This document shows positions 1-64,000 of a DNA stretch of 64,000 nt, piece by piece. The notes beneath the pieces are model-generated. The model was not told where the DNA came from, searched no databases, and worked only from the letters and a program-made list of their open reading frames with translations. Both the position numbers and the translations under genes were made by a program. Source of the DNA: Promicromonospora thailandica (lineage in GTDB: Bacteria > Actinomycetota > Actinomycetes > Actinomycetales > Cellulomonadaceae); the NCBI RefSeq assembly GCF_024171955.1, contig NZ_JAMTCS010000004.1:248001-312000 (forward strand). Reading direction: 5' to 3'. Position 1 is the first letter of the stretch, and every line of letters begins with the position of its first letter.

Positions 1-90
1 GTCGTGGTGCAGCTCCATGATCCGCCCGCTGATGTGCGGTTCGAGCGCCGCGTAGTCGTAGGGCAGGTCGGGCAGGGTGTAGACGGCCAT
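1..90 (-). CDS. sodA: Superoxide dismutase (Fe/Mn family), 5' part only
   Basis: Only the first 30 codons lie in the window; the frame runs off the left edge. The N-terminus ([16 protein letters not shown]...) is the characteristic start of Fe/Mn superoxide dismutases, which convert superoxide to peroxide and oxygen in the cytoplasm. The ELHHD stretch at residues 26-30 contains the first metal-ligand histidine region of the family. Metal preference cannot be read from this fragment. The ATG follows a GAGG-containing ribosome site. The gene sits behind a MerR-type promoter (123-153), so redox or metal control is likely. Confidence 0.9.
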
Positions 91-122
91 CGTCCTCAGT
101 CCTCTCGGGTTGATGTCCTACG

Positions 123-153
123 ACGCTAAGACCTCAACCTAGGTTGAGGGCAA
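123..153 (-). promoter_or_regulatory. MerR-type promoter with 18-bp palindromic operator upstream of sodA
   Basis: On the minus strand a -35-like TTGCCC (148-153) and a -10-like TAGCGT (123-128) are separated by 19 bp. The perfect palindrome CCTCAACCTAGGTTGAGG (132-149) fills that spacer. An over-long 19-bp spacer occupied by an inverted repeat is the hallmark of MerR-family promoters, and the half-site resembles the SoxR box (CCTCAA...TTGAGG). The -10 lies about 33 bp upstream of the sodA ATG. Which MerR protein binds is not known, as no such gene is in the window. Confidence 0.65.
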
Positions 154-205
154 TGCCTCCGTCGCGTGACGCCCGCCACACCCCGCCGCGCTCACCGGTC
201 GGCCG

Positions 206-444
206 TCACCAGGACGTCCGCACGTACACCAGGGTCTGCCCCACGTCGGCGAAGCTGTACGACTCCTGGCTCTGCAGGCGTTCCAGCTCGGCGCTGTCCT
301 CCTCCGTCCAGACGACCCGGTCCGCGGAGGCCGCGGCGTCCACCCAGCGCGTCCCGCTGTCCGGGCCGGGCCCGAGGGTGGTCAGGACCGCCGCCTCGGG
401 CCGCCCACCCGGACGTCGACCCGCTCCGTTGTCAGTGTCTCCAT
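206..444 (-). pseudogene. Small unidentified gene, apparently frame-shifted
   Basis: An ATG at 444, behind AGGAG, opens a frame (METLTTERVDVRVGG...) that stops after about 20 codons. From about position 395 a neighbouring frame continues with protein-like composition (PEAAVLTTLGPGPDSGTRW...) to a TGA at 206-208, giving about 80 residues in total. The second frame has no start codon of its own, because a TAG lies just upstream. I read this as one short gene with a one-base disruption, either a pseudogene or a base-calling error. I do not recognise the family. A degenerate half of the sodA operator (CTCAGGTTGAG, 470-480) lies just upstream of its start. Nothing else is evident between 91 and 575 apart from the sodA promoter. 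Confidence 0.4.
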
Positions 445-575
445 GCTCCTACTCACGCGCCGGGACCCCCTCAGGTTGAGACGGCACCCGGACGAGATGT
501 GGCAGCCGGGTACGACGAAGGCCGTCCCTTCCCCCGTGCGACACGGGGTCCGGAACGGCCTCTGACCAGATGCTC

Positions 576-651
576 TGGTGGAGCTGGGGGGACTCGAACC
601 CCCGACCCCCTGCATGCCATGCAGGTGCGCTACCAGCTGCGCCACAGCCCC
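576..651 (-). tRNA. tRNA-Ala (GGC anticodon)
   Basis: The minus strand folds into a complete 76-nt tRNA. The acceptor stem is GGGGCTG/CAGCTCC (one G-T wobble), with discriminator A and an encoded CCA end (576-578). The anticodon stem CCTGC/GCAGG carries the loop ATGGCAT, giving anticodon GGC, which reads alanine GCC/GCT codons. The T-arm contains GGTTCGAGTCC. Alanine GCC is very common in such GC-rich genomes. The gene lies downstream of the phosphatase gene on the same strand. Confidence 0.97.
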
Positions 652-743
652 AGAAATGGTCTCCCCCAGCCGTTCGGCCGGGCGAGCGTCGCTAGTCTAT
701 GCAGACCGGCGCCGAGGACCAAATCCAATCCGGGTGCGCTCGG

Positions 744-1409
744 TCACTGCCGCGCCTCGGGCCCCGACTGCCACGTGTCCAACGGGTAGCCGGCACCCAC
801 GTTGTGCGCGACGAGCCGCCAGGCCGGCGTGGCCCCCGGGCCGGACGCCCGCAGGTGCGACCAGTGCACGTTGTGCAGGCCGTGCAGCCCGCGCCACACC
901 GCCGGGTCGAGGCCGAGCAACCGCGTGACCGCCTGCGTGATCGCCGAACCGTGCGACACGACCACGAGGGTCTCCCCCGCACCCAGCGCCTCGGCGTGCC
1001 GCAGCACGGCCTCCTCCATGCGCCGGGCGACCACGCTCTTGGACTCGACACCCTCGACCGGCGGCTCGCCGCCGCCGCGCCAGACCGCGTGCTCCTCGGG
1101 CCACCGCTCGGCGATCTCGGCGTCGGTCAGGCCCTCCCAGATGCCGAACGACCGCTCACGCAGGCCCGCGTCGGTCTCGACGTCCACCCCGATGTGCCGC
1201 GCGTACGCCTCGGCGGTGTGGCGGGCGCGCTCCAGGTCGCTGGACACCACCAGGGACGCCTTGTGCGACGCCGCCAGGGCCGTCGCGCCCTGCTCGGCCT
1301 GCCAGCGGCCCACCTCGTCGAGGGGGATGTCGATCTGTCCCTGCAGCCGCAGCCCCGCGTTGTACGCGGTGCGCGCGTGGCGCAGCAGCACGATGGTCCC
1401 TGCGGTCAC
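744..1409 (-). CDS. Histidine phosphatase family protein (phosphoglycerate-mutase fold)
   Basis: A 221-residue cytoplasmic enzyme of the histidine phosphatase superfamily. The N-terminal motif LLRHARTAYN at residues 7-16 carries the catalytic RH pair, and a second histidine sits in VVSHGSAI near residue 155. ERARHTAEAY and the E in RERSFGIWEG fit the family. The GTG start overlaps the rsfS stop by 4 nt (GTGA), so the two are translationally coupled. In this genomic position actinobacteria often carry a paralogue annotated as phosphoglycerate mutase, and some relatives are glucosyl-3-phosphoglycerate phosphatases. The substrate cannot be decided from sequence alone. Confidence 0.9.
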   Translation of the reverse strand: MTAGTIVLLRHARTAYNAGLRLQGQIDIPLDEVGRWQAEQGATALAASHKASLVVSSDLERARHTAEAYARHIGVDVETDAGLRERSFGIWEGLTDAEIAERWPEEHAVWRGGGEPPVEGVESKSVVARRMEEAVLRHAEALGAGETLVVVSHGSAITQAVTRLLGLDPAVWRGLHGLHNVHWSHLRASGPGATPAWRLVAHNVGAGYPLDTWQSGPEARQ

Positions 1410-1843
1410 CGCTGCGGGTCTCCCGCCAGGTGGATCGCGCCGTCGTCCGGCTCGCGGTACTCGGCCGGGTCGCCACCCCCGCGGGCGTCCTCCGGGAGGG
1501 GGATCGCCGGGCAGTCCTTCCACAGCCGCTCGAGCGCGTAGTAGGTGCGGTCCTCGGCGTGCTGCACGTGCACCACGACGTCGCCGAAGTCGAGCAGCAC
1601 CCAGCGCGCCTCCGACTTGCCCTCCTGCCGGATGGGCTTGACGCCCTCCTTGAACAGCGCCCGCTCGACGGCGTCGACGATCGCGGACACCTGCCGCTCG
1701 CTCGCGCCCGACGCGATGAGGAACACGTCGGTCAGCACGAGCTGCTCGCTCACGTCCAGCGCGATGATCTCCTGCGCCTTGACGTCGCTCGCGGCACGCG
1801 CGGCGATGACCGCGAGCTCGGTGGCGCGCTCGGTCGCCGTCAT
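1406..1843 (-). CDS. rsfS: Ribosomal silencing factor RsfS
   Basis: A 145-residue member of the RsfS/Iojap (DUF143) family. It binds ribosomal protein L14 (uL14) on the large subunit and blocks subunit joining during starvation. The family core is visible: KAQEIIALDVSEQLVLTDVF near residues 22-41, then IASGASERQVSAIVDAVE and a GKSEARWVLLDFGDVVVHV segment. A short acidic tail after residue 125 is less conserved. The ATG start overlaps the upstream gene stop (ATGA), and the stop overlaps the phosphatase start. It follows nadD by one gene, the standard bacterial neighbourhood. Confidence 0.95.
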   Translation of the reverse strand: MTATERATELAVIAARAASDVKAQEIIALDVSEQLVLTDVFLIASGASERQVSAIVDAVERALFKEGVKPIRQEGKSEARWVLLDFGDVVVHVQHAEDRTYYALERLWKDCPAIPLPEDARGGGDPAEYREPDDGAIHLAGDPQR

Positions 1844-2892
1844 AGGTGTCCTCCTGGGGTGAAGCCGGGCAGCGAGCCCAGCAGCGCGGCGGCCTGCTCG
1901 TCGGTGATCGCACTGTCGCCCTCGAGCACGAGCTTCCAGATGAGGAGGCCCAGCACGAACGCGACGACGACCAGGATGATGTAGTGCAGCCAGGTGTACT
2001 GCGGCCCCTCGTCCTCTTCCTCGTCCCACTCGTCCTCGACCTCGCGGCGCGCGGAGCGGGACGGGGCGGCGGGTGCCGGGAACTGTCCCGGGCCACCGGG
2101 GGGCTGCGGGGCGGCGCCGCCGACCGGGCCCGAGCCGGGTCCGGGGCGCCGCGGGAACGGGGAGCCGTCGGCCGCGGGGGCACCGCCCGGCGGCAGGGAC
2201 TGCGGGGCCGAGGCGGGAGCCGGCGACTCCCACGGGAGCGTGGGCGCGGCGGCGGAGCCGCTCGGTTGCCCGCCCGCCGGTGTGCCCGGCCGCTGCTGCG
2301 CCAGACCGCCCGGGGCGCCCGGCCGGCCACCGAACGGCGACTGCGGGCCGGACTGCGGCTGTGCGGGTGCGGGCGGCGCGGCGTTCCACTGCGTCGTCTG
2401 CCCGGGGTCACCGGACGTGCCGGGAGCCTGGGGCGCCTGCTGCGGGGCGAACCGCCCGGTCCGACCCTGCTGCGGGGCCTGCGGTGCGGGCGGCGCGGGC
2501 TGACGGGATCCGAACGGGTTCGGTGGCGGGCCACCCTGGGGGCCCTGCCCGCCGGCCGGCGCGGAGCCGGGGTTGCCGGGGGCGGAGGGCCGCCCCTGGT
2601 TGCCACCCAGGAACGGGGACGGCGGGTTGCCGCCGCCCGGCTGCTGCACGGGCGTGAGGCGCCCGGTGGCGTCCACGCCCCGCGAGCCGCCCGTCGCCTG
2701 CGGGGGCCGCGCGACCGGCGGGTTCTGCGGCGACCAGCCGCCCTCGGGCGCGGGCGCGCCGCGGTGCGGAGGCTGCTGCTGCGGCTGCCCGCCCTGCGGT
2801 GGGTACGCACCACCGGCGGCAGCGGCCGCAGCGGCGGCCTCACGCTCGCGGATCTCGCGGCGCGTCATGGGACGACCCTTGTTGTCACTCAT
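1840..2892 (-). CDS. Pro/Gly/Gln-rich protein with C-terminal membrane anchor (unknown function)
   Basis: 350 residues. After a charged start ([18 protein letters not shown]) comes an alanine run, then about 230 residues dominated by P, G, Q and A, almost certainly disordered. An acidic [11 protein letters not shown] patch near residue 290 follows. One transmembrane helix ([20 protein letters not shown], about 302-321) and a roughly 30-residue tail containing [20 protein letters not shown] close the protein. The predicted topology is a long cytoplasmic tail and a short external end. It overlaps nadD by 8 nt and rsfS by 4 nt, so it belongs to the same transcript. Other actinobacteria put a LytR-type protein at this spot; this is not one. 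No function can be assigned. Confidence 0.85.
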
Positions 2893-3499
2893 CGTGAAGA
2901 CCTCGATACAGTCCGTGCTTGGCGATGTACTGGACCACGCCGTCAGGCACCAGATACCAGACCGGCAACCCCTCCTCGGCCCGACGTCGGCAGTCGGACG
3001 AGGAGATGGCGAGCGCAGGAACCTCGAGCGTCGTCACGCCGTCCCGAGGAAGCCCGTCCACGGAGAGCAGGTGCCCTGGCCGTGTGACAGCGACGAAGTG
3101 TGCCATGTCCCACAGCTTCTCGGCATCCTTCCACCGGAGAATCTGCTGGATGGCGTCCGCTCCCGAGATGAAGAACAGGTCCGCGTCCGGGCGCTGCGCA
3201 CGCAGGTCCCGGAGCGTGTCCACCGTGTAGGTGAGGCCCTCGCGGTCGATGTCGACGCGGCTCACGGTGAAGCGCGGGTTGGACGCCGTGGCGATCACCG
3301 TCATGAGGTAGCGGTGCTCCGCCGGGGTGACCCGCTGCTTCTGCTTGAACCCCGGCCTGCCGGTGGGGACGAAGACGACCTCGTCCAGTCCCAGGTGCGC
3401 CGCCGCCTCGCTCGCGGCCACGAGGTGGCCGTGGTGGATGGGGTCGAACGTGCCACCCATCACACCGATGCGGGGCCGGGTCCCGGCGGGGGCACTCAT
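2885..3499 (-). CDS. nadD: Nicotinate-nucleotide adenylyltransferase
   Basis: A 204-residue enzyme that adenylates nicotinate mononucleotide with ATP, the shared step of de novo and salvage NAD synthesis. The nucleotidyltransferase signature [11 protein letters not shown] (residues 15-25) binds ATP, and ISSSDCRRR near the C-terminus corresponds to the family ISSTxIR motif. [11 protein letters not shown] is the usual substrate-binding region. The chosen ATG at 3499 puts the signature at the normal distance. A longer open frame upstream to 3574 overlaps the small membrane-protein gene and looks non-coding. The 3' end overlaps the next gene by 8 nt. Confidence 0.95.
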
Positions 3500-3512
3500 G
3501 CGGTGCGCGTGC

Positions 3513-3665
3513 TCAGTGCCGGTTACCGACGTTGCGGAACGCGTACGTGACGACCAGCGCGGCCACGAGCGCACCGAAGGCGATCAGGCCCAGCGCGATC
3601 GGCGCGATCGGCTCGTTGGTGTGCTCCGAGGCGGCCTCGGCGGCCAGGACGGCGGTGTGCAGCAC
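3513..3665 (-). CDS. Small single-span membrane protein (50 aa)
   Basis: A 50-residue reading frame starting at GTG (3665) behind a strong GGGAGGAA ribosome site, between proA and nadD. The N-terminal half ([20 protein letters not shown]) is soluble. The second half forms one transmembrane helix (about residues 21-43, [19 protein letters not shown]) and ends in a short polar tail, [10 protein letters not shown]. Tiny membrane proteins at this place are common in actinobacteria and are usually unnamed. It lies 14 nt upstream of the nadD start and is probably co-transcribed. Function unknown. Confidence 0.75.
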
Positions 3666-3791
3666 GGGTGTTCCTCCCAGTCGGACGTGCTCAGGTGGGC
3701 TTTAGTCTCTCACGGACGCCCTGGGGCGAGTGCACGGCGGCACTCGGTCGCAAGGAGATCCTGCGGAGGTCTCCCGGACGCCCGCGACGCG

Positions 3792-5096
3792 TCACGGCTT
3801 GATGTGCCCGTCCCCGGTGACCACCCACTTCGTGGTGGTCAGCTCGGTCAGGCCCATGGGGCCGCGCGCGTGCAGCTTCTGCGTGGAGATGCCGATCTCC
3901 GCGCCGAGGCCGAGCTCGCCGCCGTCGGTGAACCGGGTGGAGGCGTTCACCATGACCGCGGCCGAGTCCACCTCGGCGACGAACCGGTCCGCCGCGGCGA
4001 TGTCGCGGGTGACGATCGCCTCGGTGTGCCCGGACGACCACGTGCGGATGTGCTCGATCGCGGCGTCGAGCGACGGCACCACGCGGACGCCGAGCTCGAG
4101 CGCCAGGTACTCGGTGGCCCAGTCCTCGTCCGTCGCGGGCACCACGTCGGCCCCGGCGGGGGCAAAGGACATGGCAGCCGGGTCCCCGTGGAGCACCACG
4201 CCGGCGTCGGCCAGCGCGGCGAGCGCCGCGGGGAGGAACTCCGGGGCGGCGTCCTCGTGCACGAGCAGGGTCTCGGCCGCGTTGCACACGCCGACGCGCT
4301 GCGTCTTGGCGTTCATGACGATGGCGACGGCCATGGCGACGTCGGCCGTCGCGTCCACGTAGACGTGCACGTTGCCGACGCCGGTCTCGATCACGGGGAC
4401 CAGGGACTCGCGGACCACGGTCTGGATCAGGTCGGCGCCGCCGCGCGGGATGAGCACGTCCACGAGGCCCCGGGCGCGCATCAGCGCCACGCCGCCGGCG
4501 CGGCCGTACGCGTCGATCGACTGGACGAGGTCGGCGGGCAGGCCGCTCGCGTCCAGGGCGTCCCGCATCACCGACACGATGACGGCGTTCGACGCCGCCG
4601 CCGCGCTGCCGCCGCGCAGGATCACCGCGTTGCCGGACTTGAGGGCCAGGCCCGCGGCGTCGACCGTCACGTTGGGCCGGGCCTCGTAGATCATGCCGAC
4701 CACGCCCATGGGCACGCGCACCTGACGCAGGCGCAGGCCGTTCGGCAGGGTCTGGCCGCGCACGACCTCGCCGACCGGGTCGGGCAGGCCGGCGACGTCG
4801 CGCAGCGCGTCGGCGATCCGGCCGATCCGGTCGGGGGTGAGGGCGAGCCGGTCCAGCAGGCCGTCGGACATCCCGCCGGCGCGGCCCCGGTCCAGGTCCT
4901 GCGCGTTGGCGGTGACGATCTCGTCCGCCGCCGCCACGAGGGCGTCCGCGACGGCGCGCAGGGCGGCGTCCTTGGTCATGCGGTTCGCGGTGGCCAGGGC
5001 GCGGGAGGCGACCTTGGCGCGCCGGGCGACGTCGCGCACCTCGGCCTCGGTCGTCCCGCCCTGGGCACGGACCGCCTCGGGGCTCACAGTCGTCAT
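3792..5096 (-). CDS. proA: Gamma-glutamyl phosphate reductase
   Basis: 434 residues. It reduces gamma-glutamyl phosphate with NADPH to glutamate semialdehyde, the second step of proline synthesis. The aldehyde-dehydrogenase fold is recognisable, with [20 protein letters not shown] near residue 140 and the catalytic cysteine in [15 protein letters not shown] near residue 270. The C-terminal segment [20 protein letters not shown] is a ProA signature. The ATG is well placed and the length is typical. It lies 57 nt after proB, its usual partner. About 125 nt downstream the small membrane-protein gene begins, so read-through into nadD is plausible. Confidence 0.97.
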
Positions 5097-5153
5097 GGGT
5101 CGAGAGTACGTCGGACCCGCACGGATGCGGAGGGGTAGTTCGTGGTGCGGACG

Positions 5154-6335
5154 CTACCCGTCGCGACGCGACGCGGCGGCGGAGCTCGTCGGCCGGTCCA
5201 GCACGAGGTCGTCCCGGTGCACGACCACCCGGTCGTACCCCTCGCCCAGCTCGTCGCGCAGCGCGTACGTCGAGCGGCCGAGCAGGGCGGGCAGGTCGCT
5301 CGCGTCGAACGTGACCAGGCCTCGGGCGATCACGGTGCCGTCGGGGGCCACCAGCTCGACCGGGTCGCCCGCGTCGAACTCGCCCTCCGTGCGCGTGATC
5401 CCGGCGGGCAGCAGCGAGGCGCGGCCGCCCAGCACGGCGCGCGCGGCGCCGTCGTCCAGGTGCAGGCGGCCCTGGGTGCGCGCGGCGTGCGCGATCCACA
5501 GCCGCCGCGCGGAGGTGCGGCGTCCGGTGGCGGCGAAGAACGTGCCGACGTCCTGGCCGGCGAGCGCCGCGGCCGCGTTGGCCGCGAGCGTGAGGACGGC
5601 GGGGACGCCCGCGCCGGTCGCGATGCGGACCGACTCCAGCTTGGTGACCATGCCGCCGGTGCCCACGGAGCTGCCGCGCGCGGTGACCTCCACGCCCGCG
5701 ACGTCCTCCAGGTCGCCCACCAGCGGGATGCGGCGGGCGCCGGGGCGGGACGGCGGGGCGTCGTGCAGGCCGTCGACGTCGGTCAGGAGCAGCAGGGCGT
5801 CGGCCCGCACCAGGTGGGACACGAGCGCGGCGAGGCGGTCGTTGTCGCCGAACTTCAGCTCGTCGGTGGTGACGGCGTCGTTCTCGTTGATGAGCGGCAC
5901 CACGCCGAGCGCGAGCAGGCGCTCCAGCGAGCGCTGGGCGTTGCGGTAGCGGGAGCGGCGCACGGTGTCCTCGGCCGTGAGCAGGATCTGGCCGATCTGC
6001 AGGCCGTACGCGGCGAACTCCTCCTGGTACCGGCGCACGAGCTGGCCCTGCCCGACCGAGGCCGCCGCCTGCATGGTGGCGAGGTCGCGCGGCCGCGTGC
6101 CGAGGCTCAGCGGTCCGATGCCCGCCGAGACCGCGCCGGACGTGACGAGCACGACCTGGGCGCCCGCGGCCTGCCGGGCGGCGAGCACCTCCACGACGCG
6201 ACGCAGCGCGCCGACGTCGAGGTGCCCGTCCGGGCCCGTCAGGGACGACGAGCCGATCTTGACCACCACGCGCCGCGCGGAGGCGATGACGGACCGGGCA
6301 CCTGCCGAGGTTTCGAGGGAGCTCACGCCCCCCAT
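5154..6335 (-). CDS. proB: Glutamate 5-kinase
   Basis: About 393 residues. It phosphorylates the gamma-carboxylate of glutamate and is the feedback-controlled entry step of proline synthesis. The amino-acid kinase domain starts with RRVVVKIGSSSLTGPDGHL near residues 20-40 and contains LVTSGAVSAG and INENDAVTTDELKFGDND. The last 100 or so residues form the PUA domain (DDGAARAVLGGRASLLPAGI onward). The start is uncertain: I chose ATG 6335, while GTG 6326 and ATG 6359 are in frame and none has a strong ribosome site. The stop is 57 nt from proA. Confidence 0.95.
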   Translation of the reverse strand: MGGVSSLETSAGARSVIASARRVVVKIGSSSLTGPDGHLDVGALRRVVEVLAARQAAGAQVVLVTSGAVSAGIGPLSLGTRPRDLATMQAAASVGQGQLVRRYQEEFAAYGLQIGQILLTAEDTVRRSRYRNAQRSLERLLALGVVPLINENDAVTTDELKFGDNDRLAALVSHLVRADALLLLTDVDGLHDAPPSRPGARRIPLVGDLEDVAGVEVTARGSSVGTGGMVTKLESVRIATGAGVPAVLTLAANAAAALAGQDVGTFFAATGRRTSARRLWIAHAARTQGRLHLDDGAARAVLGGRASLLPAGITRTEGEFDAGDPVELVAPDGTVIARGLVTFDASDLPALLGRSTYALRDELGEGYDRVVVHRDDLVLDRPTSSAAASRRDG

Positions 6336-6397
6336 CCTCGCCGCACCCCGCCCCGGCACGCGCGGTCATTTCACGACGCGGGCACCGGGGCCTCGCG

Positions 6398-7915
6398 TCA
6401 GCTGTCCTCGGGGTCGGTCCAGTGACCCGACTCGCGCTCGGTCCACAGCTCCTGGCGGGCCGCGGCCTTGGCGTCCATGCGCTCGTGGTGCTCGCGGCGC
6501 TTCTCGCCACGCGTGGGCCGCTCGTTCTGGTCGAGCCGCAGGTCGGTACCGCGGCCGCCGAGCAGCTCCGGTCCGGTCTGCAGGGTGGGCTCCCAGTCGA
6601 AGACGACGGCGTTGCGCGGGTCACCGATGCGCACCTCGTCGCCGGCCACGGCGCCCGCCTTGAACAGGCCGTCCTCGACGCCGAGCTTCGCGAGCCGGTC
6701 CGCGAGGAAGCCGACCGCCTCGTCGTTGTTGAAGTCGGTCTGCCGCACCCAGCGCTCCGGCTTCTCACCGCGCACCTCGAACCAGTAGTCGGTCTCGCCG
6801 CCCAGGCGGCGCACCGTGAACTTCGACTCGTTGACGGCGCGCGGGCGCAGCACGATCGGCGCGGGCTCGGGCGCCGGAGCCGCGGCGCGGGCCCGCTCCA
6901 CGGTCTCGGCGAGCGCGAACTTCAGCTCGCGCAGCCCCTCGTGGCTGGCGGTGGAGATCTCCAGGACGCGCAGGCCGCGGGCCTCCAGGTCGGGCCGCAC
7001 GAACTCCGCGAGCTCGCGCGCGTCCGGCACGTCGATCTTGTTGAGCACCACGAGCCGGGGGCGCTCGGTCAGCGGCACGCGGCCGCCCGCGATGCCGAGG
7101 TCGCCCGCGTACGCGGCGAGCTCCGCCTCGATGACGTCGAGGTCGCTGATCGGGTCGCGGCCGGGCTCGAGCGTGGCGCAGTCGAGCACGTGCACGATCA
7201 TCGCCGTCCGCTCGATGTGCCGCAGGAACTCCAGGCCGAGCCCCTTGCCCTCGCTCGCGCCCGGGATGAGGCCGGGCACGTCGGCGACGGTGAACCGGGA
7301 GTCCCCCGCCTGCACGACGCCGAGGTTCGGCACCAGCGTGGTGAAGGGGTAGTCCGCGATCTTGGGCCGGGCAGCCGAGATCGCCGCGATGAGCGACGAC
7401 TTGCCCGCGCTCGGGAAGCCGACGAGCGCCACGTCGGCGATCGTCTTGACCTCGAGCTCGACGTCGGCGGCCTCGCCCTCCTCGCCGAGCAGCGCGAAAC
7501 CGGGCGCCTTGCGCTTCGGCGACGACAGCGCCCGGTTGCCCAGGCCGCCCTTGCCGCCGGCCGCGACGACGTACTCGGCACCCTCGCCCACGAGGTCGGC
7601 GAGCACATTCCCGTCGAGGTCCTTCACGACGGTGCCGTCCGGCACCTTGAGCACCAGGTCGCCGCCCTTGGCGCCGTCCCGGTCGTCACCCATCCCCTGG
7701 GTGCCCGACGTCGCCCGGCGGTGCGGCGAGTGGTGGTACTCCAGCAGGGTGGTCGTGTTGGCGTCGACGACGAGCCGCACGGAGCCGCCGTCGCCCCCGT
7801 CGCCGCCGTCGGGCCCTGCCAGGGGCTTGAACTTCTCCCGGCGGATCGAGGCGCAGCCGTTCCCGCCGTTACCTCCGACGGCGTGGAGCACCACCCGGTC
7901 CACGAAGCTGGCCAT
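6398..7915 (-). CDS. obgE: GTPase ObgE/CgtA
   Basis: A 505-residue ribosome-associated GTPase. The glycine-rich Obg domain occupies residues 1-158 ([20 protein letters not shown] at the start, [12 protein letters not shown] soon after). The G domain has the P-loop GFPSAGKSS near residue 167, the switch DVPG near 215 and NKID near 296. A C-terminal OCT domain covers about 350-430. The final stretch after 440 is charged and variable ([19 protein letters not shown]). Obg proteins couple GTP/ppGpp state to large-subunit assembly. It follows rpmA, the conserved order, but two hairpins lie in the gap, so part of its transcription may be separately controlled. Confidence 0.97.
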
Positions 7916-7943
7916 GTCTTGATCCTCTCAGGTACTGCACGGG

Positions 7944-8011
7944 TGAGCGGCCCCCGGGGCCGCTCATGAAAAGGCGTAAGGGGGCGCACCGTCACCGGTG
8001 CGCCCCCTTAC
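7944..8011 (-). terminator. Two strong hairpins between rpmA and obgE
   Basis: The first structure met by transcription from rpmA is a perfect 16-bp stem with a 4-nt TCAC loop (7976-7991 with 7996-8011), followed on the minus strand by GCCTTTTC, a short T tract. Immediately after it is a second palindrome (TGAGCGGCCCC at 7944-7954 with GGGGCCGCTCA at 7956-7966). Together they look like a terminator or attenuator that lowers expression of obgE and proBA relative to the ribosomal protein genes. Strict termination would require a separate obgE promoter, which I cannot pick out. Confidence 0.6.
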
Positions 8012-8045
8012 GCGGAAGCCGGTACTCAGGCAGCACTGTCGCGGT

Positions 8046-8118
8046 CTGAGCCTGCGGTTTCGCTACGGGCGAGTGCCTCGTTCCTCGGCACTCACCCTTC
8101 GCTGCACCTCCGGCTCAG
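8046..8118. repeat. Nested inverted repeats just after rpmA
   Basis: An outer pair, CTGAGCC (8046-8052) and GGCTCAG (8112-8118), the latter overlapping the rpmA stop codon, encloses an inner pair GAGTGCC (8071-8077) and GGCACTC (8087-8093). The inner pair extends to 11-nt arms with one mismatch. This could fold as an extended 3'-end structure protecting the L21-L27 message upstream of the terminator hairpins. No similar copy was noticed elsewhere in the window. Confidence 0.4.
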
Positions 8119-8372
8119 GCCTCGACAGTCACGATGTCGACGACCTTGCGGCCCCGACGCGTGCCGAACTGCACGGCGCCGGCGTCGAGGGCGAACAGGG
8201 TGTCGTCCTTGCCGCGGCCGACGTTGCTGCCCGGGTGGAAGTGGGTGCCGCGCTGGCGGACGATGATCTCGCCGGCCTTGACGACCTGGCCACCGAAGCG
8301 CTTCACACCGAGGCGCTGGGCGTTGGAGTCACGACCGTTGCGCGAGGAGCTCGCGCCCTTCTTGTGTGCCAT
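8115..8372 (-). CDS. rpmA: 50S ribosomal protein L27
   Basis: An 85-residue bL27. The start [20 protein letters not shown] places the flexible N-terminal arm that reaches the peptidyl-transferase centre. There is no Firmicutes-type cleavable extension. [20 protein letters not shown] is the family core. The ATG at 8372 is preceded by an AAAGACAGG-type ribosome site. It lies 76 nt after rplU on the same strand, the near-universal rplU-rpmA pair, and is followed by structured DNA and then obgE. Confidence 0.98.
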
Positions 8373-8448
8373 CTGAAGAACCTGTCTTTCGGGACGAAGG
8401 AGAATCGGGATCGCAGGCGGGCTCGTCAGGACGTGCCCGCAGCGGAAG

Positions 8449-8757
8449 TCACTTGATGCCGGTGACCTTGAGGCGGGTCAGCGACTGACGGTGACCCTGG
8501 CGCTTGCGGTAGCCGGTCTTGTTCTTGTACTTGAGGATCGTGATCTTGGGACCCTTCTCGTCCCGCACGACCTCAGCGGTGACCTTGACCTTCGCGAGCT
8601 TCTTCGCGTCGGTGGTCACCTTCTCCCCGTCCACGAGCAGCAGGGCCGGGAGCTCGACGGTCTCACCGGGCGCCGACTGGACACGGTCCATGACGACGAT
8701 GCTTCCGACGGACACCTTCTCCTGGCGGCCACCGGCCTTGACGATCGCGTACACCAC
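8449..8757 (-). CDS. rplU: 50S ribosomal protein L21
   Basis: About 102 residues of bL21, a large-subunit protein that contacts 23S r[17 protein letters not shown] at the start and [17 protein letters not shown] at the end are family signatures. I chose the GTG at 8755-8757 (giving M-V-Y-A-I-V-K), which matches the normal N-terminus. A TTG two codons further upstream is also in frame. It is the first gene of the rplU-rpmA-obgE-proBA-nadD-rsfS cluster, with a promoter at 8897-8925 and a leader of about 130 nt. Confidence 0.96.
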
Positions 8758-8896
8758 GTTCAACTCATCTCTCTAGTCTTGGCGTGCGCGCACGACGGGA
8801 TCCACCGGCTTCGCTGAGACTCGCTCCGCCGCGGCGGTCGAGTGCGGTGCGCCATGGGCACGCAGGACGGGTGCGCAGACAGCACACCGAAGATCT

Positions 8897-8925
8897 AGGT
8901 TACGCGATGCCCTGAGCGGGTACAA
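8897..8925 (-). promoter_or_regulatory. Housekeeping-type promoter for rplU operon
   Basis: On the minus strand TTGTAC (8920-8925) and TAACCT (8897-8902) are exactly 17 bp apart, a good match to the principal sigma-factor consensus of actinobacteria. Transcription would begin near 8890, leaving a leader of roughly 130 nt before rplU. L21 leaders are autoregulatory in some bacteria, but I could not identify a known motif. Confidence 0.6.
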
Positions 8926-8970
8926 ACCGGTGGACACGTGGCCTTGCCCACGCCCGGCAGGGCAGCACGG

Positions 8971-11670
8971 TCACCCCGTGGGCCGCCCCCAGTCCGCGAC
9001 CCGGTCCTCGTTCTCCGCCAGCCACTGCTCGGCGACCGCCTCGGGCTCGCGGCCGTCGTGCTCCACCGCCGCGATGAAGCCGCTCACGTCCTGGTCGGTG
9101 AGCTCGACGTCGCGCAGGATCCGCGCGGCCGGGGGCGACATCCGTTCGAGCGCGGCGGCCCAGGCGACGTGGACCTCGACGTTCTCGGCACCCTGCTCGT
9201 GCTCCCAGGGGATCGGGCCGAGCCGCCGCAGCGCGAACCGCTCGTGGATGCCGTCGGGCTCGTACCCGTAGAAGAGCAACGGCCGCCCGGCGGACGCCTC
9301 CTGGTCCAGCCGTGCCTTGAAGATGGTCGCCGAGTACGTCTCACCCTCGATCGACTCGTGGCCGCCCTCCTCGAGCCATGCGTCCAGGTTGACGGTCGAG
9401 GCCCAGCCCCGGGGCCCGATCCACATCTCGCCGGCGCCGTCGCCGTCCGTGTCGAAGAGCGCCGCGACCTCGGGGTCGAAGAGATCGTCGGTGGTCCGCA
9501 GCAGCTCCTCGGAGCCGCCCGCGTCCAGCACGTAGATACCCTGGGAGCCCGTGTAGGAGTGCTCGCTGAGATGGATCTTCCCCGAGGTCACCCACTCGCG
9601 CACCGCCACCCCCTGGTTCTGGAGCCACAGGTCAGGATGCACCTGCACGGGCGGCTCCTCCGCCCCCATGCCTGCGACCGCGTCGACGTGGTCCATCGTC
9701 TCGATCTCCACCGTGACGTCGGCCTCGCCGAGGACGTCGCGCAGGATCTCGGCCGTCACGCTCGCACCCGACCATCCAGGGTCGGCGATGGTGACCGTGG
9801 CGTGCTCCGTCTCGGGCGCCGCCTGCACCTCGCCCGGCCGAGGGGCGGCCGCGGTGCCCGTGCCGATCTCGTCGCTGAACGCCGTCGGCATGAGCACGAT
9901 GGCGAGGATCACCAGGCTCGCCGTGCCGAGGTAGAAGGCGTTGAAGCCGCGGCCGGGAGGCAGGGACTCCACCAGCCGGATCCGCCCCTCGGCGTCCCGG
10001 GTGCGGATCCCGTCGCGGACCTGCGACGGCGTGAACTCCCCCGCCTCGAGGAGCTCGGACGGCAGGTAGTACTTCTTGCCGATCTCCCGGAATCCCTGCT
10101 CGAGCCGCCAGATCTGGTTCGTGAAGCCGTGGATGTTGTTGCGGTCGTAGTCACGGATCGCGAACATCGCCAGGAACGCCCCGCCGGCGAACAGGATCGC
10201 GCCCGCGTTGCCGAGCGGCAGCGTCCCACGCAGCAGCAGCACGAAGACGATGCTGCCGAGACCCGTGAGCCACAGGGCGGCCCGCTCCCCCAGCGACAGC
10301 CGGTCCAGGTGGATCGCGAGCCAGGCGTTGAAGGCGTCGAGGGCGCTCTCGTGGTTCGGGGTGCGCGCCTCGGCGAGCCTGTGCTTGATCGCCAGCGCAC
10401 GGCTCTCCTTGCCCTCGGCGGAGCTGTCGTACTCGAGCTCGATGAGGTCCTGCAGCAGCGCGTCCGCCGCATCCTTCTCGCGCGAGTCGTCGGTGGCGAT
10501 GAGGCGGCGCACCACGGTGGCCCGCGCGTCGAGCTCCTGGGTACGGCGGCCGGCCACCTGCGAGAGCGTGAAACCGGCGAGGATCGCGAACAGGCCCGTG
10601 ATCGCCGCGGCCATCTCCGGTACCGAGCTCAGCACGTCGCGCGGCAGCACCTGTGCGGCGAGCGCGACGTAGACGGTCGCGACCAGCGACAGCGACAGCG
10701 CGTTCATGGACCGGTGCCGCGCGTGCAGGGTCAGGTTGGAGAACAGGATCAGGACCAGGCCGACGATCGCGATGGGCCGCACCGGCTCGTCGAAGAGCAG
10801 GTACAGCAGCACCACGGAGACCGCGGGCGAGAAGTACGGGAGAGAGGACAGCGTGAGCGACTTGTACTCCTGGAACGCCCAGGTCCAGGTGATCTCGGCC
10901 ACCAGATACGTGCCGATGCCGATGAGGGCGCACACCAGCAGCACCTGTGCGTCGAAAGCGTAGAAGCGCAGCGTCTGCCCGCTGACCCACAGGGCCAGCA
11001 GCACCGCGGCGAGGGCGGTCGCGTTGGCCACCGAGATGGCGTAGAAGGTCGCGATCGGGCGCGAGTCCACGAGCCGGTCGAACGACCTGGTCGCGTTGAT
11101 GGCGAACGGCAGGTACAGGCCGCTGCCGATCGCCGCGACGAACGCCCACACGATCTCGCCGCTCGAACCGTCCGCCTGCCCGGCTCCCGCGTTCGATACG
11201 CCGATGGCCGCTGCCCCGACGAACGAGGCCAGCACCATGAGCCACTCGTTCCACTTGAGCTTGGCGGCGGTGGCCGGAGAGAAGATCCGCATGGCGATCA
11301 CGGCGATGAGCGGCCACGTGAAGGCGATGATCGTCGCGTCGACCTTGGGCGCGCCGTACAGGGCCCGGTAGAAGCCGTAGTACCAGAGGGCGAGGAAGAG
11401 ACCGGAGAGGGCCGCGGAGCCGGCGCCCGACAGGGCCTGCCGCCCGCCCCGGAGCACGGCGATCGTGCGACGCCGGAGCACGAGGGCCCCGACCACGCTC
11501 GTGACCACCGAGATCGCACCAGCGACGACGTACACCTCGGCGAAGTCGCCGCGGTCGCCGATGATCGAGATGAAGACCGGTTTGAGGGACCAGAACGCGA
11601 CGGCGGTGAGAGCGGCGATGGTGACCGCCGCGACCGACAGCTTCGGGGGACCGGACGTCTCGTGGGCCAA
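8971..11670 (-). CDS. EamA/DMT-type transporter fused to a glycine-betaine-type substrate-binding domain
   Basis: 899 residues, three parts. Residues 1-310 are a ten-helix drug/metabolite transporter with two EamA repeats (SLKPVFISIIGDRGDF near 28, WYYGFYRALYGAPKVDATII near 96, a second repeat from about 165). Residues 320-600 are a membrane linker: two helices at 320-375, a charged helical segment (RRTQELDARATVVRRLIA onward), two or three more helices, and a motif-like KKYYLPSELLEAGEFTPSQV. Residues 620-890 resemble OpuAC/ProX periplasmic binding proteins (TIADPGWSGASV, QVHPDLWLQNQG, GPRGWASTVNLDAWL) and should lie outside the cell. The start is TTG behind GGAGAGG. The gene stands alone with no ABC partners. 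Substrate unknown; a quaternary-amine or choline-like ligand is a guess from the domain. Confidence 0.85.
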   Translation of the reverse strand: MAHETSGPPKLSVAAVTIAALTAVAFWSLKPVFISIIGDRGDFAEVYVVAGAISVVTSVVGALVLRRRTIAVLRGGRQALSGAGSAALSGLFLALWYYGFYRALYGAPKVDATIIAFTWPLIAVIAMRIFSPATAAKLKWNEWLMVLASFVGAAAIGVSNAGAGQADGSSGEIVWAFVAAIGSGLYLPFAINATRSFDRLVDSRPIATFYAISVANATALAAVLLALWVSGQTLRFYAFDAQVLLVCALIGIGTYLVAEITWTWAFQEYKSLTLSSLPYFSPAVSVVLLYLLFDEPVRPIAIVGLVLILFSNLTLHARHRSMNALSLSLVATVYVALAAQVLPRDVLSSVPEMAAAITGLFAILAGFTLSQVAGRRTQELDARATVVRRLIATDDSREKDAADALLQDLIELEYDSSAEGKESRALAIKHRLAEARTPNHESALDAFNAWLAIHLDRLSLGERAALWLTGLGSIVFVLLLRGTLPLGNAGAILFAGGAFLAMFAIRDYDRNNIHGFTNQIWRLEQGFREIGKKYYLPSELLEAGEFTPSQVRDGIRTRDAEGRIRLVESLPPGRGFNAFYLGTASLVILAIVLMPTAFSDEIGTGTAAAPRPGEVQAAPETEHATVTIADPGWSGASVTAEILRDVLGEADVTVEIETMDHVDAVAGMGAEEPPVQVHPDLWLQNQGVAVREWVTSGKIHLSEHSYTGSQGIYVLDAGGSEELLRTTDDLFDPEVAALFDTDGDGAGEMWIGPRGWASTVNLDAWLEEGGHESIEGETYSATIFKARLDQEASAGRPLLFYGYEPDGIHERFALRRLGPIPWEHEQGAENVEVHVAWAAALERMSPPAARILRDVELTDQDVSGFIAAVEHDGREPEAVAEQWLAENEDRVADWGRPTG

Positions 11671-11784
11671 AGCCTCTCCAGGTTCAGGTGTCGAAAAGCC
11701 GCAGTCTATGGCGGTACGGACCCGACCGGGCGAGGACCTGGCGACCCGGATCCGCCTGTGCCTACTCTGGAGCAGGTGATCCTG

Positions 11785-12375
11785 ATGGTCTCAATGGCGG
11801 CAGTCGAGCACGACGACATCGACCGGGCGATGCGCGCGGTGCCCCGGCGTGAGTTCCTGCCCCGGTCCCAGCGGCCCTTCGCCGGCCAGGACCGGCCGCT
11901 GCCGATCGGGCGCGGGCAGACGTCGTCGCAGCCCAGCACGGTCGCGGCCATGCTCAGGCTGCTGCGGGTCCCCCTCGGGGCGCGCGTGCTCGACGTCGGG
12001 TCGGGCTCCGGCTGGAGCACCGCCCTGCTCGCGTTCCTGACCGGCCCCCACGGGCACGTGCTCGGGGTCGAGCGGGACGAGCGGCTCGCCGCGTGGGGCG
12101 CCGCGAACGTCGAACGCACCTCGATGACGTGGGCCAGGGTGGTGCAGGCCGAGCCCGGCGTGCTGGGCATGCCCCGCGAGAACGGCTGGGACCGGATCCT
12201 GGTGTCGGCCTCAGCGCCCGCCCTGCCGCGCGCCCTGGTGGCGCAGATCGGGTACGGCGGCCGCATGGTGATCCCGGTGCGGACGTCGCTGCTGCTCATC
12301 GAGCGGCTGCCGGACGGGCGCACGCGGGCGACCGACCACGGCGGCTACCGCTTCGTGCCGCTCATCCAGGACTGA
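11785..12375 (+). CDS. Protein-L-isoaspartate O-methyltransferase-like methyltransferase
   Basis: About 196 residues of the PCMT family, SAM-dependent methyltransferases that repair isoaspartyl residues. PRREFLPRSQRPFAGQ and GRGQTSSQPSTVAAML (the family GQTxSQP block) lead into the SAM-binding motif DVGSGSGWSTALLA near residue 75, then a G-V-E-R strand. The C-terminal IPVRTSLLLIERL is less typical. Starts at GTG 11776, ATG 11785 and ATG 11794 are all possible; I chose 11785 for spacing after AGCAGGTG. Its end overlaps the convergent tdk gene by 14 nt. True repair activity is not proven. Confidence 0.85.
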   Translation: MVSMAAVEHDDIDRAMRAVPRREFLPRSQRPFAGQDRPLPIGRGQTSSQPSTVAAMLRLLRVPLGARVLDVGSGSGWSTALLAFLTGPHGHVLGVERDERLAAWGAANVERTSMTWARVVQAEPGVLGMPRENGWDRILVSASAPALPRALVAQIGYGGRMVIPVRTSLLLIERLPDGRTRATDHGGYRFVPLIQD

Positions 12376-12964
12376 GGTGCCGCCGGCAGCGCGCCTCGTA
12401 CGACTCCGCGCCGCCCACGTGCGCGGCGACGGGGACCAAGGCGCCGCCCGGGCTCTCCGGCTCGGGAGTGGCGGCCACCCGCACGTGGAACGCGGCGTCC
12501 GCGCCGCACACCGAGCAGACGGCGGTGAGCTTCTCGACCGACTCCGCGAGCGCCATGAGCTCCGGCAGCGGGGCGAACGGCTGCCCGTCGAAGGTTACCG
12601 ACAGGCCCGCGACGACCACGACGAGGCCCTGCTCGGCCAGCTCCGAGACGACGGGCACGAGGCCGGCGCCGAAGAACTGGGCCTCGTCGATGGCGACCAG
12701 CTCGACCGGTGCGCCGTCGTCGCCGTCGGCCACCAGGGCGGGGATGCCCGCGGCGTCGGACACCGTGCGGGACGGGACGGCCGCGCCCGAGTGCGAGGTG
12801 ACGCGGCCGGCGCCCCGGCGGGTGTCGAGCGCGTGGCTCACCACCAGGACGCCGCGCCCGGCGATCCGGGCGCGGCGCACGCGGCGCAGCAGCTCCTCCG
12901 ACTTGCCGGCGAACATCGGGCCGGCGATCACCTCGAGGCGGCCGGCGCCCAGACCGTCTTCCAT
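12362..12964 (-). CDS. tdk: Thymidine kinase
   Basis: A 200-residue type II thymidine kinase, phosphorylating thymidine in nucleoside salvage. Visible are the P-loop GPMFAGKSEELL at residues 15-26, the Walker B/lid motif IDEAQFF near 95, and the zinc-binding segment with CSVCG near 150 and a later C-x2-H (EARCRRH) at 192-196, one ligand differing from a strict Cys4 site. Length is normal. The ATG at 12964 is the first start after the upstream stop. The 3' end overlaps the methyltransferase gene by 14 nt on the opposite strand. Confidence 0.95.
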   Translation of the reverse strand: MEDGLGAGRLEVIAGPMFAGKSEELLRRVRRARIAGRGVLVVSHALDTRRGAGRVTSHSGAAVPSRTVSDAAGIPALVADGDDGAPVELVAIDEAQFFGAGLVPVVSELAEQGLVVVVAGLSVTFDGQPFAPLPELMALAESVEKLTAVCSVCGADAAFHVRVAATPEPESPGGALVPVAAHVGGAESYEARCRRHLSPG

Positions 12965-12990
12965 GGGCGCCAGTCAAGCAGACGTCCGCG

Positions 12991-14175
12991 CTACAGCACC
13001 CGCGAGACCCCCGGGACCTTGCGCAGCAGGCCTGCGAGCAGCCAGCACAGGGGCACCGCGAGCGCGAGCAGCAGCAGCCACCTGACTCCCGCCGGGGCCA
13101 CGACCGGGGCGAGCAGCATCGCGACGCCGACGAGCACCACCGGGTGGATGACGTAGACGGCGTAGGAGCTGCGCCCGGCGGAGCGCACCCAGGCGTGGCG
13201 GCCCTGCACCTTGTCGCGGAACAGCACCAGCAGGCCGATGACCATGCCGACGGCGAAGACGTTCTCCAGCAGGCTCTGAGCCATCTGGAGGGGCAGGCCC
13301 ACCGGCTCGCCCGAGAGGAACGGCAGGATCGTGACCAGCAGCGGGCCCGCCGTCACGAGCGCTGCCACCAGACCCACGCGCCCCTGCCGCGCGGTGAGCC
13401 CCGCCAGCCACCCGCGGCGTGAGGCGAGCACACCGACCGTGAAGAGGGTGACGTACTGCGGCATGCTCGCCGGCGTGGGGAGCGCGCCGATCTCCCAGAA
13501 GGTGCCGAGCGGGACGGCGAGCCGCCAGAGGAACGTGGTCACGGTCAGCAGTCCCACGAGCGCGCCGATCCGCCGCCAGGTGACCGCGCCGACCGGTCCG
13601 GCCAGGTCGGTCGGACGCAGCTCGGCGGCGGTGGGGCCGCCGGACCGCGTCCGCAGCCACCGCAGGGCGACGTAGGCGAGCGACATGACGAGCAGGACCT
13701 CGACGAACCACAGCGGCCCCGGGTCGACGATGCTGAACCAGTACTCGCCGAGCGGCTGGTCCTCCGGGCGGGCGTGCAGCGTCAGCAGCGGCCGCAGCAG
13801 GGCGGTGAAGGCGATCAGGGGCACGCCGAGCCGGACGAGCCGGTCGCGGACGAACGCTCCCCCGCCCTTGCGGTCCACGGACCCCGCCACGAAGAGCCCG
13901 GCGATCATGAAGAAGAAGCCCATTCGGAAGCAGCCCGTGACCAGCACGAACGCCATGAGTGCGAGGCCGGAGGCGCTCGTGCTCGGCTCGGTCCAGTACC
14001 AGATGGGCAGCGCACCGTAGGTGAGCGCCGCGTGGTGCGCCAGGACGAGCACCGCGAGCAGGATCCGCAGGTTGTCGATGTAGCCGAGCCGGGTTCTGGC
14101 GCGGGGTGGGGCGGTCGTCGTCACCGTGTGTTCTGTCGTCACCGTGTGCTCCGTCGTCGAGAGGTTGGCGTTCAC
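12991..14175 (-). CDS. Acyltransferase-3 family membrane protein
   Basis: 394 residues with about ten transmembrane helices. A short Thr/His-rich cytoplasmic start contains a repeated TEHTVTT unit. It is followed by RLGYIDNLRILLAVLVLAHH, the typical first helix of acyltransferase-3 proteins with its histidines, and by an arginine-bearing segment further on. Family members move acetyl or other acyl groups onto extracytoplasmic sugars, glycans or antibiotics; the acceptor here is unknown. The GTG start has no clear ribosome site and sits 2 nt from a 24-bp palindrome, so expression may be tightly repressed and the transcript possibly leaderless. Confidence 0.85.
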   Translation of the reverse strand: MNANLSTTEHTVTTEHTVTTTAPPRARTRLGYIDNLRILLAVLVLAHHAALTYGALPIWYWTEPSTSASGLALMAFVLVTGCFRMGFFFMIAGLFVAGSVDRKGGGAFVRDRLVRLGVPLIAFTALLRPLLTLHARPEDQPLGEYWFSIVDPGPLWFVEVLLVMSLAYVALRWLRTRSGGPTAAELRPTDLAGPVGAVTWRRIGALVGLLTVTTFLWRLAVPLGTFWEIGALPTPASMPQYVTLFTVGVLASRRGWLAGLTARQGRVGLVAALVTAGPLLVTILPFLSGEPVGLPLQMAQSLLENVFAVGMVIGLLVLFRDKVQGRHAWVRSAGRSSYAVYVIHPVVLVGVAMLLAPVVAPAGVRWLLLLALAVPLCWLLAGLLRKVPGVSRVL

Positions 14176-14176
14176 T

Positions 14177-14200
14177 GGTTCATTACTCGACTAATGAACC
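14177..14200. promoter_or_regulatory. 24-bp palindromic operator at the acyltransferase start
   Basis: The arms GGTTCATTA (14177-14185) and TAATGAACC (14192-14200) are perfect and flank CTCGAC. Only one symmetric pair of positions in the 24 bp breaks the symmetry. The palindrome ends 2 nt from the GTG start of the acyltransferase and contains a -10-like TAATGA on the minus strand. A regulator dimer here would cover the core promoter or initiation region. Size and symmetry fit GntR-, TetR- or MarR-type repressors. No regulator gene is adjacent. Confidence 0.55.
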
Positions 14201-14242
14201 ACAGAACGCATGAGGTCCGCAACGGTTTTCGAGGCGCGCACG

Positions 14243-14279
14243 AAAAAGAGGGCCGCCACCTCGCGGTGGCGACCCTCTT
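14243..14279 (-). terminator. Rho-independent terminator of rne
   Basis: On the minus strand an AAGAGGG arm, a CGCCACC/GGTGGCG stem and a TCGC-type loop form a 14-bp stem with one internal mismatch. It is followed directly by CTCTTTTTCG, a good T tract. It lies about 55 nt after the rne stop codon. Confidence 0.85.
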
Positions 14280-14332
14280 CCCGGACGTCAGGTCACAGGC
14301 CGAACAGCCGTGCCCAGAAGCCCTTCTTCTGC

Positions 14333-17300
14333 TCAGGCGACCTCGTCGCCGGCTCCTTTGGGCGGTTCCGGCTGCCCAGGGCCGGAGCCTCCCTCCGGCG
14401 CGTCGGCGGCCGGGGCGACGGCGTCCGCCGCCGTGCCGGACGACGGGACCGGGTCGGGCGAGCCCGCTGCCGGAAGCTGGATCTCGTCCAGGGAGGCCGG
14501 GCCGTCCGGGGCCACGTCCTTCGTCTCGTGCGTCTCGTGGGCGTGCTGCGCCGCGGCGGCGATGGTCGCGAGCGTGGCCTTGACCGCCTCGCGGGCCTCC
14601 GACCGCTCCTCGGGCAGGCTGGCGACCGGAGCGGGCTCCGGCTGCACGGCCTTCTCCTTGCCGCGCTTGCGGCGGGCGCGCGCGGAGCGCGGACCCTCCT
14701 CGGACGCCGCGGGGGCGCCACCCGTGCCGTTGCCCGACTTCTCGATCGGCTCCTCGTGCACGATGAAGCCGCGGCCCTTGCAGTGCTCGCAGGTCTCCGA
14801 GAACGCCTCGACGAGACCCTGGCCCACGCGCTTGCGCGTCATCTGGACCAGGCCCAGCGAGGTCACCTCGGCCACCTGGTGCTTGGTGCGGTCGCGGCCG
14901 AGGCACTCGACCAGGCGCCGCAGCACCAGGTCACGGTTGGACTCGAGCACCATGTCGATGAAGTCGATGACGATGATGCCGCCGATGTCGCGCAGGCGCA
15001 GCTGCCGCACGATCTCCTCGGCCGCCTCGAGGTTGTTCCGCGTGACGGTCTCCTCGAGCGTGCCGCCCGCACCGGTGAACTTGCCGGTGTTGACGTCCAC
15101 GACCGTCATCGCCTCGGTGCGGTCGATGACCAGCGAACCGCCCGAGGGCAGCCAGACCTTGCGGTCCATACCCTTCGCGAGCTGCTCGTCCACGCGGTGC
15201 ACCGCGAACACGTCGGTGTTCTCGGCCCACTTGGAGACACGCTCGCGCAGGTCGGGCGCGAGCTCCTCCACGTAGTGCGCGATCTCGTCCCACGCGCCCT
15301 CGCCCTGCACCACGAGCGACGAGAAGTCGTCGTTGAAGATGTCGCGGACCACGCGGATCGCCATGTCCGGCTCACCCTGGAGCAGCGCGGGCGCCGAGGC
15401 CTTCTTCGACTTGGCCTGGATCGCGTCCCACTGGCCCTGCAGGCGCTCGACGTCGGCGCGCAGCTCGTCCTCGCTCGCGCCCTCCGCGGCGGTGCGCACG
15501 ATGACGCCCGCGCCGTCCGGCACGACCTCGCGCAGGATCTTCTTGAGGCGCGACCGCTCGGTGTCGGGCAGCTTGCGGCTGATGCCGGTCATGCCGCCGC
15601 CCGGCACGAACACCAGGTACCGGCCGGCCAGCGTGATCTGGCTCGTCAGGCGGGCGCCCTTGTGCCCGATCGGGTCCTTGGTGACCTGCACCAGCACCGA
15701 GTCGCCCGACTTCAGCGCCTGCTCGATGCGACGCGGCTGACCCTCCAGGCCCGCGGCGTCCCAGTTGACCTCACCGGCGTACAGGACGGCGTTACGGCCC
15801 TTGCCGACGTCGACGAACGCCGCCTCCATCGAGGGCAGCACGTTCTGGACCCGGCCCAGGTACACGTTGCCGGCCATCGACGCCTGCGACTGCTGCGAGA
15901 CGTAGTGCTCCACGAGCACGCCGTCCTCCAGCACCGCGATCTGCGTGCGGCCGTTCTTCTCGCGCACGATCATCGACCGCTGCACCGACTCGCGGCGGGC
16001 CAGGAACTCGGCCTCGGTGATGATCTGGCGGCGCCGGCCGTGGTCGCGACCCTCGCGGCGGCGCTGCTTCTTCGCCTCCAGGCGCGTGGAGCCCTTGAGC
16101 GCGGTGACCTCGTCACTGCGGCTGGACCGCGCGGCCGCGGCCTCGGCACGCTCGCCCCGCGTGCCCCGCCGACGACGGCGCCGACGGCGGCTGCCGCCCT
16201 CACCGTCACCGTCCGCGGCGTCCTGGGCGTCGCCCTCGTCGTCGGAGTCGGCCTCGCCGTCGACATCCTCGTCGGAGGACGCCTGCGCATCCTCGTCCTG
16301 GTCGTCGTCCTGGCCCTCGTCCTCGTCGGCCGAGTCGTCCTGGTCGTCCCCGCGACCGGCCCGGCCGCCGCGGCGACCCCGGCCACCCCGGCGACGACGA
16401 CGGCGCGACGGGCGCACCTCCTCGTCGTCGTACTCCTCGAAGTCCTCCGGGGCGAGCTCCTCGAGCTCGACGCCCTCGGCGACCAGCTCGTCCTCGATCG
16501 CACCGACCTCGTCGACGGCCGCGGCATCGTCGGCGCTCAGCTCGGCGGCGACGAACTGCGGGGTCGCCGGAGCGGCCGGAGCCACCTCGGCCTCCGGGGC
16601 GGTCTCGTCCTGCGCGGGCGCGGCGGGCTCCGCCTGCTCAGGACGGGCAGCGGACTCGCCCGTGCGGCGCACGGCTCGGCGCGACCGGCGGGCGCGGGGC
16701 TCGGCGGGCGCCTCGGCCGCGGTCGTGGGCTCGGCCGCGCTTCCGGTCGTGTGCTGCGTCGCGGGCTCGGCCGCCGGGGTCGCGGGCGCGCTCGGCTCGG
16801 CGGGAGCCGCGGTCGGCTCCTCGACCGTGCGCGGCACGGGGCGCGCGAACTGCGGCGTCAGGTCCTGGGGACGCGGCGGTCCGGCCGGGGCCTGGGCGCG
16901 GCGCGAACGGCGGGCGGAGTCGTCCGGCGCCTGGAAGAGCAGCGCCGTCGTGGCCAGGCGGGGCACGCGGGTGCCCGAGGTGGTCGCGGCGGGCGAGACC
17001 GGGGTCTGCTCGGCCGCGGCCTCCTCGGCGGGTGCCGGGGGCTGGGCGGCCGGGGCGGCGGAGGTCGCCCGGCGGCTGCGGCGCGCACGGGCCTTCGGAG
17101 CCTGCTCGGCGGGCTCCTCGGCCGGGACCTCGCTGGCCGCGGGCGTCTCGGCGGGTGTCTCGGCCGCGGGGTCCGCGACCTGCTCGGCGGGCTTGCGGCG
17201 CGAGCGGCTGCGCCGGGGCGCCTCCGCGGCGGGCTCGGTGGCCTCGGGGGCAGGTGCGGCCTCTGCGGCGGCGGCCTCGGCCGGTTCCGCCTTCCGGCGG

Positions 17301-18007
17301 GTGCGGCGACGCGGCGCGGTCTGCTCGGCGTCCTGCGTCGGGGCGCCGGGCAGCACGATGTCGTCGAGGCTCGCGACCTCGCGGGCCGCCGGCTCGGCGG
17401 GCGTCACGGGCTCGGGCAGCTCGAGGTCCAGCGGGGCGGACGCGGGCTCGTCGGCTGCGGGCTCCGTGGCACCCGCGACCGGCTCGATCTCGGCGACCTC
17501 GGGTGCGCCGGTGCCGGTGGGCTCGGCGGCTGCCGCGTCCACGTCGATCGTCTCGGCGTCGGCGGCGACGGGCTCCGTGGCCGGGACCGGCGCAGTGACA
17601 TCCGTCTCAGTCGCGGCGGGCTCCTGCCCCGGCGCGGACTGCTCGTCCGCCGTCGGTGGGGTGGCCGGGGCGGTCGGCGAGGACACACCGCGCGTGGCGC
17701 GGCGGCGCGGACGCCGCGCGGCCGGCTCACCGGACGCCGGCGCCGGCGAGGTGGCCACGGCGGCGGTGCCGCCCGTGGTCACGGGCTGGCCCTCGGCCGG
17801 GGTCGAAGGGGTGTCGGACGAACCGACGACGATGGGGCCCGCACTGGCCGTCGAGACGACGGAACGGGTGGCCCGACGGCGCGGGCGCTTCACCGGCGTA
17901 CTGTCCGCCGGGGCCTCCCCACCAGTGGTGACCTGGGCATTCGCCTCAGGTGCGTCGTGATCATCCTGTGACCCGATGGTCGAACCGGTGGTGCTGGAAG
18001 GCGTCAC
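14333..18007 (-). CDS. rne: Ribonuclease E/G family endoribonuclease, long N-terminal extension
   Basis: About 1,224 residues. The GTG at 18007 follows AGGAG with 8-nt spacing. Residues 1 to about 640 are low-complexity, rich in Ala, Glu and Pro with scattered RRSRR/RRRRR basic clusters and a strongly acidic zone (DEDEGQDDDQDED). The catalytic half begins near 650: S1 domain with GNVYLGRVQNVLPSMEAAFV near 715-735, the metal-binding DVNTGKF near 972, IVIDFIDM near 1010, and the zinc-link CEHCKGRG near 1074. A roughly 140-residue acidic tail ends the protein. It makes single-strand cuts in mRNA and rRNA precursors; the basic-rich arm is likely an RNA or partner scaffold. The extension being N-terminal is the actinobacterial arrangement. 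Confidence 0.95.
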   Translation of the reverse strand: MTPSSTTGSTIGSQDDHDAPEANAQVTTGGEAPADSTPVKRPRRRATRSVVSTASAGPIVVGSSDTPSTPAEGQPVTTGGTAAVATSPAPASGEPAARRPRRRATRGVSSPTAPATPPTADEQSAPGQEPAATETDVTAPVPATEPVAADAETIDVDAAAAEPTGTGAPEVAEIEPVAGATEPAADEPASAPLDLELPEPVTPAEPAAREVASLDDIVLPGAPTQDAEQTAPRRRTRRKAEPAEAAAAEAAPAPEATEPAAEAPRRSRSRRKPAEQVADPAAETPAETPAASEVPAEEPAEQAPKARARRSRRATSAAPAAQPPAPAEEAAAEQTPVSPAATTSGTRVPRLATTALLFQAPDDSARRSRRAQAPAGPPRPQDLTPQFARPVPRTVEEPTAAPAEPSAPATPAAEPATQHTTGSAAEPTTAAEAPAEPRARRSRRAVRRTGESAARPEQAEPAAPAQDETAPEAEVAPAAPATPQFVAAELSADDAAAVDEVGAIEDELVAEGVELEELAPEDFEEYDDEEVRPSRRRRRRGGRGRRGGRAGRGDDQDDSADEDEGQDDDQDEDAQASSDEDVDGEADSDDEGDAQDAADGDGEGGSRRRRRRRRGTRGERAEAAAARSSRSDEVTALKGSTRLEAKKQRRREGRDHGRRRQIITEAEFLARRESVQRSMIVREKNGRTQIAVLEDGVLVEHYVSQQSQASMAGNVYLGRVQNVLPSMEAAFVDVGKGRNAVLYAGEVNWDAAGLEGQPRRIEQALKSGDSVLVQVTKDPIGHKGARLTSQITLAGRYLVFVPGGGMTGISRKLPDTERSRLKKILREVVPDGAGVIVRTAAEGASEDELRADVERLQGQWDAIQAKSKKASAPALLQGEPDMAIRVVRDIFNDDFSSLVVQGEGAWDEIAHYVEELAPDLRERVSKWAENTDVFAVHRVDEQLAKGMDRKVWLPSGGSLVIDRTEAMTVVDVNTGKFTGAGGTLEETVTRNNLEAAEEIVRQLRLRDIGGIIVIDFIDMVLESNRDLVLRRLVECLGRDRTKHQVAEVTSLGLVQMTRKRVGQGLVEAFSETCEHCKGRGFIVHEEPIEKSGNGTGGAPAASEEGPRSARARRKRGKEKAVQPEPAPVASLPEERSEAREAVKATLATIAAAAQHAHETHETKDVAPDGPASLDEIQLPAAGSPDPVPSSGTAADAVAPAADAPEGGSGPGQPEPPKGAGDEVA

Positions 18008-18304
18008 GTGAGGTGCTCCTGTAGCCGGAGTCCGCTCCACACCACGCGGACCGCCAGGCGGTCGGTCGTCCGGCGATGTGTCGCGGCGAAGCGACCCATC
18101 CGGACGGAAGTCTCGGCTGCGGCCCCTGCCTGCGGTCTTCGCGGACGCCTGCGGCCACGTTCTGACGTGACAGCGGCACCGCGTGCGGAACGCGAGCAGT
18201 TCTGGACTCTGCAGGCCACGCAGGGATGTGGGCCCGCGCGGCTCCGACCAGTATCGCACAGGACACCCGGCCTGCCTCTCCCGTGCTCAGCGGCGTGTAC
18301 AGTG
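18008..18304. other. Divergent intergenic region between rne and cydA
   Basis: About 300 nt with no convincing gene. It should hold the rne promoter and a long rne leader on the minus strand. The AGGAG ribosome site is at its left end. Toward cydA a -10-like TACAGT (18298-18303) lies just before the Rex operator. Open frames crossing it are short and compositionally random. Confidence 0.5.
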
Positions 18305-18326
18305 GCTTGTGAAGACATTCACAAGC
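18305..18326. promoter_or_regulatory. Rex (redox) operator upstream of cydABDC
   Basis: A perfect inverted repeat GCTTGTGAA-GACA-TTCACAAGC. Its 18-bp core TTGTGAAGACATTCACAA (18307-18324) matches the published Rex consensus TTGTGAAnnnnTTCACAA at every defined position. Rex senses NADH/NAD+ and represses cytochrome bd and other low-oxygen genes; in Streptomyces it controls cydABCD. The site is 51 bp before the cydA GTG and right after a -10-like TACAGT, so a bound dimer would cover the transcription start. The rex gene is not in the window. Confidence 0.9.
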
Positions 18327-18375
18327 GTGGGCCTCGCCTGTTCGGAGCCCCTCGCAGACCACACAGGAGCCCGGA

Positions 18376-19872
18376 GTGGACGCTCTCGACCTGGCACGCT
18401 GGCAGTTCGGCATCACCACCGTCTACCACTTCATCTTCGTCCCGCTCACGATCGGCCTCGCCCCGCTCGTGGCGATCATGCAGACCGCCTGGGTGCGCAC
18501 CGGGAACGAGCGCTGGCTACGGCTGACCAAGTTCTTCGGCAAGCTGTTCCTGATCAACTTCGCGCTCGGCGTCGTCACCGGCATCGTGCAGGAGTTCCAG
18601 TTCGGCATGAACTGGAGCGAGTACTCCCGGTTCGTGGGCGACGTGTTCGGCGCTCCCCTGGCGATGGAAGCGCTGGCCGCGTTCTTCGTCGAGTCCACGT
18701 TCCTCGGCCTGTGGATCTTCGGCTGGGACCGGCTGAACAAGAGGGTGCACCTGGCCTGCATCTGGGCCGTCGCGGTCGCGGTGAACCTCTCGGCCTTCTT
18801 CATCCTGGCCGCCAACTCGTGGATGCAGCACCCGGTGGGCGCCCGCTACAACCCCGAGACGGGCCGCGCCGAGATGGAGTCCATCTGGGCGATCCTCGCC
18901 AACAACACGCTGTGGGCGGCCTTCCCGCACGCCGTCGCGGCCGCGTTCCTGACGGCCGGCACCTTCGTGGCCGGCATCGCCGCGTGGTGGATGGTGCGCC
19001 TGGCCCGTACGAGGCGGCCCGACGACGTCGAGCTGGCGCGGAACGTCTACCGACCGGCCGTGGTGCTCGGCACCGTGGTGATGCTGGTCGCCGGCGTCGG
19101 CGTCGCGCTGACCGGCGACGTCCAGGGCAAGCTGATGTTCGAGCAGCAGCCGGGCAAGATGGCGTCGGCCGAGGCGCTGTGCGAGGGCGAGGAGGCGGCC
19201 AGCTTCTCGATCCTGACCATCGGCGACCTGTCCAACTCGTGCGAGGGCGTGCGGCACATCCTGGAGGTGCCCGGCCTGGCCAGCTACCTGGGCACGGGGC
19301 ACTTCTCCGGCCCGGAGAGCTTCCTGCCCGGCGTGGACGACGTGCAGCAGCAGTACGCCGAGCGGTTCGGCGAGACCGACGACGCCGGCGACCCCATCTC
19401 CTACACGCCGAACCTCGCCGTGACGTACTGGAGCTTCCGGCTCATGATCGGCTTCGCCGCCGGGTCCGCGCTGCTCGCGCTCGCCGCCCTCTGGTTCACG
19501 CGGGGCGGCCGGGTCAGCGACAACCCGTGGCTGGCCCGCATCGGCCTCGCCGCCATCCCCACGCCGTTCCTCGCCTCGTCGTTCGGCTGGATCTTCACCG
19601 AGATGGGCCGCCAGCCCTGGGTCGTGGCGCCCAACCCCACCGGCATCGACGAGATCCGGCTGCTCACGATGCGCGGCGTCTCGCAGGTGGTGAGCCCCGG
19701 CATGGTGCTCACGTCGATGATCGTCTTCACGCTGCTCTACGGCGTGCTGGCCGTGATCTGGTACCGCCTCATCCACCGCTACGCGGTCGAGGGCGTGCCC
19801 GCCACGGTGCGCGACGAGTCCCCCGAGGCGGCGGGCGACGAGACCGACCGTCCACTCTCGTTCGCCTACTGA
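18376..19872 (+). CDS. cydA: Cytochrome bd ubiquinol oxidase subunit I
   Basis: 498 residues. It is the quinol-oxidising, haem-bearing subunit of cytochrome bd, a high-affinity membrane oxidase that reduces oxygen to water. ALDLARWQFGITTVYHFIFV opens the protein and includes the family N-terminal histidine. GWDRLNKRVHLACIW and FILAANSWMQHPVG are CydA signatures. The region after GDVQGKLMFEQQPGKMAS is the periplasmic Q-loop, of the short type. The GTG start follows AGGAG. It is the first gene of cydA-cydB-cydD-cydC; 16 nt separate it from cydB. Control by NADH state is expected through the Rex operator. Confidence 0.97.
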   Translation: MDALDLARWQFGITTVYHFIFVPLTIGLAPLVAIMQTAWVRTGNERWLRLTKFFGKLFLINFALGVVTGIVQEFQFGMNWSEYSRFVGDVFGAPLAMEALAAFFVESTFLGLWIFGWDRLNKRVHLACIWAVAVAVNLSAFFILAANSWMQHPVGARYNPETGRAEMESIWAILANNTLWAAFPHAVAAAFLTAGTFVAGIAAWWMVRLARTRRPDDVELARNVYRPAVVLGTVVMLVAGVGVALTGDVQGKLMFEQQPGKMASAEALCEGEEAASFSILTIGDLSNSCEGVRHILEVPGLASYLGTGHFSGPESFLPGVDDVQQQYAERFGETDDAGDPISYTPNLAVTYWSFRLMIGFAAGSALLALAALWFTRGGRVSDNPWLARIGLAAIPTPFLASSFGWIFTEMGRQPWVVAPNPTGIDEIRLLTMRGVSQVVSPGMVLTSMIVFTLLYGVLAVIWYRLIHRYAVEGVPATVRDESPEAAGDETDRPLSFAY

Positions 19873-19888
19873 CCGACTGACAAAGGAC

Positions 19889-20944
19889 ATGACAGTGGAT
19901 CTCGCACTCGTGTGGTTCCTCATCATCGCGGTCCTGTGGACCGGATACCTCGTGCTCGAGGGGTTCGACTTCGGCGTCGGGATGCTGATGTCCCTGCTCC
20001 CCCGCGGTGACGCCGCCCACCGGGAGAAGGAACGCAGGCTCCTGCTGAACACCATCGGACCCGTGTGGGACGGCAACGAGGTGTGGCTGATCACCGCGGG
20101 CGGCGCCACCTTCGCGGCGTTCCCCGAGTGGTACGCCACCCTGTTCTCCGGGTTCTACCTGCCGCTGCTGCTGATCCTGGTGGCGCTGATCGTGCGCGGC
20201 GTCGCCATCGAGTACCGGGGCAAGATCTCCGACGCCGTCTGGGCCCGTCGGTGCGACCTCGCGATCCAGGTGGGCTCCTGGGTGCCCGCCGTGCTCTGGG
20301 GCGTGGCGTTCGCCAACCTGGTGCGCGGCGTCCAGCTCGACGAGGCACACCAGTACGTGGGCGGCTTCTGGGCCCTCATCAACCCGTTCTCGCTGCTCGG
20401 CGGCGCCACGACGCTCGTGCTGTTCCTGCTGCACGGCTCGGTGTTCGTGGCGCTCAAGACCGACGGCGACATCCGGGCGAGGGCCCGGCGGTGGGCAGGC
20501 GTGCTGGCACCGGTAGCCGTGCTCGTGGCCGGCGGCTGGGCGGTCTGGGCGCAGGTCGCGTTCTCCGCGACCTGGACGTGGGCGGTCGTGGCCGTCGCCG
20601 CGGCGGCCCTGGTCGGCGTGGTCCTGACGAACCGGGCGGGGCGCGAGGGTTGGGCCTTCGGCCTGTCGGCCGTGACGATCGTCGCTGCCGCCGTGCTCAT
20701 CTTCGGCTCCATGTACCCCGACGTCATGCCCGGCCTGGACGGCGGCAACGCCCTGACCGTCGCCGAGGCGTCGTCGACCCCGTACACCCTGACCATCATG
20801 ACCTGGGTGGCCGCGTTCCTCACGCCGCTGGTGATCCTGTACCAGGGGTGGACCTACTGGGTCTTCCGGCGCCGCCTCACGGTGGACCACATCCCCGCGC
20901 CCGCCGGGCTCACCTGGAAGAAGATCAAGGAGTCGGCGTTCTGA
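19889..20944 (+). CDS. cydB: Cytochrome bd ubiquinol oxidase subunit II
   Basis: 351 residues, about nine membrane helices. The family opening is clear: LVWFLIIAVLWTGYLVLEGF followed by DFGVGMLM. NTIGPVWDGNEVWLITAGGA is the conserved CydB block, and VWLI...FAAFPEWYAT follows. It partners CydA to form the oxidase. The ATG (19889) is preceded by AAAGGAC. Its TGA overlaps the likely CTG start of cydD (CTGA), and an AAGGAG ribosome site for cydD lies inside the last codons. Confidence 0.97.
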   Translation: MTVDLALVWFLIIAVLWTGYLVLEGFDFGVGMLMSLLPRGDAAHREKERRLLLNTIGPVWDGNEVWLITAGGATFAAFPEWYATLFSGFYLPLLLILVALIVRGVAIEYRGKISDAVWARRCDLAIQVGSWVPAVLWGVAFANLVRGVQLDEAHQYVGGFWALINPFSLLGGATTLVLFLLHGSVFVALKTDGDIRARARRWAGVLAPVAVLVAGGWAVWAQVAFSATWTWAVVAVAAAALVGVVLTNRAGREGWAFGLSAVTIVAAAVLIFGSMYPDVMPGLDGGNALTVAEASSTPYTLTIMTWVAAFLTPLVILYQGWTYWVFRRRLTVDHIPAPAGLTWKKIKESAF

Positions 20945-22803
20945 GACCCCTCGACCCCCGACTCCTGCGCGAGGCCCGAGCCGCGCGGTGGTACGTGGCG
21001 CTCACCGTCGGGCTGGGCGTGGCGGCCGCGGGTCTGATCGTCGCGCAGGCGCTCCTGATCGCCGACCTCCTGACGCCGGTCGTGCGCGGCGACGGCACCT
21101 CCGCCCCGGCGCTGTCCTGGTCCTTCGCGGGCCTCGCGCTGGTGGTGGGCGGGCGCGCCGTCGTCGCCTGGGCGCAGGAGCGGTACGCGCTGCGCGCGGC
21201 TGCCCGCACCGTCGCCGAGCTGCGGCGTGCGGTGGTCGAGGCGTGGGCGCGGCGCGGCCCGCGGGCGTCCTGGCCGACGCCGGACGGCGCGGCCGGGTCC
21301 GCGTCCGGGTCGACGGCGTCGGGCGGGGCGAGCCCCGAGGCCGAGGTCGCGACCCTCGCGACGCGCGGTCTCGACGCGCTCGAGCCGTACCTGGTGCGGT
21401 ACGTGCCCCAGCTCGTGCTCACGGCGCTGCTCACCCCCGCGCTGGTGTGCGTGGTGCTGGGGCTGGACTGGGTGTCGGCGGTGATCGCCGTGGTCACGCT
21501 GCCGCTCGTGCCGCTGTTCATGGTGCTGGTCGGGCGGCTGACGGCGGGGACGTCGCAGCGGCGGCTCGCCGTCGTCGAGCGGCTCGGGGCCCAGGTGCTC
21601 GACCTCGTGGCCGGGCTGCCGACGCTGCGTGCCTTCGGGCGGTCCGTCGGGCCCGGCGCGCGGGTACGCGCGCTGGGCGACGCGTCCCGCCGGGCCACGA
21701 TGGGCACGCTGCGCGTCGCGTTCCTGTCGTCGATGGTGCTGGAGCTGCTCACCACGCTGTCCGTGGCGATCATCGCCGTGGGGGTGGGGCTGCGGCTCGT
21801 CGAGGGCGGCATGGAGCTGGAGCCGGCGCTGGCGGTGCTCGTGCTGGCACCCGAGGTGTACCTGCCGCTGCGACGGGTGGGCGCGGAGTTCCACGCGTCG
21901 GTCGACGGGGTCGCGGCGGTGGACCGGGCGTTCACTCTGCTCGACGCGGGCAGCTCGGGGACCTCCGGGACCGGGGACGGCGCCGGGCACGGGACCGGTC
22001 GCTCGCGCGGCGGGACGCTCGTGCTCGACGACGTCTCCGTGCGCGCCGGCGGCCGCGGGGTGCTCGCGCCCGCCGGCCTGTCCGCGCGGATCCCGCTGGG
22101 CACCGGGCAGCCGGGCACCGGCCGGGTCGTCGCGCTGCGGGGGCCGAGCGGTGCGGGCAAGTCGACCGCCGTGCTGGTGCTGCTCGGCCTGCTCGCACCG
22201 GACTCCGGGCGGGTCGGGCTGGAGCCGGACGACGGCCCGGTGCGTGCCCTGACCGATTCCCTGGCCGATCCCCTGGCCGATCCCGCGGGCGACGGGCTCG
22301 CAGCCTGGTGGGCGCGGCTCACGTGGGTTCCGCAGCGGCCGACCCTCCCGCCGGGGCGCCTGCGCGACGTCGTGCTCGGCGGCGCCCCTCGCCCCGACCC
22401 GGACCGCGCCCTCGCTCGGGCCGCCCGCCTGACCGGGCTGGACGCCGTGGTCGACGCCCTGCCGGACGGCTGGGACACGCGCATCGGGCTCGGCGGCGTG
22501 GGGCTGTCCGTGGGGCAGCGGCAGCGCGTGGCGCTCACGTCGGCCCTGCTGGACGACGCCGCCGCGCGCCCCCTCGTGATCCTCGACGAGCCGACCGCGC
22601 ACCTCGACGCCCGCGGCGAGCAGGCCGTGCTCGACACCGTCCGGGCCTGGCGCGACGCGGGCCGCACCGTGCTCGTCGTGGCGCACCGCGCCTCGCTGCT
22701 CGCCCTCGCGGACCAGGTGGTCGAGGTCCGCTCGGCGACGGACCCGGCGGCGCTCGTGGGGGCACCGTCGGCGACCGCACCCACCGGCCGGGAGGCCCCA
22801 TGA
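20941..22803 (+). CDS. cydD: Thiol reductant ABC exporter subunit CydD
   Basis: About 620 residues: an ABC half-transporter with a six-helix membrane domain (about 15-310) and a C-terminal ATPase (about 345-600). With CydC it exports glutathione/cysteine and is needed to assemble cytochrome bd. Visible are Walker A GPSGAGKST, a signature LSVGQRQRVALTSALL (LSVGQ rather than LSGGQ) and Walker B LVILDEPTAHLD. No ATG/GTG/TTG lies at the expected N-terminus. A CTG at 20941, 8 nt after AAGGAG and overlapping the cydB stop, gives M-RPLDPRLLR, the usual CydD start. The next in-frame GTG (20995) would remove 18 residues. It is coupled to cydC by ATGA. Confidence 0.93.
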   Translation: MRPLDPRLLREARAARWYVALTVGLGVAAAGLIVAQALLIADLLTPVVRGDGTSAPALSWSFAGLALVVGGRAVVAWAQERYALRAAARTVAELRRAVVEAWARRGPRASWPTPDGAAGSASGSTASGGASPEAEVATLATRGLDALEPYLVRYVPQLVLTALLTPALVCVVLGLDWVSAVIAVVTLPLVPLFMVLVGRLTAGTSQRRLAVVERLGAQVLDLVAGLPTLRAFGRSVGPGARVRALGDASRRATMGTLRVAFLSSMVLELLTTLSVAIIAVGVGLRLVEGGMELEPALAVLVLAPEVYLPLRRVGAEFHASVDGVAAVDRAFTLLDAGSSGTSGTGDGAGHGTGRSRGGTLVLDDVSVRAGGRGVLAPAGLSARIPLGTGQPGTGRVVALRGPSGAGKSTAVLVLLGLLAPDSGRVGLEPDDGPVRALTDSLADPLADPAGDGLAAWWARLTWVPQRPTLPPGRLRDVVLGGAPRPDPDRALARAARLTGLDAVVDALPDGWDTRIGLGGVGLSVGQRQRVALTSALLDDAAARPLVILDEPTAHLDARGEQAVLDTVRAWRDAGRTVLVVAHRASLLALADQVVEVRSATDPAALVGAPSATAPTGREAP

Positions 22804-24599
22804 TCGACCAGGTCAGCCAGGCTCCGGCCCGCGCGGCGGCGTCCGAGCCCCGCCGTGCTGCCGCCCCGGTGCCGCGCCGCGACCCGCTGCGGCGGGTGCT
22901 GCCTCTGCTGGAGGTGCGCCCGGGCAAGGTCGCGGCGGCGATCACGCTCGGCGTGCTGGCGCTGACCTGCGCGATCGGGCTCGCCGCCGTCGCGGCGTGG
23001 CTCGTCGCGCGGGCGTCACAGATGCCGCCGGTGCTCACGCTGTCGGTGGCCGTGGTGTCGGTGCGGGCGTTCGGCATCGGGCGCGGGGTGCTGCGCTACT
23101 GCGAGCGCCTCGCGTCCCACGACGTGGCCCTGCGGGGCATGGCGGCGCTGCGGGCCAACGTGTACGAGCGGCTCGCCGAAGATGACCGCCCGGTCACCGT
23201 GCGGCGTGGCGAGCTGCTGGCCCGGATCGGCCAGGACGTCGACGACGTGGGCGACGTCGTGGTCCGCGCGCTGATCCCCGCCGGGATCGCCGTGGTGACG
23301 TCGCTGGGGTCGGTGGTGCTCCTGGGTGTGCTGCTGCCTGCCGCCGGGGTGGCGCTGGCGCTGTGCCTGGTGCTCGCGGGCGTGGTGACGCCGTGGCTCG
23401 CGGCGCGCGCGGCGGCCCGCACGGAGGCGCGGGGCGCGACGGTCCGCGGCGAGGTGTCGGCGGTGTCGCTGGAGCTGCTGGAGGAGTCGGCGGCGCTGCG
23501 CGTCACGGGCCGGTTCGACGCGCGGCTGCGCGACCTGGACGCGGCGGACGCGCGGCTGTCGGCCGTGGCGGACGACGGCGCCCGCACCTCCGGCCTCGCC
23601 GCCGGGCTGGGGGCGCTCGCGCAGGGTCTGGCGGTGCTCGCGTCGCTGGCGTTCGGCATCCCGGCGGCGCTGGCGGGGTCGCTGTCGCCGGAGGCGCTGA
23701 CCGTGATCGTGCTGACGCCGCTCGCGGTGTTCGAGGCGACCGCGGGGCTGCCGGCCGCGGCGGTGCAGCTGCACCGCTCGCGCGAGGCGGCGCGGCGCCT
23801 GCTGGTGCTCCTCCCGGCAGACGGGTCAGAGGACCAGGTCGCTCGGGCGGACTGTGCGTCCGACCCGGAGGGGGGCCTTGTCCTGGAGGACGTCGCCGCG
23901 GGGTGGCTCCGGGCAGATGGGCGGCCCGCCGTGGCCGTCGACGGGGTGTCGCTGGCGCTGCGGCCGGGCTCCGTGGTCGCGCTGGCGGGGCCGTCCGGCG
24001 TCGGCAAGACGACGGTGCTGATGACGGCGGCCGGGCTCGTGCCGCCGGTGTCGGGCACGGTGAGCGGCCCCGGGGCCCTGTTCGTCGCCGAGGACGGGCA
24101 CGTCTTCGACACCACGGTGCTGGAGAACCTGCGGGTTGCGCGCGGCGACGTGACGCCCGACGAGGCCCGCGCGGCGCTCGACGCCGTCGGGCTGGGCGGC
24201 TGGCTGGCCGCGCTCCCGGAGGGGCTGGACACCGTGGTGGGCACGGACGCGGCCGCCGTCTCGGGCGGCGAGCGCCGACGGCTGCTGGTGGCCCGGGCGC
24301 TGCTGTCGCCCGCGCGGGTGCTGCTCGTGGACGAGCCCGCGGAGCACCTCGACGGCGACACCGCGGACGCGCTGGTGCGCACCCTCGCGGCGCACGCCCG
24401 GGCGACGGGCCGCGCCGTCCTGCTGGCGACGCACCGGCTCACGCCCCTGGCCGTCGCGGACGAGGTGCTGCTCCTGGGCCGCCGCCCCGGGGACGGTCCC
24501 GCGACCGCCGTCGCCCGCGGTCGGCACGAGCATCTCCTCGCCACGGACCCGGCCTACGCCTGGGCGGCAGCGCAGGAGCACGGTCGACGAGGCCGTTGA
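22800..24599 (+). CDS. cydC: Thiol reductant ABC exporter subunit CydC
   Basis: 599 residues, partner of CydD: six membrane helices (about 35-300) then an ABC ATPase. Walker A GPSGVGKTT lies near residue 398, the signature VSGGERRRLLVARALL near 490 and Walker B VLLVDEPAEHLD near 510. The heterodimer exports reduced thiols to the outside and supports haem insertion into cytochrome bd. The ATG overlaps the cydD stop (ATGA). The stop codon lies inside the left arm of a large bidirectional hairpin (24595-24655), which should end the operon. Confidence 0.95.
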   Translation: MIDQVSQAPARAAASEPRRAAAPVPRRDPLRRVLPLLEVRPGKVAAAITLGVLALTCAIGLAAVAAWLVARASQMPPVLTLSVAVVSVRAFGIGRGVLRYCERLASHDVALRGMAALRANVYERLAEDDRPVTVRRGELLARIGQDVDDVGDVVVRALIPAGIAVVTSLGSVVLLGVLLPAAGVALALCLVLAGVVTPWLAARAAARTEARGATVRGEVSAVSLELLEESAALRVTGRFDARLRDLDAADARLSAVADDGARTSGLAAGLGALAQGLAVLASLAFGIPAALAGSLSPEALTVIVLTPLAVFEATAGLPAAAVQLHRSREAARRLLVLLPADGSEDQVARADCASDPEGGLVLEDVAAGWLRADGRPAVAVDGVSLALRPGSVVALAGPSGVGKTTVLMTAAGLVPPVSGTVSGPGALFVAEDGHVFDTTVLENLRVARGDVTPDEARAALDAVGLGGWLAALPEGLDTVVGTDAAAVSGGERRRLLVARALLSPARVLLVDEPAEHLDGDTADALVRTLAAHARATGRAVLLATHRLTPLAVADEVLLLGRRPGDGPATAVARGRHEHLLATDPAYAWAAAQEHGRRGR

Positions 24600-24655
24600 C
24601 CACAGCGGGTGCTGCCGGGCTCGGGGCCTCCGTGGCAGCAGCCGCTGTGGTCGAC
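24595..24655. terminator. Bidirectional hairpin between cydC and the CrtI-like gene
   Basis: Arms of 22 nt (24595-24616 and 24634-24655) pair at 20 of 22 positions around a 17-nt loop. The left arm contains the cydC stop codon. The right arm ends 17 nt before the stop of the convergent oxidoreductase gene. No long T tract follows on either strand, as is common for actinobacterial terminators. Confidence 0.65.
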
Positions 24656-24671
24656 GGCCCGTCGGGCGGCG

Positions 24672-26297
24672 TCAGGGTGCCAGCAGCGCCATAGCCGCCG
24701 CGCGGCCCGGGATGCCGCTCACTCCCCCGCCGCGGCGGGCCCCGGCGCCCGCGAGCAGCACCCGGTGGTGCTCCGTCTCGACGCCCCAGCGCGCGGTGTC
24801 GTCGTCGGACTCGGCGAAGGGCCAGGTCAGGTCGCGGTGGAAGATGTGCCCGCCCGGCAGCCCGACGTCGCCCTCCAGGTCCACCGGGGTGCGCACCTCC
24901 AGGCAGGGCGCGCCGTCGGCGTCGGTCGCGAGCACGTCCTCGATCGGCTCGGCCAGCACGGAGTTCAGCGACGCGAGCGTGGCCGCCAGGGCGCGCTCGC
25001 GGGCGCCGTCCGGGTCCGCGCGGAAGAGCCGTGCCGGCATGTGCAGCCCGAACAGCGTGATGGTCTGGGCGTCGGTCGCGGCGAGGTCCGGGCCGAGGAT
25101 CGACCGGTCGGACAGCGTGTGGCAGTAGATCTCGCTCGGGGGCAGGTCGGGGATGCGGCCCGCGGCGGCCTGCGCGTAGGCGTCCTGGAGCTGGGTCAGG
25201 GACTCGTTGACGTGCAGGGTGCCGCTGAACGCCGCGACGGGGTCCACGCCGTCGCGCAGCCGGGGCAGCCGCCGGAGCAGCATGTTGACCTTGAGCTGCG
25301 CCCCCTCGGGCGCGGGCGCCGGGGAGGGCGGCCCCGACACCGCCCCGCGCCCGGCCGCGGCCAGCAGCCGGTCGAGCTCCGCGGGCGCGCACCCCGCGAG
25401 CACGTGCCCGGCGGTCACGCCCCGGGTGTGCCCGTCGGCGTCGGTCCAGGTGATCTCGACGCCCGCGGCGCCGGGGTCGACGGCGGTGACGGTCGCGGAG
25501 GTGAGGATCGTCGCCCCGGCCGCCACGGCGGCGTCGCGCAGCGCTCCCGATACGGCGCCCATGCCGCCCACGGGCACGTCCCAGTCACCGGTGCCGTTGC
25601 CGATCACGTGGTAGAGGAAGCAGCGGTTCTGGCGCAGGGACGGCTCGTCGAGGTCGGCGAACGTGCCGATGAGGCCGTCGGTGGCGGCGACGCCGCGCAC
25701 GACGTCGTCGGCGAAGGTGCGGCGCAGCAGGCCGCCCAGGGGTTCCTCGAACAGGGCGCGCCAGGCCTCCTCGCCCACGCCGTCGACCACGAGGTCGCGG
25801 ACGGCCGCACGCGAGAGCAGGGGTTCGGTGAGGGTGGGCGCGAGCCGGCGGGCCACCTCGGCGGTCATCGCGTAGAACCGGCCCCATGCCTCGACGTCGG
25901 CGTCGGAGCCGGTGAGGCGGCGGAACGAGGCGCGCGTGGCGTCGTCGTCCTGCGTGTCGACGAGGAGGCCGCCGTCGCCCACGGGCGTGTACGACGAGTA
26001 GCGGCGGCGCCGGAGCGTGATCGGGAGCCCCAGCTCGTCGACCACACGCCGCGGCAGCAGCGAGACCAGGTAGGAGTAGCGGGAGAGCCGCGCGTCGACG
26101 CCCGGGAACGGCCGGGCCGAGACGGCGGCGCCGCCCACGTGGTCGGCGCGTTCGAGCACGAGGACGGAGCGGCCGGCCCGGGCCGCGTAGGCGGCCGCGG
26201 TGAGCCCGTTGTGCCCGCCGCCGACGACGACGGCGTCGTAGCGGGAGCTCAGGCGCGCGGGCGGGTGGGGCGCGGTGGGATCGACCATGGCGGACAT
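24672..26297 (-). CDS. Phytoene-desaturase (CrtI)-like FAD-dependent oxidoreductase
   Basis: 541 residues. The dinucleotide-binding motif VVVGGGHNGLTAAAYAARAG (about residues 24-43) is followed by VLERADHVGGAAVS, as in CrtI-type amine-oxidase-fold enzymes. Near the C-terminus, GGHIFHRDLTWPF and GVSGIPGRAAAMALL fit the FAD-binding end of the NAD(P)/FAD-dependent oxidoreductase family. True carotenoid desaturases normally sit with crtB/crtE. None is here, so this is probably one of the many orphan paralogues of unknown substrate. It is convergent with cydC, and its start faces the riboswitch region. Confidence 0.8.
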   Translation of the reverse strand: MSAMVDPTAPHPPARLSSRYDAVVVGGGHNGLTAAAYAARAGRSVLVLERADHVGGAAVSARPFPGVDARLSRYSYLVSLLPRRVVDELGLPITLRRRRYSSYTPVGDGGLLVDTQDDDATRASFRRLTGSDADVEAWGRFYAMTAEVARRLAPTLTEPLLSRAAVRDLVVDGVGEEAWRALFEEPLGGLLRRTFADDVVRGVAATDGLIGTFADLDEPSLRQNRCFLYHVIGNGTGDWDVPVGGMGAVSGALRDAAVAAGATILTSATVTAVDPGAAGVEITWTDADGHTRGVTAGHVLAGCAPAELDRLLAAAGRGAVSGPPSPAPAPEGAQLKVNMLLRRLPRLRDGVDPVAAFSGTLHVNESLTQLQDAYAQAAAGRIPDLPPSEIYCHTLSDRSILGPDLAATDAQTITLFGLHMPARLFRADPDGARERALAATLASLNSVLAEPIEDVLATDADGAPCLEVRTPVDLEGDVGLPGGHIFHRDLTWPFAESDDDTARWGVETEHHRVLLAGAGARRGGGVSGIPGRAAAMALLAP

Positions 26298-26355
26298 GGT
26301 GACACGGAACTCATTGCCAAGAGAGTTCCATCACAAGACGGTATGTGACCTAATC

Positions 26356-26384
26356 GTGACATTTGAGGAAGGTGCCGGTACGGT
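26356..26384 (+). promoter_or_regulatory. Promoter for the riboswitch-NlpC/P60 unit
   Basis: GTGACA (26356-26361) and TACGGT (26379-26384) are spaced by 17 bp. Transcription would start near 26391, about 30 nt before the riboswitch helix P1. That is the spacing expected for the leader it controls. Confidence 0.55.
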
Positions 26385-26420
26385 CGGTCTCACCTCTCCA
26401 GCAGCGGGGAGGTCCAGGTC

Positions 26421-26581
26421 CGGACGCCGAGCCCTGTCACCGGTCCTGAGCAGCTACGACGTGACAGGGGCGGGGGAACCAGGTAAGCCGGGCACGCGAG
26501 TGTCCTCGGGGTGAAGCCTCGTCAGAGGCCGGGTGATCGAACTCCCCATCCGAACCCGACAGCTCACCTCGTAGGCGTCCG
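26421..26581 (+). promoter_or_regulatory. c-di-AMP riboswitch (ydaO/yuaA class)
   Basis: The leader has the class-defining blocks GCGGGGGAACCAGGTAAGCC (26470-26489) and CGGGGTGAAGCC, with a CCCTGTCAC/GTGACAGGG helix before the first. An outer helix P1 of 8 perfect pairs joins CGGACGCC (26421-26428) to GGCGTCCG (26574-26581). In actinobacteria this riboswitch commonly precedes cell-wall hydrolase genes and turns them off when c-di-AMP is high. The last base of P1 is also the first base of the GAGGAG ribosome site (26581-26586), and no terminator lies between. Control may therefore act on translation initiation, though that part is inference. Confidence 0.9.
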
Positions 26582-26593
26582 AGGAGATCACAG

Positions 26594-27502
26594 GTGACCG
26601 TACTCACCGACCGCACCCAGGACTGGGCGGACGACCAGGCAGACCGTCCCAGCTACCGCGGCAGGCACCGCGCCGAGGGCCCCGCCCTCACCCCCTTCAC
26701 CGCACTCACCCAGACCGCCGCAGAGAACGCCGCCCGCACGGGCGCCATCGCTGTCGTCACGTCCGGCATGCTGGCCTCGGTCTTCACCCAGACCGCCCAC
26801 ACGGCCCCCGCCGAGACGCACACCCAGGCCACGCTGGCGAACGCCACGCCGGTCAGCAACACCGTGGACGCCACGGTCCGCGCCGGTTTCGCCGACAACC
26901 TGGTCACCAAGGTCAAGGTCACGCAGAAGGCCGAGTTCTGGGCCGAGAGCGGGCGGGTGTCCGTGACCCCGTACGCCGAGACCGAGGAGGGCATCGCCGA
27001 GGCCAGGGCGAAGGCGGAGGCCGAGGCGCGTGCCAAGGCCGAGGCCGAGGCCCGCGCGAAGGCCGAGGCGGAGGCCAGGGCAGCGGCGGAGGCGGCAGCG
27101 GCCGCCGAGGCCGCCGCGAAGGCCGAGGCGGAGGCCGCGGCCGCCGCCTCCGAGAGCTCCGCCGACCTGGGCCAGCAGGCCGTCAACCTGGCGCTCGAGT
27201 ACGTGGGCGTGCCCTACGTGTGGGGCGGAGCCTCCCCCAGCGGCTTCGACTGCTCCGGGCTCATCCAGTACGTCTACGCCCAGCTCGGGGTCAGCCTCCC
27301 GCACAGCTCGAGCGCGATGTCGACCGTGGGCTACCAGGTCTCGGCCGCCGAGGCCCGCCCGGGCGACATCGTCTGGACGTCCGGGCACGTCTCCCTCTAC
27401 GCGGGCGACGGCATGGTCGTCGAGGCCCAGCAGGAGGGCGTGCCCGTGCACTACACCGAGATGTGGCAGAACAACCCCGTCTACATCCGCGTGACCGGCT
27501 GA
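26594..27502 (+). CDS. NlpC/P60 family peptidoglycan endopeptidase
   Basis: 302 residues. A 45-residue charged start (DRTQDWADDQADRPSYRGRH...) precedes a hydrophobic secretion segment (GAIAVVTSGMLASVF, about 50-64) with AHTAPA as a plausible cleavage zone. Residues 135-185 are an alanine/glutamate/lysine coiled coil made of repeats like AEARAKAE. The C-terminal 110 residues are an NlpC/P60 domain: FDCSGLIQYVY supplies the catalytic cysteine and SGHVSLYAGDG the histidine. Such enzymes cut gamma-D-Glu to diamino-acid bonds in stem peptides. The GTG start follows GAGGAG and lies directly behind the c-di-AMP riboswitch, tying wall cleavage to osmotic or wall state. Confidence 0.92.
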   Translation: MTVLTDRTQDWADDQADRPSYRGRHRAEGPALTPFTALTQTAAENAARTGAIAVVTSGMLASVFTQTAHTAPAETHTQATLANATPVSNTVDATVRAGFADNLVTKVKVTQKAEFWAESGRVSVTPYAETEEGIAEARAKAEAEARAKAEAEARAKAEAEARAAAEAAAAAEAAAKAEAEAAAAASESSADLGQQAVNLALEYVGVPYVWGGASPSGFDCSGLIQYVYAQLGVSLPHSSSAMSTVGYQVSAAEARPGDIVWTSGHVSLYAGDGMVVEAQQEGVPVHYTEMWQNNPVYIRVTG

Positions 27503-27518
27503 CCCCGCGGCCGTCGCC

Positions 27519-27554
27519 GACGCCCGCCCGGACCACGGCGTCCGGGCGGGCGTC
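27519..27554. terminator. Hairpin after the NlpC/P60 gene
   Basis: A perfect 15-bp stem (27519-27533 with 27540-27554) with a 6-nt loop, 17 nt after the stop codon. There is no clear T tract. It probably ends the NlpC/P60 transcript before the next gene on the same strand. Confidence 0.65.
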
Positions 27555-27592
27555 CGCGCGTCACCCGGGCGGCGTCCGGTAACGTCCCCGGC

Positions 27593-28567
27593 GTGAAGAT
27601 CCTCGTACCGGACGTCCCGTTCGACCTCGACTTCCCGTCCCGGCTGCCCGACGGCGGAGCCTCCTTCGGCCCCGGCGGCACCGACACCGTGGTCGCCTAC
27701 GCGATGAACGAGCCCGTCCCCGAGGAGCACACCGACGCCGACGTGCTGGTCACGTGGTCCAGCCCGCCGAAGGTCGTGGCCGACGCCGCCCGCCGGCTCA
27801 CCCGGCTGCGCTGGGTCCAGACGCTGTCCGCCGGGCCGGACGTGGCGCTCAAGGCCGGGTTCGGCCCGGACGTCGTCATCTGCTCCGGGCAGTCGCTGCA
27901 CGACGACACCGTGGCCGAGCACGCCCTGGCCCTGATCCTGGCCACCGTGCGCCGCATCGACGTCTCGCTGGCCGCCCAGCGGGAGCACCGGTGGGCCAAG
28001 GAGATCACGTTCGCCCAGGCCGAGCCGGCCACCGAGCAGGAGTACACGCTCGACGGCGCGCGGGTGACCGTCTGGGGCTTCGGCTCGATCGCGCTGCGGC
28101 TCGCCCCGCTGCTGACCGCGCTCGGCGCCCAGGTCACGGGCGTCGCCTCGCGCGCCGGCGAGCGGGCCGGGTACCCCGTGGTCGGCGCGGACGAGCTGGA
28201 GGCGCAGCTGGCGCGGACCGACCTGCTGGTCTCGCTGCTGCCCGCGCTGCCCGCCACGAGGCACATCCTCGACGCCCGCCTGCTGGCCCTGCTGCCGCCG
28301 GCCGCGCGGTTCGTGAACGTGGGCCGGGGGGCCACCGTCGACGAGGCCGCGCTGGAGGACGCGCTGCGCTCCGGCCGGCTGGGCGGCGCGGCGCTGGACG
28401 TCATGGAGACCGAGCCGCTCCCCGAGGACTCACCGCTCTGGGACGTGCCGAACCTGATCCTCACGCCGCACGTGGCGGGCGGGCGGCCACGGCGCGCGGC
28501 CGCGTTCCTGGCCGACCAGCTGACCCGCTGGCGTGCGGGCGAGACCCCGCGCAACCTCGCGCGGTAG
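27593..28567 (+). CDS. D-2-hydroxyacid dehydrogenase family protein
   Basis: 324 residues with the two-domain fold of D-isomer-specific 2-hydroxyacid dehydrogenases, which interconvert 2-keto acids and D-hydroxy acids with NAD(P)H. The cofactor-binding turn is VWGFGSIALRLAPLL near residue 162. RFVNVGRGATVDEAAL and GAALDVMETEPLPEDSPLW are the conserved later blocks, and ILTPHVAGG supplies the catalytic histidine. The GTG start lies close to the hairpin after the NlpC gene. The TAG stop falls in a 22-bp tandem duplication that also reaches the convergent mutM stop. The substrate is not evident. Confidence 0.9.
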   Translation: MKILVPDVPFDLDFPSRLPDGGASFGPGGTDTVVAYAMNEPVPEEHTDADVLVTWSSPPKVVADAARRLTRLRWVQTLSAGPDVALKAGFGPDVVICSGQSLHDDTVAEHALALILATVRRIDVSLAAQREHRWAKEITFAQAEPATEQEYTLDGARVTVWGFGSIALRLAPLLTALGAQVTGVASRAGERAGYPVVGADELEAQLARTDLLVSLLPALPATRHILDARLLALLPPAARFVNVGRGATVDEAALEDALRSGRLGGAALDVMETEPLPEDSPLWDVPNLILTPHVAGGRPRRAAAFLADQLTRWRAGETPRNLAR

Positions 28568-28604
28568 CGCATCGAGCTCAGCGCGGTAGCGCATCGAGCT
28601 CAGC
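28561..28604. repeat. 22-bp perfect tandem duplication at convergent gene ends
   Basis: The 22-bp unit starting GCGGTAGCGCATCGAGCTCA is present twice head to tail (28561-28582, 28583-28604). The first copy contains the TAG stop of the dehydrogenase. The second contains the stop of mutM on the opposite strand. Confidence 0.95.
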
Positions 28605-29643
28605 GGGGCAGACCGCGCGGCCGGGGCTGGCAGACCGGGCAGCTGAACGACGACCGGTTCATGAAGGCGTCGCGGCGCACGGGCGTGCCGCAGCGCCGGC
28701 ACTCCTCGTTCTCACGCCCGTAGACCGCGAGCGACCGCTCGAAGTAGCCCGACTGCCCGTTCACGTTGACGTACAGGTCGTCGAAGCTCGTGCCGCCCTG
28801 GGCCAGCGCCTCGCGCATCACCTCGGCGGCCGCGTCCAGCACCCGGCGCACGTCGCCGGCCCGGAGCCGGTCGGTCGCGCGCGCCCAGTGCACCTGGGCA
28901 CGCCACAGCGCCTCGTCGGCGTAGATGTTGCCCACGCCCGACACGACCGTCTGGTCCAGCAGCGCGCGCTTGACCTGCGTGCGCCGCCGGCGCACCCGCC
29001 GCACCAGCGCGTCCAGGTCGAGGTTCGGGTCGAGGAGGTCGCGCGCGATGTGCGCCACCGGCTCGGGCAGCACGGGCAGGTCCGACCCGTACCCGGCGGG
29101 GACGCCGGACGGCGCCGCGGGGTCGCCGTCGGGCACGAGGTCCTGGACGCTGAGGTGCCCGAAGGTGCGCTGGTCCACGAAGTCGAGGTACCGCGCGCCG
29201 GAGGGCGCGCCGGCCAGGTGCAGGCGGACGCGCAGGTGGGGGTGGCGCCAGTCGTCGGCGGGCGTGGCACCGTCCGGGCCGGGTGCGGCGCCGTCCGGGC
29301 CCGCGGCGCCGCCGTCGACGGCGGGCGCACCGCCCTTGGACACGGCGGACGGCGCGGCGCCCCGGACGAGCAGCTGGCCGGACATGCCCAGGTGCGCGAG
29401 CAGCGCGGCCGCGGGGTCGCCGGCGGCGACGTCCGGCGGCGCGAGCGGCAGCCACAGGAACTTGCCCCGGCGCACCGCGGCCGTCAGGCGGCGCCCCACG
29501 AGCTGGCCGCGGAACGAGGCGGGGCCGCCGTCGTGCCGGCGCACGCTGTACTCCCGGAACACCTCGACGTCCCGCACGACGGCGCCGACCACCAGGCGGT
29601 CGAGACCGTCGCGGACGGTCTCGACCTCGGGCAGCTCAGGCAC
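28600..29643 (-). CDS. mutM: Formamidopyrimidine-DNA glycosylase
   Basis: 347 residues. It excises oxidised purines such as 8-oxoguanine and nicks the strand. [14 protein letters not shown] gives the catalytic Pro2/Glu3. [16 protein letters not shown] contains the conserved lysine region. [18 protein letters not shown] is the H2TH signature. The C-terminal zinc finger has CRRCG and CPVCQ. A Gly/Ala/Pro-rich insert around residues 95-130 ([16 protein letters not shown]) makes it longer than the usual 270-290. The ATG overlaps the end of rnc by 8 nt, the usual rnc-mutM coupling. Confidence 0.95.
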
Positions 29644-30373
29644 CGGTGTCGGCGGCGGGCAGCGGGAACTTCTCCAGCAGCGCCCGGTAGGTCTCCTCGG
29701 CGGCGCCCTGCTCGGCGTGCTTCTTCGCGGAGCCCGAGCCGGAGCCGTAGGTGACGCCGTCGATCACGACGGTCGAGTGGAAGACCCGCGCGTGCTCCGG
29801 ACCCTCGAACGTCGCCACGTACTCGGGGGCGCCCAGGCCGCGCTCGGCCGACGCCTCCTGCAGCGACGTCTTCCAGTCGAGCCCGGCGCCCAGCCCGGCC
29901 GCGACGTCGAGCGTCGCGTCCACGAGGCGGTGCACCAGGGCGCGGGAGGTCTCCAGTCCGTGCGACAGGTAGGTGGCGCCGATCAGGGCCTCGACCGTGT
30001 CGGAGAGGATCGAGTCCTTCTCGAAGCCGCGCGTGCGAATCTCGCCCTTGCCGAGCAGCACGTACTTGCCCAGCCCGAGGGTGCGCGCCACGGCGGCCAG
30101 CGCACGCTGCGACACCGTCGCCGCCCGCATGCGCGCCAGGTCGCCCTCCGAGAGGTCCGGGTGGCGCCGGTACAGCGCCTCCGTGACCACGAGCCCCAGC
30201 ACGGTGTCGCCCAGGAACTCCAGGCGCTCGTTCGTGGGGATACCACCGGCCTCGTGTGCGAAGGACCGGTGCGTCAGTGCCAGCACAAGAAGCTCGGGGT
30301 CCAGATGGACCCCGAGCTTCTCGAGCAGCGCGGTAGGTTCCGGCCTCGCCGGCGACGTCCCGCCCTTGGCCAC
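29636..30373 (-). CDS. rnc: Ribonuclease III
   Basis: 245 residues. It cleaves double-stranded RNA, including rRNA precursors. The nuclease domain carries the signature [16 protein letters not shown] near residue 48 and a second acidic cluster [13 protein letters not shown] near 123. The C-terminal double-stranded-RNA-binding domain runs from about 165, with [14 protein letters not shown], and ends in [20 protein letters not shown]. Length and order are normal. It lies one base after rpmF, and its 3' end overlaps mutM, giving the yceD-rpmF-rnc-mutM run typical of actinobacteria. Confidence 0.97.
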
Positions 30374-30374
30374 G

Positions 30375-30569
30375 TCAGCCCGCGTGAACGGTCTTCAGGG
30401 CGTCGCGGTAGGTGCGACCCTTGTAGGTGCCGCACGTCGGGCAGGCCGTGTGCGGCAGCTTGTTGCCCTGGCACTGCGGGCAGGTGGTGAGGGTCGCTGC
30501 GGTGGTCTTCCACTGCGAGCGACGCGCACGGGTGTTGCTGCGCGACATCTTGCGCTTCGGAACAGCCAC
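30375..30569 (-). CDS. rpmF: 50S ribosomal protein L32
   Basis: A 64-residue bL32. AVPKRKMSRSNTRARRSQWK is the standard N-terminal block. The zinc ribbon has CPQC and CPTC pairs, so this is the zinc-containing (C+) form rather than a zinc-independent paralogue. The GTG at 30569 after AGAGAG is the family start; a longer open frame upstream belongs to the end of the yceD message. It is 2 nt downstream of yceD and immediately upstream of rnc. Confidence 0.97.
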   Translation of the reverse strand: MAVPKRKMSRSNTRARRSQWKTTAATLTTCPQCQGNKLPHTACPTCGTYKGRTYRDALKTVHAG

Positions 30570-30571
30570 GG

Positions 30572-31126
30572 CTAGCTCTCTTTCGTCTCGTCCGACACGC
30601 TCGTAGATTCGAGCATGCTCTGCAGCGCCGACCAACGAGGGTCGACTACGTCATGGTGATGACCGGGGTCGTCGGCCAGACGCGCTCCGCACTCGGAGCA
30701 CAGGCCCGGGCAGTCCTCCCGGCACAACGGTTGAAATGGTAGTGCAGTCACGACCGAATCCCGAAGCGGAGGCTCCAGGTCGGCCAGATCGTCCTCCAGG
30801 ACGGACTCCTCGTCCTGGACCTCGTCGTCCCCCGCCTCGGCCGACGCGGCGGCCTTGTCGGGGTAGGCGAACAGCTCCGTGACGTCGACGACGGTCTCGT
30901 AGGAGATCGGGTCGAGGCAGCGGCTGCACTCCCCCTGGACCGTGCCGCGGACCGTCCCGGAGACCAGGACGCCCTCCATCACGGCCTCGAGCCGGAGATC
31001 CAGCTCCAGGTCGGAACCCTCGGGGATGCCGATGACGGCCGTGCCGAGGTCGGCAGGCGCCTGCACGGTCGCGGTGTGCGTCCGTGACGTTCCGGGACGC
31101 CGAGACAGCTCGTGCGTGTCGAGCAC
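30572..31126 (-). CDS. yceD: YceD/DUF177 family protein
   Basis: At least 184 residues of the DUF177 family, encoded directly before rpmF in most bacteria and linked to 23S rRNA maturation. LDTHELSRRPGTSR near the start, LDLRLEAVMEGVLVSGTV, and the cysteine pairs GECSRCLDP and CREDCPGLCSECG are family features; the cysteines suggest a metal site. The GTG at 31126 is the only canonical start but has no ribosome site. Family proteins usually begin a few residues earlier (SPLVLDTHEL), and those residues are encoded upstream. An ATT at 31153 behind GGAG may be the true start, adding 9 residues. Confidence 0.9.
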   Translation of the reverse strand: MLDTHELSRRPGTSRTHTATVQAPADLGTAVIGIPEGSDLELDLRLEAVMEGVLVSGTVRGTVQGECSRCLDPISYETVVDVTELFAYPDKAAASAEAGDDEVQDEESVLEDDLADLEPPLRDSVVTALPFQPLCREDCPGLCSECGARLADDPGHHHDVVDPRWSALQSMLESTSVSDETKES

Positions 31127-31304
31127 GAGCGGCGAGTTCGGTTCGCGGGAAATGGCAGGCTCCGAGGAAGACGGGTGTCCGGGTGGACGAGGAAGGGGGT
31201 GGACCGGCGCTCAACCTCACGCCAGGGACCAAAAGGTAATCCTACGACATCGGCGCGGCCTCGCGCGCGCCCGTACGAGTGACAGCCCTCACGGGCCGCG
31301 GCGG

Positions 31305-31802
31305 CTAGCGGCCGAGCGCCGCCCGCAGCGCGGCGGGCACCCCCGCCGGCACCAGGTCCTCGACGGGGCCGCCGTGCCGCGCGATGTCCTTGACCAGGGA
31401 CGACGCCACGTGGGCGAACCGCTGGTCACCCGGCAGGAAGATCGTCTCGACGCCCGACAGGTGCCGGTTCATCAGCGCCATCGGCTGCTCGGCGTCGAAG
31501 TCGCCCCCGCCACGCAGGCCCTTGACGACGGCGACCGCCCCGATCTCCCGGCAGAAGTCCACGAGCAGGCCGGGTACGACGGCGACCCGCACGCGCTCCA
31601 TGACGGGCTCGTCCCGGGCGAGGTCCCGCACCGCGGCGCGCACGAGCTCCGCGCGCGTCTCCAGGTCGAGCAGCCCGGACTTGCCGGGGTTCTTCGCGAT
31701 GCCGACCACGACGTCGTCGAACAGCGTGGCGGCGCGGCGCACGACGTCGAGGTGGCCGAGGGTGATGGGGTCGAACGACCCGGGGCAGACGACGGTGGTC
31801 AC
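31305..31802 (-). CDS. coaD: Phosphopantetheine adenylyltransferase
   Basis: 165 residues. It transfers AMP to 4'-phosphopantetheine, the penultimate step of coenzyme A synthesis. CPGSFDPITLGHLDVV (residues 6-21) is the nucleotidyltransferase signature. VVKGLRGGGDFDAEQPMALMNR and VETIFLPGDQ are typical, and ASSLVKDIARHGG closes the active site. The GTG overlaps the rsmD stop by 4 nt. The rsmD-coaD pair is widely conserved. Confidence 0.97.
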   Translation of the reverse strand: MTTVVCPGSFDPITLGHLDVVRRAATLFDDVVVGIAKNPGKSGLLDLETRAELVRAAVRDLARDEPVMERVRVAVVPGLLVDFCREIGAVAVVKGLRGGGDFDAEQPMALMNRHLSGVETIFLPGDQRFAHVASSLVKDIARHGGPVEDLVPAGVPAALRAALGR

Positions 31803-32410
31803 GCGCTCACGCTATCCGACGCGGGGTCGGGTTCGGCCGGCTCCGCGTAGTAGACCGCCGTCTCGCCGTAGTCCTTGCGCGCGAACCGCGTCAGGCCCGC
31901 GGGCCAGGCCGGTTCCGGCGTGCGGGTGGACCGCTCGACGACGACGACGGCGCCGTCGGCCAGCACCCCCGGCGCGGCGAGGTGCCCCAGGACCACGGCG
32001 AGCGCCTCCTCACCGAGGTCGTACGGCGGGTCGAGGAACACGAGGTCGAGCGCCGTGCCCTCCGCCGTGCCCCCCGCCGTTCCGCCGAGGCCGGCCGCGA
32101 ACCGCTCGGCGGTGTCGGTGACCACCCGCACGCCGGCCAGCCCGAGGGTCGTGACGTTCCGGCGCGCGACGTCGGTCGCGGGCCGGGCGCTGTCGACGAG
32201 CGTCACGGCCGCGGCGCCGCGGCTGGCTGCCTCCAGGCCGAGGGCACCCGAGCCGGCATAGAGGTCGAGCACCCGGGCGCCGTCGAGCACGTCGAGGTGC
32301 TCCAGGCGGGAGAAGACGGCCTCGCGGACCCGGTCGCTGGTGGGTCGGGTCCCCTTGGCGGGCACCGCGATCGACCGCCCGCCGACCACCCCCGCAACGA
32401 TCCTGCTCAC
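31799..32410 (-). CDS. rsmD: 16S rRNA (guanine-966-N2)-methyltransferase RsmD
   Basis: 203 residues of the RsmD family, which methylates G966 of 16S rRNA with SAM. RIVAGVVGGRSIAVPAKGTRP near the start, TSDRVREAVFSRLEHL, the SAM motif VLDLYAGSGALGLEA near residue 47 and the catalytic FLDPPYD near 130 all match. A short Gly/Thr-rich insert (GLGGTAGGTAEGTALD) is local. GTG start; it couples to coaD by a 4-nt overlap. Confidence 0.95.
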   Translation of the reverse strand: MSRIVAGVVGGRSIAVPAKGTRPTSDRVREAVFSRLEHLDVLDGARVLDLYAGSGALGLEAASRGAAAVTLVDSARPATDVARRNVTTLGLAGVRVVTDTAERFAAGLGGTAGGTAEGTALDLVFLDPPYDLGEEALAVVLGHLAAPGVLADGAVVVVERSTRTPEPAWPAGLTRFARKDYGETAVYYAEPAEPDPASDSVSA

Positions 32411-32430
32411 GCCCCGACCCTAACCCGCCC

Positions 32431-32495
32431 CTGTCGAGTGCTGGACGTTCGCCCTCCCGGCCCGCGAGAAAGGGCGGATGTCCCGCACTCAGCGG
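32431..32495. repeat. 65-bp palindromic intergenic repeat, copy A
   Basis: An imperfect palindrome: a 19-nt arm starting GAGTGCTGG (32436-32454) and an arm ending GCACTC (32472-32490), 16 of 19 positions paired, with a 17-nt loop. It aligns without gaps over 65 bp to 56810-56874 (about three quarters identical). Its right arm overlaps the stop codon of the adjacent membrane protein. Confidence 0.75.
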
Positions 32496-33472
32496 GGGGC
32501 GGGGCGGGTGGCTATGCGGGCCACGACCGGCAGGTGGTCGCTGCCGGTGCGGGGCAGGGCGCGCACGTCGGTGACGGTCAGGCCGCGGGCCAGCACGTGG
32601 TCGATCTGCACCACCGGGAACTGCGCCGGGTAGGTGAGCTCGAAGCCCCGCACGGGCGCGGTGACCTGGTGCGTGAGGGGCGCGATCGCGTCGTCGGCGA
32701 GGACGGCGTTGAGGTCGCCCGCCACGAGCACGTCCCGGTTCTGCTCGCCGGCCACGACGTCCGCGAGGCGGAGGGCGCTGCCGTCCCGCAGCTCGGTCTC
32801 GAAGCCGCCGCTGCCGAAGCGGACCGACGGGAGGTGCGCCACGAAGAGCGCGATCCGCGCGTCGTCCCGCTCGAGCACCACGCGCAGGCAGCGGTCCCAG
32901 GTGGCCTCGACGCCCACGGGGCGGAGGTCGACGTCGGACGCGTCGCGCAGCGGATAGCGCGACCAGACGCCGACCGTGCCCTGGGTCTCGTGGTGCGGCA
33001 GCTGCTCGGCGAACGCCTCGGTGTACCGCCCGGCGGTCTCCTGGGTGACCTCGGTGAGGGTCACGACGTCGGGGTGGGCGGCGAGCAGCACGTCGGCCGT
33101 GCCGGCCACGTCGGTGTTGGTGTCGCTCGCGTTGTGCTGGACCACGGTCAGGTCGCCGGGCGCCGGGTCGGCCGGGCGCAGCTGCGGCAGGAACACCCAG
33201 ATCCAGGCGGCGAGCGGCAGCAGCACGGCGAGGACCGCGAGCGCCGAGCGCCGCAGCAGGGCGGCGAGGATGCCGAGCGGCACGGCGAGCCCGAGCCAGG
33301 GCAGGAACGTCTGGACGAGGCTGCCAAGGTTTCCCCAGCGGTTCGGCACGTACTCGTGCGCCACAAGGAGAACGGCGACCAGCACCGATCCCAGGGCCAG
33401 CAGCCTGCCGCGCTGCCACGCGGTCTTGCCGGGCCTGCTGCTGTGGATCGCATGCCTCGCGTCGACCGTCAT
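32489..33472 (-). CDS. Endonuclease/exonuclease/phosphatase-fold protein with N-terminal membrane helices
   Basis: 327 residues. After a short cytoplasmic start, three hydrophobic segments cover about residues 22-95 (LLALGSVLVAVLLVAHEYV onward, ending AAWIWVFLPQL). The rest is an EEP (DNase I-like) domain outside the membrane: LTVVQHNASDTN at the start, TLTEVTQE with the metal glutamate, VLVAGDLNAV with the D-x-N pair, and IDHVL plus GSDHLPVVARI as the C-terminal metal/histidine motifs. Members cleave phosphodiesters in nucleic acids, lipids or sugar phosphates. Membrane-anchored forms are common in actinobacteria and mostly uncharacterised. It lies downstream of recG. Confidence 0.88.
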   Translation of the reverse strand: MTVDARHAIHSSRPGKTAWQRGRLLALGSVLVAVLLVAHEYVPNRWGNLGSLVQTFLPWLGLAVPLGILAALLRRSALAVLAVLLPLAAWIWVFLPQLRPADPAPGDLTVVQHNASDTNTDVAGTADVLLAAHPDVVTLTEVTQETAGRYTEAFAEQLPHHETQGTVGVWSRYPLRDASDVDLRPVGVEATWDRCLRVVLERDDARIALFVAHLPSVRFGSGGFETELRDGSALRLADVVAGEQNRDVLVAGDLNAVLADDAIAPLTHQVTAPVRGFELTYPAQFPVVQIDHVLARGLTVTDVRALPRTGSDHLPVVARIATRPAPR

Positions 33473-33547
33473 CGGCGGGGACTCTATCGGTTGCCCGTGC
33501 CGGACGTAAGGAGCGGGTCATCCCTTTCACCCGGTCCTCACGTGTGG

Positions 33548-35824
33548 TCATGTCCGCTCCAGGAACTCCTCCTGGTCCTCGTCGAGCTGGGCCCGGATTG
33601 CGGCGGCGAGCTCGGGGAACTCGGCCAGGTCGGGCGAGGCCCGCACGACGTCGTTCGCCGCGGTGCGCGCCTCCTCGATCAGGCCGGCGTCCTTGACCAC
33701 CCGGAGCAGGCGCAGCGAGCTGGCCCGCCCGGACTGCGCGGCGCCGAGCACGTCGCCCTCGCTGCGCAGCTCGAGGTCGAGGTTGGCGAGCTCGAAGCCG
33801 TCGGTGGTGCGGGTCATGGCCTCCAGCCGGGCGAAGGCGGGGGTGCCGGGCTCGGCGTCGGACACGAGGAGGCACAGGCCGGGGTCGGTGCCGCGGCCGA
33901 CGCGCCCGCGGAGCTGGTGGAGCTGGGAGATGCCGAACCGGTCGGCGTCGAAGATGACCATGGCGGTGGCCTCGGGGACGTCCACGCCGACCTCGACCAC
34001 GGTGGTCGAGACGAGCACGGGTGCCTCGCCGGAGGCGAACCGGGCCATGGCGGCGTCCTTCTGGTCGGGCGGCATCTGCCCGTGCAGGACGCCGACCTCG
34101 ACTCCGGCCAGCTCGGGCCGCCCCCGGAGCTCCTCGACGACCTCGAGCACGGCGCGCAGCGGCGTGCGCTCGGCGCCGGAGCCCGGGTCGGCGGCATCGC
34201 CGAGGTCGAGGAACTCGGGCACGTCGTCGAAGTCGGCGCCCGCGGTGCGCCGCGGGCCCGCCGCGTCCTCGTCGGGGTGGATGCGCGCGCACACGACGTA
34301 CGCGCGGCGTCCGGCGTCGACCTCCTCGCGGACCCGGGCCCAGGTGCGGTCGGTCCAGCGGACGTTGCCCGCGGGCACGGCGACGGTGGTGATGCCCGCG
34401 CGGCCGGCCGGCACCTCGGTGAGGGACGACGTCTCCAGGTCGCCGAAGACCGTCATCGCGACGGTGCGCGGGATGGGCGTGGCGGTCATGACCAGCAGGT
34501 GGGGCGACACGCGCCCCTTGGCGCGCAGCGCGTCCCGCTGCTCGACGCCGAACCGGTGCTGCTCGTCGACGACGACGAGGCCGAGGTCGGCGAACTGCAC
34601 CTGCTCCGACAGCAGCGCGTGCGTGCCGACGACGATGCCCGCCTCGCCGCTCGCGGCCTGCAGCAGGGCCTCCTTGCGGGCCTTGGCGCCGAGCGAGCCC
34701 GTGAGCAGCGCGACCCGGGTGCTCGCGCCGCTGCGCTCGGACCCGAACAGCGTGCCGCCCTCGGCCAGCGGCCCGAGCAGGCTCCGCAGGGTGCGGGCGT
34801 GCTGCGCCGCGAGCACCTCCGTGGGGGCCAGCAGCGCGGCCTGACCGCCGGCGTCGACCACCTGGAGCATGGCGCGCAGGGCCACCACCGTCTTGCCGCT
34901 GCCCACCTCGCCCTGCAGCAGGCGGTGCATGGGGCGCGGGTCGGCCAGCTCGGCGGCGATCTCGGCACCGACCGCGCGCTGCCCGTCGGTGAGCGTGAAC
35001 GGCAGCGACGCGTCGAACTCGGCCAGCAGGCCGGGCGTGCCCGCGGGCAGCGGCGGGCGCGCGGTGGCGTCCTCCGCGGCGGTGCGGGCCCGGCGCTGGG
35101 CCAGCGCCACCTGCAGCACGAACGCCTCCTCGAACCGCATGCGGTGCCGCGCGCGGTAGGCCTCCTCCAGGGTCGCGGGCCGGTGCAGGCTGCGCAGCGC
35201 CGCGGCCCGGCCGGGCAGGCGCTGGGCCTCGCGCACCCCGTCCGGCACGGGGTCGGGCACGTCGTCGTCGGTCAGCGTGTCCAGGACGACGCGCAGCGCG
35301 CCCTGGATCTTCCAGCTCGGGATGCCCGCGGCCGCCGGGTAGATCGGGATGGGCTTGGTGGCGTGCTCCAGCAGGGCCTCGTCGCTGTCGAGGTCGGCCT
35401 CCTCACCCATCAGCGTGAAGTCCGGGTGCGTGAGCTGGCGTGTGCCGCGGTACAGGCCCACGGTGCCCGTGAACAGGCCCGTGGCGCCCGGCACCAGGCG
35501 CTTCTCGTGGCTGTAGAGCGAGCCGCGGTGCTTGCCGAAGAAGGTGAGCGACAGACGGCTGCTGCCGTCGGTGACCACGACCTCCATGAGCGCACCCTTG
35601 CGGTTGCGCATGGGCCGCACGGTCGCCTGCTCGACCCGGGCCAGGATCGTGACGTGCTCGCCCACCTGGAGCGCCGCGATGTCCTCCAGGGCGCCCGGGT
35701 CGGCGTACCGGCGCGGGTAGTGGCCCAGCAGGTCGCCCACGGTACGCAGGCCGAGCTTGCCCAGGGCGGTCGCGGTGCGCTTGTCGAAGGCGCGCTCCAG
35801 CCGCTCGTCGGTCCGCGCGGTCAT
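33548..35824 (-). CDS. recG: ATP-dependent DNA helicase RecG
   Basis: 758 residues. RecG reverses stalled forks and branch-migrates Holliday junctions. The wedge/OB domain lies at about 20-170 (TVGDLLGHYPRRYADPG, MEVVVTDGSSRLSLTFFGKH). Helicase motifs follow: Walker A LLQGEVGSGKTVVALRA near 310, VVDEQHRFGVEQRDAL near 425 (DEQH box), motif III VMTATPIPRTVAM, and RGRVGRGTDPGLCLL (motif VI) near 640. Insertions of acidic/Ala-rich residues are seen around 520-545. The ATG overlaps the DAK2 gene stop (ATGA). Confidence 0.97.
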   Translation of the reverse strand: MTARTDERLERAFDKRTATALGKLGLRTVGDLLGHYPRRYADPGALEDIAALQVGEHVTILARVEQATVRPMRNRKGALMEVVVTDGSSRLSLTFFGKHRGSLYSHEKRLVPGATGLFTGTVGLYRGTRQLTHPDFTLMGEEADLDSDEALLEHATKPIPIYPAAAGIPSWKIQGALRVVLDTLTDDDVPDPVPDGVREAQRLPGRAAALRSLHRPATLEEAYRARHRMRFEEAFVLQVALAQRRARTAAEDATARPPLPAGTPGLLAEFDASLPFTLTDGQRAVGAEIAAELADPRPMHRLLQGEVGSGKTVVALRAMLQVVDAGGQAALLAPTEVLAAQHARTLRSLLGPLAEGGTLFGSERSGASTRVALLTGSLGAKARKEALLQAASGEAGIVVGTHALLSEQVQFADLGLVVVDEQHRFGVEQRDALRAKGRVSPHLLVMTATPIPRTVAMTVFGDLETSSLTEVPAGRAGITTVAVPAGNVRWTDRTWARVREEVDAGRRAYVVCARIHPDEDAAGPRRTAGADFDDVPEFLDLGDAADPGSGAERTPLRAVLEVVEELRGRPELAGVEVGVLHGQMPPDQKDAAMARFASGEAPVLVSTTVVEVGVDVPEATAMVIFDADRFGISQLHQLRGRVGRGTDPGLCLLVSDAEPGTPAFARLEAMTRTTDGFELANLDLELRSEGDVLGAAQSGRASSLRLLRVVKDAGLIEEARTAANDVVRASPDLAEFPELAAAIRAQLDEDQEEFLERT

Positions 35825-37560
35825 GCCTCCCCCTCCACGCCCAGGTGCACCTCGTCGCCCGGCCTGCCCGTCGGCAGCACCACGAGCTCGGCCTCGGGCG
35901 CCCGCTCGGCCAGCACCGCGGCGAGCCGCCCGGGCAGGTCGGCCGGGACGTCCGTGTCCAGCAGGGCCGTCACGACGGTGGTGCCGGGCCCCGCCGCGGC
36001 ACGCAGGGCCTCGGCGGCACCCGCACCGCGTGCGGTCGTGACGGCGAGGCCCGCGAACGCCTCGGCGACGACGCCCGGGGCGTCGACCGGCTCCGCGGGG
36101 TCGTCAGCGTGCGGCACGCCGAGCGGCAGCACGGTGCCGAGGGCGGCGAGCGCCACCACGGCGTGCACGTCGGACGGCGTCACCACGGCCACCACCTCGT
36201 CCACGTCGGACGGCGAACCGGTACCGGCGGCCGCCGTGTCCGCGGGCCCGGGCACCACCGCGCCCGGGGCGCCCGGCGCCGCCGCCTCCGGGCCGAGGTA
36301 CAGCACCCGGCGCGCGCCCGTGGACGCGGCCGCCCGCCCGACGTCGTCCGTCGTCAGCGGCTCGACCACGCTGCCGATGCCGCCCGTGAGCAGCACGACG
36401 GCGCCCGCGTGCGCCAGCTCCGCCGCGGGCGCGGGCGCGGACGTCGCGACGACGACGCCCCACTCGTGCCGGCCCACCGCCTCCAGGTGCCGCACGTGCA
36501 CCTGGGACAGCGAGCCCGACCGGGCCGCCTCGGCCGCGACGGCGAGCGCCTCGTCGAGCCGGTCGGTGTGGACGTGGCCCTGCCAGACGGCCGCGCCCGT
36601 CCCGGTGTCCCCGCCGACCACGACCACGGAGTCGCCCACCGCGGCGAGCGCGGCCCGCAGCCCGGCGGCCACCGGTTCGGCGGCGTCGCCGCCCGGCCCG
36701 GCGAGCACGAACATGAGCTCCAGCGCGCCCGGTCCGGTGCCGTGCGACGCGCCGGCGTCCGGCACGTCGTCCGGCGAGAGGTCCGGCGGCGCCGCGCCGT
36801 CGAGGAGCTGGTCCAGGTTCACGGGGTCCATGCTGCCGCCCACCACTGACACCCCGCCCGGCGGAGAGCCCGCAGAGCCCGCGCCGCTCCCGTCCGCGAC
36901 GGCCGCGACCAGCGCGTCGAGCACGAGCACCAGGCCCAGCGCCCCGGCGTCGAGCACGCCCGCGGTGCGCAGCACGTCGAGCTCCTCCCGGCTCGCCCGC
37001 GCGGCGGTGCGGGCGGCGGCCGCCGCGGCGGCCACGACACGGCCGTCGGGACCGGCGGCGTCCGGACCCGCCTCGGCCGCCCGGGCCGCGGCCGCCGCGG
37101 CGTCGGCGGCCGTGAGGATGGTGCCCTCGGCGGGCCGCTCGACCGCGGACCGGGCGGAGGTCGCGGCGCGCGTGAGCAGGTCGGCCGCGGTGCCGCCGTG
37201 CCGGGCGGCGACCGCCAGGCCGCGCAGCCACTCGCTGAGGATCACGCCGGAGTTGCCACGCGCACCCAGCAGGGCCGCGCGCGCGAGCACCGCCAGCAGC
37301 CGCGGCCCCGCGGTGTCGCCGGGGGCGGCCTCGACGGCTCGCAGCCCCTCGCGCAGGGTCAGGTAGAGGTTGGTGCCGGTGTCGGCATCCGCCACCGGGA
37401 ACACGTTGACGCGGTCGATCGCGGCGCGCTCGCGGCGCAAAGCGGTCGCCGCGCCCCGGGTCCAGGCGCGCACCACGGCCGCGTCGTCGAGACGGACGCC
37501 CGCGGGGGACGGCTCCGGGCCGGGACCGGCCGTCCTGCTGCCGCTGTCGACGTCGGTCAC
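35821..37560 (-). CDS. DAK2 domain-containing protein (FakA/YloV-like)
   Basis: 579 residues. The N-terminal DAK2/DhaL-type kinase domain has [19 protein letters not shown] (three aspartates for Mg-ATP) and [16 protein letters not shown] middle region and a C-terminal roughly 200-residue part correspond to the FakA-like C-terminal domain. In Firmicutes FakA phosphorylates fatty acids delivered by FakB/DegV proteins. In actinobacteria the gene sits between rpmB and recG, as here, and its substrate is less clear. No DegV-like gene is in the window. The GTG at 37560 follows AGGAGGG with 6-nt spacing. Sequence is unusually alanine-rich. Confidence 0.9.
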
Positions 37561-37690
37561 GCTCGGCCCTCCTGGGTGTCCACGGGAAACGGATCCCACC
37601 GTACCCAGCGGCCACGACGCTCGCGTGCGCCCGTCCACAGGCCGCGCCGGTCGCGGCGACCGGTGTGACGCACGACGTGACCGCTACGGT

Positions 37691-37720
37691 TTGAGGGGGT
37701 GGCCCGCGATCGGGTACTCT
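37691..37720 (+). promoter_or_regulatory. Promoter for rpmB
   Basis: TTGAGG (37691-37696) and TACTCT (37715-37720) with an 18-bp spacer face rpmB. The transcript would have a leader of about 117 nt. A GTCGTGC/GCACGAC inverted repeat (37797-37829) lies within it, just before the CAGGAG ribosome site. Confidence 0.5.
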
Positions 37721-37843
37721 GTCGAAGTTGCCTGGTACGCCGAGAAGCGTTGTCCGCTCCGAGGCCGTCCGGGCGTCCCCCTCAGACCATCATCACGTCG
37801 TGCTGTCGTTATGCACAGGCGTGCACGACATTCAGGAGACACC

Positions 37844-38041
37844 GTGGCTGCCAACTGCGACGTCTGCGGCAAGGGCCCGGGCTTCGGGCACAGCGTTTCG
37901 CACTCCCACATCCGCACCAAGCGCCGCTGGAACCCGAACATCCAGCGCGTCCGCGCGATCGTGGGCGGGACCCCCAAGCGCGTCAACGTGTGCACCTCCT
38001 GCCTCAAGGCCGGCAAGGTCACGCGCAAGGTCTCGGCCTGA
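37844..38041 (+). CDS. rpmB: 50S ribosomal protein L28
   Basis: A 65-residue bL28. [20 protein letters not shown] and [20 protein letters not shown] are family blocks. CDVC and CTSC pairs mark the zinc-binding (C+) form. The GTG at 37844 follows CAGGAG. It is divergent from the DAK2-recG genes, the usual actinobacterial arrangement, and is followed by a terminator hairpin. Confidence 0.98.
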
Positions 38042-38089
38042 CGCTGCCGCAGCCGGGTCGCTGACGCGATCCGACAGTATTCGTTCGAC

Positions 38090-38121
38090 GACGCCCGCCG
38101 GGTCACCTGGCGGGCGTCTTC
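38090..38121 (+). terminator. Terminator after rpmB
   Basis: A 10-bp stem (GACGCCCGCC at 38090-38099 with GGCGGGCGTC at 38109-38118) and a 9-nt loop, followed by TTCGTCGTT. It lies about 50 nt after the rpmB stop. Confidence 0.75.
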
Positions 38122-38195
38122 GTCGTTCCCGTACTCTGTAAACCCGGCCCAAAGAAGTGGTTGCGCCGGCCTTCACAGGGTGAAAAGGTGAGGTC

Positions 38196-38708
38196 ATGAT
38201 GGCACCGGAAGATGTGACCATCCGCCCAGCAACGACGACCGACGCCGAGGCCATCGCTCGTGTCGACATCGCATCCTGGCGTGGTGCTTACTCAGAGATC
38301 CTGTCCGACTCCTACCTGGCTTCGCTGGACGTGGCGGAGCGTGCCGGCCAGTGGACCGCGGCCGTCTCCGCGCGCGACACGACCGTGCTCGTCGCCGAGG
38401 ACGAGCGCGGCCCGGTCGGCTTCACCAGCGTGGGCCCGTCGCGTGACGAGGACGCCGAACCCGGCGACCTCGAGATCTACGCGATCTACCTGCACCCCCG
38501 TGCCTGGGGCACCGGCGTGGCGCGCGACCTGATGCGCACCGCCCTGGACGGCCTCGCCCCCGGCACGGTCGTGAGCCTCTGGATCCTGGAGGGCAACGAC
38601 CGCGCGCAGCACTTCTACCGGCGTCACGGCTTCCAGCCCGACGGCACCGAACGCATCGACGAGATCGGCGGCCGCCCGCTGAAGCAGCTCCGCTTCCGCA
38701 AGGGCTGA
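38196..38708 (+). CDS. GNAT family N-acetyltransferase
   Basis: 170 residues with the GNAT fold, which uses acetyl-CoA to acylate an amine. TIRPATTTDAEAIARVDIAS is the family opening. The acetyl-CoA-binding loop is YLHPRAWGTGVARDLM near residue 92 (the R-x-x-G-x-G/A turn). RAQHFYRRHGFQPDGTER is motif B. The substrate is unknown; the RVDIASWRGAYSEILSDSYL segment is common in a broad subgroup of small-molecule acetyltransferases. The ATG follows AAGGTGAGG. It is convergent with thiL, 19 nt away. Confidence 0.9.
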   Translation: MMAPEDVTIRPATTTDAEAIARVDIASWRGAYSEILSDSYLASLDVAERAGQWTAAVSARDTTVLVAEDERGPVGFTSVGPSRDEDAEPGDLEIYAIYLHPRAWGTGVARDLMRTALDGLAPGTVVSLWILEGNDRAQHFYRRHGFQPDGTERIDEIGGRPLKQLRFRKG

Positions 38709-38727
38709 CACCGGGCCGCCCGGGCCG

Positions 38728-39804
38728 TCACGCCCGGAAGTGGTCCCAGCCCGGCGTCACGGCGGGCGCCGCGCCACCGATGGTGACGCGCGCCGCCGGG
38801 GCCGACTCACCCGCCTCCAGCACCCGGCCGACGGCGGACCAGCCCGCGGGCAGCGCCGTCCCGGCCGGGAAGGTCGCGAGCAGGCCGTGGTCCTCTCCCC
38901 CGGACCAGACCCACGTGTCGGTGAGGCCGTCGATGTCGGCGCGCCCCGGCCCCCAGCCGGGGTCGCCGAGCCCGGCCGCCGCCGCCACGGCGCGGGCCGC
39001 GGAGCGCAGCGTGTCCCGGTCCGCGGCGAACGCGGCGGGGTCGAGGTCGATCCGGACGCCGCTCGCCCGGGCGACCCGCCCGGCGTCGCGCAGCAGGCCG
39101 TCGGAGACGTCGAGCATCGCCGTGGCCCCCGCCACGGCGGCCGCGGTGCCCGCGGCCAGGGGTGGGTCGGGCCGCAGGTGCGCCGCGACGAGCCGTTCCC
39201 ACGCGTCCTCCAGCACCACGCCGTCGGCCACCTCGAGCGGAACTGCCGCCAGCGGGGCCCGCACCAGCCCGGCCTCCAGGAGCGCCAGCCCGGCCGCCGA
39301 CCAGCCGCGGACCCCGGCGTGCGCCACGACGTCGCCGGGCCGCGCCCCCGACCGGAGCACGGGCGCCCGGCCCTCGAGGTCACCGTGCACGGTGATGCTC
39401 ACCACGAGCAGCGGCCCGCCCGCCAGGTCGCCGCCGACGGCACCCGCACCGACGGGCGCGCAGCCGTCGGCCAGGCCCCGGGCGAGCCCCGTCACCCAGT
39501 CGAGCTCGGTCTCGCCCGGCACCACGAGCGAGGTCACCAGCGCCGTCGGACGCGCGCCCATGGCCGCGACGTCGGCGAGGTTCTGCGCGGCGGCGCGCCG
39601 CCCGACGTCGTACCCCGTGGACCAGCGGGTGCGGAAGTGGCGGTCCTCGACCAGCACGTCGGTCGAGACGACGTACCGCCCGTCGGGGGCCGCGAGGACG
39701 GCGGCGTCGTCCCCCGGCCCGACCAGCGTGCTGCTGCCGCGCGGCAGCAGGGGCACGATGCGGTCGAGGATCTGCTCCTCGGAGAGGTCACGGACGAGGG
39801 TCAC
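38728..39804 (-). CDS. thiL: Thiamine-phosphate kinase
   Basis: 358 residues. It phosphorylates thiamine monophosphate to thiamine diphosphate, the last step of cofactor synthesis. The ATP-binding start VGPGDDAAVLAAPDGRYVVS, DVLVEDRHFRTRW, and AAAQNLADVAAMGARPTALV are ThiL signatures. LDVSDGLLRDAGRVA is the metal/ATP site near residue 230, and WSGGEDHGLLATFP follows. The GTG at 39804 is the first usable start. No other thi gene is nearby. It is divergent from the DUF3515 gene by about 97 nt. Confidence 0.95.
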   Translation of the reverse strand: MTLVRDLSEEQILDRIVPLLPRGSSTLVGPGDDAAVLAAPDGRYVVSTDVLVEDRHFRTRWSTGYDVGRRAAAQNLADVAAMGARPTALVTSLVVPGETELDWVTGLARGLADGCAPVGAGAVGGDLAGGPLLVVSITVHGDLEGRAPVLRSGARPGDVVAHAGVRGWSAAGLALLEAGLVRAPLAAVPLEVADGVVLEDAWERLVAAHLRPDPPLAAGTAAAVAGATAMLDVSDGLLRDAGRVARASGVRIDLDPAAFAADRDTLRSAARAVAAAAGLGDPGWGPGRADIDGLTDTWVWSGGEDHGLLATFPAGTALPAGWSAVGRVLEAGESAPAARVTIGGAAPAVTPGWDHFRA

Positions 39805-39901
39805 GGGTAGACCCTAGGTGACCGGGGCGCGAGCGCACCGCCGGAGCCAGGCACGGGGCAGGCACGGGACGGGCGCGATCGCGGGCGGGTAACGTGTCTC
39901 C

Positions 39902-40378
39902 GTGCTTCCTGCCCGATTCGTCACCACACCGACCGCCGCCGCTCTCGTGATCCTGGCGCTGGCCGGGTGCGCACGGACCATCGGCGTGGAGGTCGCGCCG
40001 CACGCCGCGGAGCCCGAGTGCGCGGACGTCATGCTCGCCGTCCCCGACGAGCTCGGCACCGACCTGCCGAAGGTGCGGACCAGCTCCCAGGCCACGGCGG
40101 CCTGGGGCGAGCCCGGAGCCGCCGTCACCATGCGGTGCGGCGTCGAGCAGATCGGCCCGTCGGCGGACTGCCAGCAGGTGGACTCCGGCGACGGGACCAC
40201 CGTCGACTGGATCGTGACCACCGACGACGCGGGCACGTGGTCGTTCGTCACCTACGGCCGGGACCCCGCCGTCGAGGTGCTCGTGCCGCCCGCGGTCACC
40301 GAGGACCACTCGACGTCGTTCATCGCGGATCTCGCCCAGGCCGTGTCCCAGGTACCTGCCACGAAGGAGTGTCAGTGA
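39902..40378 (+). CDS. DUF3515 family lipoprotein
   Basis: 158 residues. A short signal peptide ends in the lipobox LALAGC (Cys near residue 23), so the mature protein is lipid-anchored outside the membrane. The rest resembles the actinobacterial DUF3515 family, with PECADVMLAVPDELG and the paired cysteines in MRCGVEQIGPSADCQQVD. Role unknown; the family is often found near thiL and ddl, as here. The GTG start is chosen because it gives the signal peptide. Its stop overlaps the TetR start (GTGA), and an AAGGAG for that gene lies in its last codons. Confidence 0.85.
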   Translation: MLPARFVTTPTAAALVILALAGCARTIGVEVAPHAAEPECADVMLAVPDELGTDLPKVRTSSQATAAWGEPGAAVTMRCGVEQIGPSADCQQVDSGDGTTVDWIVTTDDAGTWSFVTYGRDPAVEVLVPPAVTEDHSTSFIADLAQAVSQVPATKECQ

Positions 40379-41127
40379 GCCCGATCACCGAAGAGGCCCC
40401 GACCGTCCAGTCCCGGCGCGAGCGCCTGCGCGACGAGCTGCGCCGCGACGTGCTCGCCGCCGCGCGGCACCAGCTCGCCGGCCAGCACGGGCTGAGCAAG
40501 CTCACCATGGCGGCCGTCGCCAAGGAGGTCGGCGTCACGCCGCCCGCGCTGTACCGGCACTTCGAGAACCGGCAGGACGTCATCGCGCAGCTGTGCGTGC
40601 TGATCGTCGAGGAGGTGCTGGAGCACCTCCGCGCCGCCGTCGCGCGCCAGGAGCCGGGCGACGTCGCGGCGGCCCTGGTGGCCTCGACCCGCGCCTCGCT
40701 CGACTGGGCCGTGCGCAACCCCGCCGAGTTCGACCTGGTCATCGGGTCGGGCATCCGCTCGGAGCTGCCCGACGGCACGGCGAGCCACGAGCTGCAGCGG
40801 CGCATGTCGGAGATGGTCGGCGGCCACTACGTGCCGCTGTTCCGCACGCTCGCGGCCGACGGCGTGCCGCACCCCGCCGACGACGAGATCGCGCCCGCGC
40901 TGGCCGAGCAGGTGCGGCAGTACCGCGACGCCGTGGGCGGACCGGACCTGCCGCTCGGCGTCGCCTACCTCATGGTCACCGCCTGGCGGCAGGTCTACGG
41001 CCTGCAGTGCATGGCCGTGTACGGACACCAGGAGTTCGCGTTCGGCGACCACGTGGCGCTGCACGAGGACATGGTCGCGGCGCTCCTGGGGCAGATGGGC
41101 CTGGACCCGCACCCGACGGTCCGCTGA
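40375..41127 (+). CDS. TetR/AcrR family transcriptional regulator
   Basis: 250 residues. An N-terminal helix-turn-helix (about 20-70) reads LRRDVLAAARHQLAGQHG, then LTMAAVAKEVGVTPPALYRH and FENRQDVIAQL, the TetR signature. The C-terminal part resembles the WHG-type ligand domain (DWAVRNPAEFDLVIGSG, AYLMVTAWRQVYGLQCMAVY). The GTG at 40375 lies 5 nt after AAGGAG; a GTG two codons upstream is also possible. It is coupled to the DUF3515 lipoprotein and ends 3 nt from a convergent gene. Targets are unknown. Confidence 0.92.
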   Translation: MSPITEEAPTVQSRRERLRDELRRDVLAAARHQLAGQHGLSKLTMAAVAKEVGVTPPALYRHFENRQDVIAQLCVLIVEEVLEHLRAAVARQEPGDVAAALVASTRASLDWAVRNPAEFDLVIGSGIRSELPDGTASHELQRRMSEMVGGHYVPLFRTLAADGVPHPADDEIAPALAEQVRQYRDAVGGPDLPLGVAYLMVTAWRQVYGLQCMAVYGHQEFAFGDHVALHEDMVAALLGQMGLDPHPTVR

Positions 41128-41130
41128 GCA

Positions 41131-41664
41131 TCAGCGCACCATCGAGTCCTTGCCCGCCTCCAGCGTGTGGAGCTGGTCCGCGTTGGAGATGAGCTGCACC
41201 GTGCCGCGGTAGGAGATCGACGGGTCCTTCATCGCGGCGCTCACCAGCTCGGCCAGCGCCGCGAGGTGCCGGTCGTCGTGCGCGCAGATGCGGTGCACGT
41301 GCTGCGACGCCGTGACCATCTGCAGGGCGTACACCGGGTACCGCCACACGGGCTTCCAGAACGGGGTCTGCTGCCAGAGGCGGGCCGCGGGCCAGGCCAG
41401 CCCGGCGCAGCCCATGGCGAGGGCCGCCTCCCACGGGATGCCGTCCGCGCCCGCCATCCGGAGCAGCAGCACCACGACCGCGACGATGGCGAACGGGTAC
41501 GCCACCTGGTTCGCCCACGCCCCGATCGGCTGCGGCCGGGCCACGGTGATCACCTCGAGCCGCATGACGTTGCTCAGCGCGAAGGACGTGAGCCCGATGG
41601 TGAGCACCCCGTTCGCGACCCGTACCTCACGCACCGCGTACCGGTAGCGCGGCTCGCCCAGCAT
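41131..41664 (-). CDS. DUF6232-like membrane protein
   Basis: 177 residues. The N-terminal 50 residues (YRYAVREVRVANGVLTIGLT, then NVMRLEVITV) look like a small beta domain resembling DUF6232. Two hydrophobic helices follow at about 55-70 and 78-95. A cytoplasmic C-terminal part has HVHRICAHDDRHLAALAELV and a short beta/helix end. Function unknown. It ends 3 nt from the TetR stop on the other strand. The assignment to DUF6232 is from memory of the family pattern and is tentative. Confidence 0.7.
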   Translation of the reverse strand: MLGEPRYRYAVREVRVANGVLTIGLTSFALSNVMRLEVITVARPQPIGAWANQVAYPFAIVAVVVLLLRMAGADGIPWEAALAMGCAGLAWPAARLWQQTPFWKPVWRYPVYALQMVTASQHVHRICAHDDRHLAALAELVSAAMKDPSISYRGTVQLISNADQLHTLEAGKDSMVR

Positions 41665-41726
41665 CCTGCCTCCTCAGCACCCGCGCCGGACCGTCCCGGC
41701 GCTGGTGAGAGGCAGGGTACAGCCGA

Positions 41727-42881
<1,155 letters not shown>

Positions 42882-42891
42882 TACCGGACCA

Positions 42892-44469
42892 CTACCCCGC
42901 CGCCCGGAGATCCTTGCGCAGGATCTTGCCGGACGCCGACTTCGGCACCGCCTCGATGAACTCCACGGCCCGCACCTTCTTGTACGGCGCCACCTGCTCG
43001 GCGACGAACTCCATGACGTCGCGCGCGGTCAGCGTCGCGCCCGGCGCCGTCACCACGTACGCCTTGGGCACCTCGCCGGCCTCCTCGTCGGGCAGGCCGA
43101 TCACCGCCGCGTCGGCGATCCCGGGGTGCGACAGCAGCAGCGCCTCCAGCTCGGCGGGCGGCACCTGGTAGCCCTTGTACTTGATGAGCTCCTTGAGCCG
43201 GTCCACCACGCGGAAGACACCGTCGGCGTCGACCGTGACGATGTCGCCGGTGTGCAGGAACCCGTCGGGCTCCAGCGTCTCCGCGGTGGCCTGCGGGTTG
43301 CCGAGGTAGCCGACCATGACATTCGGCCCGCGGCACAGCAGCTCGCCCGCCCCGGAGACGCCCTCGGCGGGCTGCTGGATCTCCGTGCCCGTGGCCGGGT
43401 CGACGATCCGCGCCTCCATGCCGGCCACGAGCAGGCCGACGGTGCCGGGCGAGATGTCGGGGCGGTCCACGGGGATGACGTGCGAGACCGGCGACATCTC
43501 GGTCATGCCGTACCCCTGCAGCACCCGCACGTCCAGCCGGTCCCGGACCGCCGCGGCGAGCTTCTCGTCGAGCGGCGCGGCACCCGACAGCACGGCCCGC
43601 ACGCTGGACGTGTCGTGCTCGGCCACCAGCGGGTGCTTGGCGAGCGCGAGCGCGATGGGCGGGGCCACGAACAGGAACGTCGCCCGGTGCTCCTGGATCA
43701 CGCCGAGGTACTGCGCGAGGTCGAACCGCGGCAGGGTGACGAGCCGCGCCCGGGTGCGCAGGGCCAGGTTCAGCAGCACGGTCATGCCGTAGATGTGGAA
43801 GAACGGCAGCACGCACGGCACCACGTCGTCGCGGCCCACGCCGATCAGCAGGGACTGCTCCACGTTCGCCACGAGGTTGGTGTGCGTGAGCATGACGCCC
43901 TTGGGCCGGCCCGTGGTGCCCGACGAGTAGGGCAGCACCGCGAGGTGCGTCGCCGGGTCGAACGACACGTCGGGCGCGGGGTGCGGATCGGCGAGCAGGT
44001 CGGCCAGCGAGGTGTACCCCTCGGCGCCGTCGAGCACCACCACCTGGTCCGCGGACAGGCCCGCGCCCGTGGCGCCCGCCTCGCCGGCGGCCAGCAGGGG
44101 CGACACGGTGACCAGCAGCCGCGCCCCGGAGTCGGCGAGCTGCTTGGTGATCTCGGGGCCGCTGGCCAGGGCGTTGACGGTGGTCACCGTGATCCCCGCA
44201 CGCAGCAGACCGTGGAACACGGTCACGTAGGCGGGCACGTTCGGCGCGTGCAGGGCCACGACGTCGCCGACGCCGAACCCCCGCGCCGCGACCGCGCCCG
44301 CCAGGGTGTCGATCTGCGCCAGGAGGGAGCGGAACGTCGTCGTCGCGCCGCTCACCCCGTCCACCACGGCGACCCGGTCGAGGTCGTCGGGCGCGACGTC
44401 GCCGAACAGGTACTCGTGGAGGCTGACGCGCGGGACGTCGACGTCGGGAAGCTGGCTGCGGACCACCAT
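42892..44469 (-). CDS. AMP-dependent acyl-CoA synthetase (4-coumarate--CoA ligase-like)
   Basis: 525 residues of the ANL superfamily: activates a carboxylate with ATP, then transfers it to CoA. The phosphate-binding motif is LPYSSGTTGRPKG near residue 177, then the VLQGYGMTEMSPV motif near 325, the GFLHTGDIV hinge aspartate near 405, and the adenylation lysine in PKSASGKILRKDL at the C-terminus. ATG 44469 follows GAGGAG with 7-nt spacing, better than the upstream alternatives. It resembles the 4-coumarate/medium-chain acid ligases. The aldehyde dehydrogenase gene precedes it on the same strand, which may supply its acid substrate. Confidence 0.9.
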   Translation of the reverse strand: MVVRSQLPDVDVPRVSLHEYLFGDVAPDDLDRVAVVDGVSGATTTFRSLLAQIDTLAGAVAARGFGVGDVVALHAPNVPAYVTVFHGLLRAGITVTTVNALASGPEITKQLADSGARLLVTVSPLLAAGEAGATGAGLSADQVVVLDGAEGYTSLADLLADPHPAPDVSFDPATHLAVLPYSSGTTGRPKGVMLTHTNLVANVEQSLLIGVGRDDVVPCVLPFFHIYGMTVLLNLALRTRARLVTLPRFDLAQYLGVIQEHRATFLFVAPPIALALAKHPLVAEHDTSSVRAVLSGAAPLDEKLAAAVRDRLDVRVLQGYGMTEMSPVSHVIPVDRPDISPGTVGLLVAGMEARIVDPATGTEIQQPAEGVSGAGELLCRGPNVMVGYLGNPQATAETLEPDGFLHTGDIVTVDADGVFRVVDRLKELIKYKGYQVPPAELEALLLSHPGIADAAVIGLPDEEAGEVPKAYVVTAPGATLTARDVMEFVAEQVAPYKKVRAVEFIEAVPKSASGKILRKDLRAAG

Positions 44470-44586
44470 GGTCGGTCTCCTCGGGCTCGGTCGCCGGACC
44501 TCGTCGTCCGGCACACAGAGCATTGTGGCGGCAGACGGCGCCGTGCGCACGGACCCGCGCGCCCGGCCGCCGTCGTCCGGGGGACC

Positions 44587-46290
44587 TCAGGCGCGGAAGG
44601 CCGCCAGCAGCACCGGCACGAGCCTGCGCCACGACGGCGCGGCCGCGTACCAGGTCAGCGCGCGGCCCGTGGCGGTGCCGCTGCGCGAGCCGCTGAACCA
44701 CGGCGGCTTCGGGAACAGGGACAGCTCGCCGCGCAGCACGCTGCGCGGGAACGGCCGGAACGGCCCGGTCACGACGCTGCGCTCCGGCCCGGCCAGCAGG
44801 TGCCCGTTGTGCACCACGCCCACGCCGGAGCCGACGTCGGCGGGCGTGTGGCCCGGGAACGCGCCCCACGTGGCGCCCGGCAGCAGGAAGCCGACGCCGG
44901 TCCACGCGTTGATCGCGACGCAGCCGTACCGCAGGGCGGCGATCGCGCCGTCGAACTCCACACCCATCGCCCGGCGGTCCCGCGGCGCCACCACCACGTT
45001 GGCGCCCAGCGTGCCGGACAGGGAGTCGTTGGCGAAGGCGACGGCGGCGCGCAGGAACTCCGCGCCCTGGCCGGGCACCTCGGTCCACGCCAGCACGGGC
45101 GCGAAGTACTCGTCGGAGCAGGCCGCGTCGCCCGCCTCGACTCTGGTCAGCAGGCGGCCCGCGAGGTGCTCCGCCCGGGGGTGGGCATCCTGCGCGCGGG
45201 TGATCTTGGCGGCCGTGCCCGGGTACCAGGGGTCGCGTGCGGGCATCCGCGCGAGCGCGGCGCGCAGCTCGGCGAGGAACTCGTCCTTCTGGGCCCAGTC
45301 CGCCGACAGCACGACCACCTGCCCGGCCACGCAGTTGTGCCCCGCGTTGTGCAGGCGCATCGAGACGAGGTGCTCGGCCTGGAACCGCAGGTCGGCGGCG
45401 CTCCACCGCCCCGGCACCACGATCATGGGGGCGACGCCGCCCAGCTCGCTCGTGATCGGCACCGTGAGCCGCGGGTCGCCGGCGGCACGGCGGCGGTCGG
45501 CCTCCTCGCCGGTGCCCCACACGATGGCGTCGTGCGTGGCCGCGGCGCCCGTGATGTGCACTTTGTCGATGCCGCTGTGCTGCGTGAGGTAGGCGCCGAC
45601 CTCGCCGTCGCCCGTGACCACCCGGACCACGCCCGCCTCGATCAGCGGGGCGAGCGCCGCGTGGTAGACCTCCAGCAGGCCGCCGAACGTGGGGTTGAGC
45701 TTGACCAGGGAGGCGCGGTTGTGGGCGACCAGCTCGTAGAACGCGTCGAGCGGGGCGATCGACGAGATGTTCCCGGCACCCAGCACCAGGCCGACGCCGC
45801 CGTACCGCCCCACCGCACCCGCCTCGAGGCCGGCCTCCCGCCGCACCTGGTCCGCGCTGACGCCCGGCGGCATCCACACCTCCGCCCGGAAGCCGTTGAA
45901 CAGCACCCACTCCTGGAGGGTGCGGGGCAGCACGCGCACCGCGACGCGGCTGCCGGGGGCCGCACCGATGTGCAGGCCGTCGACCGGCGACCGGCCCGCC
46001 GCGAGCGCCTCGTAGGAGCGGGCGTAGGCGGCGGCACTCTCGAGGGCGCCGTACGGCCCGGTCATCCACTCCTCGCCCGCGTACGGGTCGGACTGCGCGA
46101 CGTTCTTGGCCTCGGCTGCCGCGGCGGCCCACCGGGGGGCCACGCGGGCGACGGCGGCGTGCACCCGGCGGAACAGCGCGGCGCGCTCGGCGACCGGCGT
46201 CTGCGCCCACCGTTCGGCGCCTACCTTGAGCTCCTCGACGGCGCGGTCGAGGTCCCGCCGGGTGGTGGCCTGGGTGTCGGTCACGCTCAT
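44587..46290 (-). CDS. Aldehyde dehydrogenase family protein
   Basis: 567 residues, longer than the usual 480-500 because of an N-terminal helical segment. The ALDH fold is clear: GLVLGAGNISSIAPLDAFYE near 190, the general-base glutamate in PITSELGGVAPM near 290, and the catalytic cysteine in HNAGHNCVAGQVVVL near 320. The C-terminal part has FPKPPWFSGSRSGTATGRAL. This subgroup oxidises long-chain or unusual aldehydes; the substrate is not fixed here. ATG 46290 follows GGAGACAGC. The neighbouring ligase and divergent acyl-CoA dehydrogenase suggest a small aldehyde-to-acyl-CoA degradation set. Confidence 0.88.
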   Translation of the reverse strand: MSVTDTQATTRRDLDRAVEELKVGAERWAQTPVAERAALFRRVHAAVARVAPRWAAAAAEAKNVAQSDPYAGEEWMTGPYGALESAAAYARSYEALAAGRSPVDGLHIGAAPGSRVAVRVLPRTLQEWVLFNGFRAEVWMPPGVSADQVRREAGLEAGAVGRYGGVGLVLGAGNISSIAPLDAFYELVAHNRASLVKLNPTFGGLLEVYHAALAPLIEAGVVRVVTGDGEVGAYLTQHSGIDKVHITGAAATHDAIVWGTGEEADRRRAAGDPRLTVPITSELGGVAPMIVVPGRWSAADLRFQAEHLVSMRLHNAGHNCVAGQVVVLSADWAQKDEFLAELRAALARMPARDPWYPGTAAKITRAQDAHPRAEHLAGRLLTRVEAGDAACSDEYFAPVLAWTEVPGQGAEFLRAAVAFANDSLSGTLGANVVVAPRDRRAMGVEFDGAIAALRYGCVAINAWTGVGFLLPGATWGAFPGHTPADVGSGVGVVHNGHLLAGPERSVVTGPFRPFPRSVLRGELSLFPKPPWFSGSRSGTATGRALTWYAAAPSWRRLVPVLLAAFRA

Positions 46291-46461
46291 CTGCTGTCTC
46301 CTTCGACCGCGGGGGGTGTCGCCCCACCCCTCATTGACCCGTGCTGCAATAGCTCCTGTCACCCAGCCTAGGGTGCGGCACGGGCCGGAGGCGAGGGCCG
46401 TCACAGTCCCAGGTGTGAAAACCGGCTCCCCGGGGGGCGAAACCGGAGATAGCCTCATGGG

Positions 46462-47628
46462 GTGACTTTTCTCCTGTCCGACGAGCTGCTCGCCGGCATG
46501 CGCGACCGCGCCGGCGAGTACGACCGTGACAACGCCTTCTTCGCCGAGGACCTGGCGGACCTCCAGGCCGCGGGCTACCTCGCGGCCATGGTGCCCGCCG
46601 GCCTCGGCGGCGGGGGCCGCACGCTGCGTGAGACCGCGCGGGAGCAGGCGCGCCTGGCCGCGCACGCCCCGGCGACGGCGCTGGCCGTGAACATGCACCA
46701 GGTGTGGGTGGGCGTGGGCCGCTACCTGCACGAGCGCGGCGACTCGTCCCTGGACTGGCTGCTGCGCGAGGCCGCAGCGGGCGAGGTGTTCGGCTTCGGC
46801 TACTCGGAGCCGGGCAACGACCTGGTGCTGCTGGGGTCCAGGACCGAGGCGCGGCCCGACGGCGCCGGCGGGTTCACGTTCCACGGCAGGAAGATCTTCA
46901 CCTCGAACTCCCCCGCGTGGACGCGGCTCGGCGTGCTGGGCCTGGAGCCGGGCGGCAAGGGAAGCGAGGGCCGCCTGGTGCACGCCTTCGTCACGCGCGA
47001 CGGCGGCGGCTTCGAGATCCTCGACGACTGGGACACGATCGGCATGCGCGCCTCGCAGTCGCGCACCACGGTGCTCGACGGCGCGCACGCGCCCGCCGCG
47101 CGGGTCATGCGCCTGCTGCCGCCGGGGCCCACCCTGGACCCGTACGTGCTGGGCATCTTCACGTCGTTCGAGGTGCTGCTCTCGGCGGTGTACGCGGGCA
47201 TCGCCGACCGGGCGCTGGAGCTCGCCGTCGACGCCGCACGCAAGCGCACCTCCATGAAGACCGGCAGGGCCCGGGCGCAGGACCCCGACGTGCGGCGCCG
47301 GATCGCCGCCATGGCGCTGACCCAGGACAGCACGTGGCTGCAGATCGACGGGATCACGCAGGACCTGGACGCGTCGGCGGCCGACCCCGCGCTGGACCGG
47401 GGCGCCGGATGGTTCCGGGCGACCGCGGGCCTCAAGGTGCGCGTCACGGAGGCGGCGCGCGAGGTCGTGGACCAGGCGATCCGGGTCTCGGGCGGCGCCA
47501 CCTACTTCAACGGCGCGGAGCTCGGCCGGCTGTACCGCGACGTGCTGGCCGGGATCTTCCACCCGTCCAGCGACGACTCGGCGCACGCGACCGTGGCGCA
47601 GTCCCTGCTGGGCCCGCTGGACGACTAG
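46462..47628 (+). CDS. Acyl-CoA dehydrogenase family protein
   Basis: 388 residues with the FAD acyl-CoA dehydrogenase fold. YLAAMVPAGLGGGGRTLRE, FGFGYSEPGNDLVLLGSRTE, and GRKIFTSNSPAWTRLGV (flavin region), then DDWDTIGMRASQSRTTVLD, match the family. The C-terminal RVSGGATYFNGAELGRLYRD covers the usual end of the helical domain. The catalytic glutamate cannot be assigned with confidence, so it may act on a non-standard acyl thioester or be a related flavin monooxygenase. GTG start. It is divergent from the aldehyde dehydrogenase and its TAG stop shares a CTAG with the convergent metB gene. Confidence 0.88.
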   Translation: MTFLLSDELLAGMRDRAGEYDRDNAFFAEDLADLQAAGYLAAMVPAGLGGGGRTLRETAREQARLAAHAPATALAVNMHQVWVGVGRYLHERGDSSLDWLLREAAAGEVFGFGYSEPGNDLVLLGSRTEARPDGAGGFTFHGRKIFTSNSPAWTRLGVLGLEPGGKGSEGRLVHAFVTRDGGGFEILDDWDTIGMRASQSRTTVLDGAHAPAARVMRLLPPGPTLDPYVLGIFTSFEVLLSAVYAGIADRALELAVDAARKRTSMKTGRARAQDPDVRRRIAAMALTQDSTWLQIDGITQDLDASAADPALDRGAGWFRATAGLKVRVTEAAREVVDQAIRVSGGATYFNGAELGRLYRDVLAGIFHPSSDDSAHATVAQSLLGPLDD

Positions 47629-48785
47629 CGGCGCAGGGCCTGGTCCAGGTCGGCCCAGAGGTCCTCGACGTCCTCGATGCCGACCGACAGGCGCAGCAGG
47701 TCCTCGGGCACGGTCGTGGCCTCGGTGCCCCAGCGGCGGCGACGCTCCAGCATCGACTCCACGCCGCCCAGCGAGGTGGCCGGGAGCCACAGCCGGACGG
47801 CGTCGACCACGGCGTCGGCCCGGGCCACCTCGCCGGTGCCCGCGCGGGGTGCCGGCCGGACGCCGAGGATCGCGCCGTACCCGTTCATCTGCGCCGTCGC
47901 GCGCTCGTGCCCGGGGTCGCCGGGCAGCGACGGGTGCCGCACCTCGGCCACCTCGGGGTGCTCCGCGAGCCGGCGGGCCAGCTCGGCGGCGTTGGCCTGG
48001 GCTCGCTCGAAGCGCAGCGCCAGGGTGCGCAGCCCGCGCAGGGCGAGCCACGTCTCGAACGGCCCGGCGATGGCTCCGTGCAGCGTCCGGTGGTCGCGCA
48101 GGGTCGTGGCCAGGGCGGCGTCCCGCGTGACGAGCGCGCCGAGCACCACGTCGGAGTGGCCCGCCAGGTACTTGGTCACCGAGTGGAGCACCACGTCGGC
48201 GCCGTGCTCCAGCGGGCGCTGGCCCAGCGGCGTCGCGAACGTGTTGTCGACCACGGAGCGCACGCCCTTCGCACGGGCCGCGCCGAGCACCGCGGGCAGG
48301 TCGGCCACCTCGAGCATGGGGTTGGTGGGCGACTCCGCGAGGAGCAGGTCGGCGCCGTCCAGCGCGGCCACGACGGCGTCGGTGTCCGCGATGTCGACGT
48401 ACCGCAGGGTCACGCCGTGCCGCTCGGAGACCTGCCGGGCCAGCACCATGCCCGCCTGGTAGGCATGCCGCGGCAGCACGAGCGTGCCGCCGTCGGGCAC
48501 GAGCGAGAAGACGGCGGCGATCGCCGCCATCCCGGACGAGAAGAGGATCGAGGAGCCACCCTCCAGCGCGCCCAGCGCCTCCTCGAAGGGGTGCCAGGCG
48601 TCGTTGTCCCCGCGCGCGTACGACAGCTCGTCCGGGGTGACGACGCCGCGCGACACGTAGGTCGAGTTCATCGGCACAGACGGGTTGACGTGCCCGCCCT
48701 GCTCGCGTGCCGGCCGGCCGGCGGCGACGGCGAGCGTGGCGGGGGCGAGGGCGCCGGGCGCCCCGGGCTCAGCGGTGGTGCTCAT
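47625..48785 (-). CDS. metB: Cystathionine gamma-synthase/lyase-type PLP enzyme
   Basis: 386 residues of the Cys/Met-metabolism PLP family. YVSRGVVTPDELSYARGDND near the start, LFSSGMAAIAAVFSLV, SVVDNTFATPLGQRPL, and the PLP lysine in VLHSVTKYLAGHSDVVLGAL near residue 210. WLPATSLGGVESMLERR and LLRLSVGIEDVEDL close the fold. It either condenses O-acyl-homoserine with cysteine or cleaves cystathionine; sequence alone does not settle which, so the symbol is tentative. ATG 48785 is used. Stops with the convergent acyl-CoA dehydrogenase at one shared CTAG. Confidence 0.87.
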   Translation of the reverse strand: MSTTAEPGAPGALAPATLAVAAGRPAREQGGHVNPSVPMNSTYVSRGVVTPDELSYARGDNDAWHPFEEALGALEGGSSILFSSGMAAIAAVFSLVPDGGTLVLPRHAYQAGMVLARQVSERHGVTLRYVDIADTDAVVAALDGADLLLAESPTNPMLEVADLPAVLGAARAKGVRSVVDNTFATPLGQRPLEHGADVVLHSVTKYLAGHSDVVLGALVTRDAALATTLRDHRTLHGAIAGPFETWLALRGLRTLALRFERAQANAAELARRLAEHPEVAEVRHPSLPGDPGHERATAQMNGYGAILGVRPAPRAGTGEVARADAVVDAVRLWLPATSLGGVESMLERRRRWGTEATTVPEDLLRLSVGIEDVEDLWADLDQALRR

Positions 48786-48838
48786 GCCCGGGAGGATACG
48801 ACCGCCCCGCGCGCGGCGCCCCGCCCGTCCGCCACGTG

Positions 48839-50146
48839 TCAGGCCCCGCGTGCGTCGAGGCGGGCCCGGCGGACCACCAGCGACATGAGGGCGGCGCCCG
48901 CGCACAGGGCGCCCGCGCCGTACCAGACCAGGTCGTACGAGCCGGTGACGTCACGCACCAGGCCGCCCGCGAACGCCACGACTCCCGCACCGACCTGGTG
49001 CGAGGCCAGCACCCAGCCGAACACGATGGGCGCGTCGTCGCCGTAGTGCTCCCGGCACAGGGCCAGCGTGGGCGGCACCGTGGCCACCCAGTCCAGGCCG
49101 TAGAACACGATGAAGAAGACCATCGGCAGCTCCACCTGCGGCGCCATGAGCGACGGCAGGAACAGCAGCGCCACGCCGCGCAGCGTGTAGTAGACGCCGA
49201 GCAGCAGGCGCGGCGAGTACCGGTCGGTGAGCCAGCCCGACGCGATCGTGCCGATCACGTCCACCACGCCGATCACCGCCAGCAGGCTCGCGGCCACCGT
49301 GATCGGCATGCCGTGGTCGTGGGCGCCGGGCACGAAGTGGGTGCGCACCAGCCCGTTCGTCGTCGCGCCGCAGATGGCGAACGCGCCCGCCAGGAGCCAG
49401 AACGGGCCGGTACGGGCGGCGTCGAACAGGGCCGTGACCGCGCGGCGGGCCGCGCCGCGCGTCGGCGCGGGCTTGGGTGCGTACGTGCCGCCGTAGGGCG
49501 CCAGGCCCAGGTCGGCGGGGTGGTCGCGCAGCAGGAAGAGCACCAGCGGGATCGCCACGAGCGCCGCGATGGCCACCGTGACCGACGCCGGCCGCCACCC
49601 CTGGTTCTCCACGATCCACGCGAGCAGCGGCAGGAACACGAGCTGGCCCGACGCCGTCGCCGCCGTCAGCACGCCGCTGACCAGGCCGCGCCGGGCGACG
49701 AACCAGCGCCCCGTGACCGTGGCGGTGAACGCGAGCGCCATGCTGCCGCTGCCCACGCCGACCAGGAGGCCCCAGCCGAGCACGAACTGCCAGGGCTCCG
49801 ACATCCACACGGTCGACAGGGCGCCGCCCGTGATGACGACCAGCGCGACGGTGACGACGGGGCGCATGCCGAACCGGTCCATCAGGGAGGCGGCGAAGGG
49901 CGCCGTCAGCCCGTACAGCACCGACTGGAGGCCGACGGCGAAGCCGATGGTGGCGCGCGACCAGCCGAGCTCGGCGTGCAGCGGGTCCACGAACAGGCCG
50001 GGCGCGGCCGTGAACGCGGCGGCGCACATGACGGTCACGAAGCTGACCAGGGCCACCCACCAGGCGGGGTGGATGCGGGGCGCGGTGCGCCGCGGAGGCT
50101 GGGCGGCGTACGGGTCCGCCGGTGCGGAGGCATCTGTCTGGGTCAC
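48839..50146 (-). CDS. MFS transporter
   Basis: 435 residues with twelve predicted helices in two halves. The loop after helix 2 (MDRFGMRPVVTVAL) and a second after helix 8 (GWLTDRYSPRLLLG) are the MFS A-type motifs. The N-terminus is a 35-residue cytoplasmic segment rich in P and A. The general appearance is that of small-molecule or monocarboxylate permeases; substrate unknown. GTG 50146 is the likely start. It is divergent from the GlxA-type regulator by 83 nt, a common regulator/target layout. It follows the metB-like gene on the same strand. Confidence 0.88.
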   Translation of the reverse strand: MTQTDASAPADPYAAQPPRRTAPRIHPAWWVALVSFVTVMCAAAFTAAPGLFVDPLHAELGWSRATIGFAVGLQSVLYGLTAPFAASLMDRFGMRPVVTVALVVITGGALSTVWMSEPWQFVLGWGLLVGVGSGSMALAFTATVTGRWFVARRGLVSGVLTAATASGQLVFLPLLAWIVENQGWRPASVTVAIAALVAIPLVLFLLRDHPADLGLAPYGGTYAPKPAPTRGAARRAVTALFDAARTGPFWLLAGAFAICGATTNGLVRTHFVPGAHDHGMPITVAASLLAVIGVVDVIGTIASGWLTDRYSPRLLLGVYYTLRGVALLFLPSLMAPQVELPMVFFIVFYGLDWVATVPPTLALCREHYGDDAPIVFGWVLASHQVGAGVVAFAGGLVRDVTGSYDLVWYGAGALCAGAALMSLVVRRARLDARGA

Positions 50147-50229
50147 GGGATCAGCATGCTGCGCCGTGGCGGCACGAAACAGTGGCCCGAGGGACACACA
50201 ACGCTAGATTCGGGCCATATGCTGGGGCC

Positions 50230-51258
50230 ATGAACCGGAGCACCCGCCCGCACCGTGTCGCCGTCCTGATCCGGACGGGCTTCATCCCGTTCGAGCTCGG
50301 CATCCCGCACCGCATCTTCGGCATCGCGCGCGACGCCGAGCACCGGCCGCTGTACGAAGTGGTGACCTGCACGCCCGGCGGGCCGGGCCTGGTGCGGTCG
50401 GACTCCGACGTGCTGGTCCAGGTGGAGCACGGGCCCGAGGCGCTGGAGACGGCCGACACCGTGGTGGTGACGGCGTCGCACACGCCCGGGCCGGACGGCG
50501 CGGAGGAGGAGCTCACGCCGGAGCTGGCCGCCGCGCTCGCCCGCATCCGGCCCGGCGCCCGCCTGATGTCGATCTGCACGGGCGCGTTCGTGCTCGCGGC
50601 GGCGGGGCTGCTCGACGGCCGCCCCGCCACCACCCACTGGCTGGAGAGCGACCGGTTCCGGCAGCTCTACCCGCGCGTGGCGCTCGACCCGGACGTCCTG
50701 TACACCGACGACGGCGACGTGCTGACCTCGGCCGGCGTCGCGTCCGGCGTCGACCTGTGCCTGCACGTGCTGCGGCGGGACCACGGCGCCGCCGTCGCGC
50801 AGGAGGTAGCGCGCCGCACCGTGGTGCCGCCGCACCGCGACGGCGGCCAGGCGCAGTACATCCGGCGGCCCGTGTCGATCGAGCGGGTGTTCGAGCGGGA
50901 GGCCGAGCGGGCCGACGCCGCCGGGGGCCGCGTCGCGAGCACCGCCGCCGCGCGCAGCTGGGCGCTCGACCGGCTCGACGAGCCGCTGACGCTGTCCGAC
51001 CTGGCCCGGCACGCCGCGATGTCGGTGCGCACCTTCACGCGCCGGTTCCGCGACGAGACGGGCGAGAGCCCCGCCCAGTGGCTCACGCGCCAGCGGGTCG
51101 AGCACGCACGCACGCTGCTGGAGACCACCGAGCTGCCGGTCGAGCAGGTGGCCCGGCGCTGCGGCTTCGGCACGGCGCAGTCGTTGCGCGCCCACGTGCA
51201 GGCGGTGCTCGGGGTGACGCCGTCGGCCTACCGTCGCACGTTCCACCGGGCGGCGTGA
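50230..51258 (+). CDS. GlxA-family transcriptional regulator (DJ-1/PfpI plus AraC DNA-binding domain)
   Basis: 342 residues. The first 190 form a class-I glutamine-amidotransferase/PfpI-like domain, with SICTGAFVLAAAGLLDG holding the nucleophile-position cysteine and TTHW close behind. The C-terminal 100 residues are an AraC helix-turn-helix pair: LTLSDLARHAAMSVRTFTRR and LLETTELPVEQVARRCGFGT. Such regulators often control transport or catabolism of amines or other small molecules. It is divergent from the MFS gene, which is the likely target. ATG start at 50230. Confidence 0.9.
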   Translation: MNRSTRPHRVAVLIRTGFIPFELGIPHRIFGIARDAEHRPLYEVVTCTPGGPGLVRSDSDVLVQVEHGPEALETADTVVVTASHTPGPDGAEEELTPELAAALARIRPGARLMSICTGAFVLAAAGLLDGRPATTHWLESDRFRQLYPRVALDPDVLYTDDGDVLTSAGVASGVDLCLHVLRRDHGAAVAQEVARRTVVPPHRDGGQAQYIRRPVSIERVFEREAERADAAGGRVASTAAARSWALDRLDEPLTLSDLARHAAMSVRTFTRRFRDETGESPAQWLTRQRVEHARTLLETTELPVEQVARRCGFGTAQSLRAHVQAVLGVTPSAYRRTFHRAA

Positions 51259-51302
51259 CGCCGCACCCGGCCGCGCGGCGGCCGAGCCCCTAGGCTGGGG
51301 GT

Positions 51303-51986
51303 ATGGGACGAGGTCACCGCACGACCCGGACGGCGAACCTGGCGGCCGCGCTGCTCCTGGCCGGCTTCATGGCCGGTTCGATGGCCGGCTGCACCGGCCC
51401 CGGCAACGACGAGGCCCGGCCCGGCCCGGCGCCCGCGGTCTCGGTGCCGCCGTCGGACGGGGACGGCGCCGCCACCCCGGACCGCGACCCTTCCGACCCC
51501 GCCCCGACCGCCACCGAGACGGCGTCCGGCCCGCCCTTCCCCGCGGACACGCGACCCGACACCGCCGACCCGACGGGCGAGGGCGAGACCTTCCTGACCG
51601 TCACCGACGTGCGGGTCGCCACGCACCGCGGCTACGACCGCGTGGTGCTCGACCTCGACGGCACGGGCAGCGGCACGCCGGGCTGGCGCGTCGGGTACGT
51701 GGACCGGGCGACCGACGACGGCTCCGGGGACGACGTCCAGGTCGACGGCGACGCGATCCTGTCGGTCTCCGTGTCCGGCACGGCCGCGCCCACCGACAGC
51801 GGGGTCGCGGAGTTCTCGGGCGACCGCATCGAGCCGGAGGACACCGAGTCCGTCGAGGAGATCGTGTACCGCTACTGGTTCGAGGGGTACACGACCGCGT
51901 TCCTCGGCATCGACGACGGCGAGCGCCCGTTCCGGGTGTTCCTGCAGGAGGACCCGGTGCGGGTGGTCATCGACGTGCAGCACTGA
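51303..51986 (+). CDS. AMIN-like domain lipoprotein
   Basis: 227 residues. Signal peptide with lipobox AGSMAGC (Cys near 30) predicts an outer-surface lipoprotein. A disordered Pro/Asp/Thr-rich linker covers about 31-90. The folded part (EGETFLTVTDVRVATHRGYD, then VVLDLDGTGSG, GWRVGYVDRATDDGSG, and FRVFLQEDPVRVVIDVQH) matches the AMIN-like beta domain of actinobacterial lipoproteins. The family binds cell-wall components in other contexts. The stop codon falls in a 13-bp tandem duplication. Convergent with gpsA, 16 nt away. Confidence 0.85.
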   Translation: MGRGHRTTRTANLAAALLLAGFMAGSMAGCTGPGNDEARPGPAPAVSVPPSDGDGAATPDRDPSDPAPTATETASGPPFPADTRPDTADPTGEGETFLTVTDVRVATHRGYDRVVLDLDGTGSGTPGWRVGYVDRATDDGSGDDVQVDGDAILSVSVSGTAAPTDSGVAEFSGDRIEPEDTESVEEIVYRYWFEGYTTAFLGIDDGERPFRVFLQEDPVRVVIDVQH

Positions 51987-51997
51987 CGTGCAGCACT
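51972..51997. repeat. 13-bp tandem duplication across the AMIN-lipoprotein stop
   Basis: GACGTGCAGCACT occurs twice in a row (51972-51984, 51985-51997), followed by GA. The duplication repeats the last codons and the TGA stop, so a second identical DVQH-like end and stop lie immediately behind. Confidence 0.9.
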
Positions 51998-52002
51998 GAT
52001 GC

Positions 52003-53046
52003 TCAGCCCGCCGCCTCCGACTTCTGCGGGCGCTTGAGCAGGGTCGCCGCGAGCTCCTCGACGGGCAGCGACCCGTCCAGCACCGCGACCACACCGGCCG
52101 TGATCGGCATCTCGACGCCGTGCGTCCGTGCGAGCTCCAGCACGGACTGCGAGGACTTCACGCCCTCGGCGGTGCCGCCGGTCGCCTCGATGGCCTCGGT
52201 GAGCGTGAGCCCCTCGCCGAGATGCTTGCCGAGCCGGTGGTTGCGCGACAGCGGCGACGCGCACGTCGCCATGAGGTCGCCCATGCCGGCCAGGCCCGCG
52301 AACGTCGTCGGCTCGGCCCCGACCGCGAGCCCGAGGCGCGTGATCTCCACGAGGCCGCGCGTGATCACGGTCGCGAGCGTGTTCCAGCCGAAGCCGCGGC
52401 CCTGGGCCATGCCCGCGGCCAGCGCGATGATGTTCTTGACCGCGCCGCACAGCTCCACGCCCACCACGTCGGTGTTCGTGTACGGGCGGAAGTAGCCGGT
52501 CGAGCACGCGGCCGCCACGAGCTGGGCCGTGGCCTCGCTGCGCGAGGCGACCACGGTCGCCGTCGGCTGACGCGCCGCGATCTCCGGCGCCAGGTTGGGC
52601 CCGGAGACGACGGCGACCCGCTCGTCGGGCAGCTCCAGCACCTCGGCCATGACCTGGCTCATGCGCTTGTCGGTGCCGAGCTCGACACCCTTCATCAGGG
52701 AGACGACCACCGCGTCCGGCTCGACGAGGTCCTTCATGGACTCGAGCGTGGCGCGGGAGACCTGCGACGGCACCGACACCACCACGATCGAGGCGCCCTT
52801 GAGCGCGACGGCCGCGTCCGTGGTGCCCCGCATGGCGGGCAGCTGGATGCCGGGCAGGTACTTCTCGTTGCGGTGCGTCCGGTCGACGGCGTCCAGCACC
52901 GCGGCGTCGCGACCCCAGAGGGTGACGTCGCAGCCGGCGTCGGCCAGGACCATGGCGAACGTGGTGCCCATCGAGCCGGCGCCGAGGACGGCGACGCGGG
53001 GCTGGGTCTGTGCCGCGGCGCCCTGGTTCTGTGCCGCGGCGCTCAT
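52003..53046 (-). CDS. gpsA: NAD(P)H-dependent glycerol-3-phosphate dehydrogenase
   Basis: 347 residues. It reduces dihydroxyacetone phosphate to sn-glycerol-3-phosphate, the backbone for phospholipids. VAVLGAGSMGTTFAMVLADA near residue 18 binds the nucleotide. VSGPNLAPEIAARQPTATVV, LCGAVKNIIALAAGMAQGRG (with the catalytic lysine) and ITRGLVEITRLG are GpsA blocks. The N-terminus carries a roughly 15-residue Gln/Ala tail. The ATG overlaps the acyltransferase stop by 4 nt, pairing the two steps of phosphatidate formation. Confidence 0.97.
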   Translation of the reverse strand: MSAAAQNQGAAAQTQPRVAVLGAGSMGTTFAMVLADAGCDVTLWGRDAAVLDAVDRTHRNEKYLPGIQLPAMRGTTDAAVALKGASIVVVSVPSQVSRATLESMKDLVEPDAVVVSLMKGVELGTDKRMSQVMAEVLELPDERVAVVSGPNLAPEIAARQPTATVVASRSEATAQLVAAACSTGYFRPYTNTDVVGVELCGAVKNIIALAAGMAQGRGFGWNTLATVITRGLVEITRLGLAVGAEPTTFAGLAGMGDLMATCASPLSRNHRLGKHLGEGLTLTEAIEATGGTAEGVKSSQSVLELARTHGVEMPITAGVVAVLDGSLPVEELAATLLKRPQKSEAAG

Positions 53047-53804
53047 GGGCGCACCACCGGCGGGTAGTCGGTCATCTTCGCCTCGTAGTCGGGGTGCTTG
53101 CGCAGGTCGAACCGCGGGCGCGGGGCCTTCTCGCCGCGGATCTGCTCGAGCTCGGCGGTGATGCCGTCCATGATGCGGCTGGTGGCCTCACGCAGGGTGG
53201 CGGTGTCGTGCGGCTGGTCGTACAGGTCGCTGAGGTCGACGGGCGGGCCCGTGCGGATGGTCACCGTGCGCCGCGGCCACGGCCACCGCGGGAAGCCGTA
53301 GCGGGGCATGATCTCGATGACGCCCCACTGCGCGATCGGCAGCACGGGCAGCCGCGTGGCCAGGGCGATGCGCGCCACGCCGGTCTTGCCCTCCATGGGC
53401 CAGTAGTCGGGGTCCCGTGTGAGGGTGCCCTCGGGCAGGATCGCCACGCAGGCGCCGTCGCCGAGCTGGTTGGCGGCCTCCTGGAGCGACTCCGTGGCGC
53501 GGGCCGAGTCCCGGTCGACCGGGATCATCTTGGTGCCCCGCAGCGCCCAGCCGGTGAGCGGCGAGGTGAACAGGCCCCGCTTGGCGAGGATGCGCGGCTC
53601 GCGGCCGTTGTCGAACAGGTAGTGCGCCAGCGTCAGCGCGTCGAGCTCGGTGACGTGGTTGGCCGCGGCGATGAACCCGCCGGTGGCCGGGAAGTTCTCC
53701 CCTTCCCCGCCCTTCCAGTCGTACCTGCAGAGCGAGAACATGAGGTTCCGCACGACGAACGCGATGAAGCGATACATGCGGGACTCGGGGCGTGGTGTCG
53801 ACAC
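53043..53804 (-). CDS. 1-acyl-sn-glycerol-3-phosphate acyltransferase (PlsC-like)
   Basis: About 253 residues of the lysophospholipid acyltransferase family. The catalytic box is AAANHVTELDALTLAHYL (the NHx4D pattern) near 50. GTKMIPVDRDSARATESLQE and VAILPEGTLTRDPDYWPMEG hold the acceptor-binding EGT motif. A short hydrophobic start (YRFIAFVVRNLMFSL) may anchor it in the membrane. GTG 53804 is chosen; ATG 53777 is possible. It is followed directly by gpsA, whose product feeds the pathway, and preceded by murA. Confidence 0.93.
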   Translation of the reverse strand: MSTPRPESRMYRFIAFVVRNLMFSLCRYDWKGGEGENFPATGGFIAAANHVTELDALTLAHYLFDNGREPRILAKRGLFTSPLTGWALRGTKMIPVDRDSARATESLQEAANQLGDGACVAILPEGTLTRDPDYWPMEGKTGVARIALATRLPVLPIAQWGVIEIMPRYGFPRWPWPRRTVTIRTGPPVDLSDLYDQPHDTATLREATSRIMDGITAELEQIRGEKAPRPRFDLRKHPDYEAKMTDYPPVVRP

Positions 53805-53844
53805 GGCCGAAAGGATACTCGGCCGCGCCGACACCGGTGCCGGG

Positions 53845-55161
53845 TCAGCCGCGGGTGACGTCCGCGCCCAGGGCCACCAGCTTCTCCTGGAAGTTCTCGT
53901 AGCCGCGGTCGATCAGGCCGATGCCGCGCACCGTCGACTGCCCCTTGGCGGCCAGGGCCGCGATGAGGTGGGAGAACCCGCCGCGCAGGTCCGGCACCTC
54001 GATGTCGGCGGCCGACAGCGGCGTGGGGCCGGAGACGACGGCGGAGTGGTGGAAGTTGCGCTGGCCGAACCGGCAGTCGCGACCGCCCAGGCACTCCTTG
54101 TAGACCTGGATCGTGGCGCCCATCTTGCGCAGCGCGTCGGTGAAGCCGAACCGGTTCTCGTACACGGTCTCGTGCACGATCGACAGGCCGGTGGCCTGCG
54201 TGAGCGCGACGACGAGCGGCTGCTGCCAGTCCGTCATGAAGCCGGGGTGGACGTCGGTCTCCAGCACGATCGACTTGAGGTCGCCGCCGGCGTGCCAGAA
54301 GCGGATGCCGTCGTCCTGCACCTCGAAGCGGCCGCCGACCTTCCGGAACGTGTTGAGGAACGTCATCATCTCGGGCTGCGTGGCGCCCTTGACGGTGATG
54401 TCGCCGCCCGTGGCCAGGGCCGCCGAGGCCCAGGACGCGGTCTCGATGCGGTCGTTGAGCGCGGTGTGCGTGTAGCCCTCGAGGCGGTCGACGCCCTCGA
54501 TGCGGATCACGCGGTCCGTGTCGACCGAGATGATCGCGCCCATCTTCTGCAGCACCGCGATGAGGTCCATGATCTCGGGCTCGATCGCCGCGCCCGAGAG
54601 CTCGGTGATGCCGTCGGCTCGGACCGCCGTGAGCAGCGTCTGCTCGGTGGCGCCCACGGACGGGTACGGCAGCGAGATCTTGGTGCCCTGCAGGCGGCGC
54701 GGCGCGCGCAGGTGGATGCCGTTGGGCCGCTTGTCCACGACGGCGCCGAACTGGCGCAGGATGTCGAGGTGGTAGTTGATGGGCCGGTCGCCGATGCGGC
54801 AGCCGCCCAGGTCGGGGATGAACGCCTCGCCCAGCCGGTGCAGCAGCGGCCCGCAGAACAGGATCGGGATGCGGCTCGAGCCGGCGTGCGCGTCGATGTC
54901 GGCCACGTGCGCCGACTCCACGTTGGACGGGTCGAGGTCCAGGATGCCCGCGTCGGTGTCGTACTTGACGTTGACCCCGTGCAGGTCCAGGAGTCCCGAG
55001 ACGACCTTGACGTCACGGATCTGCGGGACGTTCCGCAGCACGCTGGGCGTCTCGCCCAGCAGGGAAGCCACCATGGACTTCGACACGAAGTTCTTGGCGC
55101 CTCGAACGGTGATGGTCCCGGTCAACGGGTTGCCGCCGTTCACATACAGCAGATCGTTCAT
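53845..55161 (-). CDS. murA: UDP-N-acetylglucosamine 1-carboxyvinyltransferase
   Basis: 438 residues. It adds enolpyruvate to UDP-GlcNAc, the committed step of peptidoglycan synthesis. GAKNFVSKSMVASLLGETPS contains the catalytic lysine region. DLGGCRIGDRPINYHLDILR holds the active-site cysteine position, retained here, so the enzyme should be fosfomycin-sensitive. ETVYENRFGFTDALRKMGAT and the C-terminal VRGIGLIDRGYENFQEKLVA are family blocks. ATG 55161 is chosen because the upstream extension (MNGEYSRTCACW...) is untypical. The plsC-like and gpsA genes follow it on the same strand. Confidence 0.96.
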   Translation of the reverse strand: MNDLLYVNGGNPLTGTITVRGAKNFVSKSMVASLLGETPSVLRNVPQIRDVKVVSGLLDLHGVNVKYDTDAGILDLDPSNVESAHVADIDAHAGSSRIPILFCGPLLHRLGEAFIPDLGGCRIGDRPINYHLDILRQFGAVVDKRPNGIHLRAPRRLQGTKISLPYPSVGATEQTLLTAVRADGITELSGAAIEPEIMDLIAVLQKMGAIISVDTDRVIRIEGVDRLEGYTHTALNDRIETASWASAALATGGDITVKGATQPEMMTFLNTFRKVGGRFEVQDDGIRFWHAGGDLKSIVLETDVHPGFMTDWQQPLVVALTQATGLSIVHETVYENRFGFTDALRKMGATIQVYKECLGGRDCRFGQRNFHHSAVVSGPTPLSAADIEVPDLRGGFSHLIAALAAKGQSTVRGIGLIDRGYENFQEKLVALGADVTRG

Positions 55162-55419
55162 ATCCTCGTCGTCGTCTCGTTCGTTCCGATGATGGATGCA
55201 TGGCGGGCCGGCCTGTGGTGGCCGGGGGCGCCCGGTCGATCCTGCCCCTCGCCGCCGGTCGTGCCAACACGCGCACGTTCGGGAGTATTCACCGTTCACT
55301 ACACCTTCACTCGCGCCGCACGCCCGCGCAGTTCGACACGCCGCGCGCCGACGTCAAGCCCCCATCCATAGAATGAGACGGCCTTTTCGGATCGCGGACA
55401 GGTGCCTAGTGTCCCAGGC
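55162..55419. other. Divergent region between murA and the MHS transporter
   Basis: About 258 nt with no supported gene. It must contain the promoters of both flanking genes. On the plus strand a -10-like TAGAAT (55369-55374) is 45 nt before the transporter ATG, with a weak -35. I see no clear operator or riboswitch. Confidence 0.4.
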
Positions 55420-56796
55420 ATGAGCACCGCATCTTCGAGCGCCGGGACCGCCGCGGGCGAGCAGGACCAGCCGGCCGGGAACTCCCGGGGCCGTGTCGTC
55501 GTCGCGTCCCTCATCGGCACGTCGATCGAGTTCTACGACTTCTACATCTACGCGACCGCGGCCTCGCTGGTCTTCCCCGCGCTGTTCTTCCCGAACGCCG
55601 AGGACCCCACCACGCAGCTGCTCTCGTCCTTCGCCGTCTTCGGCGTCGCCTTCGTCGCCCGCCCGCTCGGGTCCGTGCTGTTCGGCCACTTCGGCGACCG
55701 CATCGGCCGCAAGGCCACGCTCGTGGCCTCGCTGCTCACGATGGGCATCGCGACCGTGCTGATCGGCGTCATCCCCGCCGCGTCGACGCCCGGCTGGGCC
55801 GTCGCCGCGCCGGCCGTGCTGGTGCTGGCCCGGTTCTGCCAGGGCCTCGGCCTCGGCGGCGAGTGGAGCGGCGCGGCCCTCCTGGCCACCGAGAACGCGC
55901 CGCACGGCAAGCGCGCGATCTACGGCACGTTCCCGCAGCTCGGCGCGCCCATCGGCTTCATCCTGGCCAACACGGTGTTCATCGCCCTCTCGACCACGCT
56001 GACGCCCGAGCAGTTCGCGAGCTGGGGCTGGCGCATCCCGTTCCTGGCCTCCGCGATCCTCGTGATCGTGGGCCTGTGGGTGCGCCTGTCGCTCCTGGAG
56101 ACCCCCGCGTTCCGCAAGGTGCTCGCGGCCGAGGCCGTCAGCAAGGTGCCCGTGGCGCGCGTGTTCCGCAGCTCGTGGAAGCAGATCGTGTCCGGCACGT
56201 TCATCATGCTGGCCACGTACGTGCTGTTCTACCTGATGACGACGTTCACGCTGAACTACGGCGTCGCGCCGACCGCGCCGGAGGACGGCGCGCCCGCGGG
56301 CCTGGGCTACGAGAAGGTCGACTTCCTCTGGATGCTCATCCTCGGCGTCGTCTTCTTCGGCGTCTTCACGCTGCTGTCCGGGCCCATGGCCGAGCGGTTC
56401 GGCCGCCGCAAGCACCTCATCTGGGTCACCGTGGCGATCATCGTGTTCGGCGGCCTGTTCGTGCCGCTGTTCGCGGGCGGCACCTTTGGCGTGCAGACCC
56501 TGCTGATCCTGGGCTTCACGCTCATGGGCCTGACCTTCGGCCCGATGGCGGCCGTGCTGCCCGAGCTGTTCCCCGCCAACGTGCGGTACACGGGCTCCGG
56601 CATCGCGTACAACCTGTCGTCGGTGCTCGGCGCCGCGGTGGCACCGTTCATCGCGGTGTGGCTGTGGGCGCAGGCGGACGGCTCCCCCGTGCTGGTGGGC
56701 GTGTACCTCTCGGTCATGGCGGTGATCACGCTGGTGGCCCTGCTCCTGGAGCGCGAGACCCGCGACGTGAACTACGCGGACAACGTCTCGGCCTGA
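55420..56796 (+). CDS. MHS-family MFS transporter
   Basis: 458 residues, twelve helices, of the metabolite:H+ symporter (ShiA/ProP-like) branch. ASLIGTSIEFYDFYIYATAA at the start is the family signature. HFGDRIGRKATLVASLLTMG is the A-motif loop and RFCQGLGLGGEWSGAALLATENAPHGKR follows in helix 4 to 5 (quoted in part). AERFGRRKHLIWVTVAI is the second-half loop. Substrates in this family include shikimate, proline/betaine, and dicarboxylates; none is implied here. ATG 55420 is used. Upstream lies about 260 nt shared with the murA promoter. Confidence 0.9.
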   Translation: MSTASSSAGTAAGEQDQPAGNSRGRVVVASLIGTSIEFYDFYIYATAASLVFPALFFPNAEDPTTQLLSSFAVFGVAFVARPLGSVLFGHFGDRIGRKATLVASLLTMGIATVLIGVIPAASTPGWAVAAPAVLVLARFCQGLGLGGEWSGAALLATENAPHGKRAIYGTFPQLGAPIGFILANTVFIALSTTLTPEQFASWGWRIPFLASAILVIVGLWVRLSLLETPAFRKVLAAEAVSKVPVARVFRSSWKQIVSGTFIMLATYVLFYLMTTFTLNYGVAPTAPEDGAPAGLGYEKVDFLWMLILGVVFFGVFTLLSGPMAERFGRRKHLIWVTVAIIVFGGLFVPLFAGGTFGVQTLLILGFTLMGLTFGPMAAVLPELFPANVRYTGSGIAYNLSSVLGAAVAPFIAVWLWAQADGSPVLVGVYLSVMAVITLVALLLERETRDVNYADNVSA

Positions 56797-56809
56797 CGCC
56801 CGCCGTCCG

Positions 56810-56874
56810 CAGCTGAGTGCTGGGTATTCGCCCGTCTGGCACACGAAAAAGGGCGAATACCCAGCACTCAGCAG
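56810..56874. repeat. 65-bp palindromic intergenic repeat, copy B
   Basis: A perfect inverted repeat with 22-nt arms (56812-56833 and 56851-56872) and a 17-nt loop ending in AAAAA. It aligns gap-free to copy A at 32431-32495, sharing GAGTGCTGG, TTCGCCC, AAAGGGCG and GCACTCAGC. It lies between the MHS transporter stop and the TauE/SafE start on the same strand. No T tract follows, so simple termination is not the obvious role. Confidence 0.85.
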
Positions 56875-56894
56875 GGCCGGGGTAGCGTGACGGC

Positions 56895-57641
56895 GTGGAG
56901 ATCTGGGCAGTCGTGGCCGCCGGGGTGGCCGTGCTCGTCGGGGCCGGGCTGCAGCGGGTGGCCGGCATGGGGCTCGGGCTCGTGGCCGCACCGGTGCTCA
57001 CCGTGCTGCTCGGGGCGTCGGTGGGCGTGCTGGTCAGCAACGTCGCCGCGATCGTCACGGCCCTGCTCGTGCTACGGGCCCTGCGCGACCGCGTGGACTG
57101 GCGCCGCGTCGTCACCATCCTGCCGCTCATGCTCGTCGGGTCGGTGCTCGGCGCCCTGACCGTGCGAGAGGCCGACTCCGCGTGGCTCGACGTGATCGTC
57201 GGCGGGTCGGTGCTGGTCGCGCTCAGCGCCTCCGCGCTGCTGCGGCGGCGCGTGCGGATCGAGGGCCGGCCCGTCGCCGTGCTCACCGGGCTGACGGCGG
57301 GCTTCATGAACACGACGTCGGGCGTGGCGGCGCCGGCCTGGACCGCCTACGCCCTGGCCACGCGCTGGGAGCACCGGTCGTTCGCCGCGACCATGCAGCC
57401 GCTGCTCGTCGTCATGAACACCATGTCGGTGGCGACGAAGCTGGGCCTGGGCGCGATCCCGCCGCACGCCGTACCCGCCTGGTGGGTCTGGGCGGCGCTG
57501 CTGGCCGCGGTGCTCGCGGGCGTGGGGCTCGGGGCCGTCCTCGCGCGGCGCGTGCCCACTGCCGTAGCGTCTCGCATCGCCCTCCTGGTGGCCCTCGCGG
57601 GCGCCCTGACGGCGCTCGTGCGGGGCCTGCTCACGGTGTGA
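56895..57641 (+). CDS. TauE/SafE (TSUP) family permease
   Basis: 248 residues, eight predicted helices. VAGMGLGLVAAPVLTVLLGA near the start and AGFMNTTSGVAAPAWTAYAL in the second half are the paired TSUP motifs. The family exports sulfite, organosulfonates and other anions, or imports them; the direction and solute are not decided here. The GTG at 56895 is the first start after copy B of the palindromic repeat. Its last codons and TGA are inside an 18-bp perfect hairpin stem. Confidence 0.88.
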   Translation: MEIWAVVAAGVAVLVGAGLQRVAGMGLGLVAAPVLTVLLGASVGVLVSNVAAIVTALLVLRALRDRVDWRRVVTILPLMLVGSVLGALTVREADSAWLDVIVGGSVLVALSASALLRRRVRIEGRPVAVLTGLTAGFMNTTSGVAAPAWTAYALATRWEHRSFAATMQPLLVVMNTMSVATKLGLGAIPPHAVPAWWVWAALLAAVLAGVGLGAVLARRVPTAVASRIALLVALAGALTALVRGLLTV

Positions 57642-57655
57642 GCAGGCCCCGCACG
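57617..57655. terminator. Bidirectional hairpin overlapping the TSUP gene stop
   Basis: Perfect 18-bp arms (57617-57634 and 57638-57655) with a 3-nt loop. The left arm is coding sequence and the right arm begins at the last coding base before TGA (57639-57641). The convergent tctA gene stops 16 nt away. A likely shared terminator, without a T tract. Confidence 0.7.
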
Positions 57656-57670
57656 TCACCCAGGAGGGAC

Positions 57671-59179
57671 TCAGTCCTCCTCGGCGAACACCACGTCCCG
57701 CTTGCGCCGGATCATCGGCAGCACGGCGATCACCAGCGCCACCACGGCCAGCCCGAGCAGCACCCCCGAGATGGGCCGCGTGACGAACACCGTCGGGTCG
57801 CCGTGCGAGATGAGCAGCGCACGGCGCAGGTGGTTCTCCAGCAGCGGGCCCAGCACGAAGCCCAGCAGCAGCGGCGCGGGCTCGCAGCCGCACCGGACGA
57901 GCACGAACCCGCCCACGCCGAGCACCGCCATGACCAGCACGTGGAACGGGTTCTGGTCGATCGCGTACGTGCCGATACAGGCGAACGCGATGATCGCGGG
58001 AAACATCACCGAGTACGGCACGTCGAGCAGCTTCACCCACATGCGGATGAGGGGCAGGTTCAGCACCACGAGCAGCAGGTTGCCGATGAACATGGACGCG
58101 ATGAGGCCCCAGACGAGCTCGGGCTGCGCCGTCATGACGCCGGGGCCCGGCTGGATGCCCTGGATGATGAGCGCGCTCAGCAGCAGCGCCATCACGGGGT
58201 GCGCCGGCAGGCCCAGGGCGAGCAGCGGCACGAACGACGTCTGCGCCGCCGCGTTGTTCGCCGACTCCGGGCCGGTGACGCCCTCGATCGCGCCCCGCCC
58301 GAACTCCTGCGGACGCCTCGAGACCCGCTTCTCCACCGCGTACGCGCCGTAGGCCGCGAGCACGTGGCCGCCGCCCGGCAGCACGCCCAGCACCGAGCCC
58401 AGTCCGGTTGCGCGCAGCACGGGGCCGACCATCCGGCGCCGGTCCTCGCGCGTGGGCCACAGGTTCTCGACCTTCGCCGCGACCCGCACGCGGGTGCGCG
58501 GGTCGTGCAGGTTCTTCAGGATCTCGGCGATGCCGAACACCGCGACGGCCACGGACACGAAGCTCAGCCCGTCCCACAGCTCGCGGACGCCGAACGTGAA
58601 CCGTGGCACCGCCGTGTAGAGGTCCTGGCCGATGGTGCCGAGCAGGATGCCCAGCACGATCATCGCGAGCGCCTTGAGCGCGGACCCGCTGGCCAGCGCG
58701 ATGGACGCCACGAGGCCGAGCACGACCACCGCGAACATCTCCGCGGAGCCGAAGGTCAGCGCGGCCGCGGCGAGCGGGCCCGCGGCGGCCGCCAGCACGA
58801 AGGTGCCGACGATACCCGCGAAGAACGAGCCGAGCGCCGCCGCCGCGAGCGCCACGCCGGCCCGTCCCTGCCGGGCCATGGGGTGGCCGTCGATCGCCGT
58901 CACGGCCGACGACGACTCCCCCGGGATGTTCAGCAGGATCGCGGTGGTGGAGCCGCCGTACTGCGCGCCGTAGTAGATGCCGGCGAGCATGATGATGGCC
59001 GACACCGGGTCGTCGAACCCGAAGGTCAGCGGCAGCAGGAGGGCAATGGACGCCGTCGGGCCGATGCCCGGAAGCACGCCGACCGCGGTGCCGAGCGCCA
59101 CGCCGAGCAGGCAGAACAGCACGTTGTGCACGGCCAGCGCCTCGGAGAAACCGAGCGCGAGGTTGTCCAGGAGATCCAT
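57671..59179 (-). CDS. tctA: Tripartite tricarboxylate transporter large permease subunit (TctA)
   Basis: 502 residues, about twelve helices. GVLPGIGPTASIALLLPLTF near residue 38 is the TctA signature; ILLNIPGESSSAVTAIDGHP and the second-half TGLGSVLGVLPGGGHVLAAY repeat the pattern. ESANNAAAQTSFVPLLALGL is conserved. It forms the channel of a sodium- or proton-driven solute uptake system fed by the TctC binding protein. It is 3 nt downstream of tctB. The substrate (often citrate, aromatic acids, or other carboxylates) cannot be read from sequence. Confidence 0.95.
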   Translation of the reverse strand: MDLLDNLALGFSEALAVHNVLFCLLGVALGTAVGVLPGIGPTASIALLLPLTFGFDDPVSAIIMLAGIYYGAQYGGSTTAILLNIPGESSSAVTAIDGHPMARQGRAGVALAAAALGSFFAGIVGTFVLAAAAGPLAAAALTFGSAEMFAVVVLGLVASIALASGSALKALAMIVLGILLGTIGQDLYTAVPRFTFGVRELWDGLSFVSVAVAVFGIAEILKNLHDPRTRVRVAAKVENLWPTREDRRRMVGPVLRATGLGSVLGVLPGGGHVLAAYGAYAVEKRVSRRPQEFGRGAIEGVTGPESANNAAAQTSFVPLLALGLPAHPVMALLLSALIIQGIQPGPGVMTAQPELVWGLIASMFIGNLLLVVLNLPLIRMWVKLLDVPYSVMFPAIIAFACIGTYAIDQNPFHVLVMAVLGVGGFVLVRCGCEPAPLLLGFVLGPLLENHLRRALLISHGDPTVFVTRPISGVLLGLAVVALVIAVLPMIRRKRDVVFAEED

Positions 59180-59182
59180 GCC

Positions 59183-59668
59183 TCACCCACCCAGCCAGTC
59201 GCCGAACAGCGGCAGGCGCAGCTGCAGCGCGAGCACGAAGACCGCCCAGCACAGGGCGGTCAGGCCCACCGCGATCACGAGGGTCCGGCGCCAGGAGACG
59301 CCGTCGCGCGCGAGGGCCGCGAGCAGCACCGCACCAAAGGTCGACGGGATCACGCCGAGCCCGTCGACCGTGAGCGCGAAGAAGACGATCGCGCCGGCGA
59401 TCGCCACGACCGGTCGCCACTCCAGGCCCGCGAGCGGGCGCAGGTCGGGCTGGTCGACGGCGGCGCCGTCGTCCTCCTCGGACGACGGCGTGCCCGGCGA
59501 CGTGCCGCCCGGCGTGTCCGGGGCGACGTACGCCTTGACGACGCAGATCGCCCCGAGCAGCGCCAGGACCAGGCCGAGGACGAGCGGCACGTAGCCCGGG
59601 CCCATGTCGAGCAGGTCACCCAGCTCGTAGCCGAGCGCGCCCACCGCGAACGCCGCTCCGAGCACCAC
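59183..59668 (-). CDS. tctB: Tripartite tricarboxylate transporter small subunit (TctB)
   Basis: At least 161 residues. Four hydrophobic segments: a first one starting VVLGAAFAVGALGYEL, YVPLVLGLVLALLGAICVVK near 26-45, VVAIAGAIVFFALT near 86, and TLVIAVGLTALCWAVFVL near 129; an acidic Ser/Glu/Asp linker lies between the second and third. GTG 59668 is the first canonical start but cuts the first helix short and lacks a ribosome site. Codons upstream continue the helix (DLVAGLIFVV) back to an ATC at 59722 that sits 5 nt after GGAGG, one base past the tctC stop. The true start is probably there. The second subunit of TctABC. Confidence 0.85.
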   Translation of the reverse strand: MVLGAAFAVGALGYELGDLLDMGPGYVPLVLGLVLALLGAICVVKAYVAPDTPGGTSPGTPSSEEDDGAAVDQPDLRPLAGLEWRPVVAIAGAIVFFALTVDGLGVIPSTFGAVLLAALARDGVSWRRTLVIAVGLTALCWAVFVLALQLRLPLFGDWLGG

Positions 59669-59723
59669 GAAGATCAGGCCCGCGACGAGGTCCCCCGTCG
59701 AGCCGGGCCGCAGCGTGCGGATC

Positions 59724-60722
59724 TCAGCCTCCCTGCGAGCCGATGACGTCGGACCACGTGGCGATCTGCTCGGTCAGCAGCTCGGTGTGGGCCTCCGGCG
59801 TCGCGCGGTCGGCCTCGACGGGCGTGGTGCCGAGCTCCGCCATCTGGTCGATCACCGACTGGTCCGCCAGGGCGGTCTGGAGCGCCGACGTGAGCTGCTC
59901 CACGACCTCGTCCGGAGTCTCGGCCGGCACGTACAGGCCGTGCCACACCGACACCTCGACGTCGGGCTGGCCGCTCTCGGCCGTGGTCGGCAGGTCGGGC
60001 AGGGACTCGATGCGCTCGGGCGTGGTCACCGCGTACGCCTTGACGGTGCCCTCGGTGATCTGGCCGGTCGTGTTGGTGGTCTGGTCGCACATGAAGTCGA
60101 CCTGCCGGCCCACCAGGTCCTCCATGGCGGGACCGGTGCCGTCGTAGGGCACCACCGTGACCTCGACACCGATCGCGCTGGTCAGCAGGCGGCCGCACAG
60201 GTCGGACGCGGCGCCCTCGCCGGCGGTCGCCATCGTGACCTCGCTCTCGTTCTCCTGGACGTAGGAGACGAAGTCCTCGAAGGTGTCCGGCTCGAAGTCG
60301 CTGCGCGCGATGATCGTCATCGGCACCTCGGTGACGAGCCCGACGGTCCGGAAGTCCTCGACCGGGTCGTACGCCAGGTCCTCGCCGTAGAGGGCGGGTG
60401 CCGTGGACATACCGATGTGGTGCATCAGCACGGTGTACCCGTCGGGGTCCTCCGTGGCGACCTGCCCGGCACCGACGGTGCCGCCCGCGCCCTCCACGTT
60501 CTGCACCACGAGCTGGACGCCGAGCTCCTCGGCCATCGGCTCGGCGATCATGCGGGTCACCGTGTCGGTGGGGCCGCCGGCGGCGAACGGCACGACGACC
60601 TCGATGTCGTCGTCCGGGTACGAGGCGGGGTCAGAGCCCGAGGAACAGGCGGCCAGGGTGAGGCTCAGGCCGGCCAGCGCACCGAGGTACGCGGCCACCT
60701 TCCGGGGTCCGGCGGGGGTCAT
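59724..60722 (-). CDS. tctC: Tripartite tricarboxylate transporter substrate-binding protein (TctC)
   Basis: 332 residues, an extracytoplasmic solute-binding lipoprotein. Signal peptide with lipobox SLTLAAC (Cys near 26). The fold opens with DIEVVVPFAAGGPTDTVTRM, the Bug/TctC signature, then VVQNVEGAGGTVGAGQVATE and GLYVPAETPDEVVEQLTSAL. It captures the ligand and hands it to TctA/TctB encoded next. ATG 60722 follows GGAG with 6-nt spacing. The order tctC-tctB-tctA is standard. No TctDE-type two-component pair is present. A lone copy of the GAGATCTGGT motif lies 42 nt upstream (60764-60774). Confidence 0.95.
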   Translation of the reverse strand: MTPAGPRKVAAYLGALAGLSLTLAACSSGSDPASYPDDDIEVVVPFAAGGPTDTVTRMIAEPMAEELGVQLVVQNVEGAGGTVGAGQVATEDPDGYTVLMHHIGMSTAPALYGEDLAYDPVEDFRTVGLVTEVPMTIIARSDFEPDTFEDFVSYVQENESEVTMATAGEGAASDLCGRLLTSAIGVEVTVVPYDGTGPAMEDLVGRQVDFMCDQTTNTTGQITEGTVKAYAVTTPERIESLPDLPTTAESGQPDVEVSVWHGLYVPAETPDEVVEQLTSALQTALADQSVIDQMAELGTTPVEADRATPEAHTELLTEQIATWSDVIGSQGG

Positions 60723-60864
60723 GTCCGTCTCCGATCGTCCTTGATCCGGGCCAGAACCCGGGTGAGATCTGGTCGAGACGGCGACAGTACCGCCGAGCAT
60801 GTGACGTCCGCCACAAACTTCCCGTGGCTTGACCGAACGGTGACCTGCGGGTGATGTACGCCGG

Positions 60865-61554
60865 TCAGACCGCAGGGCCGGCCGGCGGTTCGACGACCGC
60901 CCGGGTGGGCCGGTCGGCGTCGTACCGGAGGTTCACCTGGTCGCCGACGGCGTGCGGCGCGCCCCACGTGATGTCGGTCAGCGTCTGCTCGCCCGCGAAC
61001 GGGTGCCGCCAGCCCACCGTCGTGGCCGTGCGCGGGCGACCGTTCCAGACGACCCGCCCGGCCGGGCGCACGTCGGTGACCACGCCCGTGGCCCGCTCGC
61101 CGGTGCCGGTGAGCCGCCGGTGCGCCGCCGTACGTGACCAGGCGGTCAGGATCGCGAGTCCCGCTCCGGCGAGCGCCAGGGCGACGCCGCCGAAGATGGT
61201 CTCCAGCCAGTACCCGTACCGCGTGCCGATCCGCGCGTCGGCCGGGTTCGCGGGGTCGTACAGCACCGTGACGCGCTCGCCGACGTCGTACCGGGGCGGG
61301 TCGCTCCCGATGCGGTCGGTGAGCAGGTGCTCCTGCCCGGCGACGCCGTACGCCACCACGGCGCGGTAGGTGTAGCGCGCCGAGCCGTCACCGGTACCGG
61401 CCCGCTCGTCCAGACCGACGACGACGCCCCCAGCCCGCTCCGCACCCGCCAGGAAGCTCGCGGTGCGCACCGCCAGGACCCCCGCGGCGGTGCCGAACAC
61501 GGCGGCCATGACCAGGAGCCCGCCGGCGACGACCAGCGGGACGCGAGATCTCAT
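60865..61554 (-). CDS. DUF3592 domain membrane protein
   Basis: 229 residues. Two transmembrane helices (VPLVVAGGLLVMAAVFGTAA near the start, and GVALALAGAGLAILTAW near 125) flank a beta domain (ARYTYRAVVAYGVAGQEHLL, PPRYDVGERVTVLYDPANPA), which is the DUF3592 pattern. A second, similar soluble repeat (GVVTDVRPAGRVVW, PHAVGDQVNLRYDADRP) ends the protein. Function unknown. ATG 61554 is chosen; GTG 61620 would add 22 residues and overlap the end of the upstream gene by 11 nt. On the same strand as the NTase-Nudix gene. Confidence 0.8.
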   Translation of the reverse strand: MRSRVPLVVAGGLLVMAAVFGTAAGVLAVRTASFLAGAERAGGVVVGLDERAGTGDGSARYTYRAVVAYGVAGQEHLLTDRIGSDPPRYDVGERVTVLYDPANPADARIGTRYGYWLETIFGGVALALAGAGLAILTAWSRTAAHRRLTGTGERATGVVTDVRPAGRVVWNGRPRTATTVGWRHPFAGEQTLTDITWGAPHAVGDQVNLRYDADRPTRAVVEPPAGPAV

Positions 61555-61609
61555 CCGCGCATCGAACCACGCGAGGTCGCGCCGCGCGAGGCCCTCCACC
61601 GCGACCGGC

Positions 61610-62794
61610 TCAGACCTCACCCGCCTGGGCGAGCAGCGCGTGCCGGTTGGCGCGGACGAAGGCCTTGAGGGCGGAGGGCACCAGGTCGACGTCCGCGAGT
61701 GCCCGCTCGTCGTGCAGGTCGACGTGCTCGACGTCGTAGGTGCCCCGCACGGGCTCCTCGAACTCGGGGCCCGAGCGCAGCGTCAGGTCCAGGGAGACGA
61801 GCCGCGCCACGAAGTAGTGGCTCACGGCCACCCCGGCGTCCTTGGGCTGGGAGGTGAGGAACACCTGCCGGCCGATCTTCGCGGTCGCGCCGAGCTCCTC
61901 GCGCAGCTCGCGGTGCAGCCCGTCCTCGATCGAGGGGTCGCCCGGCTCGACGGTGCCGCCGGGCGTCACCCAGTACGGGGCGCGGCCGGGGACGGTCCGC
62001 TTGAGGAGCACGAGGCGGCCGTCGTCGTCGATCAGGAGGGCCCGGGCGCCCTGCCGCACCACGACGGGCGGCACGGCGGCGGGGACGTCGTCGACGACGG
62101 GCGCCTGGCGCAGGTAGCCCTCGAAGAACGGTCCGCCGGCGGCGTCGAGGGTCGCGCGGGCGACGTCGACCATGGCCTGGTCGTCGTACCGGGCGGTGAC
62201 CCAGCGGGCCGCGAAGCCGGGGTCCCAGGCGCGCAGCTCGCGCAGCAGCCACTTGCCGCCACCGTCCCACCTTCCCGCGGCGGCCAGGGCCAGGTGCCCG
62301 ACGCGCTCCCAGAGCATGGACCGCACCACGTCGGCCTCGCCGATGTCGCGCGCGTAGGCCAGGTCGTCGAGCAGGTCGGTCACCCCGTACCGCGCGTCCT
62401 CCAGCACGGTCTCGGACGCCGGACCCGGGCCGGTCTCGACCAGCTCGCGGCACTCGGCCTGGAGCTCGGTGACCAGCGCGGCTTCGCCCGCGACGGGCAT
62501 GCCGGTGGCGATCATCCGGGCCAGGGTCGGCTTGCGGCGAGCGGTCTCGTTGGCGATGAACCAGCGGTGGCCCGCCTCGGTGTTGACGAACAGCTCCACG
62601 GGCCAGCCGCGCCAGCGGACGGCGTCGCGGTGGCCCACGGCGTCGTCCGGCACGCACACCACGATGTCCAGGTCGGAGCCCGCCGTGCGCGCTCCCGGGT
62701 CGATCACGCTGCCGGCCAGCAGCGCCCACCGGGCCTCGGGATAACGGCCGGCGATCAGGGCGGCAGCATCAGCGACGGGGTCCACGGCGGCCAT
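61610..62794 (-). CDS. Nucleotidyltransferase-Nudix hydrolase fusion
   Basis: 394 residues, two enzymes in one chain. Residues 1-130 are a DNA-polymerase-beta-like nucleotidyltransferase: LLAGSVIDPGARTAGSDLDI gives the GS motif (27-28) and the two aspartates (40, 42), with a third acid in WPVELFVN (E66). Residues 130-225 are helical, as in kanamycin-type nucleotidyltransferases. Residues 240-394 are a Nudix domain with the box GGTVEPGDPSIEDGLHREL continuing to REELGAT (about 277-299), one residue longer than the consensus spacing. ATG 62794 has only a weak ribosome site (GGCAGG). The promoter must lie in or near the repeat array upstream. Substrates unknown. Confidence 0.87.
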   Translation of the reverse strand: MAAVDPVADAAALIAGRYPEARWALLAGSVIDPGARTAGSDLDIVVCVPDDAVGHRDAVRWRGWPVELFVNTEAGHRWFIANETARRKPTLARMIATGMPVAGEAALVTELQAECRELVETGPGPASETVLEDARYGVTDLLDDLAYARDIGEADVVRSMLWERVGHLALAAAGRWDGGGKWLLRELRAWDPGFAARWVTARYDDQAMVDVARATLDAAGGPFFEGYLRQAPVVDDVPAAVPPVVVRQGARALLIDDDGRLVLLKRTVPGRAPYWVTPGGTVEPGDPSIEDGLHRELREELGATAKIGRQVFLTSQPKDAGVAVSHYFVARLVSLDLTLRSGPEFEEPVRGTYDVEHVDLHDERALADVDLVPSALKAFVRANRHALLAQAGEV

Positions 62795-62863
62795 CCTGCC
62801 CCAGCGCCGCCCGGAAACCCATTCCCCTGGTGAACCCGGGTCGGCGCGCGGTGCCGCCCGGGT
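62795..62863. other. Leader between the repeat array and the NTase-Nudix gene
   Basis: About 70 nt of GC-rich sequence with no gene, between the first array unit and the ATG. No consensus promoter is visible here. If the array contains the promoter, this is the 5' untranslated region. Confidence 0.4.
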
Positions 62864-63439
62864 GAGATCTGGTGCCGCGACGCCCGACGAGGGTGGCGAC
62901 CCCGCCCAGATCTGGTGGTCCGGCGGCGGGTGGGACCCTCGCTCCGCCGACATCTGGTGTCGCGTCGCCGGCCGGGACGGCGGCCCCGCCGAGATCTGGT
63001 GCGGCATCGCCGTCCGACCCGGGCGCTCTGCCCAGATCTGGTGGTCCGGCGGCGAGATCTGGTGTTCACTCCGAGATCTGGTAGCGCACTGCAAGATCTC
63101 AGCGCGAACACCAGACCTCGCCACCAGGCCACCAGATCTCGGCGGCCACCAGATGCCGGGGGCAGGCCACCGGCACGGCGCGGCATGCGGCACGGCAGAA
63201 GCCAGTGGGCACTCATCCGGCTCACCGAGATCTGGTGTCCCGCCGGCGAGATCTGGAGTTGACGTCGAGATCTGGTAGCGCACCGCCAGATCTCAGCGCG
63301 AACACAAGATCTCGGCGGCGGGACACCAGATCTCAGCCGCCAGGCACCACATGTCAGCCGCGGGGGCCCAGATCTCGGCGCCGGACCACCAGATCTCAGC
63401 CGCCGGGCACCCCATGCCAGCCGGCGGGCACCAGATCTC
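62864..63439. repeat. Array of about 22 copies of an 11-mer (GAGATCTGGTG / CACCAGATCTC) at 21-bp spacing
   Basis: Units starting GAGATCTGG or its complement recur. Plus-oriented units begin at 62864, 62907, 62949, 62991, 63033, 63054, 63073, 63227, 63248, 63267. Minus-oriented units end at 63100, 63119, 63140, 63157, 63294, 63313, 63334, 63355, 63376, 63397, 63418, 63439. Spacings are 42 or 43, then 21, 19 and 21, so units fall on one DNA face. The core consists of two 108-bp imperfect palindromes, 63033-63140 and 63227-63334, each with 51-nt arms around a 6-nt centre and the same internal geometry. Flanking units extend the array. A seven-codon reading (HQISAAG-like) exists but is not part of a supported gene. 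Confidence 0.85.
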
Positions 63440-63454
63440 GGTGGGCGTCCCAGA

Positions 63455-63949
63455 TCAGCGGGGTGCGTCCGTCGTGCGGGTGCGCTCGTAGTGGCGGCGG
63501 GCCTTCATGCGGTTGCCGCACAGCGCCATCGAGCACCAGCGCGCCCGGTTCGGCTTGCTGTGGTCGACGAGGAACCGTGCGCACTCGGTGTTGGCGCACG
63601 GGCGCAGCCGCCCGGGGCTGGACCGGCGCACCTCGTCCCACGCCAGCACCGCGCGGACGGCGGGACGGCGCGCGTCGGGCACGTCGAGCTCCCACGTCAC
63701 GTCGTCGTCGGTCACGACCGGGCGGCGCCGGACGCCGTCGAGCAGCGGGGCGAGCGCCGTCAGCGGGGCCTCGGCCCGCGACAGTGCCTGGAGCACCTCG
63801 CGCGCCTCGGCCGTCGCGCGCAGCTCCGCGGGCGTGCCGGTGCCGCCGTGGGCGCGCAGCCAGTCGGCGTCGAGCTCGTCGCGCGCCGCGCCGTCGACCA
63901 CGGGCGTGCTGTTGAGCAGGTCGAGCAGGAATGTCTCGTCGGCTACCAC
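63455..63949 (-). CDS. CGNR zinc-finger (ABATE-domain) protein
   Basis: 164 residues. The C-terminal zinc finger is complete: RPCANTECARFLVDHSKPNR then RWCSMALCGNRMKARRHYER (C-x4-C ... C-x4-C with the CGNR turn). The N-terminal 110 residues resemble the ABATE domain (FLLDLLNSTPVVDG, ELRATAEAREVLQAL). Such proteins are thought to be stress-linked DNA-binding regulators. GTG 63949 follows GGAGG with 6-nt spacing; a TAACCT -10-like element lies at 63975-63980. Its stop is 15 nt from the last array unit, so its transcript would run into the array. Confidence 0.92.
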   Translation of the reverse strand: MVADETFLLDLLNSTPVVDGAARDELDADWLRAHGGTGTPAELRATAEAREVLQALSRAEAPLTALAPLLDGVRRRPVVTDDDVTWELDVPDARRPAVRAVLAWDEVRRSSPGRLRPCANTECARFLVDHSKPNRARWCSMALCGNRMKARRHYERTRTTDAPR

Positions 63950-64000
63950 ACCTAACCTCCAAAGTTCACTTGACAGGTTACACGATCACATGCTTCCGTT

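Follow-up and report, generated by a model that had tools for sequence, protein, structure and literature searches.

The window, as we call the whole 64,000-nucleotide stretch of the Promicromonospora thailandica genome analysed here, contains a dense array of short repeats between a gene for a CGNR zinc-finger protein and a gene for a NUDIX-domain protein (Table 1). The latter is called NTase-Nudix below; its N-terminal domain has no Pfam match, and the NTase assignment is a reading of the sequence. A previous sequence-only reading had described about 22 copies of an AGATCT-centred 11-mer, set in two palindromes. The array itself is confirmed. At up to two mismatches it has 20 units; the earlier figure of about 22 varies with how generously degenerate units are included. 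Both palindromes are present, and one repeats the other in direct orientation over 118 nt, with 84% identity, at a distance of 194 nt. The array fills the intergenic gap as described, from 16 bp behind the CGNR stop codon (63455) to about 70 bp before the NTase-Nudix start (62794). In order, its unit steps are 43, 42, 42, 42, 21, 19, 39, 21, 17, 77, 21, 19, 20, 19, 21, 21, 21, 21 and 42 bp. The previously named spacings of 21, 42 and 19 bp dominate, next to single steps of 17, 39 and 77 bp; the 39-bp step spans one unit too degenerate to be counted, and the 77-bp step separates the two palindromes. Allowing one mismatch, AGATCTGGTG matches 20 times in the whole window, 17 times inside the array, against an expectation of 1.87 ± 1.43 (0 of 100 shuffles reach 20).

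Table 1. Features of the array, its neighbouring genes and the cognate gene. Positions are those of the window unless a contig is given.
Feature	Position	Strand	Description
Whole array	62864..63439	.	20 units of GAGATCTGGTG at ≤2 mismatches; two convergent sets, plus units left, minus units right
Outer plus-oriented units	62864..63029	+	42/43-bp steps (four helical turns), running away from palindrome 1
Palindrome 1	63030..63143	.	55-nt arms 63030-63084/63089-63143, 82% complementary
Palindrome 1 core	63050-63123 (G000:C4:311050-311123)		74 nt; covariance model match
Palindrome 2	63227..63334	.	49-nt arms 63227-63275/63286-63334, 86% complementary
Palindrome 2 core	63244-63317 (G000:C4:311244-311317)		74 nt; covariance model match
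Outer minus-oriented units	63324..63439	-	21/42-bp steps, running away from palindrome 2
NUDIX-domain gene (NTase-Nudix)	61610..62794	-	Pfam NUDIX; upstream array only in this genome of the genus
CGNR zinc-finger gene	63455..63949	-	PF11706; array behind its stop codon, the family's usual position
Family-1 cognate gene	G000:C14:65005-65940		Inserted at the polA/methyltransferase gene junction; a palindrome of the window array's dialect on either side

Is this array unique to the junction at which it was found? The repeat unit of the family is GAGATCTGG. A two-unit pattern has 50 matches in the 5.38-Mb genome of P. thailandica, and the reversed control pattern has none. In the same 5.38 Mb AGATCTGGTG occurs in 112 copies; among the 100 listed, about ten stand single and the rest in arrays. 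The two-unit pattern is present in 4 of 58 other genomes searched, all four among the 12 of the same genus, and a contig scan of GTDB genomes yielded 26 stretches with the pattern, of which 24 are Promicromonospora (P. citrea, AC04, MEB111). The matches in Dokdonia and Planctomycetaceae were judged to be chance because they are isolated, and the one match in viral contigs also looks like chance. In the stretches fetched from the P. thailandica genome, 23 array sites were counted. A search for the units at their spacing across the genome and its relatives, as the sequence-only reading had proposed, finds the spacing conserved at these 23 sites and in four other species. The same grammar at all of them, with zero reversed-control matches, excludes a coding tandem repeat or a low-complexity artefact. 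The earlier judgement that the array is not CRISPR-like also holds: the units converge, the steps range from 17 to 77 bp, and there is no constant repeat with unique spacers.

The grammar is strict. Read from the centre outward, two convergent AGATCT starts lie 20 bp apart, and further units follow at 19 and then 21 bp. In P. thailandica, 47 of 48 first steps are 19 bp and 36 of 40 second steps are 21 bp; later outward steps (n=48) measure 32 bp in 8 cases and 42 bp in 16. The helical phasing of convergent units, initially proposed for the window array, recurs across the array sites (R 0.75–0.77 at periods of 10–10.5 bp), with a p of ~1e-12 that is too small, as some steps are local duplications. 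By its period, this phasing is that of double-stranded DNA, with the units on one face of the helix.

The arrays also mostly keep to a characteristic position behind stop codons. The 62 sites of five genomes comprise 27 with convergent neighbour genes, 28 with tandem and 5 with divergent ones, besides 2 at contig ends; the orientations come from a home-made codon-usage gene finder, and single ones may be wrong. The median distance to the neighbouring 3' end is 52 bp for family 2 (defined below) and its kin (32 loci) and 28 bp in other genera (18 loci), and the corresponding distances to the 5' end are 205 and 96 bp. These medians leave out sixteen duplicate, overlapping or contig-end loci as well as L149, in which no core was found, and still count two places twice (L097/L147, L102/L155). 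No neighbour gene is common to the arrays among 113 flanking proteins: the top Pfam family reaches at most 2 of 45 in a first set, and TetR_N reaches 4 of 68 in a second. Several sites are common to different species; others were gained or lost at the same junction (for example L035 vs L054). Of the options listed in the sequence-only reading, that of a mobile palindromic repeat is supported. Comparison by eye of the window site with the array-less P. citrea site gave no clear target-site duplication. The array-bracketed intervals L010, L035 and L038 were considered as cognate-gene loci and rejected, as they hold ordinary genes (ten proteins in or next to them). Two of them contain divergent gene pairs with arrays behind both 3' ends, resembling insulated modules (NmrA-like/TetR in L010, 4849-6889; DUF6640/TetR in L038, 4741-6235). 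In the draft genomes G008 and G010, some contigs break off at a palindrome or no more than about 200 bp away from one (L033, L037, L161), so that short-read assemblies may miss copies.

The two arms of a palindrome match each other more closely than they match those of other loci. In P. citrea the arm spacers agree at 8.1 of 10 positions within a locus and at 6.1 between loci (0 of 10000 permutations); the values are 7.0 vs 6.3 in P. thailandica (p 0.0009) and 6.4 vs 5.2 in AC04 (p 0.04), and the test is not significant in the other two genomes, which have 3 and 2 copies. Double changes across the arms of 57 cores fill 119 cells, compared to 64.5 ± 6.6 after shuffling. Between 32 same-family element pairs at corresponding places we count 40 compensated changes where 7.2 are expected (maximum 17), so that at the level of sequence compensatory change is evident. 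Paired elements lie within 350 bp of the corresponding place, and some are used more than once; the count excludes four cross-family pairs, of which three arose when a family-1 element whose unit had changed was labelled 2. Could an RNA hairpin be the selected object? In 24 tandem-gene cores, oriented by the upstream gene, G-U mismatches (46) and A-C mismatches (49) are equally frequent, suggesting that similarity of the arms is maintained at the level of DNA. We rejected the hairpin for want of a G-U excess, and Rfam returns only sub-threshold miRNA models. The spacer, alignment and G-U sets exclude L037, which is cut by a contig end; the alignment also excludes L055, and the G-U test both L053 and L055.

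A covariance model of the core matches all 13 genomes of the genus and, under stricter filters, 41 of 150 genomes of the taxonomic family, in 13 of 25 genera. Matches read outside the five family-1 species have different unit sequences. Family 2 is GACTTCGGTCSSTTGC..GAGATCGGTC, with an outer step of 30–31 bp, and its pattern has matches in 12 of the 13 genus genomes, including 6 weak ones in P. citrea and none in MEB111. The bare geometry GAGATC-N13-GAGATC-N16-GATCTC-N13-GATCTC, at up to 3 mismatches, is found in 11 of 396 genomes of the order and 7 of 110 genera, with no control match. The candidate cases of one site switching dialect (L034/L229, L019/L213, L044/L198) either occupy different junctions or are not established as a single site; the families thus coexist. 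Nor is there a common gene beside the other-dialect elements: the ten first candidates (an MPAB oxygenase, a kinase with a PUA domain and others) share no family except for three MPAB orthologues.

Which gene belongs to these palindromes? At the methyltransferase/polA junction of 3 of the 13 genus genomes (P. thailandica, P. citrea and AC04), a single gene has been inserted and lies between two family-1 palindromes. This locus is outside the window and was thus out of sight of the sequence-only reading. In 9 of the 13 genomes the methyltransferase gene and polA are 9–108 bp apart, and G002 has 644 bp of other DNA between them; G001 and, less clearly, G011 have one unit-like remnant at the junction. 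The family-1 cognate protein has 309–311 residues. A paralogue with 46–47% identity lies between two family-2 palindromes in G004 and G012 (L202/L203). At the junction represented by L268, L269 and L202/L203, G009 (L204) has one palindrome and no gene. This comparison looks like gene loss by recombination between the palindromes, a solo-LTR-like route to solo copies, or else like gene insertion. No AbiEii toxin gene is seen at the five loci read closely (L024/L041/L046, L202/L203), and the gene stands alone between its palindromes. A third cognate gene with a third dialect, its palindromes reading GAGGTCGGCTCGTTGTGG..., is present on contig C13 of P. thailandica (L299).

Copy numbers can be set beside the presence of these genes. 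The exact family-1 pattern has 50, 49 and 9 copies in the three genomes with the cognate gene at the polA site; the ten without a polA-site gene have 5, 2 and eight times zero. For family 2 the relation is less clean: its matches number 89 (G000, P. thailandica), 79 (G006), 54 (G003), 52 (G001), 46 (G012), 44 (G004) and 28 (G011) in genomes with a gene of that dialect, and 42 (G009), 38 (G005), 32 (G002), 16 (G010), 6 (G008) and 0 (G007) in those in which none was found. G072 has model matches and no cognate gene at E 1e-12. Because family-2 matches persist in G009, G005, G002 and G010, and model matches in G072, the gene is not needed for maintenance of the palindromes.

The pairing of gene and palindromes was first noticed at two loci and then tested on the remaining homologues. 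A profile built from five proteins was searched against 48 chosen genomes at E ≤1e-12, giving 123 matches and 43 genomes with the gene; palindrome carriers were over-represented in this choice, which also took in 13 genomes lacking model matches, and 9 of these 13 have the gene. From 41 genomes 90 gene loci were read, the remaining matches being second fragments or weaker than about 1e-36, and their flanks were searched for dyads blind to sequence, with a cut of 24 (also 22) of 33 pairs. At the higher cut 45 of the 90 homologues have a dyad on both sides and 59 on one side or both, as opposed to 4 of 117 distal control windows of the same loci; many of these homologues are orthologues and so not independent. 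At 22 pairs the figures rise to 52 and 69 of 90, and the controls give 9 of 540 for shuffled flanks and 0 of 12 for the stretches upstream of NTase-Nudix orthologues. Both-sided palindromes become rarer with falling profile score (28 of 35 above 300 bits, 9 of 20 at 200–300, 6 of 26 at 140–200, 2 of 9 below), and 25 of the 41 genomes have at least one both-flanked gene. No dyad of at least 22 pairs is present on either side in 21 of the 90 homologues, which are mostly distant and largely keep the nuclease signature described below. Among distant homologues of the genus without flanking palindromes, L346, L347, L349, L351, L352 and L353 are possibly ordinary AbiEi-like regulators or decayed copies.

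Do the two palindromes of one gene belong together? They agree at 58.3 of 66 sites, compared to 29.3 between genes (n=45), and in 37 of 45 cases the partner palindrome is the best match. Only the dyad was selected for, and still the first 10 nt recur at a shift of 19 with an identity of 0.76, as against 0.16–0.29 at eight other shifts. The median distance is 21 bp from the stop codon to the 3' palindrome and 196 bp from the 5' palindrome to the start. Protein and palindrome distances co-vary, with a Mantel r of 0.646 (0 of 2000 permutations) calculated without correction for phylogeny. Thirteen genomes have two or more both-flanked genes, and in every one the dialects differ, agreement being 49–66 of 66 within a gene and 12–46 between genes; G144 contains five both-flanked genes, each with its own dialect. 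Phages gave no tblastn match to the cognate protein and viral contigs no relatives; plasmids gave one distant match (Tsukamurella), with best flanking dyads of 17 of 33.

The N-terminal region of the protein is of the AbiEi type. PADLOC assigns two family-1 proteins with E values of 1.5e-12 and 3.6e-13, and the P. citrea family-1 protein matches Pfam AbiEi_1 above and AbiEi_4 below the cut-off; the other two of the three family-1 proteins have no Pfam match, and none of the three has an NCBIfam match. The record of one named homologue labels it an AbiEi family antitoxin domain protein. Among 42 members (the 45 both-flanked genes minus the partial L318, L343 and L348), Pfam at E ≤0.01 finds AbiEi_4 in 16, AbiEi_1 in 10, the restriction endonuclease (REase) MTES_1575 in 2 and DUF559 in 1. 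DUF559 was dropped as a general neighbour: its Pfam model, too narrow for the gene family, finds 0 proteins in P. thailandica and 1 in P. citrea. In the alignment of the 42 members the columns E, D, ExD and K of a PD-(D/E)XK signature of the Vsr type (E..D..ExD..K) are invariant or nearly so, and we infer from them a catalytic, presumably nuclease, role of the C-terminal part. The 42-member profile has no match among solved structures; a structure prediction with two sequences reached a pLDDT of 41 and was not used.

How does this arrangement relate to known repeat systems? REP/BIME elements and REPINs, with their Y1 HUH transposase RAYT, are described as family-specific, dispersed extragenic palindromes that form inverted pairs and undergo compensatory changes, the RAYT gene having its own repeats on either side and evolving in concert with them (PMC2817692, PMC3116915, as consulted in part). 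Like RAYT, the cognate gene described here is flanked by its own palindromes, which co-vary with it and are paralogue-specific, and like a REPIN each element is an inverted doublet with compensatory changes in its arms; here, however, each repeat is itself a dyad, so that its orientation has no meaning. Unlike RAYT, the gene product is AbiEi-like and PD-(D/E)XK-like, and unlike a REP the palindrome measures 66–74 nt, has two direct units per arm and carries phased outward units. The Y1 transposase domain (Y1_Tnp, PF01797) has 0 matches in the P. thailandica genome, and a RAYT partner was rejected there; 5 of 14 control genomes do match. On reading the alignment, no GT(A/G)G head of REP was seen in the 66–74-nt dyads of GAGATC-type units, whose flanks and centre are variable. 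Without the transposase in this genome, and without the head, the system works like REP/RAYT but is not one. CGTC-tagged REPs are reported, in the sections consulted of the source, to be palindromic and to have no associated transposase genes; stems are 5–13 bp in GTAG and 8–9 bp in CGTC REPs, with an unpaired tag at one end (PMC3733652), unlike the 33-pair dyad found here. The type IV AbiE system has AbiEi as its antitoxin, which binds inverted repeats of 11 bp within its own promoter, according to the part consulted of PMC3985639. The N-terminal region is of the same type and that repeat has the size of our unit, so that the N-terminal part may plausibly bind the units. Unlike AbiEi, the present proteins have a nuclease-like C-terminal half, their palindromes lie on both sides of the gene and are dispersed, and there is no AbiEii partner at the five loci. 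MTES_1575 is described as a Vsr-fold REase fused to HEPN and other domains, for which the consulted part of the source (PMC3710099) mentions no palindromic repeats; as given above, this model and DUF559 match two and one of the 42 members. Unlike a DNA uptake sequence, AGATCTGGTG occurs, among the 100 places listed, mostly in arrays and not as very many single copies. No description of the present gene-palindrome system was found in the literature searched; most subscription journals lay outside the search, so one could exist.

The sequence-only reading had taken the array, as the sole occupant of the gap, for the probable site of the NTase-Nudix promoter, and an upstream location would also suit an operator of that gene. 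The relatives do not support this proposal. In P. citrea the CGNR and NTase-Nudix genes have the same order, with 65 bp from stop to ATG and no unit, and the 840 nt upstream of NTase-Nudix in 12 other genus genomes (P. citrea included) contain no array, 0 or 1 unit-like match each, and best dyads of 17–20 of 33. Since the orthologue is present in 13 of 13 genomes and the array in none of the 12 others, the array is not the conserved promoter of the gene; a box resembling a promoter, immediately before the start, looks by eye to be common to the relatives. With the same family behind unrelated genes that share no frequent Pfam family, the operator is scarcely credible. Could local tandem duplication and template switching have built the palindromes without any trans-acting partner? 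Arrays do contain local duplicates of 42 and 31 bp, and the arms correct each other as quasi-palindrome correction would have them do; but such a partner is needed to explain both the same grammar at 23 sites of one genome, where the control gave no match, and the close association with a gene family, and we consider this origin very unlikely.

A stronger competitor, though still rather unlikely in our judgement, makes the palindromes non-mobile host elements that lie behind genes and act as bidirectional terminators or protein roadblocks, with the AbiEi-like protein as their dedicated binder and regulator. It would account for the position behind stop codons and for the sites common to several species, but not for gain and loss at the same junction, as seen at the window site, L035 vs L054 and the polA site. 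RNA of the window palindromes is predicted to fold very stably (z −10.5 to −12.2 in the four strand/palindrome cases), in keeping with a terminator; yet no intrinsic terminator of hairpin and U-tract was found in 62700–63600, and the equal G-U and A-C counts give no sign of selection on a sense RNA. Terminators, moreover, need no separate dialect for each paralogue.

We think it likely that the window array is a solo, non-autonomous and locally expanded copy of the dispersed palindromic family, whose cognate gene lies elsewhere in the genome; binding and nuclease action by the cognate protein may drive its spread. In the mechanism that we propose, the AbiEi-like N-terminal part would bind the roughly 10-bp units, two per arm at a 19-bp distance, in a symmetric complex; additional protein copies would extend from it along one face of the helix. 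The C-terminal PD-(D/E)XK (Vsr-type) domain would cut DNA, and repair would copy palindromes into gene 3' ends, so that they may spread as a homing- or REPIN-like element. With matching repeats beside dozens of related genes in relatives, this looks like a selfish or regulatory repeat system of a kind hitherto undescribed. A wider proposal, about which we are evenly divided, is a separate repeat class: palindromes built from 19-bp units in pairs, in which every family is generated and spread by a wHTH-Vsr endonuclease of its own instead of an HUH transposase, with protein and unit co-evolving. Such a class would comprise up to five dialect pairs per genome, constitute a library of DNA specificities and place protein-bound insulators at gene 3' ends. 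In the literature consulted, partly in extract, the HUH transposase RAYT is the only enzyme class tied to REP-type repeats. If our reading is true, an unrelated nuclease-like protein with the same pairing would mean that REP-like repeats arose more than once, and a second, independent enzyme would make their spread directly testable. The palindromes also provide AbiEi-annotated genes with a likely DNA target, and natural protein-site pairs for studies of recognition.

Some variants of the palindromes were seen at single loci. Two solo sites in G011 (L167, L102) have a centre that is asymmetric in the same way, with GAGAGC on one arm and GAGACC on the other; the palindromes next to the gene in that genome (L271) have GAGACC on both arms. 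In G021, a homologue (L333) is accompanied by a quite different palindrome motif, CGAAGTAGTACGGCCGCCGGTATACC, in near-perfect dyads on both sides (31 and 32 of 33 pairs).
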